Source: Comamonas terrigena NBRC 13299
GTDB lineage: Bacteria; Pseudomonadota; Gammaproteobacteria; Burkholderiales; Burkholderiaceae_C
Direction of reading: 5' to 3'
Assembly (NCBI RefSeq): GCF_006740045.1
Contig: NZ_AP019749.1
Location: 3,057,001-3,121,000, forward strand
Length of the DNA stretch: 64,000 nt
Shown here piece after piece: positions 1 to 64,000 of this stretch (positions are counted from its first letter, which is position 1; each line of letters begins with the position of its first letter). Made by a program: the position numbers and the translations under genes. Below the pieces are notes generated by a model. The model did no database searches, was not told the origin of the DNA, and saw only the letters and a program-made list of their open reading frames with translations.

Positions 1-705
1 GCCGTGCTGATGGTGGTCGCGCCTGCGGGCTGGCTGGCCTGGCGCACCGAGCCCTGGCAGCGCTGGACGGCCAGCCACGCCACGGCCACCGGCGAATGGC
101 GCAGCTGGACGCTGGCCGATGGCAGCCGCATGACGCTGGACACGGCCACGGTGGTGCAGATCGAATTTGACGGCCACCAACGCAGCATCCACCTGCGCTC
201 CGGGGCGGTGTTTCTGGAAACCGCCCCCGACCCGAATCCCCTGCCCCGCCCCCTGGTGGTGTTAACGCCCCAGGGCCGGGTGCGCGCCATCGGCACGCGC
301 TTCAGTGTGAGCACCGAGGGCGACCACAGCCAGGTGGCCGTGCTGCAAGGGGCGGTGGAAGTACAGCCGCGGAATGCCGCCACGGCGCTGCGCCTGCAGG
401 CGGGCGAGCAGACCGCGTTCGACCGCCACCAGGTGGCGGCCGCGCAGCCGGCCGACAGTGGCGCCGGCCAGTGGGCCCAGGGCGTGCTGGCCGTGGACGA
501 TGTGCGGCTGGGCGACTTTGTGGCGGAACTGGGCCGCTACCGCCATGGCCTGCTGCGCTGCGACCCGGCCGTGGCCGGCCTGCGGCTGACCGGCGCTTTC
601 CAGCTGGCCGACACCGATGCCGTGCTGCAGAACCTGGTGCACCTGCTGCCGGTACAGGTGATCTACCGCACCCGCTACTGGGTCACCGTGCTGCCTGCCG
701 GTTGA
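1..705 (+). CDS. FecR-family anti-sigma regulator, C-terminal part (cut by window start)
   Basis: The open frame runs in from the left edge, so the N-terminal cytoplasmic sigma-binding part is missing. The visible part begins with a hydrophobic stretch (LMVVAPAGWLAW) that fits the single inner-membrane segment. A FecR periplasmic domain follows, with WTLADGSRMTLDTAT and VRAIGTRFSV motifs. A C-terminal STN-like segment (LGDFVAELGRYRHG to LLPVQVIYR) completes it. Proteins of this family sense the occupied TonB receptor in the periplasm and relay the signal to an ECF sigma factor. The receptor gene follows 146 bases downstream on the same strand, as in fecIRA-type units. The sigma gene would be expected just upstream, outside the window. 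Family is confident; the ligand is not visible. Confidence 0.9.
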   Translation, partial: AVLMVVAPAGWLAWRTEPWQRWTASHATATGEWRSWTLADGSRMTLDTATVVQIEFDGHQRSIHLRSGAVFLETAPDPNPLPRPLVVLTPQGRVRAIGTRFSVSTEGDHSQVAVLQGAVEVQPRNAATALRLQAGEQTAFDRHQVAAAQPADSGAGQWAQGVLAVDDVRLGDFVAELGRYRHGLLRCDPAVAGLRLTGAFQLADTDAVLQNLVHLLPVQVIYRTRYWVTVLPAG

Positions 706-851
706 TTTTTGGAGGCCATGGGGCGTGGTGTGCCCCCGGCCTGGCCCCGGTTCGGTCCCTGTTTGGCCCCTTTTGCAAGACCGGTGTGTCCTGTTCGATG
801 GAGCGCTTTTTTGCACTGCACTTTTCCATCGCACTTTCCCCAAGGAACACC

Positions 852-3389
852 ATGGTCTCCCTGCCCCCATCCTGCGTGGCCCATACGCCCCACACGGCCC
901 GCACTGCCCGCCTTCATGCGCACGCACCACGCCACACCGCCACCGCCCATGCCGTGCTCATCACCCTGGCGCTGGCAGCGGGCGCCATGGCACCGCTAGG
1001 CGTTCTGGCCCAGCCGACCACGCAGGCTGCCGACACGGCCCGGAATTTCCAGGGCCCGGCGGGTCCGCTGGGCGCGGCCCTGACGGTGTTTGCCGCCGAT
1101 GCCGGCATCAGCATCAGTGCGCCCCCGGCCCTGGTGCAGAACCGGAACACGCCCGGCCTGAACGGCCGCTACGCCGTGGACGAGGCGCTGGTGCGCCTGC
1201 TGGCCGGCTCCAACCTGCAGGCCCAGGCGGCTGGCCCGGGCAGCTATGTGCTGCGTGCGCTGCCGGTGGTGGCACCGGGTGCCGCCGCCGGCCAGGGCGC
1301 GCCCCTGGGCGAGGTGCGGGTGACGGCGCAGGCCGAGCGCGAAACCGCCTGGGGCCCAGCCGGCGGCTATGTGGCACGGCGCGCTTCGACCGGCACCAAG
1401 ACGGATGCGCTGCTGGTGGAAACGCCGCAGTCGATCTCGGTGGTCACGCGCGAGCGGATGGATGACCAGGGCGTGCAGCATCTGGGTGAAAGCATGCGGT
1501 ATCTGGCCAATGTGCGGCCCGACAGCGGCGGTGCGCAGAATGCGGCGACCAATGTCTACATCCGGGGGTTCCAGTCGGCCGATTTCTACGTGGACGGCCT
1601 GCGCTACCGGCCGCTGGGCTTCTTCGGCATGATGGCCGAGGAGCCCTATGGCGTGGAACGGGTGGAGGTGTTCAAGGGGCCGACGTCCGGGCTGTACGGC
1701 CAGTCCAACCCCGGGGGCATTGTGAACCTGGTGTCCAAGCAGCCCACCGAGTACCAGCGCGGGCAAATCGAGCTGTCGCCCGGCACGCATCGCCGCATGC
1801 AGCTGGCCGCCGATGTCAGCGGCCCTGTGAACGAAGACAAGACCCTGCTCTACCGCATGGTGGCGCTGGGCCGCAAGGCGGATGCGGTCATCGACCACCA
1901 GAAGGACGACCGCGTGTACCTGGCGCCCACCATCCGCTGGCAGCCCGATGCACGCACCAGTCTGGATGTGCGCACCGTGTACCAGAAGAACTGGGCACTG
2001 GCGAGCACCAATGTGCCCTGGGCGGCCGTCAACGGCAGCAGCCCGTACGGCCGCATGCCCATGGACCGGTTCCTGGGCGAGCCGGGCTTTGACCGGGAGA
2101 CCCAGGAGCAGAAATCGCTGGCCTATGAATTCCGCCACGAGTTCAACGACGACTGGAGCGTGCGCCAGAATTTCCGCTACGGTGATTTCGACAACCACGA
2201 GAACTATCTGGCCCGCGCCAGCGGTCTGGTGAACGGCACGCAGTTGCTGCGCAACTACCAGCTGCGCCATGCCTACGGGGATGTGGTGGCGCTGGACAAC
2301 CACCTGCTGGGCCGGGTGAAGACCGGCGCGGCCGAGCACCAGTTGCTGGTGGGCCTGGACTACAGCCGCAGCCATACGATCCGCAACGAGAAATGGGGCG
2401 TGGGCCCCGTGCTGGACAACGTGTTTGCACCCAACTATGGCGCGGCGGTGGACACCTCGGTCTACACGTCCTGGGTCAATGCCTCCACCCGCACCACGCA
2501 GACGGGCGTGTACCTGCAGGACCAGATCAAGCTGGGCGGCTGGGTGCTGACGCTGGGCGGCCGCCATGACAAAGTGGATACCGAAGTGCAGGACCGCTGG
2601 ATCGGCGAATTCACCACCAACCGCAGCTGGTCGGCCACCACCGGACGCGCCGGCCTGAACTATGTCTTTGACAACGGCCTGGCCCCGTATGTGGGGTATT
2701 CGGAATCCTTCACCCCGGTGACAGGAGCCACCTCTCCCGCACGGGGCAGCACCTCGTTCGACCCGGAAACGGGCAAGCAGGTGGAAGTGGGCATCAAATA
2801 CCAGCCTCCGGGACAGGACAGCTTTGTGACGCTGGCGGCATTCGACCTGCGCCGCCAGAACGTGAGCACCATCGACCCGGACGATGAGCGCTACAACGTG
2901 CAGACGGGGGAAACACGCTCCCGTGGCATCGAGCTGGAAGGCGTGCTGCAGCTGACACGCCAGATGCGTGTGGCCGCGGCGTACAGCTACAACGACATCG
3001 TCGTGACCAAGGACAACGCATCGTCCAGCGGCTACACGGTGCAAGGCAAGGGTCTGTTCAAGGCACCGGCACACATGGCTTCGCTGTGGGTGGACCACCG
3101 TTTCGATGACGGCGTGCTCCAGGGCCTGGGCGTCGGCCTGGGTGCCCGCTACACGGGCAGCGCCTGGGGTGATGCGCTGAACACGTTCAAAGTGCCGGCC
3201 TACACCCTGTGGGACCTGTCGCTGCGCTATGACCTGGCCCAGGCCGATCCGCGCTGGAAAGGCTGGACTGCCAGCCTGAATGTGCGCAACCTGACCAATC
3301 GCTACTACGTGGCATCGTGCTTCTTTGCCCTGGCCTGCAATATGGGGGAAGGACGCACGGCGGTCGCCAAGCTGGCCTACCAGTGGTGA
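852..3389 (+). CDS. TonB-dependent siderophore receptor with STN signalling domain
   Basis: Outer-membrane receptor of 845 residues for a ferric siderophore. The start at 852 is chosen because AAGGAA lies a few bases upstream; the frame is open further upstream without such a site. The n-region is long, and the hydrophobic signal core is at about residues 34-53, ending VLAQ. An STN domain (about 64-137) marks a transducer receptor that talks to the FecR-like protein encoded just upstream. The plug starts around residue 185 (ETPQSISVVTRERM, then YIRGFQSADFYVDGLRY) and the barrel fills the rest. The protein ends in the aromatic residue W after GEGRTAVAKLAY. The C-terminal pattern (NLTNRYYVASCF with a second Cys) is typical of hydroxamate or ferrichrome-type receptors. 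Substrate is inferred only at that level. Confidence 0.93.
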   Translation: MVSLPPSCVAHTPHTARTARLHAHAPRHTATAHAVLITLALAAGAMAPLGVLAQPTTQAADTARNFQGPAGPLGAALTVFAADAGISISAPPALVQNRNTPGLNGRYAVDEALVRLLAGSNLQAQAAGPGSYVLRALPVVAPGAAAGQGAPLGEVRVTAQAERETAWGPAGGYVARRASTGTKTDALLVETPQSISVVTRERMDDQGVQHLGESMRYLANVRPDSGGAQNAATNVYIRGFQSADFYVDGLRYRPLGFFGMMAEEPYGVERVEVFKGPTSGLYGQSNPGGIVNLVSKQPTEYQRGQIELSPGTHRRMQLAADVSGPVNEDKTLLYRMVALGRKADAVIDHQKDDRVYLAPTIRWQPDARTSLDVRTVYQKNWALASTNVPWAAVNGSSPYGRMPMDRFLGEPGFDRETQEQKSLAYEFRHEFNDDWSVRQNFRYGDFDNHENYLARASGLVNGTQLLRNYQLRHAYGDVVALDNHLLGRVKTGAAEHQLLVGLDYSRSHTIRNEKWGVGPVLDNVFAPNYGAAVDTSVYTSWVNASTRTTQTGVYLQDQIKLGGWVLTLGGRHDKVDTEVQDRWIGEFTTNRSWSATTGRAGLNYVFDNGLAPYVGYSESFTPVTGATSPARGSTSFDPETGKQVEVGIKYQPPGQDSFVTLAAFDLRRQNVSTIDPDDERYNVQTGETRSRGIELEGVLQLTRQMRVAAAYSYNDIVVTKDNASSSGYTVQGKGLFKAPAHMASLWVDHRFDDGVLQGLGVGLGARYTGSAWGDALNTFKVPAYTLWDLSLRYDLAQADPRWKGWTASLNVRNLTNRYYVASCFFALACNMGEGRTAVAKLAYQW

Positions 3390-3517
3390 CACCTGGCGGT
3401 GTGTGGTGAATGCCCACGGCCGCGCCCACGCCGGCGCGGTGCGTGTGCAGTGACCCTGGCAAAGCAGGCGCGGGCCTGGGCTTGCTGAACAGGTGCTACC
3501 GCCCTGCCCCGGCCACT

Positions 3518-3886
3518 TCAGGCCTTCACTTCGACCACCGGTTCAAAGCCCCCGAAGATCATGCGTTTTCCGTCAAAAGGCATGGGCGGGTTGCCGGGGG
3601 CGGACGGGTCCATGCGCGGGTCTTCCATCATCTTTTTCATGCCGGCGTCGCGCGTGGCCTTGTCCGGCCATTCGATCCACGAGAAAGCCACCGTTTCCTC
3701 GGGCGTGGCCTGCACTGCGCGCCGGAAGTCGGTGAGCTTGCCGTCGGGCACATCGTCGCCCCACGCCTCGATCACCCGCAGGGCCCCCAGCTCCAGAAAG
3801 ATGGGGTCCAAGGTGCGCGCATGGGCGATGAATTTTTCCTTGTTGGCGGTGGGCACAGCGATCACGAAACCATCGATATAGGACAT
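3518..3886 (-). CDS. ybaA: DUF1428 protein, YbaA-like
   Basis: A 122-residue protein beginning MSYIDGFVIAVP. It matches the small DUF1428 family of dimeric ferredoxin-like-fold proteins (E. coli YbaA). Visible family features are the N-terminal VIAVPTANKEKF, the central VIEAWGDDVPDGKLTDF, and the C-terminal KRMIFGGFEPVVE. A clear AGGAG ribosome site stands before the start. The length is as expected. It is transcribed convergently to the siderophore receptor. Function in the cell is unknown; no catalytic residue can be named. Confidence 0.88.
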   Translation of the reverse strand: MSYIDGFVIAVPTANKEKFIAHARTLDPIFLELGALRVIEAWGDDVPDGKLTDFRRAVQATPEETVAFSWIEWPDKATRDAGMKKMMEDPRMDPSAPGNPPMPFDGKRMIFGGFEPVVEVKA

Positions 3887-4542
3887 GTATGCACTCCTGC
3901 TGGTTCAATCGGTCGGTGCTGGCGCAGCACCGCTACGGGATACCCATGGGGCCGACCGCTGCGATGCCTGCAGCGCTGATCCCTTGGGTGCGAAGGCCCG
4001 GCTTCCACCATCCGCGCCGGGCATGGCCTTGCCACGTTGTCTGCGGCACACGGCACGCTGAGCGTGCCTGGCGTGGCTGAGCGCTGTTATGCGTATGCGC
4101 GCTGGCCTGCCTCTGTGCCCACCCCGCAATTCATCCCGAAAAACGTGGCGTTGTGGGATGCCATGGTAGTGCTGCAGACCTGAGCGGGGGCAAAGGTTTG
4201 TGACCGACTGCATCCGGCCCGAAGCCGGCCCTGCGGCCGGTCAACTTGTCCCATAGCGCGAAGGACCCAGAGCGGCTCTACACACTGCTCACACGGCCCA
4301 GTCCACCGCAGGTTGATGGGCATGGCAAGGCGTGAAACCAGGGGCAGTCGCTGCGAAGAGCGCCGTGTAATCACGGCACATTGCGGCCCATTGCGGGATT
4401 ACCCTTACAAAACAGTGACCAACATTTTCTTATTCCCGAACGCTATATCAACACCGATTGAATGACGCCTTAAACGTGTCCTTGCGCGCCACACCGCCCC
4501 GATGGCCGCCGCACAGGCACCGAAAAACAAGGAATAACAGTC
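3887..4542. other. Intergenic region with one copy of a dispersed repeat
   Basis: No convincing gene. It holds copy 1 of a dispersed repeat (about 4145-4232). The last 150 bases before hyuA are AT-richer (around 4390-4460) and probably carry its promoter, but no clear -35/-10 pair can be assigned. Confidence 0.6.
4145..4232 (+). repeat. Dispersed repeat, copy 1
   Basis: It shares two blocks with 12116-12202 in the same orientation. These are GTGGCxTTGTGGGATGCxATGG and TTTGTGACCGACTGCATCCGGCC-like sequence, joined by a less conserved spacer of equal length within a base or two. Both copies are intergenic. A short reading frame (VALWDAM ... CDRLHPAR) is shared in outline but contains a stop here, so a gene is not supported. 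Confidence 0.75.
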
Positions 4543-6650
4543 ATGTCGAAATGGTCCGTTGGTATAGACATCGGAGGCACGTTCACCGATCTGGTGGCCT
4601 TGCAACACGCCACAGGAACACAGCGCAGTTTCAAGGTGCTCACGACGCACGGCGACCCCTCCATGGGCGTCATCGAGGGCATACAACAGTTGATGCGCAA
4701 CCATGGCATCCCTGCTGACAGCGTCGAGCTGGTGGTCCATGCCACCACGCTTTCACGAATGCGCTCATTGAGCGCCGCGGTGCCTGCACCGGTTTGCTGA
4801 CCACCCAGGGGTTCGCCGACATTGCCGAGATGGGCAACGAACGCAAATACGATCTGTACGACCTGCAGATCGAGCGCGCACAGCCTTTGGCGCCACGCCA
4901 CCTGCGGGCCGAAGTGGCAGGCCGGCTGAACGCCCAGGGACAGGAAATCGAGCCACTGGACATCCCGCAGGCCTTGGCTGCGGTGGACACCCTGGTGCAC
5001 GCCGGGGTCGAGTCGCTGGCGATCTGCCTGCTGCACGCCTATGCCTCGCCGCAGCACGAGCTGGCATTGCAAGCCGCCATTCAGGCCCGCCACCCCCAGC
5101 TGACGCTCACGCTCTCCAGCCAGACGGCACCGGTGATCCGCGAGTACGAGCGCACCACCACCACCTTGGCCAATGCCTACATCAAGCCCATGGCACGCGC
5201 CTACCTGGACAAGCTGGCCGACGAGCTGGCCGCCATCGGTCTGCCGCGCGGCGTGCTGATGATGCTGTCCAACGGAGGGCTGGCACGCATTGACGATGCC
5301 CGTGAGTTGCCGATTGCCCTGCTGGAATCCGGCCCGGCGGCGGGCGCCGTCTCTGCCGTTCACCACAGCTTGCTGGAAAGCCACCGGGATCTGCTGGCCT
5401 TCGACATGGGGGGCACCACCGCCAAGCTGTGCCTGGTCACCCAGGGCCAGCCCTCCATCAGCTTTGGCTTCGAGGCAGCCCGCCGCCAACGGTTTGCCGA
5501 AGGCAGTGGCCTGCCCATCCACATCACCACGGTCGACCTGATCGAGATTGGCGCTGGCGGCGGCAGCATTGCGCACCAGGATGCCTTGGGCCTGCTCAAG
5601 GTGGGCCCGCGCAGCGCAGGGTCCGAACCCGGCCCCATGTGCTATGGCCTGGGCGGCGATGCCCCCACGGTCACCGACGCCAACTTGCTGCTGGGCTACC
5701 TCAACCCCGATTTCTTCGCCGGGGGCACATTGGCCATGGACCGCCAGCAGTCGGTGGCCGGTTTTGCGGCACTGGGCCAGCAACTGCAGCACAGCGCCGT
5801 CGCCACGGCCTGGGGGGTGCACGACATCGTGGCCGAAAACATGGCCGCCGCGGCCCGCGTGCATGTGTCGGAACGCGGACAGGACCCGCGCAAGTTCGTG
5901 CTGGTCGCCACGGGCGGTGGAGGCCCGCTGCATGCCTACTATGTGGCACGCAAGATCGGCATCTCCACCATCATTGCGCCGCCCGAAGCAGGCGTGGCCT
6001 CGGCCTTTGGCTTGCTGGTCGCCACGGCGCGGTCCGATCGCTCGCGCACCATCAGCTTCAAGCCTGCCACCGACGATCTGCGTGCGCTGGAAACCCAGTT
6101 CACAGCCCTGGAAACCCAGGCGCTTCCCCCTCTGCACGCGCTGGAGCAGGGCTTTGGCCCCATCCAGCTGCAGCGCCGGGCCGATGGCCGCTTTGTCGGC
6201 CAGGGCTTCAACCTCACGGTCGATCTGCCCAGCGGGCCCTACCACTTTGCAGACAGCGCCGGAGAAGCCGCATGGCGCGCCCAGCTGGACCAGGCATTCC
6301 GCAGCGAATACCAGCGCAAGTTCGGCCGCGTCCCGCCCGATGTTCCGGTGGAGCTGGTCAATCTGCGCATCACCGGGGAAGCGCCACCGGTGGAGCCCTT
6401 CCACGCCGCACCACTGCCCGCAAGCCACAGCACGCCCGAGCCGGTGGCCCATCGCGATGTGTATTTCCATGAAGTGCGCGATTACGTGTCCACGCCCATC
6501 TTCCGGCGTGCACAACTGCGCCCGGGCTTTGCCATGGCGGGCCCCCTGCTGGTGGAAGAGCCCAGCACCACCGTCGTCGTCGGCCCGCTGGGCCGCATAA
6601 CCATGACGGAGCACGCCAACCTGGTCATCACTGTGGAGACTGCGCAATGA
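4543..6650 (+). pseudogene. hyuA: Hydantoinase/oxoprolinase subunit A, single-base frameshift
   Basis: ATP-dependent N-methylhydantoinase/5-oxoprolinase-type A subunit. Residues 6-15 are the phosphate-binding GIDIGGTFTD. Later motifs are FDMGGTTAKLC and EIGAGGGSIAH. The frame from 4543 is correct up to VVHATTL, then runs into SRMRSL and a stop at 4798. The -1 frame carries the expected continuation TNALIERRGACTGLLTTQGF and runs to 6650. Adding one base near 4752 (ctttcacg, where a gtc codon is expected) restores one 702-residue protein, normal for the family. AAGGAA precedes the start. The stop overlaps the hyuB start (ATGA), so translation was coupled. Either a recent pseudogene or a sequencing error; the remaining frame shows no other damage. 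Confidence 0.9.
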
Positions 6651-8308
6651 GCACCACCCGCCCCACCCACGACAACACCGCCGACAACGCCATCTTTCTG
6701 GAGGTGTTCTGGACCCGCGTACGTTCCGCCGTGAACGAGGCCGCCAAGCTGATTGTGCGCACCTCGTTCTCCACCCTGTCGTCCGAGGCGAATGACTTTG
6801 CCGTCGTCATGACCGACTCGCAGGGCCAGACCATTGCCGAGAATGCCGGCGCCATTCCCTCGTTCATCGGCACCCTGGGCAACACCGTGCGCGCCATCAT
6901 CGGCGCCATCGGCACGCAGGCCATGCGCGACGGTGATATCTACATCACCAACAACCCCTGGATCGGCACCGGCCACCTGAATGACGTGTGCCTGGTCAAG
7001 CCCATCTTCCATGCATCGCAGCTGGTCGGCTTCGCCGCCACCGCAGGGCATGTGCCCGACATCGGCGGAAAGATCCGGTCGGTCGATGCCCGCGAACTGT
7101 TCGAAGAAGGCTTCCACATTCCGCCCATGCACTTCCTGCGGGAAGGCCGGGCCGATGCCACCTTGCTGAGCCTGCTGCGCACCAATGTGCGCACACCCGA
7201 GCAGACCGTGGGCGACATCTGGTGCCACGCCAGCGCCACCGAACTGATTGCCCGCCGCGTCAGTGACCTGCTGCACGAGTACCGGCTGACCGGTGTCGAC
7301 GACCTGGCCGAGGCCTTGTTCAGCCGCAGCGAACAGGCCATGCGCGCCGCCATTCGCGCCCTGCCGGATGGCGAGTACCGCTACGGCATGGACACCGACG
7401 GCTTTGACGAGCGCTTCCGCTTCGAAGTCACGGTGCGCATTGCCGATGGCACGCTCACCTGCGACTTCACCGGCAGCTCCCCCCAGCAGCCCCGCGCCGT
7501 CAATTGCGTGCTGGCCTATACCCACGCCATGACGGCCTATGCCATCAAGAGCCTGCTGCTGCCCGATCTGGCCAACAACCAGGGCTTGTTCCGGCCGATT
7601 CACACCGTCGCCCCGGAAGGCTCTTTGCTCAACCCGCTCTCGCCCGCCCCGGTCGGTGGCCGCTCCTGCACCGGGCACTATGTGCCTACCACCATCTTCG
7701 GGGCGCTGTTCCCGCTGCTGCCCGGACGTGTCATGGCCGGTGTCGGATCGCCGGTGTGGATCACCAACCTGACGGGCCGCCGTGCCAACGGCAAATCCTT
7801 TGCGAATGTGCTGTTCTACAACGGCGGCATGGGTGCCACATACGGCAAGGACGGGGCCTCGGTCATGTCCTGGCCCAGCAACATCTCGCCCACCCCGATC
7901 GAGGTGGCCGAGCGCGATGCCCCGCTGCGTTTCATGCGCAAGGCCTTGATTCCCGACTCGGGCGGCACCGGCCAATGGCGCGGTGGCCTGGGCGAGGAAA
8001 TCCAGTTCGTCAACCAGCACGAGGGCCCGTTGAATGTGGTGTTCCTGACCGAACGCCTGAAGGTGGCGGCACCCGGACTGGGCGGAGGCGACGACGGCGC
8101 CCCGGGCGCGGTCTGGATCAATGGCCAGCCCATCAACTCCCGCACCCCGCAAGTGCTGCAACCCGGTGACGTGGTCACGCTGCGCACGCCCGGCGGTGGG
8201 GGCTACGGCCCTGCCGCGGCCCGCAGCGCGGATGCCATCGCCCGCGACCGCCTGCTGGGATATGTCAGCGCCACCGCCCTTCCCTCTACCGCTGCGTCTG
8301 CGCACTGA
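6647..8308 (+). CDS. hyuB: Hydantoinase/oxoprolinase subunit B
   Basis: A 553-residue B subunit. The N-terminal block FLEVFWTRVRSAVNEAAKL and the LSSEANDFAVVMTDSQG segment are characteristic. So are NNPWIGTGHLNDVCL, and the glycine-rich end GGLGEEIQF ... LRTPGGGGYGPA. Together with subunit A it would hydrolyse a hydantoin- or oxoproline-like cyclic amide in the cytoplasm, using ATP. The start overlaps the hyuA stop by four bases. The next gene encodes a Bug-type binding protein, which suggests import of the substrate or a related carboxylate. The exact substrate cannot be read from sequence. If hyuA is truly broken, this subunit is probably idle. Confidence 0.93.
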   Translation: MSTTRPTHDNTADNAIFLEVFWTRVRSAVNEAAKLIVRTSFSTLSSEANDFAVVMTDSQGQTIAENAGAIPSFIGTLGNTVRAIIGAIGTQAMRDGDIYITNNPWIGTGHLNDVCLVKPIFHASQLVGFAATAGHVPDIGGKIRSVDARELFEEGFHIPPMHFLREGRADATLLSLLRTNVRTPEQTVGDIWCHASATELIARRVSDLLHEYRLTGVDDLAEALFSRSEQAMRAAIRALPDGEYRYGMDTDGFDERFRFEVTVRIADGTLTCDFTGSSPQQPRAVNCVLAYTHAMTAYAIKSLLLPDLANNQGLFRPIHTVAPEGSLLNPLSPAPVGGRSCTGHYVPTTIFGALFPLLPGRVMAGVGSPVWITNLTGRRANGKSFANVLFYNGGMGATYGKDGASVMSWPSNISPTPIEVAERDAPLRFMRKALIPDSGGTGQWRGGLGEEIQFVNQHEGPLNVVFLTERLKVAAPGLGGGDDGAPGAVWINGQPINSRTPQVLQPGDVVTLRTPGGGGYGPAAARSADAIARDRLLGYVSATALPSTAASAH

Positions 8309-8370
8309 TGGCGCATCTCGGCGCATTCCGGCGCACCCCGGCTCCTCCCTCATCCCTTGAAAGTCGTTCC

Positions 8371-9351
8371 ATGATTTCCCTGACCAAACGCTCGCTGGCT
8401 CGCTGGAGCCTGGCCTCCCTGGCATTGCTCGCCACCGCGCACCCGGCACTGGCCGCCGCCTACCCCCAAAAACCGATCACGCTGGTAGTGGGTTTCTCTG
8501 CCGGCAGCAGTATTGACATGGTGGCCCGCGCCGTCGGCAACAAGCTGTCGGACAAGCTGGGCCAGCCGGTGCTGATCGACAACAAGCCCGGCGCGGGCGG
8601 CAACGTCGCCGCCGGCCTGGTGGCACGCGCGCCAGCGGATGGCTACACCCTGCTGGTCGTGGCCAACAGCATTGCCATTGCCCCCGCGGTCTACCCCAAC
8701 CTGAAATTCGACGTGCAGAAAGACCTGCGTGCCGTGGCCTACGTCGGCGTCGGCCCGGTGATCATGAAAGTCAGCACCCAGCGCGGGTTTCAAACACTGA
8801 ACGACGTGGTGAGCTACGCCAAGGCCCACCCCGGCGCGTTGAACTTCGGCTCCTCCGGCGTCGGCGGCACCCCCCACATGGCCACCGAGCTGTTCAACCA
8901 CATCGCCGGCATCAAAATGACGCACATCCCCTACAAGGGTGGTTCCGATGCACTGGCGGCGCTGATCGGTGGCCAGATCGACGTGCTGATCAACCCCTTG
9001 CTGGGTGATGTGGCCTCAGACAAGGTGCGCTCCCTGGCCATCAGCGGCACCCAGCGCTCCCACCTGGCCCCCGGCGTGCCCACCTTTGGCGAAGCCGGCT
9101 ACCCCGCGTACGACCTGGGCGTGTACTACGGCGTGGTCGCTCCCAGCCACACGCCAGCCGATGTGGTGCAGAAAGTCAATGCCGCCATCAACGAGGTACT
9201 GAAAGATCCTAGCGTGGTGGACGCTCTGACCACCCGCAGCGGCATCACACTGGCCCCCGGAACGCCGGCGGCCTTCCAGAAGTTCATTGACCAGGACATT
9301 GCACGCTGGAAGAGCGTGGTCGAAAAGAACCCCGGCATCGTGCAACCCTGA
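8371..9351 (+). CDS. Bug-family (TctC-like) periplasmic solute-binding protein
   Basis: A 326-residue tripartite-tricarboxylate-type receptor. The start at 8371 gives a normal signal peptide (MISLTKRSLARW, hydrophobic core, then HPALAA). The mature protein begins YPQKPITLVVGFSAGSSID, the standard Bug opening. GQPVLIDNKPGAGGN, ADGYTLLV, LNFGSSGVGGTPHM and HIPYKGGSDAL follow in the expected order. Bug proteins bind carboxylates or related anions in the periplasm and are massively expanded in Burkholderiales, often without neighbouring membrane subunits, as here. It follows hyuAB after 62 bases and is closed by a strong terminator, so it is likely the last gene of the hyu operon. Ligand unknown. 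Confidence 0.95.
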   Translation: MISLTKRSLARWSLASLALLATAHPALAAAYPQKPITLVVGFSAGSSIDMVARAVGNKLSDKLGQPVLIDNKPGAGGNVAAGLVARAPADGYTLLVVANSIAIAPAVYPNLKFDVQKDLRAVAYVGVGPVIMKVSTQRGFQTLNDVVSYAKAHPGALNFGSSGVGGTPHMATELFNHIAGIKMTHIPYKGGSDALAALIGGQIDVLINPLLGDVASDKVRSLAISGTQRSHLAPGVPTFGEAGYPAYDLGVYYGVVAPSHTPADVVQKVNAAINEVLKDPSVVDALTTRSGITLAPGTPAAFQKFIDQDIARWKSVVEKNPGIVQP

Positions 9352-9369
9352 CGCTGCCAGCCCCCCCAA

Positions 9370-9406
9370 AAAAAAGCCGTGGCACCTTGTGTGTCACGGC
9401 TTTTTT
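9370..9406 (+). terminator. Rho-independent terminator of the hyuAB-Bug operon
   Basis: AAAAAAGCCGTG pairs with CACGGCTTTTTT, and inner GCAC/GTGT pairing extends the stem to about 16 bp around a CTTGT loop. The T-run sits directly after the GC stem. It lies 18 bases after the Bug gene stop. Confidence 0.92.
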
Positions 9407-9507
9407 GCTGGGTGGCGTTCTGGCGTACTCGCGCAGACGGCATGTTGCCTGCAACGCGGAGCGATCCAGGCGCGCATGCGCCATGGTCTTTTCGCCCATA
9501 TGGGCCC

Positions 9508-9535
9508 AACCGTATCGGCCGAACCGTATCGGCCA
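9508..9535. repeat. Two tandem copies of a 14-bp unit
   Basis: AACCGTATCGGCC followed by G or A is repeated twice head to tail. The junction also forms an inverted repeat, GGCCGA / TCGGCC, with a 6-base loop. It lies between the hyu terminator and the end of the convergent cupin gene. No function is assigned. Confidence 0.7.
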
Positions 9536-9580
9536 AACGTTCACTCGCCATGCCGTGGCCCATTGCCAGTGCGCCTGGTT

Positions 9581-9982
9581 CTAGATCCACACGTCATTGA
9601 GAGCCCTTCGCTCCGAATCGCTGTCCCCGGTGTTGGGAACCCCTGCGGGTTCGATCATCAGCAGTTTGGCTTCCGTTGCCGCAAACGTCTTGTGTTCCAC
9701 CCCTCTGGGGACCACCGCCATTTCACCAGCTTGCAGTTCGATACTGTGGTCTCGGAAGTCGATTCGCAGCACGCCTTCCAGCACCATGAATGCCTCGTCG
9801 GTATCGCTGTGCGCATGCCAGATGAAGTCCCCGGCGATCTTCACGACCTTGAACTGGTAGTCATTCATTTCAGCCACCACACGCGGCTGCCAATGGTCTT
9901 GGATCAGACCGATCTTGCGCAATAAGTTAACGGGCACTTGCTGCCCACGGTCCTGGGCAGGGGAAGAAATGTTTGCAGCCAT
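9581..9982 (-). CDS. Small cupin-domain protein
   Basis: A 133-residue single-domain cupin. The first cupin motif is visible as WHAHSDTDEAFMVLEG (metal ligands H, H, E) and the second as GEMAVVPRGVEHKTFA. Such small cupins often bind a divalent metal and act as isomerases, dioxygenases or sensors; no specific reaction is implied. The start at 9982 is chosen because CAAGGA lies just upstream. In-frame starts at 10000 and 10021 would add 6 or 13 residues. It follows the AraC-family gene on the same strand with under 50 bases between, so the two may be co-transcribed. Confidence 0.85.
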   Translation of the reverse strand: MAANISSPAQDRGQQVPVNLLRKIGLIQDHWQPRVVAEMNDYQFKVVKIAGDFIWHAHSDTDEAFMVLEGVLRIDFRDHSIELQAGEMAVVPRGVEHKTFAATEAKLLMIEPAGVPNTGDSDSERRALNDVWI

Positions 9983-10030
9983 GGCTGGTCCTTGATCCAT
10001 CAAAGGCCCCAGCGTAGGCAAAACAAGCCG

Positions 10031-10894
10031 TCAGATCTTGAACGTTTGTGCGCCGGAAGGCGTAGCTATGTGGGAGCGCATCATCCGCAACCACCGTCCA
10101 GGCGGCATGCCAAAGGTCTGGGTGAAATGGCGTGTCATGTGGGCCTGGTCCGCAAACCCGGTGGATGCTGCCGCATCGGCGAGCGAAGCCCCGCAGAGCA
10201 TGCGTTGCCTTGCCACATCCAGCTTGCGCAAGATGACAAATCGCGACGGGCTGGTGCCATAGAACTTGCGGAAATCGCGGGACAGACTCCAGCGATCCCG
10301 CCCGGTGACGGTGCTCAGATCCTCCATGGAGATGGAGTCTTGCCAGGAGTCACACAAAAAATCATGGGCCAGTTTGGTGCTGTGGAAGTCTCTGGCAGGC
10401 AGTCCGCCGGCTCCACCCGTGCCGCCCGCTTCGGCATGGAGCGCGAGCGCAAGCTCCACGATGGCGTCGGTTTCTTCCATGGAATTGCTTGCCCCGAGTG
10501 GCTGGTCCAGCACGGCTCTGGTGGCGCTCTCAACACGCGGGGATTGCGTGATGCCGCCTTCAATATAGGGAAGCGCGTGGCCTCCGAGCACCTCCTGAAT
10601 CAGTGCAGGAGCCACATAGATCATGCGGTAGTGGAATCCGTCATCCGTTCCCGCTTGGCCGTCGTGCGCCTCGTCGGGATGCAGCACCATGGTGTGGCCT
10701 GGCAGACTCTGTCTGTGGGCGCCCCGGTAGTGGAAGGCTTGCACTCCGGCCATCGTGCAGCCAATGGCATAAGTGTCGTGTCGGTGCATGCCGTAGGCAT
10801 TGCCCTGGAAAAAAGCCTCAATGCGCTCCATTCCCTGTATCGCATCGCTGCGATGGAGCCAGCTTTTTTGATCCAGATGCATTACTTTCGTCAT
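10031..10894 (-). CDS. AraC-family transcriptional regulator
   Basis: A 287-residue regulator with an N-terminal cupin-like sensor part (MHRHDTYAIGCTMAGVQAFHYRG, LPGHTMVLHPDEAHDG) and a C-terminal AraC DNA-binding domain. Two helix-turn-helix units are recognisable: SMEDLSTVTGRDRWSLSRDF and the FADQAHMTRHFTQTFGMPP segment. The start at 10894 matches the usual beginning of this subfamily; the frame continues upstream without recognisable domain sequence, and an ATG at 10909 is an alternative. It is divergent from the racemase gene at 11189 and upstream of the small cupin gene. Either neighbour, or the hyu operon, could be its target. The effector is unknown. Confidence 0.9.
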   Translation of the reverse strand: MTKVMHLDQKSWLHRSDAIQGMERIEAFFQGNAYGMHRHDTYAIGCTMAGVQAFHYRGAHRQSLPGHTMVLHPDEAHDGQAGTDDGFHYRMIYVAPALIQEVLGGHALPYIEGGITQSPRVESATRAVLDQPLGASNSMEETDAIVELALALHAEAGGTGGAGGLPARDFHSTKLAHDFLCDSWQDSISMEDLSTVTGRDRWSLSRDFRKFYGTSPSRFVILRKLDVARQRMLCGASLADAAASTGFADQAHMTRHFTQTFGMPPGRWLRMMRSHIATPSGAQTFKI

Positions 10895-11188
10895 CGTGCT
10901 TTCTAACATGGGTCGAAAGCTTCGTTGCGAAGGTCTGCTCCTGGCCGACAGTGCGCCGTGGCCATGCACCGCACAAGCAGATGCCCGGTGTGAAGGCCGC
11001 ACCATCCAGTCGCTGCGTTCAGGGACGCGCGACATGGAGCGCTTGGCCACCAGCCCCCACAGCGGGCCGTTTCCGGCTCCGGCCGCTCCATGCAGCGGTG
11101 ATAGCATCCAGACAAGCATTCTTCGATTGGCGCTTTCACACCATGCGGCGCCATATCAACGCCATACGTGTTCGCGATCCCGAATCCC

Positions 11189-11890
11189 ATGAAAACTATC
11201 GGTCTACTTGGCGGCATGAGCTGGGAATCCACCATTCCCTACTACCGCCACATCAATGAAGCAGTGAAGGCGCGGCTGGGCGGGCTGCACTCTGCCAAGG
11301 TGGTGCTGTACAGCGTGGATTTCGCCGAGATCGAGCGCCTGCAGCACCAGGGTGATTGGGAGGCAGCGGGCGCCCTGCTCGCCAACGCGGCGCAGGCGCT
11401 GGAGCGTGCCGGTGCGGATGTCATCGTGTTGTGCACCAACACCATGCACAAGGTGGCGTCGGCCATCGAGGCGGCCGTGGCGATTCCGCTTTTGCACATC
11501 GCAGACCCGACCGCAGCGGAAATCCGCCAAGCCGGCCTGTCCCGCATCGGTTTGCTCGGCACGCGCTTCACGATGGAGCAGGATTTCTATCGCGGCCGCC
11601 TTGCGGAGCGGCACGGCATCGAAGTGCTTGTGCCCGATCAGGAAGACCGCGATCTGGTGCATCGCGTGATCTACGAAGAGCTCTGCCTCGGCCGCGTGGA
11701 AAACGCTTCGCGCCAGGCCTACCGCGACGTGATGCGGCGCCTTGTCGCGCGTGGAGCCCAAGGGATCATCCTGGGCTGCACGGAGATTTCGCTGTTGGTG
11801 GGCCAGCAGGATGCGAGCGTGCCGCTGTTCGACACCACCGCGATCCATGCCGCCGCTGCGGCGGAGTGGGGTTTGCCGGACGCAGCCTGA
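11189..11890 (+). CDS. Aspartate/glutamate racemase-family amino-acid racemase
   Basis: A 233-residue protein beginning MKTIGLLGGMSWEST, the YgeA/aspartate-racemase opening. The two catalytic cysteines are present in VLCTNTMHK and ILGCTEISLL. It would interconvert L- and D-amino acids without a cofactor. Hydantoin-degrading clusters often carry a racemase of this superfamily, which fits hyuAB nearby, but this protein looks closer to broad-specificity amino-acid racemases than to HyuE. No good ribosome site precedes 11189. In-frame upstream codons add only 7 residues. The gene is the last ordinary gene before the integron remnant. Confidence 0.88.
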   Translation: MKTIGLLGGMSWESTIPYYRHINEAVKARLGGLHSAKVVLYSVDFAEIERLQHQGDWEAAGALLANAAQALERAGADVIVLCTNTMHKVASAIEAAVAIPLLHIADPTAAEIRQAGLSRIGLLGTRFTMEQDFYRGRLAERHGIEVLVPDQEDRDLVHRVIYEELCLGRVENASRQAYRDVMRRLVARGAQGIILGCTEISLLVGQQDASVPLFDTTAIHAAAAAEWGLPDAA

Positions 11891-12223
11891 TTCCGGCTGC
11901 AACATTGGGTGCAAAAGGACATCGTTCCGGAGAACCATCAGCGGCTGAAGCGGGCATTTCCCCCGACGCTCAGGCTGAGCGGGCGATTCTGACCAGGTTC
12001 AGGGCACAGGCTCCATGAAGATAGGAACCAAGTGTGCCTGGAGTGGCTGAGCCCGCCCATGCACCTGCACCCCGGCCTCCACACCCTGTACACCGCGCAG
12101 CTCTCCCAGAATGAGGTGGCATTGTGGGATGCGATGGCAATGCGATGTATCTACGTGGGAGCGAATTTTTGTGACCGACTGCATCCGGCCAGAAGCGGGC
12201 GGTGGTTGCGAGTAAAAGCGGAC
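11891..12223. other. Intergenic region next to the integron array
   Basis: No gene is supported. It holds copy 2 of the dispersed repeat and ends directly at the outer attC site. A 67-codon frame at 12032-12235 reads through the repeat and is not judged real. Confidence 0.6.
12116..12202 (+). repeat. Dispersed repeat, copy 2
   Basis: Partner of 4145-4232 in direct orientation, about 8 kb away. The shared core is GTGGCATTGTGGGATGCGATGG and GTGACCGACTGCATCCGGCC. It ends about 20 bases from the outermost attC site. The two copies bracket the hyu / Bug / cupin / AraC / racemase genes. Confidence 0.75.
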
Positions 12224-12292
12224 GCTCAACCTTGAAGCTGAGCCGCTAGGGGCGGCTTGCCGACACGAGTCCGCTTGAGCGAATGGTTAGGC
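12224..12292 (-). other. attC recombination site 1 (outer)
   Basis: On the minus strand it starts GCCTAAC and ends GTTGAGC, 69 bp in all. The interior contains CGCTCAAGC and AGCTTCAAG arms and a central GCCGCCCCTAGCGGC hairpin, the usual imperfect-palindrome design. It begins one base after the stop codon of cassette gene 1. Confidence 0.88.
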
Positions 12293-12293
12293 C

Positions 12294-12896
12294 TCATAGC
12301 CTGTCGGGCCTGCCGGAAAGCCATGCAGAGAACTTCGCCTCCAGTTCTGGAACGCCACGAGAAAAGACGAAGATATCCATGCCTCCATCGTATGGACAAT
12401 AAACGTTCTTGGACGCTGGAGACACTAGCGTAACCATATATTCCAAATCATGGGCGATCTCTTGAACAAGCCGGTCGTAGAAATCTGGTTTCCACGTTGT
12501 AACCAGTGCGCGCGTGACAAGGACGTCGTCGTCTTCTCTCGCGACGGTCTCAGGGTTGACTGGGAATTCCAAACTAGCCTCTCGCAACTGCCGCCCAGCA
12601 ATGCTTTGCCGCGCATTCGTCTCGCGCCGGGACAGCGGGTATCGCGACTGATACGCATAGAGTTGCTCGCCGGGAACAAACAGCTCGCTAGCAATTTGGC
12701 AGTGACGAGAAATGACTTCGTGAACCTCAAGCTCAGACTCAGGGTATCGCTTGGATCCTGGGAGCGAATGAAAACGAATCCAGTTAGATCGCATGTACTG
12801 CCGAAGCGCATGGCCAACAGGTGCCACGTTTCCCATATCGGACTTCCACCAACTAAGCGGACTGCAATGCATTTCTTGAGGCCTAACGTTTGACAT
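12294..12896 (-). CDS. Integron cassette gene 1, uncharacterised protein
   Basis: A protein of up to 200 residues. The ATG at 12896 lies inside the neighbouring attC; an ATG at 12872 (192 residues), just beyond the attC border and after CAAGAA, is the likelier start. Recognisable stretches are WIRFHSLPGSKRYPE, HEVISRHCQIASELF, WKPDFYDRLVQEIAHD and VYCPYDGGMDIFVF, ending LSGRPDRL. I recall similar uncharacterised bacterial proteins with RFHSLP..SKRYPE and PYDGG motifs, but I cannot name the family with confidence. No signal peptide or membrane segment is seen. It sits between two attC sites, so it arrived as a mobile cassette. Function is not assigned. Confidence 0.82.
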   Translation of the reverse strand: MSNVRPQEMHCSPLSWWKSDMGNVAPVGHALRQYMRSNWIRFHSLPGSKRYPESELEVHEVISRHCQIASELFVPGEQLYAYQSRYPLSRRETNARQSIAGRQLREASLEFPVNPETVAREDDDVLVTRALVTTWKPDFYDRLVQEIAHDLEYMVTLVSPASKNVYCPYDGGMDIFVFSRGVPELEAKFSAWLSGRPDRL

Positions 12897-12952
12897 GAGA
12901 GGTGCTTGGAGGCCGTAGGCCGGAAAGCGTCCTCTCGATGGAAGGGTTAGCC
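12881..12952 (-). other. attC recombination site 2
   Basis: A 72-bp site between the two cassette genes. On the minus strand it starts GGCTAAC and ends GTTAGGC, with a central CCGGCCTACGGCC hairpin and flanking GAGAGG / CCTCTC arms. It begins one base after the stop of cassette gene 2. The ATG at 12896 of cassette 1 overlaps its end. Confidence 0.9.
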
Positions 12953-12953
12953 G

Positions 12954-13347
12954 TCATTCGATGTAAGCGAACATTCGATGCGGCCAAGACTTTGCTTGAC
13001 TACCGTACTTCTTGAAAAACGCATAGATGCTTGGCGCAGCGTATTCGAGAAATGGCGTGGCCATCACCACTCTCCTCTGAAAAATACTCCCCGACGGAAG
13101 CGTACTTCCCGTCTTCGGTCGCAAACGTGCCTGGCTTTGCTCCTGCAGACTCGCTGCTTCGTATGAACAGATCTTGCCAATGCTCAAGATCTTTCTCGCG
13201 CAAACCATCGCGGAAAAGACCAATGAACTTCAGTGCGTTCTCGACCCTCCGCTGACGAAGATTCTGAAGATAGGCCGCAAGGGCTACAAAGCCGCCCAGC
13301 ACAACAAAGAGCAGTTGCAACCAATCGCGGAGGTCTTTGACATTCAT
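12954..13347 (-). pseudogene. Integron cassette gene 2, small membrane-anchored protein with frameshift
   Basis: The start is MNVKDLRDWLQ, then one hydrophobic segment (LLFVVLGGFVALAAYL, about residues 12-27) and a basic NLRQRRVENA. A soluble region follows: KFIGLFRDGLREKDLEHW. The frame is correct to VGEYF, then diverges and stops at 13000. The next frame continues as QRRVVMATPFLEYAAPSIYAFFKKYG and ends MFAYIE at 12954. Reading the A5 tract at 13080-13084 as four bases gives one 130-residue protein whose stop lies one base from attC 2. That is the expected cassette geometry and supports the joined frame. Function unknown. Confidence 0.78.
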
Positions 13348-13350
13348 GAC

Positions 13351-13416
13351 GGCTAACGTACTTTAGACGGCACCAAGCCGCAGGCCATATCTGGCGTTTG
13401 CGGTCTAAATTGGCAC
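13351..13416 (-). other. attC-like or attI site next to the integrase remnant
   Basis: The minus-strand core GTTAGCC stands three bases before the cassette 2 start codon. Further out are inverted arms, TTTAGAC at 13362-13368 and GTCTAAA at 13403-13409 on the plus strand. The distal consensus box is degenerate (GTGCCAAT). It may be the attI junction or the attC of a lost first cassette. Confidence 0.6.
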
Positions 13417-13494
13417 GAAAAGAACGCGGAAAGGGGCTTGTAGCCAAGCTCTTCGGCATACATGCTGTATGAAAATAAAGTATTAAATTTAGCC

Positions 13495-13687
13495 ATGAAA
13501 CCCGCCGCCCCCCCCTGTGTTGCGCGCCACACGGTTGCGGGACCAGGTCCGTGAGCGAATTCGTTACAAACACTATAGCCTGCGCACCGAACAGGCCTAT
13601 TTGTGAAATGGCACGGTTTGCGGCATCGCGTGATATGGGGCGCGGCAGTAAGCCGATGTTTTTCAGGCCGTGCTGGCTAATGAGTGA
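13495..13687 (+). pseudogene. intI: Integron integrase (IntI) N-terminal remnant
   Basis: A tyrosine-recombinase fragment recognisable by [18 protein letters not shown] and EQAYL, which matches the conserved start of integron integrases ([13 protein letters not shown]). After a stop at 13604 the neighbouring frame reads RFAASRDMG. The first frame then returns with ADVFQAVLANE, matching the end of the core-binding region (EVEAFLxxLANER). A C8 tract at 13508-13515 separates the ATG at 13495 from this frame. There are several lesions and the catalytic domain is absent, so this is true decay rather than one error. Its orientation, opposite to the cassettes and starting beside the attI position, is canonical. 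Confidence 0.88.
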
Positions 13688-13821
13688 CGGCTTTCGAGCT
13701 TGTAGCTGGAGGCGGCTCAGGGTCGACAGCCGCCACCGCTGAAGGCTGCTGTCGGCTATCCACCGCCAGCATTGGCACACACGCAACCGAGCCGCTGCAG
13801 GATGCCAAGACATATCTCCAC

Positions 13822-13855
13822 CAAGACGAGGGCAGAACCTGCTGCCCTCGTCTTG
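13822..13855. repeat. Perfect 14-bp inverted repeat
   Basis: CAAGACGAGGGCAG pairs exactly with CTGCCCTCGTCTTG around a 6-base loop. No long T-run follows on either strand, so it is not a classical terminator, though it could act as a transcript end. Confidence 0.75.
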
Positions 13856-13951
13856 ATGGCTCAATTTCGCAGCCCACGGTTTGGTGCGTGCAGAGCACAC
13901 CCAACCGGACGCCAATCAGGAGCCAAAGAAAACAAGGTGCGTTGAAATTTC

Positions 13952-13981
13952 TGAATCCAGTCGTGCCTGGGCAGCGTATTC
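13952..13981 (+). promoter_or_regulatory. Putative ECF-sigma promoter of the fasciclin gene
   Basis: TGAATCCA (13952-13959), 16 bases, then GTATTC (13976-13981). The same pattern TGxATCCA-N16-GTA stands before the DUF3455 lipoprotein gene at the same spacing. The leader to the ATG would be about 45 bases. The local sigma/anti-sigma pair is the natural candidate regulator; this is inference. Confidence 0.55.
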
Positions 13982-14031
13982 ACATCAGCCGCAGCATCGC
14001 GGCGTTTGTTCCACCTTCCCAGGAGCTTTCC

Positions 14032-14595
14032 ATGACTTCGATTCACAGCACACGCACACTGGCATCTTTCGGTCTGGCTATCGTGGTGTCCGCCACTTCG
14101 GTGGCCGCCATGGCGGATGTCATGGTCGGCGGTGCCCCCATGCTGCCGTCCAAGGACATCATCGACAACGCGGTCAACTCCAAGGACCACACCACGCTGG
14201 TTGCGGCGGTCAAGGCGGCGGGGCTGGTGGAGACCTTGAAGGGGCCCGGCCCTTTCACGGTGTTTGCCCCCACCAATGCCGCTTTTGACGCCCTGCCTGC
14301 CGGTACGGTGGATACCTTGCTGAAGCCCGAGAACAAGGGGACGCTGACAACGGTACTTACCTACCACGTGGTCGCAGGCAAATGGGATGCCGCGGCCCTG
14401 GGCAAGATGGTCAAGGACGGCAAGGGCATGGCCAGCATCAAGACCGTCAGCGGTGGCACGCTGGTGGCCAAGGCCAAGGGCTCGAAGATCACGCTCACCG
14501 ACGAAAAAGGCGGCACGGCCACGGTGACCATACCGAACGTCTACCAGTCCAATGGGGTGATCCATGTGATCGACAAGGTGCTGCTGCCTAAGTAA
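14032..14595 (+). CDS. Secreted fasciclin (FAS1)-domain protein
   Basis: A 187-residue exported protein with one FAS1 domain. The start at 14032 has AGGAG upstream and gives a signal peptide ending near VAAMA. FAS1 landmarks are visible: DIIDNAVNSKDHTTLVAAVK, GPFTVFAPTNAAFDALP (H1 box), LTYHVVAGKW (YH motif), and VTIPNVYQSNGVIHVIDKVL (H2 box). It corresponds to the MPT70/MPB70-like stand-alone fasciclins, which are extracytoplasmic adhesion or surface proteins. It precedes a lipoprotein gene and a SigK-like sigma / RskA-like anti-sigma pair, the same association that controls these fasciclins in mycobacteria. Confidence 0.95.
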   Translation: MTSIHSTRTLASFGLAIVVSATSVAAMADVMVGGAPMLPSKDIIDNAVNSKDHTTLVAAVKAAGLVETLKGPGPFTVFAPTNAAFDALPAGTVDTLLKPENKGTLTTVLTYHVVAGKWDAAALGKMVKDGKGMASIKTVSGGTLVAKAKGSKITLTDEKGGTATVTIPNVYQSNGVIHVIDKVLLPK

Positions 14596-14606
14596 GGGCA
14601 AGGGCT

Positions 14607-14647
14607 AGCTGCTGCAACGGGCTCAAGGCCAGCCCTTGCAGCAGCTT
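14607..14647 (+). terminator. Long hairpin after the fasciclin gene
   Basis: AGCTGCTGCAA pairs with TTGCAGCAGCT, with inner GGGCT/AGCCC pairing. It starts 12 bases after the stop. No T-run follows, so it is either a weak terminator or an RNA-stabilising end. Confidence 0.6.
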
Positions 14648-14814
14648 CAGGGAGTACCTGGCCGGTTGCAGCGCAGGCGCCTTGCGAACCACGGGCAGCG
14701 GCCCTCTGAAGCGCTGCCTACCAAACGCCAGCCCACTGCGGCTCGGAAAGAGGCGTGGACCAGCAATGGGTGTCGCAGCGACGGATTCGCAGGAAAAAAT
14801 ATTTTTTGATCCCC

Positions 14815-14844
14815 TGCATCCAAACCGCTCGCTGACGGGTAGTA
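14815..14844 (+). promoter_or_regulatory. Putative ECF-sigma promoter of the DUF3455 lipoprotein gene
   Basis: TGCATCCA (14815-14822), 16 bases, then GTAGTA (14839-14844). Box and spacing match the element before the fasciclin gene. It would give a leader of about 58 bases. Confidence 0.55.
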
Positions 14845-14906
14845 CCTGCAGCAGAACAAAAAAACTGCTGATCAAGTCCTTCAACCACCCTGTCAGGAGA
14901 GCCGAA

Positions 14907-15479
14907 ATGTCCACCACACGCACTGCGCCCCGCCTCGCCGTCCTCGCCACCGTTGCAGGAGCTGCGGCCCTGCTCACTGCCTGCGGCACGATGCACCAGC
15001 CAGCCAGCACGTTTTCGCAAGCTTCGCTGCCCGCCCCCATCCAGGTCCCTGCGGGTCACAAAGTCGCCTGGGAAACCGTGGGCAGCGGCGACATCACCTA
15101 TGAATGCAAGGACAAGGCCGGGATGCCCGGGCAGACCGAATGGGTCTTCGTCGGCCCGGAAGCCGTGCTGAAAAGCCGCGCGGGCAAGGCGGTAGGCCGC
15201 TATTTCGGCCCCCCTGCCACCTGGGTCGCCAATGATGGCTCCAAGCTCACTGCGACACAGCTTGCCGTGGCGCCTTCGGGCCCTGGCAATCTGCCCTACC
15301 AATTGGTCAAGGCGAATCCGGCCATGGACAGCGGTGAGCTGGTGGGCGTGAGCTACATCCAACGTGTGGCTCTGCAGGGCGGTGTGGCGCCGGCAGACAA
15401 GCCCTGTACCGATGCCACCAAGGGCCAGAAAGCCGTAGTGAAGTACCAGGCTGACTACATTTTCTGGAAGCCCATGTAA
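14907..15479 (+). CDS. DUF3455-like lipoprotein
   Basis: A 190-residue protein with a lipoprotein signal peptide (AALLTACGT, lipidated Cys at about residue 26), so it is membrane-anchored on the periplasmic side or at the outer membrane. AGGAG precedes the start at 14907. The body matches the DUF3455 pattern: PAGHKVAWETVGSGDITYEC, TEWVFVGPEAVL, GKAVGRYFGPPATWVANDGS, and the C-terminal YQADYIFWKP. Three cysteines besides the lipidated one could form disulfides. Function is unknown. The shared promoter-like element with the fasciclin gene and the sigma/anti-sigma genes downstream suggest a common envelope-stress or surface regulon. Confidence 0.88.
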   Translation: MSTTRTAPRLAVLATVAGAAALLTACGTMHQPASTFSQASLPAPIQVPAGHKVAWETVGSGDITYECKDKAGMPGQTEWVFVGPEAVLKSRAGKAVGRYFGPPATWVANDGSKLTATQLAVAPSGPGNLPYQLVKANPAMDSGELVGVSYIQRVALQGGVAPADKPCTDATKGQKAVVKYQADYIFWKPM

Positions 15480-15556
15480 GCCTTGGGGACGGCACGGATA
15501 CACTGGGGAAGGAAAGCCCTTTACGTCCTCTACGTCCCTGGACCCTTCCTCTCTTC

Positions 15557-16132
15557 GTGCTGCCCTCCACCCTCAACGACGACGCCTTCGACCATGACGC
15601 AGCCCTGATGGCCTGCGCGCACGGTGACCGCGATGCCTTACGGCGCATCTATGAGCGCGAATCGCGCTATTTGCTTGGCGTGGCCTTGCGCATCGTGCGT
15701 GACCGTGCCGCCGCAGAAGATGTGCTGCATGACGCCTTTGTGTCCATCTGGAGCCGTGCATCCAGTTTTGATGCCAGCCGCGGGGCCGGTAGAGGCTGGA
15801 TCTATAGCGTGGTGCGGCATGCAGCACTCAACCGGGTGCGGGACAGCGCCCGCGAGACAACCCTGGACGAGCCCGCCGCTGCACACCATGACACCCAGGC
15901 TGCGCTTGCGGCGTGGAACACCAGCGGCGATGAATTGGCGCGGCACGCTGCGCTGGGCCGCCTTGGCCACTGCCTTGACGGGCTGGAGCCGACCCGTCGC
16001 AGTTGCCTGCTGTACGCCTACATCGACGGTTGTACCCATGGCGAGATTGCGCAGCGGGTGCAAGCGCCGCTGGGTACCGTGAAGGCCTGGATACAACGCG
16101 GACTGCGCGCCCTGCGGGAGTGCATGCAATGA
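15557..16132 (+). CDS. ECF sigma factor, SigK-like
   Basis: A 191-residue ECF sigma factor. Region 2 is seen in ALRRIYERESRYLLGVALRI, DRAAAEDVLHDAFVSIW and GWIYSVVRHAALNRVR. Region 4 is seen in LEPTRRSCLLYAYIDG, THGEIAQRVQAPLGTVKAW and IQRGLRALRECM. The chosen start is a GTG at 15557, preceded by pyrimidine-rich sequence without a strong ribosome site; the N-terminus is therefore uncertain. The stop overlaps the anti-sigma start (ATGA), so the pair is translationally coupled. It resembles the SigK group paired with RskA-type anti-sigma factors. Likely targets are the fasciclin and DUF3455 genes upstream. Confidence 0.92.
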   Translation: MLPSTLNDDAFDHDAALMACAHGDRDALRRIYERESRYLLGVALRIVRDRAAAEDVLHDAFVSIWSRASSFDASRGAGRGWIYSVVRHAALNRVRDSARETTLDEPAAAHHDTQAALAAWNTSGDELARHAALGRLGHCLDGLEPTRRSCLLYAYIDGCTHGEIAQRVQAPLGTVKAWIQRGLRALRECMQ

Positions 16133-16872
16133 GCAACGATACAAGCCCGGAACCGCCGATGGGCAGCGGAGCTTACGACGACTTGCAGACCCAAGCCGGC
16201 GAGTATGTACTGGGCACGCTTGAGGCAGCCGAGCGCCGCGCCATCGAAGCCCGCCTGCCCCATGAGCCAGCCTTGCGCGCCGCCATCGAGGGGTGGGAGC
16301 AACGCTTGCTGCCGCTGACCACCTTGGCCAACCCCGTTGAACCCGGCGCTGGCTTATGGCCACGCATTGCAGCCAGCATTGCGCCGGCTCGCCGTGCACA
16401 GCCTGCCGCCGCAGGCCGCCACTGGTGGCAGTGGGACAGCCTCGCGCTGTGGCACGGCCTGGCTGGTGGCGGTTTCGCAGCCGCTGCCGTACTTGCCGCC
16501 GTGCTGGTGGTGCGCGAAGCCGCTGCGCCCCCGGCACCCCGCTACTTTGTGGTGCTTGCCGCGCCACAAAGCCAAGCCCCGGGCTGGCTGGTGCAGGCAC
16601 AGACCGAAGGCCGGCTGCGACTGGTACCGCTGGGCATTGATGCCGTGCCGGCCGAAAAATCGCTGCAGTTCTGGACCAAGGCCGATGGCTGGAGTGCGCC
16701 CGTGTCTCTGGGCCTGGTCAAGCCGGGTGAGGCAATCGAAGTGCCGGTCGACCAGCTACCGCCGCTGCAGCCCAACCAGTTGTTCGAGCTGACGCTGGAG
16801 CCTGCAGGCGGATCCCCCATCGGGCGGCCGACAGGTCCGATCCAATTCATCGGGCGGGCCGTGAAAATCTAG
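16129..16872 (+). CDS. RskA-like membrane anti-sigma factor
   Basis: A 247-residue single-pass anti-sigma factor. The N-terminal cytoplasmic part (LQTQAGEYVLGTLEAAERRA) is the sigma-binding RskA-type helix bundle and lacks the zinc motif HxxxCxxC. One membrane segment follows (GLAGGGFAAAAVLAAVLVV, about residues 111-129). The periplasmic C-terminal domain carries RYFVVLAAPQSQAPGWLVQ, KSLQFWTKADGWSAPVSLG, and the end TGPIQFIGRAVKI, typical of the RskA C-terminal domain. It would hold the upstream ECF sigma inactive until periplasmic proteolysis. The start overlaps the sigma stop. Confidence 0.92.
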   Translation: MSNDTSPEPPMGSGAYDDLQTQAGEYVLGTLEAAERRAIEARLPHEPALRAAIEGWEQRLLPLTTLANPVEPGAGLWPRIAASIAPARRAQPAAAGRHWWQWDSLALWHGLAGGGFAAAAVLAAVLVVREAAAPPAPRYFVVLAAPQSQAPGWLVQAQTEGRLRLVPLGIDAVPAEKSLQFWTKADGWSAPVSLGLVKPGEAIEVPVDQLPPLQPNQLFELTLEPAGGSPIGRPTGPIQFIGRAVKI

Positions 16873-17177
16873 GGCAGGCATGACCTAGCCAGGGGCTGTG
16901 CCCCGCTGCGGACCTCGCTGGAGGCCCGCAGAGAGCCTTTTGGCGCATGCCAGACCCGGATGGGGCTGCTCCCCGACCACTGCACGTTTGCCATTGCAAG
17001 AAGAACTCGCGGAGTGCCTATCCGCACCTGGCGATCGACCGCACTGGCATCACGATGCGGGACGAGGGCGAGTGGAAAACCAGAAAGCAGGGAAAGGACC
17101 TAGCTGCAGCGAGTCTGTGCAGCAGCGCCTCGCAAGCCCTCGCGCACCGAGGGCTTGGAGGCCACGGCTGTGCGAGA
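16873..17177. other. Intergenic region between convergent genes
   Basis: Space between the anti-sigma gene and msrA, which converge. A hairpin at 17134-17156 is the only structure noticed; no gene is seen. Confidence 0.6.
17134..17156 (-). terminator. Hairpin after msrA
   Basis: AAGCCCTCG pairs with CGAGGGCTT around CGCAC. It lies 22 bases after the msrA stop. No T-run, so termination is only probable. Confidence 0.5.
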
Positions 17178-17927
17178 TCAGTAGCGCGCCTTCCTTACCA
17201 GCACAGGCTCCTTGCGGTAGCTGTCCGGGAACAGGCGCCGGAGATTTTCCACCTTGGGCAGGTCGTTGATGGCGATGTAGGGATGGCGCGGGTTCTCGGT
17301 CATGAAGTCCTGGTGGTAGATCTCGGCCGGATAGAAGCTGGGCTTGTCTTCCAGGCGGGTCACGATAGGCTTGCGGTACACACGTGCCCCATCCAGCTGG
17401 GCGATGTACGCCTGTGCCACCTGGGTCTGCGCCGGGCTGGTCGTGAAGATGGCAGAGCGGTACTGCGTGCCGGTGTCAGGCCCCTGGCGGTTGAGCTGGG
17501 TCGGGTCATGGGCCACGGAGAAAAAGATCTGCAGCAGCGTGCCGTAGCTCACCTGGGCCGGGTCGAACGTGACTTCCACGGATTCCGCATGGCCGGTGTT
17601 GCCCCGGCCGACAAGCTCGTAGGAGGCCGTGGATGCGCTGCCTCCGCTGTAGCCAGAGACGGCACGCTGCACTCCCTTGACATGCTGAAAGACGCCTTGC
17701 ACGCCCCAGAAGCAGCCGCCGGCGAAGATTGCGCGTTGCGGTGCAGTGCCGCCCGGCGGCAGATCCTGCACCGGTGCGGGGATGCGGACCGCCTCTTCCG
17801 CGGAAAGCGCCGTGCGCTGCCAGAGCAGGCCGCCGCCCACCACGACGACACTGGCAGACAGGGCTTGGAGCAAGGTGCGCCGGCTGGGCACCAGGGGGGA
17901 TTGGGTAAGCGTTTTCATGGCGGTCAT
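17178..17927 (-). CDS. msrA: Exported peptide methionine sulfoxide reductase MsrA
   Basis: A 249-residue MsrA that reduces methionine-S-sulfoxide. The catalytic motif [11 protein letters not shown] is present, followed by [18 protein letters not shown] and YHQDF. Unlike the cytoplasmic enzyme it has an N-terminal export signal with a twin-arginine-type motif ([10 protein letters not shown] and a hydrophobic core to about residue 36), so it acts in the periplasm. The start overlaps the end of the dipZ-like gene by four bases; a second ATG lies three codons inside. With msrB and the DipZ-like thiol transporter it forms a periplasmic methionine-repair operon. Confidence 0.95.
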
Positions 17928-19744
17928 CCAAAGGTAAAGGCGTAGGCAGAGACGCCAGGGTCCAGAAACTCGATGCTGAAGGTGCGTTCGGCAATGTCGC
18001 CCGGCTGCCGCACCAGTTGGTACAGCCGCTGCGAGGTCACGGTGCCGCTGCCGTCGGCAGCGACATCCATGCCATGCGCGTCACCCGGCGGCTTGCCGTC
18101 GATACGGACCTTGAAGCGCACAGGCTTTCCATCGGCCCCCGGACCCAGCACCAGGTGCAGGTCACGCGCCTGGAAGCGGTAGACGATGCCGCCGGACGGT
18201 GCCGACAGCGTGGCGCTTTCCGGGCCCACCAACCACCGGCCCTCCAGGCCCCAGGCGTTCAAGGCGGGGCGTGTGGGGCCGGCATAGAGGGTGGCCTTGT
18301 CGTGCACTGCTGGTGGGGTGGAGACAAAGTGTTCGGCGCGTTCGTAACCCAGATAGGTTTCCGGCGAACGCATCGCATCGGTGCTGGCGGCCAGCTGCAC
18401 CCCCGTGGCGTCCACCTCCGTCAGGCCCATGGCGGTCTGCGCAGTCCCGGCTTCCTGCAGGAGCTGCTGGATCACGCGTTCCGATTCCGCATAGCCGCCT
18501 TCGCCGAAGTGGTGGTGGCGGATGCGGCCTGTGGCATCGATGAAGTAATGCGCCGGCCAGTACTGGTTCTGGAAGGCGCGCCAGATCGCGTACTTGTTGT
18601 CCACGGCGACCGGGTAGGAAATGCCCAGGTCCTTCATGGCCTTGGTGACATTGCCGATGTCGCGTTCGAAGGCGAATTCGGGCGCATGCACCCCGACCAC
18701 CACCAGGCCCTGGTCGCGGTACTTCTCGGCCCAGGCCTTCACGTAGGGCAAGGTGCGCAGGCAGTTGATGCAGGAGTAGGTCCAGAAATCGACCAGCACG
18801 ACCTTGCCGCGCAGGTCCCGGGCGGTCAACGGGGCGGAGTTGAGCCAGTGCGTGGCCCCGTCCAGCGACGGCGCCAGTCCTTCGTCCGGCAGGGTCGGCG
18901 CTGCGGCCCTGCGCATGGCGCCGCCGGCGGCCATCATGGCTCCGTTGTCCGCAGGCGCCATGGCGGGCCCCTGCATCATCATGGTGGAGTTCCCGCGCAT
19001 GGCCATGGCATCGCCGGCCTGTGGCTTCTTGAGGCGATCGACGAGCTTTTGCTCGATGCCGCCGGTGGAGGCGGTCGACAGCTGTGCCAGCACGCCCGTA
19101 TCCAGGCCCAGGGCAATGGCGGCCACGCCGGCCAGCATGGCGGCGCCCAGGCCACGGCGCACCCATTCGCCAAAGCCCAGCGAGCGTTTGAGCGCGGCAA
19201 ACACCTTGCCTCCCAGCAACAGAGCGGCTGCCATGGAGGTGGCGGCACCGGCGGCATAGGCCAGCAGCAGCAGTGTGGAGGTGGCGTTGGCGCCTTCCAG
19301 TGCTGCACCGGTCAAGATCAATCCCAGGATGGGGCCGGCACAGGGAGCCCACAGCAGCCCCGTGGCCACGCCCAGCAGGACGGAGGAGCCGATGCGGGGC
19401 GAGTCTTCTGTCTGCGCCGTGTCCGACAGGCGCGACCCCATGGCCACGAGCGGCCGGGTCAGCCGTTCGGAAAGACCGGGCCACAGCAGGGCCAGCGCAA
19501 AGGCGGCCATGAGCGCCAGGGCCAACCCGCGCCCCAGCTGGTTGGCGGCCACCACCCAGCCGCCGCCAACGGCGGCCAGCGAGGCGACCACTGCAAAAGT
19601 GAGTGCCATGCCCGCCAGCAGCGGCAGTCCGCTGCGCATGAAGGGCTGGCTGGCGCGGGAGAACACAAACGGCAGTACGGGCAGGATGCAGGGGCTGAGG
19701 ATGGTCAGCGCCCCGCCGAGGTAGGCAAGAACGATGAGTAGCAT
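17924..19744 (-). CDS. DipZ-like fusion: CcdA/DsbD thiol transporter plus thioredoxin-like domain
   Basis: A 606-residue membrane protein. Residues 1-230 form a CcdA-type electron transporter with the two key cysteines in LSPCILPVLPF and WAPCAGPILG and six or so hydrophobic segments. A Met- and Ala-rich linker (MRGNSTMMMQGPAMAP, about 250-290) follows. Next is a TlpA/ResA-like thioredoxin domain with the active site WTYSCINCLR, and a C-terminal beta-sandwich-like DipZ extension. It would carry electrons from cytoplasmic thioredoxin to the periplasm. The start has AAGGAG upstream. It lies between msrB and msrA with minimal spacing, so its likely clients are those exported reductases. Confidence 0.92.
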   Translation of the reverse strand: MLLIVLAYLGGALTILSPCILPVLPFVFSRASQPFMRSGLPLLAGMALTFAVVASLAAVGGGWVVAANQLGRGLALALMAAFALALLWPGLSERLTRPLVAMGSRLSDTAQTEDSPRIGSSVLLGVATGLLWAPCAGPILGLILTGAALEGANATSTLLLLAYAAGAATSMAAALLLGGKVFAALKRSLGFGEWVRRGLGAAMLAGVAAIALGLDTGVLAQLSTASTGGIEQKLVDRLKKPQAGDAMAMRGNSTMMMQGPAMAPADNGAMMAAGGAMRRAAAPTLPDEGLAPSLDGATHWLNSAPLTARDLRGKVVLVDFWTYSCINCLRTLPYVKAWAEKYRDQGLVVVGVHAPEFAFERDIGNVTKAMKDLGISYPVAVDNKYAIWRAFQNQYWPAHYFIDATGRIRHHHFGEGGYAESERVIQQLLQEAGTAQTAMGLTEVDATGVQLAASTDAMRSPETYLGYERAEHFVSTPPAVHDKATLYAGPTRPALNAWGLEGRWLVGPESATLSAPSGGIVYRFQARDLHLVLGPGADGKPVRFKVRIDGKPPGDAHGMDVAADGSGTVTSQRLYQLVRQPGDIAERTFSIEFLDPGVSAYAFTFG

Positions 19745-19771
19745 GGCGTGCTCCTTTGGGCAGTCTGCGGC

Positions 19772-20287
19772 TCAGGCCGCTTTGGGCGTGAAGGTGAGCG
19801 ACACGCCGTTCATGCAGTAGCGCAGGCCCGTGGGGGGAGGACCGTCGTCAAAGACATGGCCCAGATGCCCACCGCAGCGCCGGCAATGCACTTCGGTGCG
19901 CACGGTGCCGTAGCTCCGGTCCTGGCGCGTGGCCACGGCGTTGTCCAGGGGCTTCCAGAAGCTGGGCCAGCCGGTGCCGCTCTCGAACTTGGTGGTGGAG
20001 GCGAACAGGGGCAGCGCGCAGCCGGCGCAGGCAAAGGTGCCGGGGCGATGCTCCTTGTTGAGCGGGCTGCTGCCAGGGCGCTCCGTGCCCTCGCGGCGCA
20101 GCACCGCATACTGCTGGGGACTGAGCCGCTCCTGCCACTGCGCATCGGTGTAATTGACTTCAAAGATTTCCGCCGCGCCCGCCGCCGTGGCGCGGCGGGG
20201 AAACAGGCTGGCGGACAGCAAGGCGGCGGAGGCAGAGGCGACGGAGGCGACAGTGCCCAGCAGCAGGTGGCGTCGGGTGGTGGTCAT
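19772..20287 (-). CDS. msrB: Exported peptide methionine sulfoxide reductase MsrB
   Basis: A 171-residue MsrB for methionine-R-sulfoxide. The N-terminus is a twin-arginine-like signal (TTTRRHLLLGTVAS). The enzyme domain shows the zinc CxxC pairs (CAGC and CRRC), FESGTGWPSFW, GHLGHVFDDGP, and the catalytic cysteine in LRYCMNGVSL. It is the first gene of msrB-dipZ-msrA; the next gene starts 27 bases downstream. A two-component system reads away from it across a 189-base shared upstream region. Confidence 0.96.
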   Translation of the reverse strand: MTTTRRHLLLGTVASVASASAALLSASLFPRRATAAGAAEIFEVNYTDAQWQERLSPQQYAVLRREGTERPGSSPLNKEHRPGTFACAGCALPLFASTTKFESGTGWPSFWKPLDNAVATRQDRSYGTVRTEVHCRRCGGHLGHVFDDGPPPTGLRYCMNGVSLTFTPKAA

Positions 20288-20476
20288 GGCATTGGCTTTC
20301 TGGATGCGATGTGTCCAGATTACGAAGCCGCCCTCGCGAAGTCCTCACGCAAAGTTAAAAGATTCGTGATAACTCCCTGCCCCGGTATTGCGGACAATAG
20401 GCCAACGATCACCTAAACAAGCAGGCACCGGCAGCATTGCCATGGAGCCTTCCAGCCTGTCCCGGAACACACAGCC

Positions 20477-21193
20477 ATGACCACCACCCGCCGCATCCTG
20501 CTGGTTGAGGACGACGCCCACATTGCCGATCTGCTGGCGCTTCACCTGCGGGACGAAGGGCTGGACGTGGTGCACTGCGCGCGCGGCGATGACGGGCTGG
20601 CGCAGCTGCAGCGCGGCGGCTGGGATGCGCTGGTGCTGGACCTGATGCTGCCCGGCGTCGACGGGCTGGAGATCTGCCGCCAGGCACGGGCCATGACGCG
20701 GTACACGCCGATCATCATCATCAGCGCCCGTTCCAGCGAGGTGCACCGCATCCTGGGGCTGGAAATCGGCGCCGACGACTACCTGGCCAAGCCGTTTTCC
20801 GTGCTGGAGCTGGTGGCGCGGGTCAAAGCCCTGCTGCGCAGGGTGGAGGCGCTGGCGCAGAGTGCGCGCATGGAGTCTGGCAGCCTGCTGATCGACGGCC
20901 TGGCGATGGACCCGGTGACCCGCGATGCACGGCTGCACGGCGACCGCCTGGATCTGACGCCACGCGAATTCGATCTGCTGTACTTTTTTGCCCGCCAGCC
21001 CGGCAAGGTGTTTTCGCGCATGGACCTGCTCAATGCCGTGTGGGGCTACCAGCACGAGGGCTATGAGCACACGGTCAACACCCACATCAACCGGCTGCGC
21101 GCCAAGGTCGAGGCCGATCCGGCGCAGCCTGTGCGCATCCTCACAGTCTGGGGCCGTGGGTACAAGTTTGCGCAAGCTGGGGGCGGACAATGA
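20477..21193 (+). CDS. OmpR-family response regulator
   Basis: A 238-residue two-domain response regulator. The receiver has the acidic pocket EDD (residues 11-13), the phospho-acceptor D55 in LVLDLMLPG, and the conserved K in YLAKPFS. The C-terminal winged helix has LTPREFDLLYFFARQPGKVF, and NTHINRLRAKVE with the WGRGYKF end. The stop overlaps the start of the sensor kinase gene, so the pair is co-translated. It is divergent from msrB-dipZ-msrA, which makes that operon a plausible target, as in other systems where a two-component pair controls periplasmic Msr enzymes. That link is inferred from position only. Confidence 0.95.
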   Translation: MTTTRRILLVEDDAHIADLLALHLRDEGLDVVHCARGDDGLAQLQRGGWDALVLDLMLPGVDGLEICRQARAMTRYTPIIIISARSSEVHRILGLEIGADDYLAKPFSVLELVARVKALLRRVEALAQSARMESGSLLIDGLAMDPVTRDARLHGDRLDLTPREFDLLYFFARQPGKVFSRMDLLNAVWGYQHEGYEHTVNTHINRLRAKVEADPAQPVRILTVWGRGYKFAQAGGGQ

Positions 21194-22677
21194 AGCTGAC
21201 GCAACGACTGGCGATTGTGTTCGCCGCCCTGCTGCTGCTGTGCAGCGGTACCTCGGCGTGGCTGCAGGTGCGTTCCAACCGCATGCACGAACTGGAGGTG
21301 GTGCAGGCGCTATCGCGCGATGTGGCCGAGAGCATTGCCCGCAACGCCCAGCTCACCGACGCCAACGGCCTGATGCCCAATGCGGTGCGCGACCTGTTCA
21401 ACCAACTGATGATGCTGAACCCCAGCGTGGAGGTTTACCTGCTGGAGCCGGACGGGCGCATTGCCGGCCATGCCGCGCCTGACGGCCGGCTGCGCCGCGA
21501 CCGCGTGGATCTGGCGCCGCTGCAGCGCTTTCTCGAAGGCCGGATGCTGCCCATTCTGGGCGACGACCCTCGAAGCGCCGATGGCCGCAAGGTGTTCAGC
21601 GCCGCCCCGCTGAGCGTGAACGGCCGGCAGGTCGGCTACATCTATGTGGTGCTGCTGGGGGAGGCGCACGACCTGCTGGCAGCCCAGGGGTCTGCGGATG
21701 CGGTGCTGAAGACGGCGCTGCTGTCGATCGGGATGGTGGGCCTGCTGTGCCTGGCCGCGGGCCTGGTGGCCTTCACCTTGATCACCCGCCCTTTGCGGCG
21801 CCTGACCGAGTCGGTGCGCCAGTTCGACATCCACGGCGCGCCCCCTGCCCTGCCGGTGCTTCCGTCCGATGCCCGTGCCAACAGCCGCGACGAGATTGCC
21901 GTGCTGGATGCCGCTTACCGGCAGATGGTGCAGCGCATCGGCGAACAGTGGACCGCCCTGACGCGGCAGGACCAGGAACGCCGGGAGCTGATTGCGAACG
22001 TGTCGCACGATCTGCGCACGCCGCTGTCGTCGCTGCATGGTTATCTGGAAACCCTGCTGTTGAAGGATGCCACGCTGACGCCCCTGGAGCGCAGACGCTA
22101 TCTGGGCATCGCGCTGGAGCAAAGCCGGCAGGTGGGTGCCTTGTCCCAGAGCCTGTTCGAGCTGGCGCGGCTGGAGTACGGCTTTGTGCAGCCCGCGCTG
22201 GAGTCTTTCTCGCTGGTGGATCTGGTGCAGGATGTGTTCCAGAAGTTCGAGCTGCGCGCGCAGGCGCGCCATGTCGCCCTGCACGCGCATTTTCCGCCGC
22301 AGCTTCCCTCAGTCAGTGCCGATCTGGGCATGATCGAACGGGTGCTGAGCAATCTGCTGGACAACGCCCTGCGCTACACGCCGGAAGGCGGGTCGATCAC
22401 GGTCAGCATCGCAGTGGCCGGTGACGCGTGCGAAGTGACGGTGCGCGACTCGGGCCCGGGCATCCCGCCGGAGCTGCGGGAGGGCCTGTTTCGCCGGCCC
22501 TTCACGGTGGGCGGTGCACGCCGTGACGGCGGCCTGGGACTGCGCATCGTGCACAAGATGCTGGAACTGCATGGCCAGACCATCCAGTTGGTCGAAGGGG
22601 ACGGGGACGATGACAGCGGTGGTGCAGGCACAGGCGCCACGTTCAGATTCTCGCTGCCCCGGTCTGCGGCGGCCTAG
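21190..22677 (+). CDS. Sensor histidine kinase
   Basis: A 495-residue kinase with two membrane segments (about 7-25 and 173-197) enclosing a periplasmic sensor domain of about 145 residues. A HAMP linker follows (RPLRRLTESVRQFD). The H-box is ELIANVSHDLRTPLSSLHG, with phospho-accepting H273. The catalytic domain shows the N-box (NLLDNALRYTPEGG), DSGPGIPPEL and GLGLRIVHKM. The periplasmic domain has no family signature I recognise, so the signal is unknown. The gene overlaps the response regulator by four bases. Confidence 0.95.
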   Translation: MKLTQRLAIVFAALLLLCSGTSAWLQVRSNRMHELEVVQALSRDVAESIARNAQLTDANGLMPNAVRDLFNQLMMLNPSVEVYLLEPDGRIAGHAAPDGRLRRDRVDLAPLQRFLEGRMLPILGDDPRSADGRKVFSAAPLSVNGRQVGYIYVVLLGEAHDLLAAQGSADAVLKTALLSIGMVGLLCLAAGLVAFTLITRPLRRLTESVRQFDIHGAPPALPVLPSDARANSRDEIAVLDAAYRQMVQRIGEQWTALTRQDQERRELIANVSHDLRTPLSSLHGYLETLLLKDATLTPLERRRYLGIALEQSRQVGALSQSLFELARLEYGFVQPALESFSLVDLVQDVFQKFELRAQARHVALHAHFPPQLPSVSADLGMIERVLSNLLDNALRYTPEGGSITVSIAVAGDACEVTVRDSGPGIPPELREGLFRRPFTVGGARRDGGLGLRIVHKMLELHGQTIQLVEGDGDDDSGGAGTGATFRFSLPRSAAA

Positions 22678-22823
22678 CCCGGGCTGAACCTGGCTGGGTC
22701 GGAGCCATCGGCCCGCAGCGGGATGTCCCCGTCGCAGGCGGGAGGGACCAGGAGCGGACGTTTGCAGAACGTGCCTGCTTTCTGCTTGAGCCCCCGCACG
22801 ATGCTCCCCATTCCATCGCCCTG

Positions 22824-22860
22824 AAAAAAAACCCCTGCGGCCTCGACTGCAGGGGATTTT
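22824..22860. terminator. Bidirectional Rho-independent terminator
   Basis: CCCCTGC pairs with GCAGGGG over a 10-base loop. Eight A residues precede and ATTTT follows. It is strongest for the minus-strand autotransporter (T8 after the stem) and can also stop the two-component operon coming from the left. Confidence 0.9.
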
Positions 22861-22881
22861 GAGCGGAGGTGTGGGCAGGGC

Positions 22882-25800
22882 TCAGAACGACCAGCGCACG
22901 CGCACCTGGGCGGAGTGGTCGCGGTTGCCGCTGCCGAATTCTCCCTTGTAGCCCAGCACCAGCGAGGTGCTGCGGTTCAGCGCCATCTCGGCCTCCAGGG
23001 CCATCACGGCCGTGTTGCGGGCCAGCGGCACGCCGGTCACCGTGAAGTTCTGGCCGCCGGCAAAGGACATGGTGGTCTGGTTGCTCACGTCGCCAAACGC
23101 ATGGCGCCAGCCCAGCGTGGCACGCAAACGCCCTTCGCTGCTGCCCCAGGCAAAGCCGCTGTGCAGGCGGATACCCAGGATGCTGCTGCTGAGGTTTTCG
23201 CTGCTGCGCTGGCCGTGCAGTGCGGCAAAGCCCCCGGTTTCCTGGAAGCCGCGCGTGCGCTGGTGGGCCAGGCTGATGCCGGCAAAGGGCTCTATCCCCA
23301 CCTCGCCGTATTCGCCCAGGGCATAACCGACTTCGGCAAACAGCTGGGTGGTGCTGCCGCTGTAGTCGGACTTGAGGGTCTGGCCCAGCGCTGCCACCTG
23401 GCGTTCGGAGTCGATGTCGTGCCAGGTATAGGACAGCCCGGCCATCACATTCAGCCGGCCGCTATCCATTTCATAGCTCTTGCCGCCGTATACAGCCAGG
23501 CTGTAGTTGTCCGTGGTGGCTTTGGAGCTGCGGTGCGACACCCTGGCATTGGCACGGGTGTAACCCACGGCCGCCCCCAGGCGCCAGCCGTTGCTGCCCA
23601 CTTCGGTATCGGCCCCGGCGAACACCCCACCGATGTCCTGCTTCAGCCCTGCGGTGTCGCTGTTGCCCGAGAAGGTCTGCCATTGGCCCACCACCTCGGC
23701 CCAGGCCGGGTGGGTGGGCATGCAGGACCATGCCGACCCGGATGCCGATGCCTCTGCCGACACAGGCCGCTGCCGGTCACACTGGCCGGAGGTGGACGCA
23801 CCCGAACGCGGGCTGGCGCTGAGGTTGTCGTGCAGCCGCTGCATGGTGGATGCGCCGAACATCCGGGCGCCCACCCCCATGCTGGCCTGGATGGAGGCAT
23901 GGCTTTCGCCGGACAGGCTGTTGAACACCTGGGGCGGCGCACCGTTGGGCAAGCGCTCCACAAAGCTGTACAGCGCGTTGCCGGCCCCCAGGCTTTCCAC
24001 CCCGTTGGCGACTGCGGCCTGGTTGCGCGTGGTGGCCAGATCGGCAAACCCGATCACCGAGCCGTCGCTGTTGGTCTTGCGTTGCATGAGCAGGTTCACA
24101 TCGGTGGTGCTGTACTGCAACGTGGGCGACACAAAGGCGAAGTTGGACGAGACATTGCCGAAACTGCCGTTCAGCTGACCAGCACTCAGGATGGTGTAGG
24201 TCTTGCCCACCTCGAATGCCGGCTGCGACCCCAGGCCCACCGTGCTCCCGCCCAGGGTGGCGCTGCCGGCCACCTGCAGGCTGGTGCTGGCCGTGCTGCC
24301 CGCCGTGGCCTGCACCTGGTAGGTGGAGCCCTGCTGCAGCACCAGATCGCCGCCGATGGTCAGCGTGCCGCTGGCGTTGGACGCACCACCGGGGGCGATG
24401 GTGCCACCGCTTTGCACCGTGGTCACCGTGCCCGGCGCGCCCACGCTGCCGCGGCCTGCCAAGGTGGCCCCCTGCGCCACCGTCACCGTACCGCCCAGCT
24501 TGGCCATGGCGTCCAGTGCCAGGGTCCCGCTGCGTACCGTGGTTGTCCCCGAGAAGGCACTGCTGTCACCGCCCAGGGTCAGCGTGGCGGTACCGGTCTT
24601 TTCCAGGCTGCCACTGCCGATGATGGTTGGCGCCAGTGTTGCATCGGCGTTTTGCACCAGTGTCAGTGCGGCGTTGTTGACAACGGTGCCTGTACCCAGC
24701 GCACCGGCAGAGGCCGTCACCTGGCCCGCGTTGATGGTGGTGCCGCCGCTGTAGCTGTTGCTGCCGCCCAATGTCAGGGTGCCCGTTCCGTCCTTGGTCA
24801 GCCCGCCGGCACCGCCAATGCTGCCGTTCAGCGCCAGGTCGTGCGAGCCTGCCACTTGCAGCATGCCGTCCAGCACCACGGCATTGGAGACCGCCAGATT
24901 GGTGCTGGTGTCCAGCGTGGTGCCTGCGGCCGCCCGCAGCACACCGCTGCCCAGCGCCGTGCTGCTGCCCAGGATCAGCCCACCGGCTTGCAGCGAGGTT
25001 TCCCCGGCGTAGCTGTTGTTGCCGTTCAGGGTCAGGGTGGCGGCGCCCTGCTTGGTCAAGCCGCCGGGGCCCGTTACATCGCCGTTCAGGGTCAGCGCAT
25101 GCGAGCCCGCCAAGGTCAGCCCCCCGGTCAGCGTCACGGCGTTGCCCAGGCTCATGTCGCTGAGGTTGTCCAGCGTGGCCCCCTGCGCTGCGGTCAGCCT
25201 GCCGCTGCCCAGCGCCCTGGCCGAGCCCAGCATCAGCGTGCCGGCATTCAGCGCCACCCCGCCCTGGTAGACGTTGTTGCCATTCAGCGTCAGCGCGGCG
25301 TTGCCGTTCTTCACCAGGCTGCCGCTGCCGCTGATGGTTCCGTCCAGCACCAGGTCGTGACTGCCCCCGACCGTCAAGGCGCCATTGAGCGTCACCGCAT
25401 TGGACAGGCTGACCTCCGTACTACCGCCCAGCGGATTGGCGTCCAGCGTGGTGCCATTGGCCGCCGTCAGCGTGCCGGTGCCCAGCGCTGCATCATTGCC
25501 GACCACCAGCGTGCCGCCGTTCAGCGCCGTGCCACCGGTATAGCCATTGGCGCCGTTGAGTACCAGGGTGCCGGTGTCCAGCTTGGTCAACGTGCCCGTG
25601 CCGTTGATGGCGACGTTCAGGGTAGCGGTGCTGCCGCTGTCGACCCGTACATTGGTGGTGCCGGCCGTCAGCAGTTCACCGTTGACACCGCCGCTGAGCA
25701 CATAGCCGTCGCCGACAAACTGCATGCCGGTGATGGTCTGCGCGCCATTGACGGTGACCGTGCCCGCAGCACCCTGGAAGACAGCGAAGGTGTCATTCCA

Positions 25801-28800
25801 AGCCTGGTTCGCGCTGCCAGCGGCATTGGTCCAGTTGGTGTTGGAGACATCCCAGACACCATAGCCGCCTTCGATGCTGCCGTTGCCGACGATCTGCCCG
25901 CCATCCCAGAACAGCACGTTGCTGGCGCCGCCCACCACCAGGTTGACCTGGTGGTTGATGGCGGTCTGCAGCTGTGCATCGCTCAGCGGCACGCTGCTGG
26001 GCAACGAGTTGATCACCAGACCGGTGTCGGTCAACGTGCCACCATAGTCAAACAGGCGGTACACCCCTGCCCCGAAGCCCCCCGCATCGGTCACGTTGAG
26101 CTGGCCGCCCAAGGTCAGGTTCCCTGCCACGCTGACCAGCGAAGGCTGGCCTGGCAGCGCCACGCCCAGGGCTGCGTTGATGGTGGAGTTCGGATCCAGC
26201 ACCAGCGATCCAACGTTAAGGGTATTGCCCCCGGTCAGCACCAGCGTTCCTCCGTTGTTCACGGTCAGGGCCCCCGTGATGTCCCCGCTACCGCCCAGGC
26301 TGGCTCCGGTGCCCACCGTGACCGTGCTGCTGGTGAGCTGGCCATTGACTATCAGGCTGCCGCCACTGACGGTAGTTGCGCCGCTGTGGGTGCTGGCGCC
26401 AGCCAGGGTCAGGGTGCCGGCTCCGATCTTGTCCAGGGTGCCTGTACCGCCCAGCGCACCGGCAAAATTGCCACCGCCTACGCTCAGGGTGGTGCCTGTG
26501 TCAATTTCCACATCGCCGCTGCCGACCAGTTGGGCCAGGGTGATGCTGCCCCCCAGGTTGAGGGTGGCACCACTGCTCAGATTGATCTCCGATAGAGTGC
26601 CCAGGACGGTGCTGGTCACCGTGGACAAGGTCCCGGAGAAGATGTTGAAGATGCCCGTGAAGTTGTGGTTGTTGCCGCTGAGGGTCAGCTCCGCCAGCCC
26701 GTTCTTGTTGAGGGTACCAGCGCCGCTGAGAGTGCCGGACAAGGTCAGGTCGTTGTTGCCGGCGACGGACAGCACACCGCTGACATCGATATTGTTGGCC
26801 AGCGCCATGGGGTTAGTCACGTCCAGCTGCGAGGAGCCAGTGACACTCAGAGCACCGGTACCCAGGGCGCCGGCATTGCCCAGCGTCAGATTGCCGCTGT
26901 GGAGCACGACACCACCTCCGAAGGTGTTGGCGTTCATCAGCGACAGCCGTGCCGTACCGTTCTGGACCAGACCGCCCGCACCATCGATCACGCCATTGAG
27001 GGCCAGGTCGTAGTTGCCGTCCAGATTCAGTGTCGAAGACAGCTGCAGGTTGTTGTTCAAGGACAGCGCGCTGCTGGTGTCCAGCGACGACGGGTTGCTG
27101 ACGGTGAGCGTGCCGCTGCCCAGCGCGCTGCTATTGCCCAGTCGCAGCGTGCCGCCCTGCAGATCCAGGCCACCAGTAAAACTGTTGACGCCGTTCAGGG
27201 CCAGGGTGTTGCTGCCTTGCTTGACCAGGCTGCCGGCGCCATTGACCTGGCCATTGAGCGTCAGGTCGTTGCTGCCGAGCAGGGTCAGTTCACCCGCCAG
27301 GTTGACGGTGTTGGCCACGGTGATGGCTGCACTGCTGTCCAGTTGCGTGCCATCGACCGCGTTGAGGGCACCCAGGCCCAGCGCCGTGTCGTTGCCCAGC
27401 ACCAGGGTGCCGGCATTCAGGGCCAGCGGGCCGCCAAAGGTGTTGGCGCCATTGAGGGTCAGCACGCTGGTGCCATTATTTTTCGTCAGACCGCCCGTGC
27501 CGCTGACCACGCCATTCAAGGTCAGGTCGTAGCTGCCGGGCAGGCTCAGGGTACCGGTCACACCGATATCGTTGGCAAGGACCACGGCCTGGTTGCTGTC
27601 CAAGGTGGTGCCGTCGGCGGCGGTCAGGCTGCCAGTGCCCAGGGCACTGTCGCTGCCCAGCACGATGGTGCCACCGCTCAGAATGGTACCCCCCGTGTAG
27701 CCGTTGTCGCCGTTCAACACCAGGGTGCCCGTATCCAGCTTGTTCAGGGTGCCGGTGCCGTTGACATCCAGGTCCAGGGTGGCGGTCACGCCCGGGTCGA
27801 CCCGCACGGCAAAGTCGCCGCCATTGCGGTTGACCGCGTTCAGCGCATCGCCGGTCAGCACATAGCCGTCGGTGATGAACTGCATGCCGTTGACCGTCTG
27901 GGTGCCGTCAACCGTGATCGTACCGGCCGCGCCTTGGAACACCGCAAACTGGCTTGACCATGTACCGTTTGCCGTACCGTTGAGATCGGTCCAGTTGGCG
28001 TTGGAGGAGCTCCACGTGCCGCTACCGCCTTCGACGTTGCCGTTTTGCAGGGGTCCGCTGCCATCCCAAAACTGGATGTCTTGACCGGGCGATGCCACGA
28101 GCAGGTTGATCTGGCCGGGGGTGACCGTCTGGATCTGCAGGTCAGCATTGGTCACCGCACCGGGCAAGTTGCCAAAGTCCAAGGTGTTGTTCACCAGCCC
28201 GCTGGTGTAGTCAAACAGGCGGTAGACGCCGTTGCCGAAGCCCCCCGCATCGGTGATGTTGAGGGTCCCGTCCAGGGTCAGGCTGCCATTGACCTTGAAC
28301 AGCGCCGTATTGCCGGTGACCAGCGAGCCCAGGGCCACATTCACATTGGCGTTCGGCATCAGTACCAGATCGTTGGTAAAGGTCAGCGTGCTGCCGCTGG
28401 TGCCGGCCAGATGACCACCGGGGTTGATGGTGGTTGTGGCTCCAATCGTACCGAGATGGGTGCCGATATTGTTACCTGTCAGGGTCGCGCCGTTGTTGAC
28501 GGTCACTCCGCCGCTGTTGAACGCGCCGGTGACATTCAAGGTGCCAGCGTTGACCTGGGTGGAGCCAGCAATGGTGCTGATTCCGCTCAGTTCCAGTACA
28601 CCGCCGCCGACCTTGGTCAATGAACCGTCTCCGCTGAACATGCCGGCGAATAGACTGTTGGCATTGCTGCTGCCCACCGACAGCGCGCTGCCGATGCCAA
28701 TATTGGTCTGGCCGCTGCCGCTCAAGGCGCCAATACTGGTGTTGCCATTGATGTTCAAGGTGGTGCCGCTGCCAAGGTTCACCGCCACCGGTGTGCCCAG

Positions 28801-31800
28801 GGCCGTATCGTTCAACGAGGTGACACTGCCGCTCTGGATATCCCAGGTTCCGCTGAAGCTGCTGTTGCCCGACAGAATCAGCTCGTCGCCACCGGCCTTG
28901 ATCAGGTTGCCGCTGCCGCTCAATTGACCGGTGTACGCCAGCGTGGAAGGGGTGCTGATGGTCAAGTCTCCGTTGACCACGATGGCGTTGCCCACGATCG
29001 AGGCTGTGCTGAGCAAGATTGCGCTGCCGTTGGCGGTCAAGGCGCCGGAGCCCAGAGCGCTGCTGCTGTTGATCGCCAGGGTGCCGCCGCTCAGTGTCGT
29101 ACCGCCAGTCCAGGTGCTGTTGTTGCCGCTCAGGGTCAGCGTGCCGGTGCCGGACTTGATCAACTGGCCGCTGCCACTGATCACGCCGCTCAGGCCCAGG
29201 TTATTGGCGCCGTTGACACTGAGGTTGGCGTTGAGGCCAATGTTGTTGCCCAGCACCACGGCACCGTTGCCGCTGTTGAGGGTGGAAGCACCGTTGACCT
29301 GCAATGCGCCGGACCCCAGTGCACCACTCTGCCCGGCGACCAAGGTGCCGGCGTTCAGCACGGTACCGCCGGTATAGGAATTGGTGCCGCTGAGGGTCAG
29401 CACGGTGCTACCGTTCTTGGTCAGCGTTCCGGCGCCGTCGATGGTGCCGGCCAGAGTCAGGTTGGAGCTGCCCGCCAGCGTCAACCCGCCAAGCAGGTGC
29501 AGGTTGTTGCCCACAGTCAGGGCAAGGCTGTTGTCGAGCACGGTGTTGTTGCCAGCGGTGAGGTCACCGCTGCCCAGCGCGCCGGTGCTGGCCAGGACCA
29601 GTTTCCCTGCACTGAGAGTGGCACCTCCGCTGTAGCTGTTGGTGCCGCTCAAGGTCAGGGTGGCCGCACCGTTCTTGGTCAGGCTGCCAGCACCATCGAT
29701 GTCGCCGTGCAGCACCAGGTCCTGTGCACCGGCCAGGGTCAGGCTGCCGGTCAGGGTGAGGGCGTTGTTCAGGGCAAGCGTCGTGGTGTTGTCCAGCGTA
29801 CCATTGGCGGCGGTCAGTTTGCCGCTGCCCAGCGCGGTGGCCGAGCCGATGGCCAGCGTGCCGGCGTTCAGTTGGGTACCACCCAGGTAGGTGTTGTTGC
29901 CGTTGAGGGTCAGGGTGCCGCTGCCGTTCTTGACCAGCCCACCGCTGCCGCTGACAACCCCATTCAGGCCCAGGTTCTGGGTGCCGAGCACGGTCAGGTT
30001 GGCGCCCAGGGTGATGTTGTTGGCAGTGGTGATGGCAGCGCTGCTGCCCAGACTGGACGCTCCAGTGACGTCCAGCGCGCCACTGCCCAGGGCAGTGGCG
30101 TTGCCCAGCACCAAGGTACCGGCAGCCAGGGTGGTACCGCCCAGGTATGTGTTGCCGGCGCTGAGGGTCAGCGTGCCAGCACCGGTCTTCAGCAGGCTGC
30201 CGCTGCCGCCGACCACACCGTACAGTGTGATGTTGTTGCCGCCATTGACGGTCAGCCCGGCCCCCAGATTGACTGCATTGGCCAGGGTCAAGCCGGTGCT
30301 GCCAGCCAGGGTGGACGCAGCACCCACATTCAGCGCACCCAGGCCCAGGGCCAGGCTGTTGCCCAAGGTCAGGGTACCGCCATTGAGGTTGGTGTTCCCC
30401 TGGTATCCATTGGCGCTGTTGAGCGTGAGGTTGCTGCTGCCATTCTTGGTCAGGCCACCGATTCCGTTGACCGCACCGTCAAGGGTCAGGTCGTTGCTGC
30501 CGGTGAGGTTGAGGTTGCCGGTCAGGTTGATGGCATTGGCCAATGTGGTGGCCGTCAGGGTGTCCAGCGTGGTAGCGCCAGCGGCGTTCAAGGCGCCCCC
30601 CCCTCCCAGCGCGGCACTGCTGCCCAGCACCAGGGTGCCTGCGTTGAGTGCCGTATCGCCGGTGTAGCCGTTGCTGCCAGAGAGCGTCAGAACCCCGCCC
30701 CCGTTCTTGATCAGCCCCCCCACACCGTTGACCTGGCCGGTCAGGGTCAGGTTGTTGCTGCCCCCGATGACCAGACCGCCCAGCAGGTTGACATCGTTGC
30801 CCAGGGTCACGGCGGTATTGCTATCCAGCGTAGTGTCGACCGCTGCAGTCAACAGGCCGGATCCCAGCGCCGTGTTGCGGCCAACCACCAGGGAGCCAGC
30901 CGCCAGGGTCGTGCCGCCTTGGTAGGTGTTGGCATTGTTCAGCACCAGGGTGCCGCTGCCGGTCTTGTTCAGGCCCCCGGAGCCGTCGATGGTGCCGTTG
31001 AGGGTCATGCTGGCATCGACGGGCAGGCTCAGGTTGGCGCCGAGGTGGATGGCATTGGCCAATGCCAGTGGGCTGGCGCTGCCGAGGCTGGATGCACCGG
31101 TGACGTTCAGGGCGCCGCTACCCAGGGCGCCGCCGTTGCCGATGACCAGGCCGCCAGCGGCCAGAGTGGTGCCACCGGCATAGGCGTTGACACCATTCAG
31201 TGTCAGGTTGCTGGCGCCATTCTTGACCAGCGCTCCGGCGCCGCTGATGCCGCCGTTGAGGATGAGGTTGTTGCTGCCCGGTAGGGTCAAGGTTGCGCCC
31301 AGGTCGATCTGGTTGCCCAGGGTCAGCGGGGCGCTACCGTCCAGGGTGCCGTTGCCCGCCACGTGCAGGGTCCCGCTGCCCAGCGACTGGGCGTTGCCCA
31401 GCACCAGGCCACCCGCATTCAAGGTGGTGCCGCCCTGGTAGCCGTTGGCAGCGCCCAAGGTGAGGATGCCGCTGCCGTTCTTGACCAGGCTGCCAATGCC
31501 GTTGATGGCACCGCCAAGGGTCAGCGCGTTGCTGCCGGCGATGTTCAGCACACCCAACAGGTTCACGCTGTTGGCCAGGCTGATGGCGGTGCTGCTGTCG
31601 AGGGTGGTGTTGTTGGCTGCGGTCAGCGCACCGCTGCCCAGGGCGGTGTTGCTGCCCACCACCAGGGAGCCGCCGCTGAGGGTGGTGCCGCCGCTGTAGT
31701 TGTTGCTGCCGTTGAGCACCAGGGTGCCAGTGTCGGCCTTGTTCAGCAGGCCGGTGCCGGTCAGCCCGAGGTTGAGGGTGGCGGTCGCGCCCGGGTCGAC

Positions 31801-34800
31801 ACGGAAGGTGGCGCTGCCGCTGTCGCTGTTGACCAGGTTCAGCACGCCGGCCGTACCGCTGTTCAGCACATAGCCGTCGGTGACAAACTGCAGGCCGGTG
31901 ACGGTCTGGGTGCCGTCGATCGTGACGTTGCCCGCCGTACCCTGGAACACCGCGAAGTAGCTGCTCCAGTCACGGTTGCCGGTGCCGTTGACGGTGGTCC
32001 AGTTGGTGTTCAGGGCATTCCAGGTCCCGGTGCCGCCCTGGATTGCGTTGTCGCTGGTCTGCTGGCTGCCGTCCCAGAATAGCACGCTGCCGTTGGCGCC
32101 CCCCCACCAGCAGATTGACCTGGTTGGATATGGCGACCTGTACCTCGAGGTCGCCGGGCAACACGCCGCTGGGCAGGGTGCCGATGACCAGGCCGTTGTC
32201 GATCAGCACGCCGGTGTAGTCGATCACCCGGTAGATACCCGCGCCGAAGCCGCCGATGTCGCTGACGTTGAGCTTGCCGTCCAGGGTCAGGTTGCCGCCC
32301 ACGGTGATCAGCCTATTGCCGCCGGTGGCGGGCGAGCCCAGGCCCAGATCGAGGTTGGAATTGCTGCTCAGCACCAGGGAGCCGAGACCCAGGTTGGCGC
32401 CGCTGTTGACTGCAAGGTGGCCGCCGTCGGCCACGCTGACCGCACCGGCAACCTGGCCACTGCCGGTCAAGGTGGCGCCGCTGTTGACCTGCACCACCGG
32501 GCTGGCCAGCGATCCGCTGACGTTCAGCACACCGCCATTGACCTGGGTGCTGCCGGTATAGACATTGATCCCGGCCAGCTCCAGGCTGCCGCTGCCGAGC
32601 TTGATCAGACCCGCATCGCCTGCCACTGCACCGCTGAACACGCCGCTGAGATTGCCCGTGCCGACGCTGAGGTTGGCACCGCTGCCGAGGTGGATGGCAC
32701 CACTGCCACCCAGGCTGCCCACACTGCTGCTGGCGCCCAGGTTGAGGCTGGCGCCAGCGCCGACATTCACCAGCGGCGTGTTGCCAAGCGCCCCTGCGCC
32801 CACGGTGGTCACGCTGCCGCTGAGGATGTTCAGCGCACCGCTGAAGCTGTTGCTGCCGCTCAGCGTCAGATCGGCCAGGCCGGTCTTGACCAGACCGCCG
32901 GTGCCGCTGATGGTGCCGCCAAGGCTGAGGTCGTTGCTGCCGGCCACGGTCAGGTCGGCGCCCAGGGCAATGGCGTTGCCTAGGTTGAGCGGCGCGCTGT
33001 TGTCCAGTGTCGCTGCCCCCGTGACGCTGAGGGTGCCGGCGCCCAGGGCCTCGGCGTTGCCCAGGGTCAGGGTCCCGGCAGCCAGGCTGGTACCGCCCAG
33101 GTAGGTGTTGACGCCATTCAAAGTCAGGTTGCCGGAACCGGTCTTGACGAGCCCGGCCCCGCCGTCGATGACGCCATTGAGCGTCAGGTCGCTGTGGCCC
33201 ACCAGGGTCAGGTTGGCCCCCAGGGTGATGGCGTTGCTGAGGGCAAAGGCCGAGGTGGTGTCCAGGTTGGCCGCACCGCTGACATTGAGTCGCAGCAAGC
33301 CGCTGCCCAGTGCGGAGGCATTGCCCAGGGTCAGGGTCCCGGCGGCCAAGGTAGTGCCACCGGCATAGGTGTTGGTGCCGGTCAGCGTCAGGTTGCCCGA
33401 GCCGGTCTTGATCAGGCTGCCGCTACCGCCGATGACGCCGCTCAGGGTCTGGTCGACGCTGCCACCGACAGTCAGGGCCGCATTCAGGTTGATCTGGTTG
33501 GCGAGGTTGATCACCGCGCTGCTGGCCACGGTGGCGGCACCATTGACGTTCAGTGCACCGCTGCCCAACGACAGACTGTTGCCCAGCGACAGGGTGCCCC
33601 CCAGCAGGGTGGTGTCGCCCTGGTAGGTGTTGGTCGCATTCAGGCTGAGCGTTGCCCCGCCCTGCTTGACCAGGCCGCCTGTGCCGCTGACCACGCCATG
33701 GAGCCCCAGGTCGGCGCTGCCGCCGATGGTGGTGGTGCCACCCAGGTTGACCAGATTGTTGGTGGCCACGGCGGTAGTGGCATCCAGGGTGGTGCCTGCC
33801 GCGGTGTTCAGGGTGCCCAGGCCCAGGGCGGTGCTGCTGCCCAGCTTGAGGATGCCTGCATCGAGGTGGGTGTTGCCCTGGTAGCTGTTGGTGCCGGACA
33901 GGGTCAGGGTGGTGCCGCCGGACTTGGTCAGGCCGCCGCTGCCGTTGATGCTGCCGGTCAGCGTCAGGTCATTGCTGCCCAGCACATTCAGGTTGCCGGC
34001 CAGGGCGATGGCGTTGGCGACGCTCAGCGTCTTGTTGGCATCCAGCGCGCCACCGGTGACGGTCAGGGCTGCGCTGCCCAGGGCCGTGTTCGAGCCCAGC
34101 ACCAGGTTACCGCTGGCCAGAGTAGTGCCGCCAGAGTAGGTATTGGCCGCGTTCAGGATCAGGCTGCCGGTACCGGACTTGGTCAGCCCGGCGCTGCCGT
34201 CGATCACACCGTTGAGGGTGAGGTTGGCGCTGCCCGGCAGGGTCAGGCCGGCGTTCAGATGGATGGCGTTGGCCAGCGCCTGGGCGCCGGCGCTGGCAAG
34301 GTTGGCGGCACCGGCAACCGTCAGGTCGCCCGCGCCCAGGGCCAGGCCGTTGCCCACGGTCAGGGTGCCGCTGTTCAGCGTGGTACCGCCCTGGAAGGTG
34401 TTGGCGCCACTGAGCGTCAGGTTGGCGGCGCCGTTCTTGACCAGACTGCCCGTGCCGCTGACCACGCCCGACAAGGTCAGGTCGGAAGACCCTCCTACCG
34501 TGACCGCACCGTTGAGGGTGACGGAGTTGCCCACCGCCAGCGCCGAGCTGGCGTCCACGGTGGTGCCAGCTGCCGCCGTCAGAGCGCCCTGCCCCAGCGC
34601 GGAAGCATTGCCCAGCACCAGGCGACCGGCGTTGAGCATGGTATCGCCCAGGTAGCTGTTGGCGACGCTGAGCAGCAGGTCGGCGGTGCCGTTCTTGGTC
34701 AGACCACCGTTGCCGTCGATGGCGCCGGTCAGGCCCAGGTTGTTGCTGCCGCCAATGGTCAGTCCGGCATTCAGATGGATCTGGTTGCCGAGGTTGAGCG

Positions 34801-37800
34801 CCGCACTGCTGTCCAGCGTGGCCGCGCCGTTGACGCTCAGTGCGCCGCTGCCCAAAGCCAGCGCATTGCCCACCACCAGGGTGCCGGTGTTGAGCACGGA
34901 GCCGCCGGTGAAGTTGTTGGCGCCGTTGAGGGCCAGGGTGGCGGTACCGTTCTTGGTCAGGCTGCCCACACCGCTGACCACGCCGTTGAGACTGAGGTTG
35001 GCACTGCCGCCCACGGTGGTGCTGCCGCCAAGGATGACCAGATTGCTCAGCGCCACAGCGGTGCTGGCATCCAGGGTGGTGCCTGCAGCGGTATGGAGGG
35101 CACCCAGACCCAGCGCGGTGTTGCTGCCGACCACCAGGGTGCCGGCAGTGAGGTTGGTGTTGCCCAGGTAGGCGTTGTTGCCACTCAGGGTCAGGCTGCT
35201 GGCCCCGGCCTTGGTCAGGCCGCCGCTGCCGGTGATGTTGCCGCCCAGGGTCAGGGCATTGCTGCCGGCCAGGTTCAGGGTGCCGGTCACGCTGATGGCA
35301 TTGCCTACGCTCAGACCTGCGGTGTTGGTATCCAGCGTGGTGCCATTGGCCGTACTCAGCGTCCCGGTTCCCAGCGCGGTGACGTTGCCCAGCACCAGGC
35401 GACCGGCGTTGAGCAAGGTGCCGCCCTGGTAGTTGTTGGCGCTGCTGAGTGTCAGGTCGGCGACGCCGTTCTTGGTCAGGCCACCGCTGCCACTGATGAC
35501 ACCAGTCAACCCCAGACTGTTGCTGCCGCCGATGGCCAGGTTGCCGCCGCTGCCCAGGCTGACGGCGTTGCCCAGACTCACCGCCGTGGTTGCGTCCAGG
35601 GTGGTGCCTGCCACGGTGGTCAGTGTGCCGCTGCCCAGGGCCAGGGCATTGCCCACCAGCAGAGTGCCAGCGCTGAGCGTGGTGCCGCCGCCGTAGGTGT
35701 TGGCGCCGCTGAGAGTCAGGGTTGCAGCCCCGCTCTTGGTCAGGCTGCCCGTGCCACTGACCACGCCATTGAGACTGAGGTTGGCGCTGCCACCCACGGT
35801 GGTGCTACCGCCGAGGGTGACCAGGTTGGCCAGTACCACGGTGGTGCTGGCGTCCAGCGCGGTGCCCGTTGCAGTACTCAGGGCACCCAGACCCAGTGCG
35901 GTGTTGCTGCCGACCACCAGGGTACCGGCATTGAGGTTGACGCCGCCCTGGAAGTTGCTACTGGCTCCGGCAAGGGTCAGGGTGGTGCTGCCGTTCTTGC
36001 TCAGTCCACCGCTGCCGGTGATGTTGCCGCCCAGGGTCAGATCATTGCTGCCAGCCAGGTTCAGGGTGCCGGACACGCTGATGGCGTTGCCGACATTAAG
36101 GCCTGCGGTGCTGGTATCCAGCGTGGTGCCGTTGGCCGTGCTCAGGGTGCCGGTCCCCAGCGCATTGGCATGGCCCAGGCTCAGGCTGCCAGCGCTCAGC
36201 ACAGTGCCGCCGCTGTAGCTGTTGTTGCCGCTCAGCAGCAAGGAGCCTGCACCGGACTTGGTCAGGCCGGCGGCGCCGTCGATCACGCCACTGAGGGTGA
36301 GGTGGGCGCTGCCAGGCAGGATCAGGCCTGCGTTCAAATAAATCGCGTTGGCCAATGTCTGGGCACCGGTACTGGCGAGGTTGGCGGTGCCGGCGACGGT
36401 CAGGTCACCTGTTCCCAGGGCCAGGGCATTGCCAACGGTCAGAGTACCGCTGTTCAGCGTGGTCCCGCCCTGGTAGGTATTGGCGCCGCTGAGTGTCAGG
36501 TTGGCTGCGCCGCTCTTGGTCAGACTGCCCGTGCCACCGACCACGCCGCTGAGGCCGAGGTTGGCACTGCCACCGATACTGAGGTTTCCAGCCAAGTTGA
36601 CAGCGTTGCCCAGCGTCACTGCAGTATTGGCATCCAGCGTGGTGCCTGCAGCGGTATGGAGGGCACCCAGACCCAGCGCGGTGTTGCTGCCTACCACCAG
36701 GGTTCCGGCATTGAGGTTGGTGTTGCCCAGGTAGGTGTTGTTGCCGGTCAGGGTCAGGCTGGCGCTGCCGGCCTTGGTCAGGCCACCGCTGCCGGAGATA
36801 CTTCCGCCCAGGGTCAGGGCATTGCTGCCGGTCAGGTTCAGGGTGCCGGTGAGGCTGATGGCGTTGCCAACGCTCAGGCCTGCTGTGTTGGTATCCAGCG
36901 TGGTGCCGTTGGCGGTGCTCAAGGTGCCCGTTCCCAGCGCACTGGCGTTGCCCAGTACCAGGCGACCGGCGTTGAGCAAGGTGCCGCCCAGGTAGTTGCT
37001 GGCGCCGCTGAGTGTCAGGTCGGCAGTGCCGTTCTTGGCCAGGCCGCCGCTGCCGCTGATGATGCCGCCCAGGGTCAGGGCATTGCTGCCGGCCAGGTTC
37101 AGGGTGCCGGTGACGCTGAGGGCGTTGCCAACGTTCAGACCTGCGACGGAAGTATCCAGCGTGGTGCCGCCCGCCGTGCTTAGCGTACCGGTGCCCAATG
37201 CGTTGGCATGGCCCAGGCTCAGGGTGCCAGCGCTCAGCACGGTGCCGCCGCTGTAGCTGTTGTTCCCATTCAGCGACAGGGTGCCCGCACCGGACTTGGC
37301 CAGGCTGCCGAGCCCGTCGATGGTGCCGGTGAGGCCAAGGCTGCCGCTGACGGGTGTGGTCAGTGCACCGCCCGCGTTGAGGTGGATGGCATTGCCCAAG
37401 GTCATCGCGCTGGGGCCCACCAGGCTGGCGGTACCGCCGACCGTGAGAGCACCGACGCTCAGCGCCCCCGCATTCGCGAGGGTCAGGGTACCGTTGTTCA
37501 GGGTGGTGCCGCCCGTGTAGTTGTTGGCACCGCTGAGGGTCAAGTTGGCTGTGCCGTTCTTGACCAGACTGCCGGCGCCGGTGACCACCCCTGACAGAGT
37601 GAGGTCGGACGTGCCGCCGATGTTCACCGCGCCATTGACGGTCACGCCATTGGTGATGCTGACCGCGGTGCTGGCGTCCAGGGTGCTGCCGTCTGCTGCC
37701 GTCAGCGTGCCGGACCCCAGCGCTCCGTTACTGCCAAGCACCAGCCGGCCGGCGTTGAGCTGGGTGCCACCGCTGTAGTTGTTGGCACCGCTGAGGGTCA

Positions 37801-39661
37801 GGCTGCTGGCTCCGGCCTTGGTGAGGCTGCCTGCGCCGCTGACTACACCGCTGAGGCCCAGGTTATTGCTGCCACCAATGGTCAGGTTGCCGCCCAGGGT
37901 GACGGCGTTGCCCAGGGTCACCGCCGCAGAGGCATCCAGGGTGGTGCCGGCTGCGGCATTGAGGATGCTCCCTGCCGCACCCAGCGCAGTGTTGCTGCCA
38001 ACCACCAGGGTGCCGGCATTGAGGTTGGTATTGCCCGTGTAGGCGTTGTTGCCGCTCAGGGTCAGGCTGCTGGCGCCGGCCTTGGTCAGGCCACCGCCGC
38101 CGGTGATGTTGCCGCCCAGGGTCAGCGCATTGCTGCCGGTCAGGTTCAGGGTGCCGGCCACGCTGATGGCGTTGCTGACGCTCAGACCTGCTGTATTGGT
38201 ATCCAGCGTGGTGCCGGCTGCTGCGTTGAGGATGCTCGTTGCCGCACCCAGCGCGGTGTTGCTGCCAACCACCAGCGTGCCCGTGGTGAGATTGGTGCCA
38301 CCCTGGTAGCTGTTGTTGCCGCTCAGGATCAAGTTGCCGGCACCGGACTTGGTCAGGCCGCCGCTGCCGGTGATGTTGCCGCTCAGCGTCAGGGCATTGG
38401 CGCCGCTCACGGTCAGCCCACCGGAGCCGAGGTTGACCGCATTGCTCAGGGCCAGGCTTGTTGCGCTTGCCTGCAGGGTCCCGCCATTGCCGGTGATCTG
38501 CCCAGTGCCCATACCCAGGGCGTTGTCGAAGGACAGGATGCCGCCGTTCAGCGTGGTGGTGGTGGTACCGGTCAGCACTGGCCCCGAAAGAGTCCAGGTA
38601 CCGCTGTTGACGGTCAGATTGCTGAAGTTGATGTAGGTGGTGTTGGAGATGGTGCCGGTACCCGTGGTGCCGGAGCCGGTACCACTGGCAGCGTTCTGCA
38701 AGACAATGTTGTTGGCTGCGCCCGTACCGCCATCGACGGTGCCCGTGGCGGCAAAGGAGAGCTGCGGGAAGAGCGTGACCGACAGCACGGAGCCCACGCC
38801 CGTGCTCTTCAACACCTGGGAACTGGTGACTGCAGTGAAGGTATTGGCCACCGTGCTGTTGCCCATGTGCAGGCTGCCGGTCAGGGTGCCGGCGTTGATG
38901 AACTTGTTGCCCAGTGACGACCCCTGGAACGCGATACGCCCGGTAATGCTGCCTGTGGCGGCATTGGTGAAGGTGGTCGGGCTGCCACCACGCACGGAGA
39001 TCACCGGGATATCGGCTTGCGCAATCGATACGCCGAGAAGTGCGGTAGACCCGATGATTCCGCTGTTGGTGATGACATTGGTTCCGCCTGCGCCGTTAGA
39101 CACATCCAGGGCCAGACCGGTCAAATTTGCCAGCGGCAAGCCCAAGGCAAGGGTGGATGTGCCCTTGAGCGTTCCTACGTTGTTGACGACCAGCGAGCCG
39201 TTGGTGCCGCTGCCGAGTTGCACCCCCGAGGTCAACAAGCCCAGCCCCAGGAGCAGGGTCGGGTCCACCGTCCCGTTGTTGATGAACGTGGTGTTGACGC
39301 CTGTCAGGTTCACCGCATACGGCGTGAGGAGAACAGGTTTGACTTCCGCACCAGCGCCAACGGTGACCGTCATATTGTTGATCGGCGAATCGATGCCGAC
39401 CACCGCAAGCAGCCCGCTGCCTGTGCAGAGCACATTGGCGCCGTCACTAAACGCAGTGCAGGCGGCCTGCGCTGCTGGGAGAAAGGCCATGCCCCCCCAC
39501 GCCAGTGCGACGGCCTGCACACAACGCCGCAAGCGTGGCAGGCTGCGCTGCACGCCGGAGGCATTGCCTCTTCCTGACGAACCACCGCTGCGCGCAATCT
39601 CTGGAGCCGCCACCCAACTGGCCAAAGCCGCATTCCAGATCGTGCGGTAAGTGTGATTCAT
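22882..39661 (-). CDS. Giant repeat-rich autotransporter adhesin, one frameshift in this sequence
   Basis: Surface-exposed type Va autotransporter of about 5,592 residues once one extra C is removed from the C7 tract at 32099-32105. As it stands, the upstream part stops at 31970 and the rest continues in another frame from about 32085. GGAGGAG precedes the start at 39661. The leader is an extended ESPR signal (MNHTYRTIWNAALASWV) with cleavage near AAQA. The passenger is built from autotransporter-associated beta-strand repeats of about 86 residues (GTLTLSGNNTYxGGT type). The last 280 residues, from about 23720, form the outer-membrane barrel ending VRVRWSF. A Cys pair (GQC ... WSC) precedes the barrel. 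A strong terminator follows. It is expected to be an adhesin or biofilm factor, by family. The split is either phase variation, inactivation or an assembly error. Confidence 0.93.
24060..39000 (-). repeat. Tandem array of about 258-bp modules inside the autotransporter gene
   Basis: Imperfect direct repeats of about 255-264 bp, 85-88 codons, run through the passenger region. Marker phrases recur at multiples of this period: GCCGCTGTAGCTGTTGTT near 36212 and 37248, and GCGACCGGCGTTGAGCAAGG at 35399 and 36961. Each module encodes a strand set of the form LTLSGNN.Y.GGT.L..GTL..G...ALG.G. From length divided by period I estimate 50-60 modules. Confidence 0.85.
32099..32105 (+). other. C7 homopolymer tract at the autotransporter frameshift
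   Basis: On the coding strand G7 follows NLLVGG. Six bases would give LLVGGANGSVLFWDG, which matches the homologous joints VVGGASNVLFWDG (about 25910) and VASPGQDIQFWDG (about 28075). Seven bases shift the frame and lead to a stop at 31970. Confidence 0.9.
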
Positions 39662-40586
39662 CTTTTGGCTCCTCCCGATACAGATTGGCAAAGCACTGCA
39701 GAAGGACTGCAGAGCTTTCTGACCTATGGATCGATGGCGGACCTGCTGTGGCTGGCAACCGTTCAACCGAACGGTCGGCTCACTTGGGGGAAATCACACG
39801 AAGAAACTGCAAGGACGATGGATGGGCAGGTCCACCTGCTGCTGTACTGCGTTGCAGCACAACTGGATGGCACGAAAACAATGACGTTGAGACAAAAGCA
39901 TAGAGAGCAGAATCATTTTGTCTAGGCAACCTGGCCGGAAACTGCACCTGCTTTGGCGGCAATCGATGAACGGTATCGATGTGCTATGGGCCGGTGATTT
40001 CTGTGAAATGCCCAGCCGTGAATATGTTGCGGCGCACATGGATCAGAGCGGCAGGCGCACTGCTTCACAGGTATCGCCTCTGCATGCCGAACGCCCCATG
40101 CATCCACTGCGGAGTCGGTCGGTCAAGGTCGTCGCAGTTGCATGCGACATCACCGCAGCCCACAGATGGGATGAACGAATGAGATGCCCATACGGGATGA
40201 CTGCAGCGAAGGAGCAGGAGCGGTCCATCGATTCAGGGCACGCTGGGCTGGGAGAAGCAAGAGACAGCCAAGACGGGAATCTCTTTGGTACGGTATGCCC
40301 TGCCATGCAGGCGCCAAGTGGCCGGACAGTGCCCCGGCGATTGCCTATAAGATGCAATTTACAAGTTGCATGAACCTACGCACCAGCGCATTGCGTTTGA
40401 GGCCCAACGGGCAGCAACCAGGGACGGTTCCCCCTTTTGATATTGCCAACCGGGACATATCAAAAATACCCCGTATCGGCACAACCGTTGCTCTGCATGG
40501 CGCTGCGATCACCCGGCCTGTGCCTGAGTACTTGGGGTGCCTGCCGGGGGCAACAGCGTGCACATACTCCAAATGAAAGGAAACTC
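39662..40586. other. Long divergent intergenic region (925 bases)
   Basis: It lies between the giant autotransporter and the PpiC-type gene, which diverge. It has lower GC around 39890-40000 and a small palindrome CCGTTC-AACC-GAACGG at 39759-39774, about 100 bases before the autotransporter start. Frames of 100-150 codons exist but show no protein-like composition. It probably holds both promoters and possibly an operator or small RNA. Confidence 0.6.
39758..39775. promoter_or_regulatory. Palindrome upstream of the giant autotransporter
   Basis: ACCGTTC and GAACGGT arms flank AACC. It lies 97-114 bases upstream of the autotransporter start codon, a position suited to an operator, but no matching regulator can be named. 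Confidence 0.4.
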
Positions 40587-41528
40587 ATGACATCTCTGAC
40601 CCGCCGCAACGGATTCAGCACATGGGGTTTGGCACTGGCCGTGCTGATGGGCAGCGGCACCATGGTGCAGGCTGCCGCACCGGCGGCAAAGTCGTCCGAG
40701 CCCGCCGTGGCCACGCTGGGCGCCATCCACATTTCTTCTGCCGAAGTCCAGCAGCTCTTGCGTGCCATGCCCGAGAGCGAGCGCGCCAAGGTCAAGAGCA
40801 ACCGCGAAGGGTTGGAGAACTGGCTGCGCCAACGCCTGGCTGGCGAGGCGGTGTTGCGCGAGGCCCAGCAAAAGAAGTGGGCAGAACGCCCGGAGGTGCG
40901 GGCACGCATTGATGCCGCCGTCAAGGACGTGACAGCCCGTGTGGTGACCAGCAGCTACCTGGAGTCGATCGTGCAGCTGCCTGCGGGCTTCCCCAGCGAT
41001 GCCGAGGTCAGCGCCGCCTACGAGCGTGCCAAGCCCCAGCTCAACATGGCGGCGACCTACCGGGTGGCGCAGATCTTTCTGCCCGTGACGCCCGATGCGG
41101 ATGCCGCCGCCATTGCAGCCGTGCGCACCAGGGCCGCCGAACTGGCCGCTCAGGCGCGTACCGGTGACTTTGCGGCATTGGCCAAAGCCCACTCGCAAGA
41201 CGCGGCCAGCGCGGCCCAGGGCGGCGAAGTTGGCAATCTGCCGCTGGCGCAGTTGTTGCCGGAAACCCGCGAAATGGTGGCCACCATGCAGCCCAACCAG
41301 ATCAGCGATCCCGTGCGCTCCACCGCCGGCTTCCATGTGCTCAAGCTGCTGGGCAGCCAGCCCGCGCGTCCGGCCACCCTGGAGGAAGCCAAGCCCATGC
41401 TGCAAGCGGCCTTGCGCGAACAGCGCCAGCAGGAACTCATCAACGCCCACCTCAGCAAGCTGGCGCCCTCTTCCAGCGTGAGCATCGACAAGGCTGCGCT
41501 GGATGCCGCGCTGCAAAAAGTCAACTGA
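40587..41528 (+). CDS. Exported PpiC-type (parvulin) peptidyl-prolyl isomerase
   Basis: A 313-residue periplasmic foldase. The start at 40587 has GAAAGG upstream and gives a signal peptide ending MVQAAA. A SurA-like N-terminal helical part (EVQQLLRAMPESERAKVK, ENWLRQRLAGEAVL) is followed by a parvulin domain at about 150-260: YRVAQIFLPVTPDAD, FAALAKAHSQDAAS, GGEVGNLPLAQLLPE and STAGFHVLKLLG. It accelerates cis-trans prolyl isomerisation or acts as a chaperone in the periplasm. It is divergent from the giant autotransporter gene and 46 bases upstream of a YbjN-type gene, so a role in that export route is possible but unproven. Confidence 0.9.
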   Translation: MTSLTRRNGFSTWGLALAVLMGSGTMVQAAAPAAKSSEPAVATLGAIHISSAEVQQLLRAMPESERAKVKSNREGLENWLRQRLAGEAVLREAQQKKWAERPEVRARIDAAVKDVTARVVTSSYLESIVQLPAGFPSDAEVSAAYERAKPQLNMAATYRVAQIFLPVTPDADAAAIAAVRTRAAELAAQARTGDFAALAKAHSQDAASAAQGGEVGNLPLAQLLPETREMVATMQPNQISDPVRSTAGFHVLKLLGSQPARPATLEEAKPMLQAALREQRQQELINAHLSKLAPSSSVSIDKAALDAALQKVN

Positions 41529-41574
41529 CCGCTTCTGCAACGCCACCATCCCCTTCACCGACAAGGAGCCGACC

Positions 41575-42084
41575 GTGAGCACCAACGAATCCACCCCAGC
41601 GACCCCACTCCCCACCGGAGAACTGCTGTTCTCGATGAACGCCGACCTGGTGGCAGAGGCCATCAAGGCATCGGGCTGCGCGGTCACGGCCGTCCACGAC
41701 AACGGCCTGGTGCGCCTGCACAGCGCCAGCCAAGGCATAGGCTTCCAGGTGATGTGGGGCAATGCGCTGCGCGAAGGCGAATATGTGGACCTGACCTTGA
41801 GCTGCCCGCTGCGGGTGCAAGGCGGCACCTTGCCCGAAGGCTTGCTGGGCGAGTGGCACCGCAGCAAGCGCTTTGTGCGCGCCTCCCAGCATGGCGACTT
41901 TGTGGTGCTGGAGATGGATGTCCTGGCCGCAGGCGGCATCACCCCACAGCATCTGGCCATGATGGTGCAGCTGTGGAGCCAGATGATGGGCCAGTTCTTC
42001 CAGCATGTGCGCACCTACGCCGCCCAGGCTGGTGCACAGCAAGCCGCCCAAAGCACACAGCAAGAGGCGACGGCGGAAGCGTGA
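41575..42084 (+). CDS. YbjN-domain protein
   Basis: A 169-residue cytoplasmic protein starting with GTG at 41575 behind an AAGGAG site. The YbjN fold is suggested by NADLVAEAIKASGCAVTAVH, FQVMWGNALREGEYVDLTLS, WHRSKRFVRASQHGDFVVLE, and the long C-terminal helix TPQHLAMMVQLWSQMMGQFF. The YbjN superfamily has a type-III-chaperone-like alpha/beta fold and lacks known catalysis. It is 46 bases after the PpiC-type gene and likely co-transcribed with it. The Gln/Ala-rich tail (AAQAGAQQAAQSTQQ) is low-complexity. The precise role is unknown. Confidence 0.82.
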   Translation: MSTNESTPATPLPTGELLFSMNADLVAEAIKASGCAVTAVHDNGLVRLHSASQGIGFQVMWGNALREGEYVDLTLSCPLRVQGGTLPEGLLGEWHRSKRFVRASQHGDFVVLEMDVLAAGGITPQHLAMMVQLWSQMMGQFFQHVRTYAAQAGAQQAAQSTQQEATAEA

Positions 42085-42378
42085 GCCCGCGCCGCCCTGG
42101 TGGGCGGCATGGCGTGCGGCCCACTACGCGGGATGTGGCCCTGTCTGCTATGGGCCGATAGTGTCTGCCCGCCCCTGCAGCGCCTACAGATCAAGGGCAG
42201 TCCCAAAGCGCTGCGGCAGTAGCCAACATTGCGCAGCACCCGCATGGCTGCACCGGAGCTTGTCCCAGGCCAAACTCATTGACCTTTGGCGGTCAGCCGC
42301 AGCTGCCATGCGGCATCCGCTGGCAACGCTGCCCGCTATTGCGGCATCATGGGCAGATCAACTTATGGAGATAAGCCC

Positions 42379-42768
42379 ATGCGCACTTCTGCCACCTTGA
42401 TTGCCATTGCGATGTCCGCCCTGGCCTCCCAAGCCGTTCTGGCGCAACCCGCACCACCGGCATCACCGGTACATGCCACGTGCGAAAGCAAGCGGGCAGA
42501 GATTGCACGCGATATCGAACATGCCAAGGCCAAGGGCCAGTCCAGCCGTGTGCGCGGCCTGGAAAAAGCGCTGCGCGAAAACCAGGAGCATTGCAGCGAC
42601 GCCAAACTTGCGCAGGAACATGCCGCCAAGATTGCCGCACAGGAGCGCAAGGTGCAAGAGCGCCAGCGCGAGCTGGACGAGGCACGGGAAAAGGGAAAAC
42701 CCAGCAAGATCGCAGACCGTGAAGCCAAGCTGGCCAAGGAAAGGGCCGAACTGGAAAAGCTGCGCTGA
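42379..42768 (+). CDS. DUF1090 periplasmic coiled-coil protein (YqjC-like)
   Basis: A 129-residue protein with a signal peptide ending AVLAQ and a mature part that is almost entirely charged helix. The DUF1090 landmarks are CESKRAEIARDIEHAKAKG, RVRGLEKALRENQEHC, and repeats of KVQERQRELDEA / KIADREAKLAKERAELEKL. The two cysteines of the mature part are conserved in the family. GGAG lies about 9 bases before the start. The function of this stress-associated family is not known. Confidence 0.88.
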   Translation: MRTSATLIAIAMSALASQAVLAQPAPPASPVHATCESKRAEIARDIEHAKAKGQSSRVRGLEKALRENQEHCSDAKLAQEHAAKIAAQERKVQERQRELDEAREKGKPSKIADREAKLAKERAELEKLR

Positions 42769-42977
42769 GAGACCTCTAAATAGGAGGCGCATCGAGTGCG
42801 TGGGCCTACATGATTGCTTCTTATTGAATTCCTAAAACAACATCAGTGAGCTCGCTGACCACCTCCTGTGCTTAAAGGGTAAGGACAGGGCATCTATCCG
42901 ACCGGAGGCTTATTTTTTTGCCCGTCTTTAGGCAAGCTGCGGCTAAAAGAAGTTTTCATCCTCCGGGAGGCTTGCAT

Positions 42978-43958
42978 ATGTGGAAACTTGGTCGGCTCCG
43001 CGCAGCAGGCGCGTTAGGCTTTGCCGTTGTTCTTACTTCGGGCTGCGCAAGTTTCCGCTGGCCATGGGAACCACCGCCACCACCCGGCTGCGAAGTTAAC
43101 TATGTCAAGGGCGCAGAGTGGAACCTTGGCGGTTTGAAATTACCCATCAATGCTTATGGACTGGGAACGGTGGAAGTCGCGAATATTAAGTACACCGGTC
43201 CCCAGGCACAAACACTGTCTGACTCAGTGTCCGCGATGGACCAGGGCCGGCGAGGTCTGTGCACCATCATCGCCAGCCGAGCTTTCGAGACGATGTCTGA
43301 AAAGTATCGTGCGGAAAAGTTTGACGCCATGCTGGCCATCAACCGACTCATCGTCTCTTATGGCATTGACCTCTCGAAAGTCCAGACGGTGGAGGCAGGG
43401 TTGGCCCTGGCAAAAAGCACCAAAGAGAAGGCCGATGTGATAGTGCCACCAGAAACGTTCCCCCCACAATCAGAAACGGAGAAGTCATCGCACAAAGTTA
43501 CAGGCTTGGTCGATGCCGTTGCCCGTAAAGATGTGGCGATCCTGCAATCGGACGTCAAAGTCCTCTATGCAGACGTCAAGGCACTGACGGCGTCAGGGCA
43601 GGTTCGCTTGCAGGTCCAACCCTTTGAACCTGGTGGATCAGCGCTACTTGCCGAGCAGCGTTCAGCGTTAGTCAACGACTTCCGCGACGCTCTTGCTCGC
43701 GTCCCGGCCGGGCGCACACCCAGCGTGCTGCTTATCGGTTATGCCGACGGGCAAGGGGCCGCGGACTACAACGTCGCCTTGGCCTTGCGTCGCGCTGAAA
43801 CTGTCGCAGACCTCCTAAGACGACTGGACTTTGGCCGCAAGTTCCACACCGAAGTCACCAGTGGAGGAATCTCCAAAAGTACCCCCACCGACCAAGCGCG
43901 TCGGGTCGAAATTGTGGTTTCGCGCACGGCAGCGCCAGCGGGTCTGGCTGAAGGCTAG
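42978..43958 (+). CDS. OmpA-like lipoprotein
   Basis: A 326-residue protein. GGGAGG precedes the start at 42978. The signal peptide ends LTSGCAS, so the mature Cys is lipidated. Proline-rich PWEPPPPPG follows. The C-terminal third is an OmpA/MotB-type peptidoglycan-binding domain: VQPFEPGGSALLAEQR, SVLLIGYADGQGAADYN, ALALRRAETVADLLRR and DQARRVEIVVS. The middle region (residues about 40-200) is not recognised. Its base composition looks AT-richer than its neighbours, and it is followed by palindromes, which hints at a separate origin. It may anchor the outer membrane to peptidoglycan. Confidence 0.85.
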   Translation: MWKLGRLRAAGALGFAVVLTSGCASFRWPWEPPPPPGCEVNYVKGAEWNLGGLKLPINAYGLGTVEVANIKYTGPQAQTLSDSVSAMDQGRRGLCTIIASRAFETMSEKYRAEKFDAMLAINRLIVSYGIDLSKVQTVEAGLALAKSTKEKADVIVPPETFPPQSETEKSSHKVTGLVDAVARKDVAILQSDVKVLYADVKALTASGQVRLQVQPFEPGGSALLAEQRSALVNDFRDALARVPAGRTPSVLLIGYADGQGAADYNVALALRRAETVADLLRRLDFGRKFHTEVTSGGISKSTPTDQARRVEIVVSRTAAPAGLAEG

Positions 43959-43967
43959 CTTCGCCCG

Positions 43968-43982
43968 CTGTGATGAGTCATC
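43968..43982. repeat. Perfect 15-base palindrome
   Basis: GTGATGA-G-TCATCAC lies just after the OmpA-like gene. The loop of one base makes a terminator unlikely; it looks like a dyad protein site. Confidence 0.5.
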
Positions 43983-44168
43983 ACTTTGAGTTTGCACAGC
44001 ATGAAATAGTTACTCGCACGACTTGAATCGTGAAATACGTACGACCACAGGCACACAGTCTGGCTGGTGAAACAGCCTTACACCAATAGACCAGGCTACA
44101 AAACTGGACCGGAGATAGGACACCGCCCCTGCCTCCATTGCCCGCTCGGAACCCAGTCTTGATCAGTC

Positions 44169-45107
44169 TTAAGCTGGCCGGCGCCCCCAGTTCATCACCG
44201 CGGTCCCCGCCACTGCCATGGCCCCGCCCAGCAGCATGGAGGCATCGACGGATTCGCCCAGCAGCAGCGCGGAAATCACCACACCGATCACCGGCACCAG
44301 GGTGATGTAGCCGGAGGCTGCGCCGGCGCCCAGGGCTTTGACGCCGTCGAAATACCAGGCATATGCCAGGGCCGTGGCGCCCCAGGACAGGAACAGCAGC
44401 GCACCCCAGGCGGTGCCATTGCTGTGCACGGCGGCCTGCAGGCCGGCCGGGCCTTCCACCACCAGACTGGCCACCAGCAGCAGCACCGCGCCGATGGTGC
44501 TGGTGACGGCGGTGGTAGACAGCGCGTCCACCCCGGTCAGCATCACCCGGCCCAGCAGGGTGTAGGCCACCCAGCAGGCCACGCAGCCCAGAATCAGCAG
44601 CTCACCCAGGCCCACGCTGCCGTGCAGGATGTCCTGCGGCCGCCCGTGCGAGATGACCACCACTGCGCCCGCAGCCGCCAGCAGCATGCCCAGGGCAATG
44701 GTGCGGTTCAGCCTCTCCTTGAAGATCCGGACCGCCAGCAGCAAGGTGACCACCGGGTTGAGCGTGATCACCAGCGCCGCCTTGCCGGCCGGCAGGTACT
44801 GCAGACCGGACAGGAAGAAAGCCGCATAGCCGAACACGCCGGTGGCACCGGCGGCCACCATGCCCAGCCAGCGCTGCGCGCTCCATTGCCGCAGCTGGGC
44901 AAAGCCGCCGGCGTAGTACATCCACGGCAGCAGCACCAGCGCTGCCAGCACAAAGCGCAGGCAGGCCCCCGCCAGCGGCGGCATGTTCTGCGCAATCACC
45001 CGGCCCGCCGGCCATGAAGCCCCCCACAAGACCGCCATGCCCAACAGGCGCAGATGGGGGCCGAATACCGCTTGCTTGTTCTCTCGCATACCACTTTGCA
45101 TTTCCAT
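44169..45107 (-). CDS. EamA/DMT-family transporter
   Basis: A protein of up to 312 residues with ten hydrophobic segments in two EamA halves. The first half opens HLRLLGMAVLWGASWPAGRV and includes GYAAFFLSGLQYLPAGKAAL. The second begins near GELLILGCVACWVAYTLLG and contains ATALAYAWYFDGVKALGA and the closing PVIGVVISALLLGE. Such inner-membrane exporters move amino acids, nucleobases or metabolites; the substrate is not visible. Starts at 45107, 45101 and 45089 are all possible. It lies downstream of the LysR gene on the same strand, separated by 211 bases. Confidence 0.92.
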   Translation of the reverse strand: MEMQSGMRENKQAVFGPHLRLLGMAVLWGASWPAGRVIAQNMPPLAGACLRFVLAALVLLPWMYYAGGFAQLRQWSAQRWLGMVAAGATGVFGYAAFFLSGLQYLPAGKAALVITLNPVVTLLLAVRIFKERLNRTIALGMLLAAAGAVVVISHGRPQDILHGSVGLGELLILGCVACWVAYTLLGRVMLTGVDALSTTAVTSTIGAVLLLVASLVVEGPAGLQAAVHSNGTAWGALLFLSWGATALAYAWYFDGVKALGAGAASGYITLVPVIGVVISALLLGESVDASMLLGGAMAVAGTAVMNWGRRPA

Positions 45108-45280
45108 GGCGCCGCACTATGCACCATGCAGACCGGGGTTGCAGGCCATGGGCCCATGGCCCGCGACCTGCCGGCAGGTGCGTGCGGCAGGCCTGAGCAC
45201 GGCTCTGCCATCGATGCCGGTCGGGTCGTGGCGCCCTCTCCGACCGTTGCCGTGTGCGTATGCCTATGCGACCCACTGCC

Positions 45281-45320
45281 AGCGGGTCAGCGGGTCAGCG
45301 GGTCAGCGGGTCAGCGGGTC
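45281..45320 (+). repeat. Five tandem copies of an 8-bp unit
   Basis: AGCGGGTC is repeated five times without error and abuts the stop codon of the LysR gene (TGA on the minus strand is part of the repeat edge). It is a short-sequence repeat prone to slippage, but copy-number change would not alter the LysR protein because the stop is at the proximal edge. Confidence 0.93.
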
Positions 45321-46263
45321 AGGAAAGTGTGCCGTTTTGCTGTGCCACCAGGCACTCCACCAGCGCACGCACCTTGGCCGGGCGAAAGCGCGCGGGCGGA
45401 AACACCGCGTGGATGCCGCCCTGGGGCAAGGTCCAGCCGGGCAGCACCTGCACCAGGCTGCCCGCGGCCACGTCCTCGGCGATGGCGTAGTCCGGCAGCA
45501 CCGACAGGCCGGCGCCGGCCAGCACTGCGGCGCGCACGGCCAGCGTGGCATCCAGCCGCATGACGGGCTGCCACTGCACGGTGTGGGGCGCAGCCGATGG
45601 CGCGGCCTGCGCACTGGTGAACTGCCAGCGCCCCGGTTCGCGCAATGCGGTGTTGGCCACAAAGGGCAACGCCGCCAGGTCCTGCGGGCCGGTCAAACGG
45701 TCCAGCTGCGGCTGCCACCGGGGTGCGGCCACCAGCAGTTGGCGAAAGCTGCCAATCTGCCGTGCCTGCAGCTGCAGATCGGTGAGCCAGCCGACGCGGA
45801 TGGCCAGCTCCACATCGCCGGCCATCAGGTCGTGGGTCTGGTCGCTGAAACGGGCATCCACCTGACACTGCGGGTAGCGTGCGGCAAATGTGGCCAGGGC
45901 CGGCACCACCACGCTGATGCCATAGTCAAACGGAGCCGTCAGCCGCAGGGGACCGGCAATCTCAACCGCCGAGTCGGCCAGTTCGCTGAAGGCGTTTTCT
46001 GCATCGGCCAGGATGGCGGCGCAGCGCTGGTAGAAGGCCTGGCCCGCTGCCGTGGGCTGTACCTTGCGGGTGCTGCGCACCAGCAAGCTGCTGTGGAATT
46101 CGCGCTCCAGCCGGGCCACCTGCTGGCTGACCACGGCCTTGGTGATGCCCAGGCGTTCGGCAGCGGCGGTGAAGGAGCCGGTTTCCACCACGGCCGCGAA
46201 GTAGGCCAGGCGCTTGAGGTGGTTCCAGCCGCCGGGCATGGCTTGATTGTTTGCTTCAGACAT
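45319..46263 (-). CDS. LysR-family transcriptional regulator
   Basis: A 314-residue LysR regulator. The winged helix-turn-helix is in residues 15-75: HLKRLAYFAAVVETGSFTAA, AERLGITKAVVSQQVARLE, and LLVRSTRKVQPT. The effector domain starts around LRLTAPFDYGISVVVPALA and contains VELAIRVGWL and AGAGLSVLPDYAIAEDV. It is divergent from the Tat-exported metallo-beta-lactamase-fold gene, with 163 bases between, so that gene is its probable target. The coinducer is unknown. Confidence 0.95.
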   Translation of the reverse strand: MSEANNQAMPGGWNHLKRLAYFAAVVETGSFTAAAERLGITKAVVSQQVARLEREFHSSLLVRSTRKVQPTAAGQAFYQRCAAILADAENAFSELADSAVEIAGPLRLTAPFDYGISVVVPALATFAARYPQCQVDARFSDQTHDLMAGDVELAIRVGWLTDLQLQARQIGSFRQLLVAAPRWQPQLDRLTGPQDLAALPFVANTALREPGRWQFTSAQAAPSAAPHTVQWQPVMRLDATLAVRAAVLAGAGLSVLPDYAIAEDVAAGSLVQVLPGWTLPQGGIHAVFPPARFRPAKVRALVECLVAQQNGTLS

Positions 46264-46426
46264 ACAAAGTGTTTGCTTCGTGTGTATTTTTCAATCAATG
46301 CAGTCTACCTACCATGCAGGCATTGCACCACCCCGCATGGGTTGCAGACGCAGCGCTCCCCGGCACACCCGCTGGCAAACCTTGCCCGCGCTGCCGCACC
46401 CATGCCCTACCACCGAGGAGTTGAAG

Positions 46427-47344
46427 ATGAGCACACGCCGCCACTTTGTTCGCACTGCTGGCCTGGCCGGCATGGCCACCGCCTGGGCCGCCACCGGCGC
46501 AGCCGCCTGGGCCGCCGCACCCCGTGCATCCGGCGCACCGCTGCGCTGGCAGCACTTTCCGGCCAATGAACAGGGCTTTTCCCGGGCCCCGGTGCTGCTG
46601 ACAGGCGCACGCGATGCCGTGCTGATCGATGGCGGCTTCACCCTGTCGGACGGGCGGGCGCTGGCCGATGCCATCCGCGCCACCGGCAAACGGCTGACCA
46701 CCATCTACATCAGCCAGAGCGATCCGGACTACTACTTCAGCCTGGCACCCGTGCGTGCGGCCTTTCCGCAGGCCAGGGTGCTGGCCGCCTCCGACACCTT
46801 GCGTGCCATCCACGGCAATGTGGAGAAAAAACTGGCCACCTGGGGCCCGCAGCTCAAGGACAACGGCCCGCAGAAGCTGGCCGATGTGGTGATGCCCGAA
46901 GCGTTTGATGGCCCGGCGCTGACCCTGGAAGGCCAGCGCATCGAGGTCGTGCCGGCCGAAGGCCTGCCCAACCGCCGCTATCTGTGGGTGCCGTCGCTGC
47001 AGGCCATTTTCGGTGGGGTGATGGTGTTCTCCGGCCTGCATGTGTGGACGGCCGACACCCCGACCCCGGGTGCCCGCAGCGCCTGGGCCCACACGCTGGA
47101 CCGCATGCTGGAGTGCCAGCCTGCCGTGGTGGTGCCGGGCCACATGGCCGCCGGCGCACCGCTGGGCGCCGCAGCGCTGGCCTACACCCGCGACTATCTG
47201 CGCCACTTCGAGCGCGAAGCCGCCAAGGCCGCCGACAGCAAGGCCCTGATTGCCGCCATGACGCAGCTGTACCCGCAAGCAGGCTCGCCCATGTCGCTGG
47301 AACTGGGGGCCAAGGTGGCCAAGGGCGAAATGCAGTGGGGGTGA
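46427..47344 (+). CDS. Exported metallo-beta-lactamase-fold protein with altered metal site
   Basis: A 305-residue protein. GAGGAG precedes the start at 46427. The N-terminus is a twin-arginine signal (STRRHFVRTAGLAGMA) with cleavage near AAWAA. The fold is recognisable from VLLTGARDAVLIDGGFT, RLTTIYISQSDPDYYFSL, AIFGGVMVFSGLHVW and AVVVPGHMAAG. The usual metal motif HxHxDH is replaced by QSDPDY: only the Asp remains, while the later PGH is kept. It may bind a different metal set, be a lactonase-like variant, or be catalytically dead. Homologues with this altered motif probably exist, as the surrounding sequence is well ordered. Likely controlled by the divergent LysR. Confidence 0.85.
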   Translation: MSTRRHFVRTAGLAGMATAWAATGAAAWAAAPRASGAPLRWQHFPANEQGFSRAPVLLTGARDAVLIDGGFTLSDGRALADAIRATGKRLTTIYISQSDPDYYFSLAPVRAAFPQARVLAASDTLRAIHGNVEKKLATWGPQLKDNGPQKLADVVMPEAFDGPALTLEGQRIEVVPAEGLPNRRYLWVPSLQAIFGGVMVFSGLHVWTADTPTPGARSAWAHTLDRMLECQPAVVVPGHMAAGAPLGAAALAYTRDYLRHFEREAAKAADSKALIAAMTQLYPQAGSPMSLELGAKVAKGEMQWG

Positions 47345-47535
47345 TGCAGAGCGGGTTGATGCAGACCGAAACGCGGCCGTCGCAGCGGCCATGACGGCAA
47401 GGACAGCGCGACTTGCTGCGAAAGCTGCGGCAGCGCCGCCGAGGTTCAGCCGTTCAGCCCGCCGCTGCGCGCCCGGTCATGCAACCGGCACGGGTGGGTG
47501 CGCAGCGGCGCGCGGCGCCCGCCGAGTTCCGCTGC

Positions 47536-48027
47536 TCACGCCTCCCGCCCAACCACCAGCCCACCTTCGGGCAGCGGCAGTGCCGTCTTGTAGCGCACCT
47601 GCTTGAGGGCAAAGCTGGAGCGGATATTGGCCACGCCGGGCGTGGTGGTCAGGTTGAGGATGAAAACCTCCAGCGCCTTGATGTCCGGCACCAGCACGCG
47701 CAGCAGGTAGTCGGCGTCGCCCGTCATCAGATAGCACTCCATCACCTCGGGGCGCTCGGCGATGGTGGCTTCAAAGTGCTGGAGCGCTCCCTGCACCTGG
47801 CGCTCCAGCGTGACGTGGATGAACACGTTCAGGTGCAGGCCCAGCAGGTCCGGGTCCAGCAAGGTGACCTGCTGGCGGATCAGGCCCATCTCTTCCATGG
47901 CCTTGACCCGGTTGTAGCAGGGCGTGGGCGACAGGTGCACGGCCTTGGCCAGCTCGGCGTTCGTGGTGCGCGCATCGGCCTGCAGCGCATTGAGGATACC
48001 GATGTCGATGCGGTCCAGCTTCTTCAT
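47536..48027 (-). CDS. Lrp/AsnC-family regulator
   Basis: A 163-residue feast/famine regulator. The N-terminal HTH is [19 protein letters not shown] with [18 protein letters not shown]. The C-terminal RAM domain has [29 protein letters not shown] and [18 protein letters not shown], ending in the family's usual YKTALPL. It binds DNA as a dimer or octamer and responds to amino acids. It is divergent from an EamA exporter gene with a 245-base shared region; regulation of that exporter by an amino acid is the natural reading, inferred from context. Confidence 0.95.
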
Positions 48028-48272
48028 GGGATAAAAATTCTCAGCTTCCGGTAAAGACCAGAATTATTCACCTGCTTGCGCCACATTCTGCAGTGAATGC
48101 AGAAACAAAATCTGGGCCTACGTGCGCAGAATTCCGGGTTTTCCCGTGGTGCGTGGTGCACCGCGTTCCCCTCCCGCCCTGCGGCGCTGCTGCGGCGCAC
48201 CACGACAGGGGAAACCGTCGTACCACGCACACCGGACCCCGGTTTTCCGCTTCCGTCTTTTGCGTCCGCTGC

Positions 48273-49298
48273 ATGTCGTCCCGCCCTTCTGGTCTTGCTT
48301 CCGGCACCCCGTCTGCCACGCTCTCCGCCGCCTCCCATCTGCCTGCCGCGCGGCACTTCGCGCTGCCCACCGCCTGGAAAAGCCATGCCGGCCTGCTCAC
48401 GCTGCTGGCGGCGATCGCCATCTGGGGTTGCAACTGGCCGGTGATGAAGGCCGGGCTGAACCATGTGACGCCCATCTGGTTCTCGGCGCTGCGCTTTGCC
48501 ACCGGCGGGCTGTGCCTGTTCGCCATCCAGATTGCCGGCGGCACCCTCAAGCTACCCACCCGGCGCGACTGGCCGCTGCTGGCCAGCATCGGACTGCTGC
48601 AGATGATGGCATTCACCGTGCTGGGCGCCATCGCCATGACGCAGGTGCCTGCAGGTCGTTCGGCCGTGCTGGCCTACACCACACCGCTGTGGGTCACACC
48701 GATCGCCGTGCTGGTGTTCGGCGAGCGCCTGTCGCGCCTGCAGACCACCGGCCTGCTGCTGGGCCTGCTGGGCCTGATGGTGCTGTTCAATCCGCTGGCC
48801 ATGGACTGGAGCGACAGCGCCGGCGTGCAAGCCAATCTGATGCTGATGGGTGCCTCCTTCCTGTGGGGCATGACCATCCTGCACCTGCGCTATTACAAGG
48901 GTGACTCCAGCGCCTACCAGCTGGCCCCCTGGCAGATGCTGCTGGCCACGGTGCCGCTGCTGGCACTGGCCTATGCGGTGGAAGGCCCGTTCACCGGCGA
49001 CGGCAGCTGGGCGTTGTGGGAAATCGTGCTGTATGTGGGCCCGGTGGCCACGGCGTTCTGCTTTTGCGCGGTGAACGCAGCCAGCATGCATTTGTCGGCC
49101 ACGCGCATGTCCACCGCCATGCTGGGCGTGCCGCTGATCGGGCTGCTGGCGTCCACCTGGTTTCTGGGTGAAAGCCTGAGCCTGTCACTGGTGCTGGGCG
49201 GTCTGGGGATTGTGGGCGGCATTGCCGTGGTCAGCCTGGGCGCACGCCGCGCGGTGGCGCCGGTCGGCACACCCGCAGGCAAGGCCACACTACGCTAA
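48273..49298 (+). CDS. EamA/DMT-family transporter
   Basis: A 341-residue inner-membrane exporter with ten hydrophobic segments. The first EamA half starts GLLTLLAAIAIWGCNWPVMK and includes IGLLQMMAFTVLGAIAM. The second half starts GVQANLMLMGASFLWGMTIL and ends LIGLLASTWFLGESLSLSLV. The start at 48273 leaves a 45-residue cytoplasmic tail; no clear ribosome site decides it, and a later start is possible. Its neighbour is a divergent Lrp-type regulator, an arrangement typical of amino-acid exporters. Confidence 0.92.
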   Translation: MSSRPSGLASGTPSATLSAASHLPAARHFALPTAWKSHAGLLTLLAAIAIWGCNWPVMKAGLNHVTPIWFSALRFATGGLCLFAIQIAGGTLKLPTRRDWPLLASIGLLQMMAFTVLGAIAMTQVPAGRSAVLAYTTPLWVTPIAVLVFGERLSRLQTTGLLLGLLGLMVLFNPLAMDWSDSAGVQANLMLMGASFLWGMTILHLRYYKGDSSAYQLAPWQMLLATVPLLALAYAVEGPFTGDGSWALWEIVLYVGPVATAFCFCAVNAASMHLSATRMSTAMLGVPLIGLLASTWFLGESLSLSLVLGGLGIVGGIAVVSLGARRAVAPVGTPAGKATLR

Positions 49299-49357
49299 GC
49301 CAAGGGGCAGTGGCCACAGAACCGTGGCCCCCTCTTCTCCTCCCGAATCTTCTCCCC

Positions 49358-50371
49358 TTAAGCCTGGCTCTCGCCGGGCACCCCGGCCCCCAGGCGCCCC
49401 AGCAGGCTGCCGGCAGCAAAGCGTGCCCGCGCGCAGCGCAGCTGGGCGGCAGCCTGCTCCAGCTGCAGCTGGCCCACCCAGGAACGGGCGGGGTCGTCCA
49501 GGCTGATGCTGTGCAGCCCGCAGGCCATGTGCACCACCCAGCCCGGTGCGGGGCCGGCGCTGCGGTCCTGGCTTTGTGTGTGCAGCAGGGGGCGGCCCAT
49601 GGCCTGCACCACCCCGCCCAGTGACACGCGCTGCGCCCATCCGTCGGCATTCACCCGGCATGACAGCAGCTGCAGCTGCAACGCCCCCTCCACACCGCTG
49701 CGTCGGCGCTCCGGCAGCACAAAGGCGGCCACCCCGGTTCTGGCCGTCTGGTCGTTGATGGCCCGGCACAGCTGGGCCAGCCGCTCGCCCCCTGATGCGG
49801 CGGCAGGCAAGGTGCCCAATGCCACCGGTGGCTGGTCGCCCACGGCCAGGGTCAGCCCCGCCGCAGCGGGCAAGGGTGCCGCCACAGCGGCATCCAGCCC
49901 CCAGGACTGCACGGCATAGCGCAGGGCCGACAGGCTCTGCGCCCGCAGATTGGGCAGGCAGGCCAGCGCGACGCCGCCCGCCTGCCCGGCCAGGGTGTCC
50001 AGCAGCCCCTCCTGGCGGTGCAGGGCGCCGTCGAGCAGGCTGTGCCCGGCCACCACCGTGGTGCGGGCAATGCGGTCGATGTCCGCCACGCGCAGATTGA
50101 TCTCCTGCTGGGCCCGGGCACGCGCGGGCCCGGCCACATCGCTGTTGCTGGCCTCCACGGCCAGCGCATGCATGCGGGCCAGGTGGGCCTGGACCCGGGC
50201 CATGGACTGCTCGGCCGTGTGGACCAGCACGCGGGCGTCCTGGCTGCGGTACACCGCTGCCATAAAGCCGTGCAGCGGCAGGCGCCGGTGGTGGGGGGCG
50301 TCCGCCCCCGGCCCGCTGGCTGCTGGCGGCAGTACAAAGCGGCCTGCGGGCGCAGGCGGGTTGATGGACAT
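49358..50371 (-). CDS. Orphan flagellin-like protein
   Basis: A 337-residue protein with AGGAG before the start at 50371. Residues about 38-115 follow the flagellin N-terminal D0/D1 helical pattern: SQDARVLVHTAEQSMARVQ, LARMHALAVEASNSD, and QEINLRVADIDRIARTT then VVAGHSLLDG. Compare the flagellin consensus of NL.RIRELAVQASN, Q.EI..L..EIDRIA..T.FNG..LL. The rest is Ala/Gly-rich and not recognised; the C-terminal helix LEQAAAQLRCARARFAAGS is only weakly flagellin-like and contains a Cys. The N-terminal 35 residues are proline-rich and unlike flagellin. No flagellar gene is nearby. It could be a divergent filament or hook-associated protein, or a flagellin relic with a new use. Confidence 0.65.
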   Translation of the reverse strand: MSINPPAPAGRFVLPPAASGPGADAPHHRRLPLHGFMAAVYRSQDARVLVHTAEQSMARVQAHLARMHALAVEASNSDVAGPARARAQQEINLRVADIDRIARTTVVAGHSLLDGALHRQEGLLDTLAGQAGGVALACLPNLRAQSLSALRYAVQSWGLDAAVAAPLPAAAGLTLAVGDQPPVALGTLPAAASGGERLAQLCRAINDQTARTGVAAFVLPERRRSGVEGALQLQLLSCRVNADGWAQRVSLGGVVQAMGRPLLHTQSQDRSAGPAPGWVVHMACGLHSISLDDPARSWVGQLQLEQAAAQLRCARARFAAGSLLGRLGAGVPGESQA

Positions 50372-50733
50372 TGGCACGCTCCTGAAGACAAAAAACCGGT
50401 CGCTGCGGACAACCGCCGGAGGTGGTGCAGTGCAACCCCGATGGCGCCGGACGGGACGCATCGCACCCTTGGTCTCGACTTGGAACCATCATGCCGCGCG
50501 CGGCCTGCCCGGCCCCTGCCTCCAATCCGGCCCGCAGGGAGCAATGGCCTGCTCTGCGACCGGCGGGCACAAGGCCACCGGCCACACCAGGTCCTGCGCC
50601 GCAGGGCAAACCCCGCAAGACTCGTAAGCCGCCCCACCAGGCCGGCACATCCCCCGCCCGCCTGTCCATGCGTGCCCCGCGCAATGCCCAGTGGCCGTCC
50701 ACGGGCATTGCCTGTGTCTGGCCACCGGATTTG

Positions 50734-50749
50734 TCGTACATACGTACGA
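50734..50749. promoter_or_regulatory. Operator palindrome 1 upstream of the MFS gene
   Basis: TCGTAC-ATAC-GTACGA, a perfect 6-bp dyad with a 4-base spacer. It is identical in arms and spacing to operator 2. A TetR-family regulator encoded beyond the MFS gene is the likely ligand, by analogy with the E. coli ybjJ/rcdA neighbourhood. Confidence 0.8.
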
Positions 50750-50759
50750 TTCGCCTTTT

Positions 50760-50775
50760 TCGTACAAGAGTACGA
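50760..50775. promoter_or_regulatory. Operator palindrome 2 upstream of the MFS gene
   Basis: TCGTAC-AAGA-GTACGA, the same dyad as operator 1, centred 26 bases from it and ending 34 bases before the MFS start codon. This is a position that would block transcription. Confidence 0.8.
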
Positions 50776-50809
50776 ACATGCGAATTATTGACAATGGAAA
50801 GTGGAACCC

Positions 50810-52057
50810 ATGGCTGAAACGGCTGCGGCGCTGCCCCCGGTGCGCCGACTGAGCGGCGCCCTGTATGGCGTCTTTGTACTGATTGGCATTGCCACCTCGA
50901 CCTGGGTCACACGTACCCCGGCGCTGCGCGATGCCCTGGGCGCCAGCACCGAGCAGATGGGGCTGGTGCTGTTCGGCTTTTCCGTGGGCTCGATGCTGGG
51001 CATCCTCAGCGCCAACGCCGTCACGGCACGGCTGCAGGCACGGCGCACCATTCTGCTCGGCACCTGCCTGGTGCTGGGCGGCCTGGCGCTGATGGCGGCA
51101 GGCGCTGCCCTGGCCAGCCTGTGGTGTGCGTTTGCCGGCTTTCTGTGCTTTGGCCTGGGCATTGGCTGGTCGGACATTGCGATGAACGTGGAATGCGCGG
51201 CGCTGGAACGCCTGTACCAGCGCACGCTGATGACCACGCTGCACGGCTGCTTCAGCCTGGGCACGCTGCTGGGCGCCGCCCTGGGCATGCTGATGGCCTA
51301 TCTGCAGGCCCCGCTGCTGCTGCATTGGCTGGGCGTGGCGGCGCTGGCGTTGCTGGGCGTGCTGCCGCTGGTGCGGCATATCCACAACCACAGCGCGGCG
51401 CCCGCGCCTGCTGCGTCCCATGCACATGCCGACACCGAACCCGCGCCCGGCCCGGTGCTGAGCGCGCTGCGCGAGCGGCGCGTGCTGCTGATCGGCCTGT
51501 TCATTCTGGGCATGGCGCTGGCCGAAGGCGCGGCCAACGACTGGCTGCCGCTGCTGATGGTGGACGGCCATGGCTTTGCCGAAGCCCAGGGCACGGTGAT
51601 CTACCTGCTGTTCACGCTGGGCATGGTGGTGGGGCGTTTTTCCGGCCACCGCCTGCTGCAGCACTTTGCCCGCGTGCGCCTGATGCAGGCCAGCGCGCTG
51701 GCCGCCGCCCTGGGTGTGGCGCTGGCCATTTTTTCCCCGCTGCCCTGGCTGGGCGCGGCATCGGTGCTGTTCTGGGGCCTGGGCGCGGCGCTGGGCTTTC
51801 CGCTGGCCTTGTCGGCTGCGGGCGAAGGCCCTGCCGCCGACAGCGCGCGCCGCGTGGGCGCCGTGGCCAGCCTGGGCTATGTGGCGTTTCTGGTCGGCCC
51901 GCCAATGCTGGGCTTCCTGGGGGAGCACTGGGGCCTGCGCCTGGGCATGCTGCCGGTGCTGGCCATGGCGCTGGTGGCCACCGTGCTGGCCATGGTGCTG
52001 CAAGCCTGGGCGGCGCGCCGCACGGCCACCGGCGGGGCCGCGCAGCAGACGGCGTAA
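50810..52057 (+). CDS. ybjJ: YbjJ-like major facilitator transporter
   Basis: A 415-residue, twelve-segment MFS protein close in pattern to E. coli YbjJ. Shared landmarks are STWVTRTPALRDALG, GLVLFGFSVGSMLGIL, GIGWSDIAMNVECAALER, TLHGCFSLGTLLGAALGM, and the highly specific ANDWLPLLMVDGHGF. VGAVASLGYVAFLVGPPMLG is also present. The ATG at 50810 is chosen (GGAAAG about 9 bases upstream); a GTG nine bases earlier is possible. A His-rich loop (HIHNHSAAPAPAASHAHAD) sits between the two halves. Substrate is unknown. Two palindromic operators lie just upstream, and a TetR-family gene converges from downstream. Confidence 0.92.
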   Translation: MAETAAALPPVRRLSGALYGVFVLIGIATSTWVTRTPALRDALGASTEQMGLVLFGFSVGSMLGILSANAVTARLQARRTILLGTCLVLGGLALMAAGAALASLWCAFAGFLCFGLGIGWSDIAMNVECAALERLYQRTLMTTLHGCFSLGTLLGAALGMLMAYLQAPLLLHWLGVAALALLGVLPLVRHIHNHSAAPAPAASHAHADTEPAPGPVLSALRERRVLLIGLFILGMALAEGAANDWLPLLMVDGHGFAEAQGTVIYLLFTLGMVVGRFSGHRLLQHFARVRLMQASALAAALGVALAIFSPLPWLGAASVLFWGLGAALGFPLALSAAGEGPAADSARRVGAVASLGYVAFLVGPPMLGFLGEHWGLRLGMLPVLAMALVATVLAMVLQAWAARRTATGGAAQQTA

Positions 52058-52199
52058 CCCGCTGGCGGCGTGGGCACATGTGACTAAGTGAGAGCGCGAG
52101 TGACCGCATGACAAAGCGAACGCTCAGGATCCGGTGAGGCACATTGCGGCCCGGCACGGTGGCAGTTGCAGGCAGCACCAGCGGGGTGCCATGCAGCGG

Positions 52200-52814
52200 T
52201 CAGCGCTGCGGGGAGCCGCTGCCGGGATCTGCAACACCGCTACCGGCCCCGTCTTCTGCGCCTGCGGTCTGCCCCCCGCAATAGCCCGGCAGCGCCATGG
52301 CGGTGATGTGGGCCTGGATCAGGGTGCGCGGCAAGGGCTGGGCGCCCAGCACGTTGTGGATGGTCATGCCTTCGATGCAGGCATCCAGCAGCCGGGCCGT
52401 TTCGGCGTGGAACTGCAGCCGCAGCGCGGACTGGCTCTGCGCCATCCAGCGGTGCATCACGGCGCGGTAGTCGGCGCTGCGCGCTGCCATGGCATAGAGC
52501 TCGAACGACAGCAGCAGGTGCGCCGTGGTGGGCCAGACCTCGCCGCAGATCAGGTCCACCACGGCCTCGCAGGCTTCGGTGGCGTTGTGTGCTGCCCGCA
52601 TGCGGGTGTGGAAACCGTCGCTGATGTGGTCGGTGAACTGGCGGAAGGCGGCCAGCAGCAGATCGTCGATGGTGGGAAAATGGTAGGTCAGCGTGCCCGG
52701 CGACAGCTGGGCCTGCGCCGCGATGCGGCGGTAGGTGGCGCCCTGCACGCCCCACTCGGCAATCACGTGGTAGGCGGCGTCAATGGCTTGCTGGCGGGTG
52801 TCGGTGGCGGGCAT
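52200..52814 (-). CDS. TetR-family regulator
   Basis: A 204-residue repressor. The N-terminal HTH runs ATDTRQQAIDAAYHVIAEWG, ATYRRIAAQAQLSPGTLTYH, then FPTIDDLLLAAF. The ligand-binding part has RAAHNATEACEAVVDLI, HLLLSFELYAMAARS and the helix LLDACIEGMTIHNVLG. It resembles the RcdA/YbjK type that accompanies ybjJ in enterobacteria, which fits the YbjJ-like gene next to it. The candidate binding sites are the TCGTAC-N4-GTACGA pair upstream of that gene. The start at 52814 has no clear ribosome site. Confidence 0.9.
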   Translation of the reverse strand: MPATDTRQQAIDAAYHVIAEWGVQGATYRRIAAQAQLSPGTLTYHFPTIDDLLLAAFRQFTDHISDGFHTRMRAAHNATEACEAVVDLICGEVWPTTAHLLLSFELYAMAARSADYRAVMHRWMAQSQSALRLQFHAETARLLDACIEGMTIHNVLGAQPLPRTLIQAHITAMALPGYCGGQTAGAEDGAGSGVADPGSGSPQR

Positions 52815-52965
52815 GCGGGGCGTTGCGCGGCAGGCCGCGGCGGGGAAACAGGTGGGGCCATGGTACTGCAGCACCCGAAGACCGCCACCGCTGGCGCGGA
52901 TTGCGGCCGACGCTATGGTTTTGTGGGCATGTGCCCGACCGTTATCCGGGCATGCGGCCTGGTGT

Positions 52966-53466
52966 TCAGAACACCCCCAGCGCCAACCCGGTGGCCAGCG
53001 CTTCGCCCAGTACGCGGCAGGCGGCCAGATCGTCTGCCGCGATCTGCTTGGGCGCCAGAATGGCTTCCGGCGTCTGCGCATGGGTGCAGACAATGAGCGG
53101 TTCGGCCACGGCTTTGAGCCGCCAGCCGGTGGCGATGCGCGCCATCTGCCGCGCGGCATTGCTGCCGTCACTGCCGGCGCAGACCAGGCTGGCATAGGGC
53201 CGGCCCTGGATGCGGTCCAGCACCCCGTAATAGCTGCGGTCGAAAAAATCCTTCATCAGCCCGCTGATGGCGGCCAGGTTTTCGGGCGTGGCAAACAGGT
53301 AGCCGTCCGCATCCAGCAGATCCTGCGGGCCGGCGGCGGTGGCGTGCAGCAGGCGCACTACCACCTCGCCGCCGTTCTGGGCACCGTCGCGCGCGGCCTC
53401 CACCATCTGCAGGGTGCCACCGGTGAACGAGTGGTAGACGATGAGCAGGGTCTTGGGCGTGGACAT
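52966..53466 (-). CDS. Flavodoxin-like NAD(P)H-dependent reductase family protein
   Basis: A 166-residue flavodoxin-fold protein. The FMN phosphate loop is KTLLIVYHSFTGGTLQMVE. The second FMN loop is DGYLFATPENLAAISGLMKD, and the third is RPYASLVCAGSDGSNAARQ. It would transfer electrons or reduce a small substrate in the cytoplasm. It is encoded after, and on the same side as, nothing obviously metabolic: TetR lies downstream and a porin diverges upstream. A second in-frame ATG lies four codons upstream (53478). Partner and substrate are unknown. Confidence 0.88.
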   Translation of the reverse strand: MSTPKTLLIVYHSFTGGTLQMVEAARDGAQNGGEVVVRLLHATAAGPQDLLDADGYLFATPENLAAISGLMKDFFDRSYYGVLDRIQGRPYASLVCAGSDGSNAARQMARIATGWRLKAVAEPLIVCTHAQTPEAILAPKQIAADDLAACRVLGEALATGLALGVF

Positions 53467-53845
53467 GGCTGCCAGCATACGCCGTCGCGGGCGCAACGGC
53501 GGTGCGAGGCGGCCTACATTCAGTGCGCAATCCGGTGCACGCCAGACAAGGAAGCGGGTGCGTGGCGGGGGGGCCGGCGCCGTGACAGGCAACGCGCGCA
53601 CCTTTACGGGGCTGCAGCACGCTGCCCGGCGGTGCGCAAACCCGCAGCCCGCACGGCATGCGGCCCTGCATCCGGTGCGTCGATCCCGTGCCGCCCCCTT
53701 GACCATCGACATCCCCTCCCATATGCCCACCTGCTTTGCGGTGCGCCATGGCATGGGGCCGTGCACTGCACCAAGATGGCACTGCGCAAGGTGGCACGTG
53801 GTTTGCATAGAGGCAGACATCACAACCAACTGAGGGACTTGCCCC
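53467..53845. other. Intergenic region with the porin promoter
   Basis: Divergent region between the flavodoxin-like gene and the porin. It carries a sigma-54 type promoter near its right end. A GTGCACTGCAC dyad-like sequence lies about 30 bases upstream of that promoter (53761-53771). No gene is seen. Confidence 0.65.
53792..53807 (+). promoter_or_regulatory. Sigma-54 (RpoN) promoter of the porin gene
   Basis: TGGCACG-TGGT-TTGCA matches the -24/-12 consensus TGGCACG-N4-TTGCW at every defined base. Transcription would begin around 53818, about 28 bases before the porin ATG. An enhancer-binding activator would be required; none is encoded nearby. Confidence 0.82.
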
Positions 53846-54925
53846 ATGAAACTGACCCGACTGTCCGCCTGCCTGGCTGCAGCCTGCCTGTGCTCCACCG
53901 CCTTCGCACAATCGTCTGTGCAACTGACCGGCCTGGTCGATATGTACGCCGGCTCCATGCAACTGGCGGGCGCCGACCGCGTGAGCCAGGTCGGCTCCGG
54001 CGGCCTGTCCACCTCCTGGTGGGGCATGAATGGCACGGAAGATCTGGGCAATGGCCTGAAGGCCGGCTTCATGCTGGGCGCCTTCTTCCGTGGCGACACC
54101 GGTTCTCCCGGCCGATACGACCTGGCCTTTGGCGAGTCCTTCTTTGCCCGCGACGCCAATGTGTCGCTGAGCGGCAGCTTCGGTGCCGTGAAGCTGGGCC
54201 GTTCCTCGGCCCCCAACTTCCTGCCCAGCGTGTTCGCCAACCCGTTCGGTGACTCGTTCACCCTCTCGCCGCTGATCCTGCACGGCAATATGTGGACGGG
54301 CTATACCGACGCCGCCCTCAAGACCTACAACACCACCGCTTCCGACACCGGCTGGAGCAACCAGATCGTCTACTCCTCGCCCAGCTTCGGCGGCCTGAGC
54401 TTCAATCTGCAGTACCAGTTTGGTGAAGTGGCCACGGCCAACAGCAAGAAGAACGTGGGTGCCAACGCCACCTACCGCAACGACGGCCTGATGCTGACCG
54501 GCTTCTACGAACGCGCCCAGGTGAAGAATCCCACTGGCGCCCTGCTCTACACCGATGGCGGTGCCAAGGCCAACTGGATGCTGGGTGGCTCCTATGACTT
54601 CAAGGTCGTGAAGGTCTACGGTACCTACGGTCAGTCCGAAACCAAGGACAACACCAGCTACGAAGGCAAGACCGCCACCCTGGGCCTGGATGTGCCTGTG
54701 ACCAAGGCCGGCACCTTCAAGGCCGCCATTGCCCAGACCAAGATCGAAGCGCGCAACGCCACCACCGGCGTGCTGGTCTTCGACGGCAAGCGCACCACCA
54801 CCACGCTGGGCTACGACCACTTCCTGTCCAAGCGCACCGACCTGTACGCTGCGCTGATGCACGACAAGCTGACCGGCTCCGATTACGGCACCAGCTTCGC
54901 CGTGGGCATGCGCCACCGCTTCTGA
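53846..54925 (+). CDS. Gram-negative porin (Burkholderiales type)
   Basis: A 359-residue outer-membrane porin. The signal peptide MKLTRLSACLAAACLCSTAF ends at AFAQ. The mature start SSVQLTGLVDMYAGSM is the standard opening of trimeric 16-strand porins of this group. The constriction-loop region is seen in GRSSAPNFLPSV. The end is YGTSFAVGMRHRF, with the terminal Phe needed for outer-membrane assembly. Two Cys are present in the signal peptide only. A near-perfect sigma-54 promoter stands 39 bases upstream, suggesting control by nitrogen or another RpoN-dependent activator rather than the usual osmotic signals. Confidence 0.96.
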   Translation: MKLTRLSACLAAACLCSTAFAQSSVQLTGLVDMYAGSMQLAGADRVSQVGSGGLSTSWWGMNGTEDLGNGLKAGFMLGAFFRGDTGSPGRYDLAFGESFFARDANVSLSGSFGAVKLGRSSAPNFLPSVFANPFGDSFTLSPLILHGNMWTGYTDAALKTYNTTASDTGWSNQIVYSSPSFGGLSFNLQYQFGEVATANSKKNVGANATYRNDGLMLTGFYERAQVKNPTGALLYTDGGAKANWMLGGSYDFKVVKVYGTYGQSETKDNTSYEGKTATLGLDVPVTKAGTFKAAIAQTKIEARNATTGVLVFDGKRTTTTLGYDHFLSKRTDLYAALMHDKLTGSDYGTSFAVGMRHRF

Positions 54926-54980
54926 GCCTGTGAAGCCGGGCCTGGTGCTGCACCGCAGCGCCTGGCCCTTGCCTCTACCG

Positions 54981-55001
54981 CCGCCCTGCCCTGCAGGGCG
55001 G
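54981..55001 (+). terminator. Hairpin after the porin gene
   Basis: CCGCCCTG pairs with CAGGGCGG around CCCTG, followed by TGTGCTTT. It lies 56 bases after the stop. A probable terminator despite the short T-run. Confidence 0.65.
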
Positions 55002-55103
55002 TGTGCTTTGGGGACCTACAGGACCGTCAGGCGGTTGTCTGACAGACGACAGGCGGCGTGCATGATGCAATAAGAGGCCTAGCCATCACCCGTGAGGTGT
55101 GAC

Positions 55104-55295
55104 ATGCATACCCCCAACGCTCCCCCTCTGCACCGCAAGCCCGACCGCGGCCAGGGCCGCCATCCTGTGCTGCTGTTCATCCTGGTGGCCGCCCTGGCCC
55201 TGGGCGCCGCAGCCTCGCTGCTGTGGGTGGATGTGGTGGCCCAGTCCGCCGACGCATTGAATGTGAAAGACCCGGCGACGCTGCTGCCACCGTGA
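55104..55295 (+). CDS. Small single-pass membrane protein, hypothetical
   Basis: A 63-residue frame with GAGGTG before the ATG. The first 22 residues are basic and proline-rich (NAPPLHRKPDRGQGRHP). A clean membrane segment (VLLFILVAALALGAAASLLWV) follows, then a short acidic periplasmic tail ending DPATLLPP. It is coherent for a real small membrane protein but has no recognised family. It stands alone between the porin and the lipoprotein operon. Confidence 0.5.
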   Translation: MHTPNAPPLHRKPDRGQGRHPVLLFILVAALALGAAASLLWVDVVAQSADALNVKDPATLLPP

Positions 55296-55712
55296 TCCGG
55301 GTGTGCGCTGCTGCACCACCCGCACAGGGACGCATCCCTGACCCCGCTCCCACTGCCTTGTACCGGCACCAGGCGGTGCACAGGCGCACCACGGCTTGCG
55401 CCATACCAATGTTGTGCATTCCGCACTGACGGGCACCATGGATCAAGCACGCGCGCGCTGTTGCACTGCCGTGGGGCGGTGAGGCAGCCGCATTGCAAAG
55501 TTTTTTTCAGCGCCTGAGCGCAGACCGGCGCCGGAAATGGCGCTATGCCATGCCTACCCGGACCTCTCAGCTCCTGCTCCCGCAGTGCCGCCGGGCGCGC
55601 GCCCTGCCTCGGCTTTCCGCTTCACCTCATCCACTGGCGCATGCGGCGCGCTGGCGACTTGCTGGTGCATGCCAGCGCTTGGCCGCGGTGGTCCCCAACG
55701 GCGGCAGGCATC
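55296..55712. other. Intergenic region after the small membrane protein
   Basis: No gene, terminator or repeat is convincing here. It receives transcripts from both sides (small ORF from the left, lipoprotein operon from the right). Confidence 0.55.
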
Positions 55713-56426
55713 TCAGGGCCGGGTTGGCTTGTCCTGCAGCACATCCAGGCGCCGCGCCAGGGTCTGTGCGGCGGAGGTAGCGCCGGCCGACTCCAGCCGG
55801 CGGCGTTCCAGTTCCATCCAGGCCATCAGCGGGCGGCGCCAGCCTTGCGGCGTGGCCGTGGCATCCACCACCGGCCACAGCGCTTCCACGGTGGTGCGCC
55901 CGGCACGCAGCGCCGCACCGCTGGCCACCAGGCGGGCCGTAGCATCCGGCACGGCCTGCAGCTGGGCTGCAGTGACTGCCTCCCCCTGCGCCAGCGTGGC
56001 GGCCACGCCCTGGTGCTGTGCGGGCAGCAGTGCCATATCGCCGCTTTGCAGCGCACCGTACAGGTAGCGGTGGTAGGCCTGCTCCGCCGGTGCGGCGTCC
56101 TGCGCATACGGTGTGTAGCCGCTGCAGTCGTCCCAGTCCAGGCTGGCCACCTGCAGGGCGCAGCGCATCAACGCCAGGCGGGCCATCAGTGCGGGCTGGC
56201 CGGTCTGGGCGGCTTCGCTGCGGGCCTTGCCCCATTCCAGATCGGCCACCCTGCTGGCGCCTTCCAGCTGGGCCTGCATGGCGCGGCGGGCGGCGTCACT
56301 GGCGTTCAGCGACCATTCCGGCACCGGCTTGGTGCTGCAGGCGGCCAGGGCCGCACAGAGGGCGAGCAGGCCGGTGCACAGCACCCGCTGCGGTGCACGG
56401 CAAAGGAAGCGGGTGGCGGTGCTCAT
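55713..56426 (-). CDS. Lipoprotein of the MCE transport operon
   Basis: A 237-residue lipoprotein. The start at 56426 overlaps the MCE gene stop (ATGA), which decides it over an ATG twelve codons upstream. The signal peptide is MSTATRFLCRAPQRVLCTG, then the lipobox LAACST. The body is helical and Ala-rich with no family I recognise (WSLNASDAARRAMQAQLEG, YHRYLYGALQSGDMALL, WRRPLMAWMELERRRLES). A Cys pair (MRCALQV, DDCSGY) is present. By position it may be an auxiliary component of the MlaE/MCE transporter, but that is inference. Confidence 0.8.
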   Translation of the reverse strand: MSTATRFLCRAPQRVLCTGLLALCAALAACSTKPVPEWSLNASDAARRAMQAQLEGASRVADLEWGKARSEAAQTGQPALMARLALMRCALQVASLDWDDCSGYTPYAQDAAPAEQAYHRYLYGALQSGDMALLPAQHQGVAATLAQGEAVTAAQLQAVPDATARLVASGAALRAGRTTVEALWPVVDATATPQGWRRPLMAWMELERRRLESAGATSAAQTLARRLDVLQDKPTRP

Positions 56427-57427
56427 GGCAGTTGCAACTCGGGTTGACGGGCAAACGGCCATTTGCGCTGCAGGTCGGTCATCATGGTTTCGATCTTGCG
56501 CAGATTGGCTTCCACTTCGGTGCGCAGCTCGCCCAGATCCTGGGTGGCGCTGTTCACATTGCTGCCGATGCTCTGGGCTTCCACCAGCACGGCGTCCATC
56601 TTCTTGAGGCTTTGGCGCGCATCGGCCAGCAGGCCGTTGAGCTCCAGCACCGTCACCTTGACCTGGGGCATCACGCCATCGGCATCGAACACCTGCCGGT
56701 CGGCCCGCTGCACCATGCGGTCCATGCGTGCCAGCACCTGTTCGGCCCGCTCCAGCACCTGGCCCACGCGCCGGGCATCGGCCTCGTTGCCCATGACGGC
56801 GCCCAGCACCCCGTTCGGACCCTGCATCTTGTCGGACAGGCTCTGGATATGTTCCAGCGACTGGCCCAGTGAGGAATCGGAGGCCGTCATCTGCGACAGA
56901 TTGGCCAGCAGTTCCTTGGCACTGGCCATGATCTGCGGGATTTCGGCCGTGGCATCACCACGCAGCACCGGGCGCTCAGCGCCGGGCGGCAGCGGCGGAT
57001 CGGTCAGGATGCCGCTGTAGGCCTTGATGGTGGTGCCGCCCACAATGCCTTTGACCAAGGTGAACACACTGCTCTCGCGCAGCCAGTGCGCGTCCTTGCT
57101 CTGCACATCGATCAGGATGCGCACCATGCCGTCCTTGGCCAGTTCGATCCGGTGGACCCGGCCTATGGGAAAGCCCGAGAAGGTCATGTCCATGCCCACC
57201 ACCACGCCTTCGGAGTCATCGGCCGTCAGCACCAGCGACTGCGTGGGCTCGAACACGCCGCGGGCATACATCAGGTAGACCAGCGCACCCAGCACCAGCG
57301 CGCAGGTCAGCAGCAGCAAGGCGGCGGCCTTGCGCTCCAGATGGGCCACGGGGCGCAGCGGCGGGGTGGCGGGGCCGGCAGACGGCTGGTCCGGCGTCGG
57401 GCTAGAGGAAGGCGGAATAGGTTGCAT
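56423..57427 (-). CDS. MCE (MlaD-like) lipid-binding protein
   Basis: A 334-residue MCE-family protein. A proline-rich cytoplasmic N-terminus (about 1-30) leads into one membrane segment (KAAALLLLTCALVLGALVYL). The MCE domain follows: TADDSEGVVVGMDMTFSG, FPIGRVHRIELAKDGMV, and VKGIVGGTTIKAYSG. The C-terminal half is a helical coiled-coil region (GQSLEHIQSLSDKMQ, RRVGQVLERAEQVLARM, TEVEANLRKIETMMTDL). Such proteins form hexameric rings or tunnels that pass phospholipids between the membranes. Its start abuts the permease gene stop and its stop overlaps the lipoprotein start, so the three form one operon. Confidence 0.92.
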   Translation of the reverse strand: MQPIPPSSSPTPDQPSAGPATPPLRPVAHLERKAAALLLLTCALVLGALVYLMYARGVFEPTQSLVLTADDSEGVVVGMDMTFSGFPIGRVHRIELAKDGMVRILIDVQSKDAHWLRESSVFTLVKGIVGGTTIKAYSGILTDPPLPPGAERPVLRGDATAEIPQIMASAKELLANLSQMTASDSSLGQSLEHIQSLSDKMQGPNGVLGAVMGNEADARRVGQVLERAEQVLARMDRMVQRADRQVFDADGVMPQVKVTVLELNGLLADARQSLKKMDAVLVEAQSIGSNVNSATQDLGELRTEVEANLRKIETMMTDLQRKWPFARQPELQLP

Positions 57428-58233
57428 CAGTAGTAGTTGCCCATCAGCGAGGCCATTTCAATCACCAGCAGCACAGCGAACATGCGCGCCAGGCCCGAGA
57501 GCTCCTGCCCCGGCTGGCCGGCGCGCTGCGCCGTCTGCTCGTACAGGCCCGAGGCCATGGGAATCAGGGCAATCGCCAGGCTGAAAAAGAAGGTCTTGAG
57601 CACAAACAAAACGGTGACCGGGGGTGTGAACACCTGGCCGAACAAGCGCGTGAAGATCGGCAGGCCGGCGGTGTTGAAACCGTAGACCGCCAGATAGGCG
57701 GTAACGGTGGCCACCGCACAGGACAGTGCCGCCAAGGTGAGGCTGGCATAGATGCTGGAGAGTACCCGCGGCAGCACTTCCTCCCGCAGCGGATCGCGCC
57801 CGGCGCGCTGCAGCGCCTGCAGATGCCCGTTCTCGCGCAGCAAGGCCAGTGCCGTGCCGTTGGGAATGGAGCAGCGCATGGCCACGAACAGCGCGGCAGT
57901 CAGCGGAATCAGCTCCAGCACCAGCACCCGGATCACCATTTCCAGCGCATAGCGCGACAGCCCGTAGCTGGCCGCCGTGACCACCACAATGCGCGTGATG
58001 ACCAGGCAGATCAGCGCCGCCAGCACCGTGAAGCCCAGCAGAATGGGCACCGTGTCGGCATACACCTGCCGCAGCAGCAACTGCCTGCCCGTACGGCCAT
58101 AGGAAGACGGCGAGAGCAGCAGCACCCCGCTGGCCGCACCCAGATAGAAAATGCGCCCCCAGGCCCGCACCGTGCGCAGTGCGGCCCGCCACGCGTTCAA
58201 ACCCAGTCGGCCTGTGCTCAGGTGATGCTGCAT
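57427..58233 (-). CDS. MlaE-like ABC transporter permease
   Basis: A 268-residue MlaE/YrbE-type permease. The start at 58233 fits the family N-terminus (MQHHLSTGRLGLNAWRAALR); an upstream extension is not protein-like. Landmarks are RQLLLRQVYADTVPILLGF, MVIRVLVLELIPLTAALFVA, LRENGHLQALQRAGRDPL and LKTFFFSLAIALIPMASG. It is the membrane channel for an MCE-type lipid transporter. The expected ATPase (MlaF-like) gene is not next to it: upstream lies only intergenic sequence and tRNA genes. The ATPase must be encoded elsewhere or shared. Confidence 0.92.
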   Translation of the reverse strand: MQHHLSTGRLGLNAWRAALRTVRAWGRIFYLGAASGVLLLSPSSYGRTGRQLLLRQVYADTVPILLGFTVLAALICLVITRIVVVTAASYGLSRYALEMVIRVLVLELIPLTAALFVAMRCSIPNGTALALLRENGHLQALQRAGRDPLREEVLPRVLSSIYASLTLAALSCAVATVTAYLAVYGFNTAGLPIFTRLFGQVFTPPVTVLFVLKTFFFSLAIALIPMASGLYEQTAQRAGQPGQELSGLARMFAVLLVIEMASLMGNYY

Positions 58234-58411
58234 GCGCCCATCATAGGCAAGTTGTGTGCAGGTACCAGCCAGACAGGATGCCGTCCCCCGGCGCTGGGGC
58301 ACAGGCAACGCCCTGCTCGCGATCGACACCGTCACAAAATCCTCAAGAAACGGCGCCGTGTGCCGAAATAAGAGGTAATTCGTGTTCGCGCCAAGTCTAG
58401 GCGGTGCACGC

Positions 58412-58443
58412 GGCCCCGGTGCTCATCCCATCGGGGCCTTTTT
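58412..58443 (+). terminator. Orphan Rho-independent terminator, possible small-RNA end
   Basis: GGCCCCG pairs with CGGGGCC over a 13-base loop and is followed directly by TTTTT. The nearest gene to the left reads the other way, so a plus-strand non-coding transcript is implied if this works as a terminator. Confidence 0.65.
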
Positions 58444-58743
58444 CTGTGCGCTGTGCCAGCGGAGCGCGTCCACACCGGCCTGCCCCGGCCTGGTCTAGCC
58501 CTGCAGCGGGCTCCTGGCGCGCACCGCTGACACACACAAGGCACCAAGCGGTAAAGCATTGGCGCGTTTCCATCTGGAGTGGCGGGAGGAAAAGCCGTTC
58601 AGTGCCCCGACGCCACCGAGCACCCGTGAAGCCTGCACACCCTTTCGGGGTATCCAATCGGCTCCAACAGGCAGGCGTTCCGCAGACCACCGCACGGAAA
58701 CGCCACCGCATGTGCAGCATGGCTTGCGAACGAGGGAGGCAAA

Positions 58744-58780
58744 AACAAAAAAGCCCCTTGACGAATCAAGAGGCTTTTTC
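58744..58780 (-). terminator. Terminator of the tRNA-His genes
   Basis: On the minus strand, AAGCCTCTTGA and TCAAGGGGCTT pair around a TTCG loop, with TTTTTTG after the stem. It lies right behind the distal tRNA-His. Confidence 0.9.
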
Positions 58781-58784
58781 TATT

Positions 58785-58860
58785 TGGGGTGGCTGATGGG
58801 GCTCGAACCCACGACAACAGGAATCACAATCCTGGACTCTACCAACTGAGCTACAGCCAC
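58785..58860 (-). tRNA. tRNA-His (GTG), distal copy
   Basis: A minus-strand cloverleaf starting GTGGCTGTAGCTCAG. The anticodon loop ATTGTGATT gives anticodon GTG. The T-arm is GTGGGTTCGAGCCCCAT. The discriminator C and an encoded CCA close it. An extra G at -1 (58861), required for histidine tRNA, is present. It appears identical to the copy 161 bases upstream. Confidence 0.97.
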
Positions 58861-58945
58861 CGGAAGAGGTTTGCCAAGAAGAGGCTTCTTGGGATTTTCT
58901 TTCCAGAGCGACCTGCAGACAGACCGCGCGGGAAAGAAGAAATTT

Positions 58946-59021
58946 TGGGGTGGCTGATGGGGCTCGAACCCACGACAACAGGAATCACAATCCTGGACTC
59001 TACCAACTGAGCTACAGCCAC
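58946..59021 (-). tRNA. tRNA-His (GTG), proximal copy
   Basis: Same sequence as the distal copy, with anticodon GTG, the -1 G at 59022 and an encoded CCA. It lies 68 bases downstream of the ppiD stop on the same strand. The 85-base spacer between copies is not itself repeated. Confidence 0.97.
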
Positions 59022-59089
59022 CGGAGGAGATTGCTATTGTATCGCGCTTTTCAGAACCCCCGGAGAGATTCTGAAATCTTTTCCATTTC

Positions 59090-60994
59090 TCAAGGGCGCG
59101 GCACCTTGATCTGCACCTTGAAGCGGTTCTTCAGCGTCTCGTAGTAGGCCGCACCTTCGGCGGAAGACCACAGCTGCACGTACTGCTGGGCAGCCTGGCG
59201 TTCGAACTCGGCATCGCGCTGCTCGGGCGCCAGCACCTTGTTGACCTTGACCACGGCATAGCCAGTCTTGCCCAGGGACACACCGGTCCAGGCGGCTGCA
59301 CCGTCCTTGACCGGGGCCACCAGGGCGGCATCCACCACTTCACGCGGCAGGCCCTTGGGGTCGTTGCGGGAGATCACCTGGGCGGCGGCCAGCCCCTGCG
59401 CCTTGGCGGCATCGGCCTTCCATTCGGCCAGCTTGTCTTCGCCGGCCTTCTTGGCCAGCTCGGCGGCCTTGTCGGCCACCCACAGGCGCTTGACGTCGGC
59501 TTCCACGGCGGTCAGGGGTTCGGTGTGCGCTGGTTCGTAGCGGGTGATGCGGCCGGCCACCATCTGGCTGGTGCCGAATTCCACAGCTTCGGTGTTGCGC
59601 TTGGAGTCCAGCGATTCGGGCGTGAACAGGGCTTCCAGGAAGCGGGCGCTGGCCAGAGGGCCTTCGGCGCCCTGCTTGGGTGTGCGCTGCACGCCGGTGG
59701 CCTTGACCACCTTCAGGCCCAGCTTGTCGGCCGTGGGCTGCAGGCTGTCGGCCTGTTCGTAGACCAGGTTGGAGAAGCTGTCCGCCACTTCCGCGTACTT
59801 GCGCTGGGCTTGTTGCTGCTGCAGCTCTTCCACGATCTTGGGACGCATCTGTTCGTAGCTGGGCACGGGCGGCTGCTTGGTGTCGGTCACCTGGATGATG
59901 TGGAAACCGAAATCGGTCGCCACCACATCGCTGATGCCACCCTTGGGCAGGCTGAATGCCACTTGTTCGAACGGAGCCACCATGGCGCCGCGGCCGAAGA
60001 AGCCCAGGTCACCACCGTTGGCGGCCGAACCGGGATCCTGCGATTCCTTCTTGGCCACTTCGGCAAAGGTCTCGGGCTTGGCACGCACTTCGGCCAGCAG
60101 GGCCTCGGCCTTGGCCTTGGCCTTGGCGCGCTCTTCGGCGCTGGCGGATTGCGGGGCGTTGATCAGGATGTGGCTGGCGCGGCGCTCTTCCTGGACTCCG
60201 GCCAGGCGTGGCGCGTTTTCCTTGTAGTAGGTGCGCAGATCGTCTTCGTTCAGCTGGATGCCTTGCTTGACCGTGTTCAGGTCCAGCACCACGTATTCGA
60301 TGTCGGCCTGCTCGGCCTTGCGGAACTGGGCCTGGTGGGCGTCGTAGTAGGCCTTGATCTCGTCGGCCGAAGGCTGCAGTGCGGCCTTGTACTGCTCTGC
60401 ATTGAACAGGGCGACCTGGATTTCGCGGCGCTGCAGCACGGCGTTCATCGCGGCGTCGGTGGTGGCAGGCGTGGTCAGGGAGGTTTCCTGCAGGCTGCCC
60501 AGCACCTGGTTCAGGGCCAGGTTGCGGCGCAGATTGGCTTCAAAGCCTTCGGGCGTCATGCCTTGCGAGGCCACCAGGGCACGGTAGCCGTCGGCGTCCA
60601 GCGTGCCGTCGGGCTTGCGCAGCGAGGCAATGGCGGGAATGCCCTGCAGGGTGCGCACCAGCTGGGCGTCGCTGGTGGTCAGGTGCATCTTCTGTGCGGC
60701 AGCGGTCAGCACGCGGTCGCGCACCATGCGCTCCAGCGTGGCGTACTTGGCTTCGGGCGAGTCGAGCAGCTTGGGGTCCAGGTTCGGCATCTCCGCACGC
60801 ATGCGGTCGCTTTCCACGCGGTGCGCGTTGTCCCAGTCGGACTGCTTGATGTCATTGCCGTCCACGCGGGCCACGGTCGGACTCGACTCCGTGAAATAGC
60901 TGCGATCGATACCGACAAAAATGAACGAGGGAATGATCAGCAGGAACAGCAAGATCATCACGATCTTGGAGTTCTTGCGGATGGATTCGAGCAT
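59090..60994 (-). CDS. ppiD: Periplasmic folding chaperone PpiD (SurA_N/parvulin)
   Basis: A 634-residue membrane-anchored foldase. The start at 60994 gives the canonical opening [19 protein letters not shown], with one membrane segment at about 12-29. A SurA-like N-terminal region follows ([16 protein letters not shown]). The parvulin domain is around 270-365: [58 protein letters not shown] and [11 protein letters not shown]. The C-terminal region resembles a second, inactive PPIase-like part. It helps newly translocated proteins at the Sec channel. tRNA-Val lies upstream and tRNA-His downstream on the same strand, a common Comamonadaceae order as I recall it. Confidence 0.95.
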
Positions 60995-61399
60995 AGTCAA
61001 ACTTTCTGAAGCTGCTGCAGATGCAAGAAAAAAGGCGAACCGCAGGGTCCGCCTTGGCCTGCCAACCGGTTCGGCATGAACCGGTGGCGAAAGGGAATCA
61101 CCGTCGCACGCAGTGCCCGCAGCCAGCAAGGCCGCAAGCAGGTGAGCTGGACTATTCTACTTGAGGGTTTTCGACTCCCCCAACAGCGGCGCATGGATGC
61201 CACCACGGGCGGACCTGCGGGCACCGCGCGGGAGCGCCTCCCGCAGCGCTGCGGCTTGGCAGCCGGCACCCTGCAGCCACACTGCGCAAGTGCAGTCCAA
61301 CACTGGGCCAACGCTGCCACGCACCGCAACGCCTGCAGTACCAAAGGTGCAGACAAAGAAAAAGGACTTGGATCACTCCAAGTCCTTCCAGGATTTTTG
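60995..61399. other. Region between tRNA-Val and ppiD
   Basis: It contains the tRNA-Val terminator near its right end and the ppiD leader. No further gene is seen. Confidence 0.6.
61354..61390 (-). terminator. Terminator of tRNA-Val
   Basis: On the minus strand, AAGGACTTGG pairs with CCAAGTCCTT around a 6-base loop, followed by TTTCTTTG. It lies just behind the tRNA 3' end. Confidence 0.88.
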
Positions 61400-61475
61400 T
61401 GGTGGGTCCTGACGGTCTCGAACCGCCGACCTACTCCGTGTAAAGGAGCCGCTCTACCAACTGAGCTAAGGACCC
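61400..61475 (-). tRNA. tRNA-Val (TAC)
   Basis: A minus-strand cloverleaf beginning GGGTCCTTAGCTCAG. The anticodon loop CTTTACACG gives TAC. The T-arm is GGCGGTTCGAGACCGTC. It ends with discriminator A and an encoded CCA. It lies 16 bases downstream of the hupB stop. Confidence 0.97.
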
Positions 61476-61491
61476 GACCGAAAACCTTGTA

Positions 61492-61764
61492 TCAGTTCAG
61501 CGCATCCTTCAGGGCCTTGCCCGGACGGAACTTAGGCACCTTGGCAGCCTTGATCTTGATGGTGTCGCCAGTGCGGGGGTTGCGGCCGGTACGTGCAGCG
61601 CGCTTGCCGACGGCAAAGGTGCCGAAGCCCACCAGAGAGACTGTGCCGCCCTTCTTCAGGGTCTTCTTGACCGCATCGATGGTCGATTCCAGAGCGCGTG
61701 CAGCAGCTGCCTTGGAAATGTCGGCGTTGTTAGCAATGTGCTCAATCAGTTCTGTCTTATTCAC
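61492..61764 (-). CDS. hupB: DNA-binding protein HU
   Basis: A 90-residue HU protein starting with GTG (61764) after GAGAGG. The sequence [40 protein letters not shown], and [20 protein letters not shown] covers the dimer core and the DNA-clasping beta arm with its RNP intercalating tip. It is a nucleoid protein that bends DNA without sequence preference. Full family length. tRNA-Val follows directly. Confidence 0.97.
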
Positions 61765-62413
61765 AAGATGCCTCTCGAGAAAGTGGGTTTAAACGTCGTG
61801 AAAGCGGGCCACTCGTGTGACGCATGCTTTGCTACACCAGCGCAGCACAGAGTAACCTGACTGGCAGTACCGCGTTGGGGCAGATTCTAGACGCAATTTT
61901 TCGCGCTTTTTCGCAAGTGCCTCGGTTTTTTGCGCAAAAGGGTGACGCGTGACTTTCCGCATTGACAAACCGGCAGACCCCGCGTGCAGCAAGGATTTGT
62001 ACAAACACAGCCCCTGCCGGTGGGGGTTGCAGCCGTTTTTTCGCCTGCAGCGCAGACGCCGCGCTGCACAAACCGCACCACATTGGAGCTTGCCGATGGC
62101 CCTGAAAGTCGCGGTTTGGTGCATGCCTGTGGGGCTTGGGGACGGGGTGCGCTGCGGGAGCGTGGCGCATCAGCGACGCTGCCACTGCCGTCTGTACAGA
62201 GCGCGGGTGCGGTACGCTGCACCGGCTGGCCGCTGCAGGGCGGCTGGGTGCGGCCGGGGCAAGCGGTGGCCGCATGTGGTGGATGCGTGCTGAGGCGGGG
62301 TGCAGCGACCGTGTGCACGCCCCGGGATTGCTATTGCATCAATAGCTGCCTGCACCCGCCTGGAGCGCCCGGGCGGTGCAGCGGCCTGTTTTCAGCGGCT
62401 CATTTGCAGCGGC
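61765..62413. other. Intergenic region between pgsA and hupB
   Basis: A 649-base region with the hupB promoter side. It carries an 8-bp perfect inverted repeat, TGCAGCGC ... GCGCTGCA (62046-62068), and several frames that look like chance. No gene is supported. Confidence 0.55.
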
Positions 62414-62980
62414 TTATCTGTCCACGCGGGCGCGGATCTCGGGAATGGCTTTTTGCAGGTAGTACACCATGGACCACACGGTCAGCACGGCGGCCAGCCA
62501 GATCAGCCAGTGCCCCCAGTAGCCGGTGTCCACGCCGGCGACCTTGCCGTCGTACAGCAAGAAGGGAATGGCCACCATCTGCACCATGGTCTTGACCTTG
62601 CCGATCATGTGCACGGCCACGCTCTTGCCTGCACCGATATGGGCCATCCATTCGCGCAGCGCGGAGATGGCGATTTCGCGGCCGATGATGATCAGCGCCA
62701 CAAACACATCGGCCCGCTGCAGGTGCACCAGCACCAGCAGCGAGGCGCAGACCAGGAATTTGTCTGCCACCGGGTCCAGAAAGGCGCCAAAGGACGACGT
62801 CTGGTTGAGCCGGCGGGCCAGAAAGCCATCCAGCCAGTCGGTGGCCGCAAAGACAATGAACATCACCGCCGCAATCAGGTTGCGCGTGGCGGGATCAAAA
62901 GGGGCGTAGAACACTCCGACGATCAGCGGGATCGCGACGATGCGCGTCCAGGTCATCACAGTGGGGATGGTGAAAAACAT
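62414..62980 (-). CDS. pgsA: CDP-diacylglycerol-glycerol-3-phosphate 3-phosphatidyltransferase
   Basis: A 188-residue integral membrane enzyme that makes phosphatidylglycerophosphate, the committed step to phosphatidylglycerol. The CDP-alcohol phosphotransferase motif D-x2-D-G-x2-A-R-x8-G-x3-D-x3-D is complete: TDWLDGFLARRLN, then GAFLDPVAD. Further landmarks are NIPTVMT-like FFTIPTVMTWTRIVAIPLI and GREIAISALREWMA. Hydrophobic segments are where expected. It follows uvrC on the same strand, the usual uvrC-pgsA order. Confidence 0.96.
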   Translation of the reverse strand: MFFTIPTVMTWTRIVAIPLIVGVFYAPFDPATRNLIAAVMFIVFAATDWLDGFLARRLNQTSSFGAFLDPVADKFLVCASLLVLVHLQRADVFVALIIIGREIAISALREWMAHIGAGKSVAVHMIGKVKTMVQMVAIPFLLYDGKVAGVDTGYWGHWLIWLAAVLTVWSMVYYLQKAIPEIRARVDR

Positions 62981-63156
62981 GGGGGCGATTGTGGCACGCC
63001 ACCGTGGCTTTCACCGGTAGCCCTTGCGCATGGGCCTGCAGCGTCCACTGCCGGGCCGCTGCAGGGCCGACTCGCGCGCCGAAACCACCACAAACGAAGC
63101 CTGGTACGGCGCGAACCGGTGTGAACCGATGTGTTTGCGGCCGCCGCCGCGCCGCT

Positions 63157-64000
63157 TCAGTGCAGGGCGCGGTAAATATCCTCGGCCAGTGCGGCGGAGA
63201 TGCCCTCCACCGTCATCAGGTCTTCCACGCTGGCATCGGTCACGCCGCGCACACCGCCAAAGCGCTGCAGCAGGCGCGCGCGCTTCTTGGGGCCCACGCC
63301 GGGAATCTCTTCCAGGCTGCTGCTGCCGGTGCGCACCTTGGCGCGGGCCGCGCGCATGCCGGTGATGGCAAAGCGGTGGGCCTCGTCACGGATCTGCGCC
63401 ACCAGCATCAGCGCGGCGGAGTCGTGGCCCAGGTAGACCTTGGGCCGGCCATCGGCAAACACCAGCTCCTCCAGGCCCACCTTGCGGCCCTCGCCCTTCT
63501 CCACCCCCACGATGCGCGCCAGATCCAGCCCCAGCTCGGTGAACACCTCGCGCGCCATGCTGACCTGGCCTTTGCCGCCGTCCACCAGCACCAGGTCCGG
63601 CAGGCGCGGTGCGCCGGCCGGCAGTTCGGCGCCGCCGGCTTCGGCCAGGGCCTGGGCCACCGGCTTGTAGCGGCGGGTCAGCACCTGGCGCATGGCGGCA
63701 TAGTCGTCGCCCGGTGTGATGCCGTTGATGTTGAAGCGCCGGTATTCGCTGCCCTGCATCTTGTGGTGGTGGAACACCACGCACGAGGCCTGGGTGCTCT
63801 CCCCGGCCGTGTGCGAGATGTCGAAGCATTCGATGAGCAGGTTTTCCAGCCCTTCCTGCGGCAGGTCCAGGGCTTCGGCCAGCGCACGGGTGCGGGCCTG
63901 TTGCGAGCCTTCTTCGGACAGCAGCCGCGCCAGCTGGATGGCCGCGTTCTGCTGCGCCATCTCCAGCCAGATGCGGCGCTGGCCGCGCGGCTGGTGCTGG
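63157..64000 (-). CDS. uvrC: Excinuclease ABC subunit C, C-terminal part (cut by window end)
   Basis: The last 280 or so codons of UvrC; the GIY-YIG nuclease domain lies beyond the right edge. The RNase-H-like 5' incision domain is visible: [49 protein letters not shown] (catalytic Asp residues) and [20 protein letters not shown]. The tandem helix-hairpin-helix tail is [20 protein letters not shown] with [19 protein letters not shown]. UvrC makes both incisions in nucleotide excision repair. The frame is open to the window end. Confidence 0.96.

Follow-up and report, generated by a model that had tools for sequence, protein, structure and literature searches.

Gillings reportedly described in 2009 a class 1 integron with MITE-like structures on either side, and the integron fossil reported here would be like it in having been mobilised by inverted-repeat structures without a transposase of its own. 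In a related case on an Acinetobacter plasmid the flanking MITE copies measure 439 bp, according to the accessible part of the report (PMC3934969), whereas the ends described here measure 48 bp and belong to a chromosomal integron unit. The Tn402-like class 1 integron, as far as the available text on it goes (PMC5460862), is likewise an integron of betaproteobacterial origin between inverted repeats, but it is flanked by Tn402 transposition genes together with IRi/IRt and we saw no transposition genes at our locus. For chromosomal integrons the accessible passages of a review (PMC8618304) give the sedentary condition as the ancestral state, and both there and in the available sections of a study on Xanthomonas (PMC12444791) chromosomal integrons are held to be sedentary, the integrons themselves not being mobile. 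The same sections of the Xanthomonas study describe pseudo-integrons and CALIN which go back to repeated inactivation of intI. Our locus is similar in that intI was killed by deletion or frameshift and a small stable array was left. It differs in that nearly all Xanthomonas intI genes are located at ilvD, on a platform which the sections at hand call ancestral (PMC12444791), whereas here the loci are mostly different and the inverted ends are common to them. An early survey of bacterial genomes found, in the part of its text that is accessible, that about one third of the intI genes are pseudogenes and that about a fifth of the hosts carry more than one intI (PMC2426708). We also find dead intI genes and several intI per host; unlike here, the accessible text of that survey describes no ends or inverted repeats (the word 'inverted' occurs 0 times). 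Such inverted ends on chromosomal integrons are described in none of the open-access titles and abstract openings that we searched, which cover the literature in part. Fossil integrons as such are a known and ordinary kind of locus. The presence of inverted-repeat ends on chromosomal integrons at many different loci seems to be a new variation on this kind, by which we do not claim that it is unpublished.

The window, that is the whole stretch of 64,000 nucleotides from Comamonas terrigena NBRC 13299 which was analysed, contains at 12186-13726 one unit bounded by imperfect 48-bp inverted repeats (Table 1). Read from right to left on the minus strand this region consists of an attI, two cassettes and the distal end, and the plus strand right of attI carries the remains of intI.

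Table 1. Features of the integron unit (positions are those of the window; R2, attC covariance model; R3, model of both ends)
Feature	Position	Strand	Remarks
Left (distal) inverted-repeat end	12186..12230	+	R3 31.4 bits (arm in training set); inner edge taken to be the displaced distal attI half
attC of cassette 1	12224..12292	-	R'' GCCTAAC, R' GTTGAGC; R2 32.6 bits, E 4.1e-5
Cassette 1	12230..12886	-	657 bp between G/TT crossover points
Cassette 1 gene, DUF3885 protein, intact	12294..12896	-	Pfam PF13021 98.2 bits, cut-off 23
attC of cassette 2	12881..12952	-	R'' GGCTAAC, R' GTTAGGC; R2 35.1 bits, E 1.1e-5
Cassette 2	12887..13356	-	470 bp between G/TT crossover points
Broken cassette 2 gene	12954..13347	-	Frame 13000-13347 (115 aa) and C-terminal piece in another frame ending at 12954
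attI and region between attI and intI	13351..13480		Core site GTTAGCC (13357-13351, minus)
intI remnant, first ~71 codons	13495..13690	+	19-bp gap, small indels; from alignment to the intact L103 gene
Right inverted-repeat end (at 3' end of former intI)	13680..13726	-	R3 35.0 bits (in training set)

The covariance model for attC was built on a seed of 21 attC sites from relatives, none of them from the window. Both attC sites that had been proposed in the initial annotation are recovered by this model; the third match in the 64-kb window up to E 10 has 10.4 bits (E 4.3), and there are no others. Within the seed both sides change at 11 of 19 pairs, a number which none of 500 shuffles reaches, and this supports the seed structure. 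Folding as single-stranded DNA gives z-scores of -3.16 (plus) and -3.45 (minus) for the attC at 12881-12952 and of -0.59 (plus) and -2.44 (minus) for the one at 12224-12292, which is the weaker of the two sites. The paired R and L boxes of integron attC are present. On the minus strand, cassette 2 extends from the crossover in the third core site GTTAGCC to the crossover in GTTAGGC (12887-12881). Its attC starts with GGCTAAC, the exact complement of the cassette's own start TTAGCC, and the attC of cassette 1 starts with GCCTAAC, the exact complement of that cassette's own start TTAGGC. The last attC ends with GTTGAGC. Arrays in other genomes have the sequence past it conserved at their far ends, for which reason we regard that sequence (TTGAGC, minus) as the distal half of attI in a displaced position. 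Given that each R'' is the exact complement of the start of its own cassette, the array from attI to its far half would comprise two cassettes and no more. We consider it next to inconceivable that the locus is no integron at all and combines a chance likeness to the short attC ends with a fragment of some generic tyrosine recombinase. At gathering scores Rfam finds three tRNAs only in the window, which would fit with such a chance likeness (Rfam may hold no attC family); against it stand the independent attC model, the 88% match of attI and the 82% match to a gene which passes the cut-offs for integron integrases.

This gene belongs to an intact locus from another genus, L103, whose integrase reaches 453 bits with TIGR02249 (cut-off 265) and 451.5 bits with NF011946 (cut-off 435). 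An intact integrase in relatives, which the initial annotation had proposed to look for, is thus at hand. The window is 88% identical to the attI region of L103 over 128 bp (13353-13480), has 82% DNA identity to attI and the 5' region of intI (13353-13690) and matches the 3' end of intI with 87% (13682-13733), this last match being located about 800 bp further along the gene. The pieces of the remnant match relatives, and about 0.8 kb of the internal part is missing besides the small indels. The earlier description of a decayed integrase with stops and frameshifts is therefore correct as to the decay and the small lesions, and it omits the large internal deletion. The alignments with L103 also show attI adjoining a divergent intI remnant, and with the third core site abutting the gene of cassette 2 the divergent order of intI, attI and cassettes had been read correctly. 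With the 0.8 kb deletion and the indels the remnant does not constitute a functional integron integrase gene, and in the genome as a whole TIGR02249 gives three weak matches, the best with 79 bits, none over the cut-off. Therefore the cassettes are stranded, which had already been ascribed to loss of the integrase. The remnant is not of the intI1 type that defines class 1, as it is nearest to another intI lineage, that of L103; the match of the intI1-like genes of the genus to the remnant is limited to about 70 bp. Two clustered attC sites without an intact intI nearby correspond to the definition of a CALIN, which asks for at least two. Judged from its sequence the locus is a decayed chromosomal integron, a fossil rather than a working integron.

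Both cassette genes had been described as ending one base before an attC. For cassette 1 this is correct; in cassette 2 the frame at the end of the gene differs from the frame at its start. The cassette 1 protein has 200 aa when read from the first ATG and 192 aa when read from the ATG at 12872, which is the start used in the nearest relatives. Its frame is intact and it has 91 relatives, the best with 98% identity. In Paucibacter sp. Y2R2-4 a relative with 63% identity is found between two attC sites, in a stretch with 11 attC matches, and the DUF3885 family therefore travels as a cassette there too. The relatives of cassette 2 are 179-184 aa long in 14 of the 15 others against 115 aa here, so that about 45-50 codons are gone in the middle of the gene. 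As the identical 115-aa protein is represented by 5 sequences on 10 contigs, this deletion is suggested to be no slip of a single assembly. Named relatives of the cassettes and the integrase come from Paucibacter, Rhodoferax, Polaromonas, Hydrogenophaga and Acidovorax, genera that point to the Burkholderiales. Neither the cassette 1 protein nor a cassette 2 relative of full length matches any NCBIfam family. A defence role of the cassette proteins was considered and dropped, PADLOC giving no match for these same two proteins; the broken frame of cassette 2 gives one weak match (E 0.019). Among plasmid copies there is no near match of the locus, and the cassette 1 relatives found there all have less than 60% identity. 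Elsewhere in the own genome a lone cassette occurs (L181, C1:2796000-2801000, at 1679-2158), consisting of a 141-aa frame followed by an attC of 33.2 bits (C1:2798098). The frame belongs to a WapI-like immunity family (30.7 bits, cut-off 27), and the search for an inverted-repeat end at this cassette found none.

We suggest, with a probability of roughly 0.7, that the locus is a dead chromosomal integron which arrived as a discrete piece with inverted-repeat ends, gained two cassettes and lost its intI. The history would comprise these steps. The unit, made up of the left end, attI, intI and the right end with the imperfect 48-bp inverted repeats, would have come as a discrete piece. Its integrase could then have captured the two cassettes. 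Afterwards intI would have lost about 0.8 kb in the middle of the gene and accumulated indels. Because the gene is partly deleted and ridden with indels, the cassettes would no longer be excisable or shuffled from this locus. Cassette 1 with its DUF3885 gene would have remained intact and cassette 2 would have lost the 45-50 codons.

The ends of the unit can be delimited by comparison of copies. When 17 copies are lined up at the right end (..GGCGGCTCAGGGTCG), different DNA begins at the same place. In part of the copies a loose likeness continues for about 10 bases past the ends, and the exact termini are therefore uncertain. The left end starts with CGGCC in 15 of 16 lined-up copies (G245 differs). 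It abuts an attC match (E up to 0.3) in 14 of the 16, the exceptions being G011 and G027, and in other copies too it is located beyond the last attC. Left and right ends, both read inward, have one register over 48 positions and thus are terminal inverted repeats. A profile of the right ends places 15 of 16 left ends within the top 0.01-0.5% of the background positions, and the left end of the window, the weakest of the 16, within the top 1.6%. Conversely, a profile of the left ends places 19 right ends within the top 0.01-0.3%; the right end of G245, which is one base out of register, was excluded from this test. Such matching inverted ends suggest that devices of this kind once inserted in many places in related genomes. 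Among 10 copies with both ends we found no target-site duplication at a common offset, which is weak evidence because the copies have diverged, and no transposase was seen among the few frames listed or tested between paired ends.

Relatives of the region are frequent. In the genus 23 of 53 genomes match it, the own genome included, and the start of attI/intI is found in stretches of at least 200 bp with 71-84% identity in 11 of the 52 other genomes (G052, G012, G002, G011, G028, G041, G045, G017, G035, G019 and G043). A full-length integron integrase of this lineage is present in none of these 11; the integrases over the cut-off in G041 are at places other than its unit. In all, an integron integrase over the cut-off occurs in 11 of the 53 genus genomes, part of these integrases being presumably of the intI1 type (frames in L021 and L022). 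With the long query, blastn finds no match in integrons from other lineages (L046-L054), and with the intI start alone it finds two of 30 bp. The own genome holds two more fossils of the lineage (C1:430001-430525 and C1:2877953-2878955), and up to three units occur per genome (G052 and the own genome). Further relatives are found in other genera, and the loci are mostly different. A further unit, that of G055, has an open integron integrase frame of 335 aa (TIGR02249 453 bits) with four attC sites, a left end of 34.8 bits and a right end that is recognisable by eye only. In G052 two units of the lineage with the same orientation are separated by about 2.6 kb, and in one of them the C-terminal part of intI is still present (L068, G052:C1, 10905-17880).

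In an all-against-all comparison (matches >150 bp, E 1e-20) the copies have the unit in common and unrelated flanks in most pairs; seven pairs share a further stretch beyond the unit, including G041-G017 and window-G035. The right and left flanks of the unit in the window, followed in 19 genomes with the own genome included, have their relatives away from the fossils. The one exception is a racemase-like match in G035, which lies about 8 kb away from the fossil there and in another orientation. These comparisons bear on the simpler idea of a plain sedentary fossil which was inherited vertically, whose loci were scattered by rearrangement and whose ends are just the flank of attI and the 3' end of intI. 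Such chromosomally inherited fossil integrons are the rule in Xanthomonas according to the available sections of PMC12444791, and the units of G041 and G017 share a deletion junction, group together in the tree (86/77) and are located in the same neighbourhood, though not at the same spot. We nevertheless regard vertical inheritance alone as quite improbable, because the flanks are unrelated in most copy pairs, one genome can hold up to three units, both ends fade at one place and are alike as inverted repeats, and six genomes have the same two segments with no unit between them. The unit looks unlike a sedentary island tied to one place and is one of many with the same kind of ends at mostly different loci.

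The six genomes emerged when the unit of G017 and its flanks were compared with the 53 genus genomes. The flanking segments are about 2370 bp apart in G017 and 234-266 bp apart in G021, G023, G019, G015, G030 and G041; the sequence between them in these six is too diverged for reading the junction. The unit of G041 is found in the same neighbourhood as that of G017, at a different spot and in opposite orientation. In G018, the nearest relative of the G017 locus (93-95%), a left-end-like sequence can be seen by eye at the same place and breaks off. This sequence (L206, G018:C43) stops after about 20 bp, and the DNA after the break resembles, as we take it, the end of an insertion sequence. For the window's own locus the search of the 53 genus genomes, with the flanks followed in 19 genomes, gave no empty counterpart. 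For the window's own unit we infer an origin by insertion. The inverted ends would be what moved it, either by a transposase acting in trans or by recombination between the repeats.

We searched for the ends with model R3, which describes both of them. Both ends reach at least 20 bits in 7 of the 11 genomes (G052, G012, G002, G011, G028, G017 and G035), and in the other four (G041, G045, G019 and G043) one end does so and the other is weak or not found, many of these ends being training sequences. It is conceivable that the ends are no part of an integron device and represent dispersed palindromic intergenic repeats, REP or MITE-like, so that recombination between repeats and not transposition moves the integrons. 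End-like sequences free of attC do exist. They comprise L119 and L120, a pair in L117 around a 188-aa frame and 9 of 17 further stretches around matches in the family, and in some flanks an extra half-palindrome is found beside the end (G012, G002). The 17 stretches are mostly places not known before; the 8 others have attC, attI or intI, two of these 8 being the same sequence and one having a weak attC (E 0.065). They derive from a search of 349 family genomes under stricter filters, in which 34 genomes (24 of 141 genera) have an end match at <=5e-4, with 62 matches in total. The distribution of the matches speaks against dispersed repeats, and we hold this explanation to be rather doubtful. 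In the own genome all 4 matches at E <=0.1 (among the best 150 of 2305 candidates scored) are at the three integron fossils. In 16 chosen genomes there are 29 matches at E <=1e-3. Of the 14 among them that do not belong to the training set, 12 lie beside attI, intI or attC, a count that is biased since most of the genomes were chosen for having fossils. Three of four genomes without fossils of the lineage (G009, G031 and G040) have no match up to E 0.1, and the fourth, G021, has a weak one (E 0.004). Finally, such ends are absent from nine stretches that contain integrons from other lineages (eight have an integrase over the cut-off, and in one the integrase is in two pieces), some of these stretches stopping inside the array.

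The relationships among the copies are consistent with repeated loss. We gathered 25 copies and left five out of the tree (G276a, G333, G147, G343 and G182); G019a, G000c and G043, which are short or odd, are outside the gathered set. The tree of 20 copies (316 columns) is star-like around the intact integrase gene of G062, which is from another genus. The terminal branch of this intact gene is 0.014 long and those of the genus fossils range from 0.045 to 0.36. Since 12 of 17 inner branches have support below 80, we use the overall star shape alone and, from the sequences, read it as probably many separate deaths of one living lineage. One intI deletion junction is common to five copies (window, G052a, G012, G011 and G045), and two pairs of copies have other junctions in common. 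A single origin of the five-copy junction was considered and is disfavoured by the AU test, which rejects one clade of the five (p 0.0335) and does not reject a clade of the first four (p 0.452). Therefore the junction had two or more origins or the tree contains an artefact.

Taken further, a chromosomal integron lineage of the Burkholderiales could be mobile instead of sedentary, namely a transposon-like unit that ends in imperfect 48-bp terminal inverted repeats and lacks its own transposase. It would have inserted time and again, at many loci and in several genera, would have acquired cassettes and would in most cases have died through an internal deletion. We put this forward tentatively, as a possibility for which the odds are somewhat short of even. 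If it is true, stranded arrays would be the litter of mobile and not of sedentary integrons, and such ends could account for the relocation of chromosomal integrons without the help of Tn402. The common inverted ends offer something concrete and testable for the question of how integrons passed from locus to locus and from lineage to lineage prior to any association with Tn402, and the dead copies, some of whose deletions are shared and others separate, record how often units arrived and died. The ends and their spread over many loci thus are the part worth following.

Several further loci show end-like sequences in other arrangements. In L173 (G374:C3, 2852-4072) a one-cassette unit consists of an end of 19.2 bits, a 279-aa gene without Pfam match, an attC of 40.4 bits and an end of 17.4 bits, and has neither attI nor intI. 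In the same genome an IS110-family transposase (Pfam Transposase_20, 93 bits) adjoins an attC which runs into an inverted end (L175, G374:C2, 1981-3238). The ends of the L117 pair (G027:C31, 695-1549) are inverted and about 0.85 kb apart, with one frame inside and no attC by R2. A weak pair of ends (18.5 and 20.1 bits) surrounds genes for an MFS transporter and an ArsR-rhodanese protein, again without attC (L174, G045:C26, 2764-5043). The extra half-palindromes beside the unit ends are seen in L059 and L058, the flanks of the G002 and G012 units. In G002 the sequences outside the two ends resemble each other (GGACAGTCGC), and the unit looks as though it sat between two copies of one palindrome. 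In the window itself two 170-bp copies with 72% identity are found at 4061-4229 and 12031-12200, both with GACCGACTGCATCCGGCC, and the second copy continues into the unit's left end.
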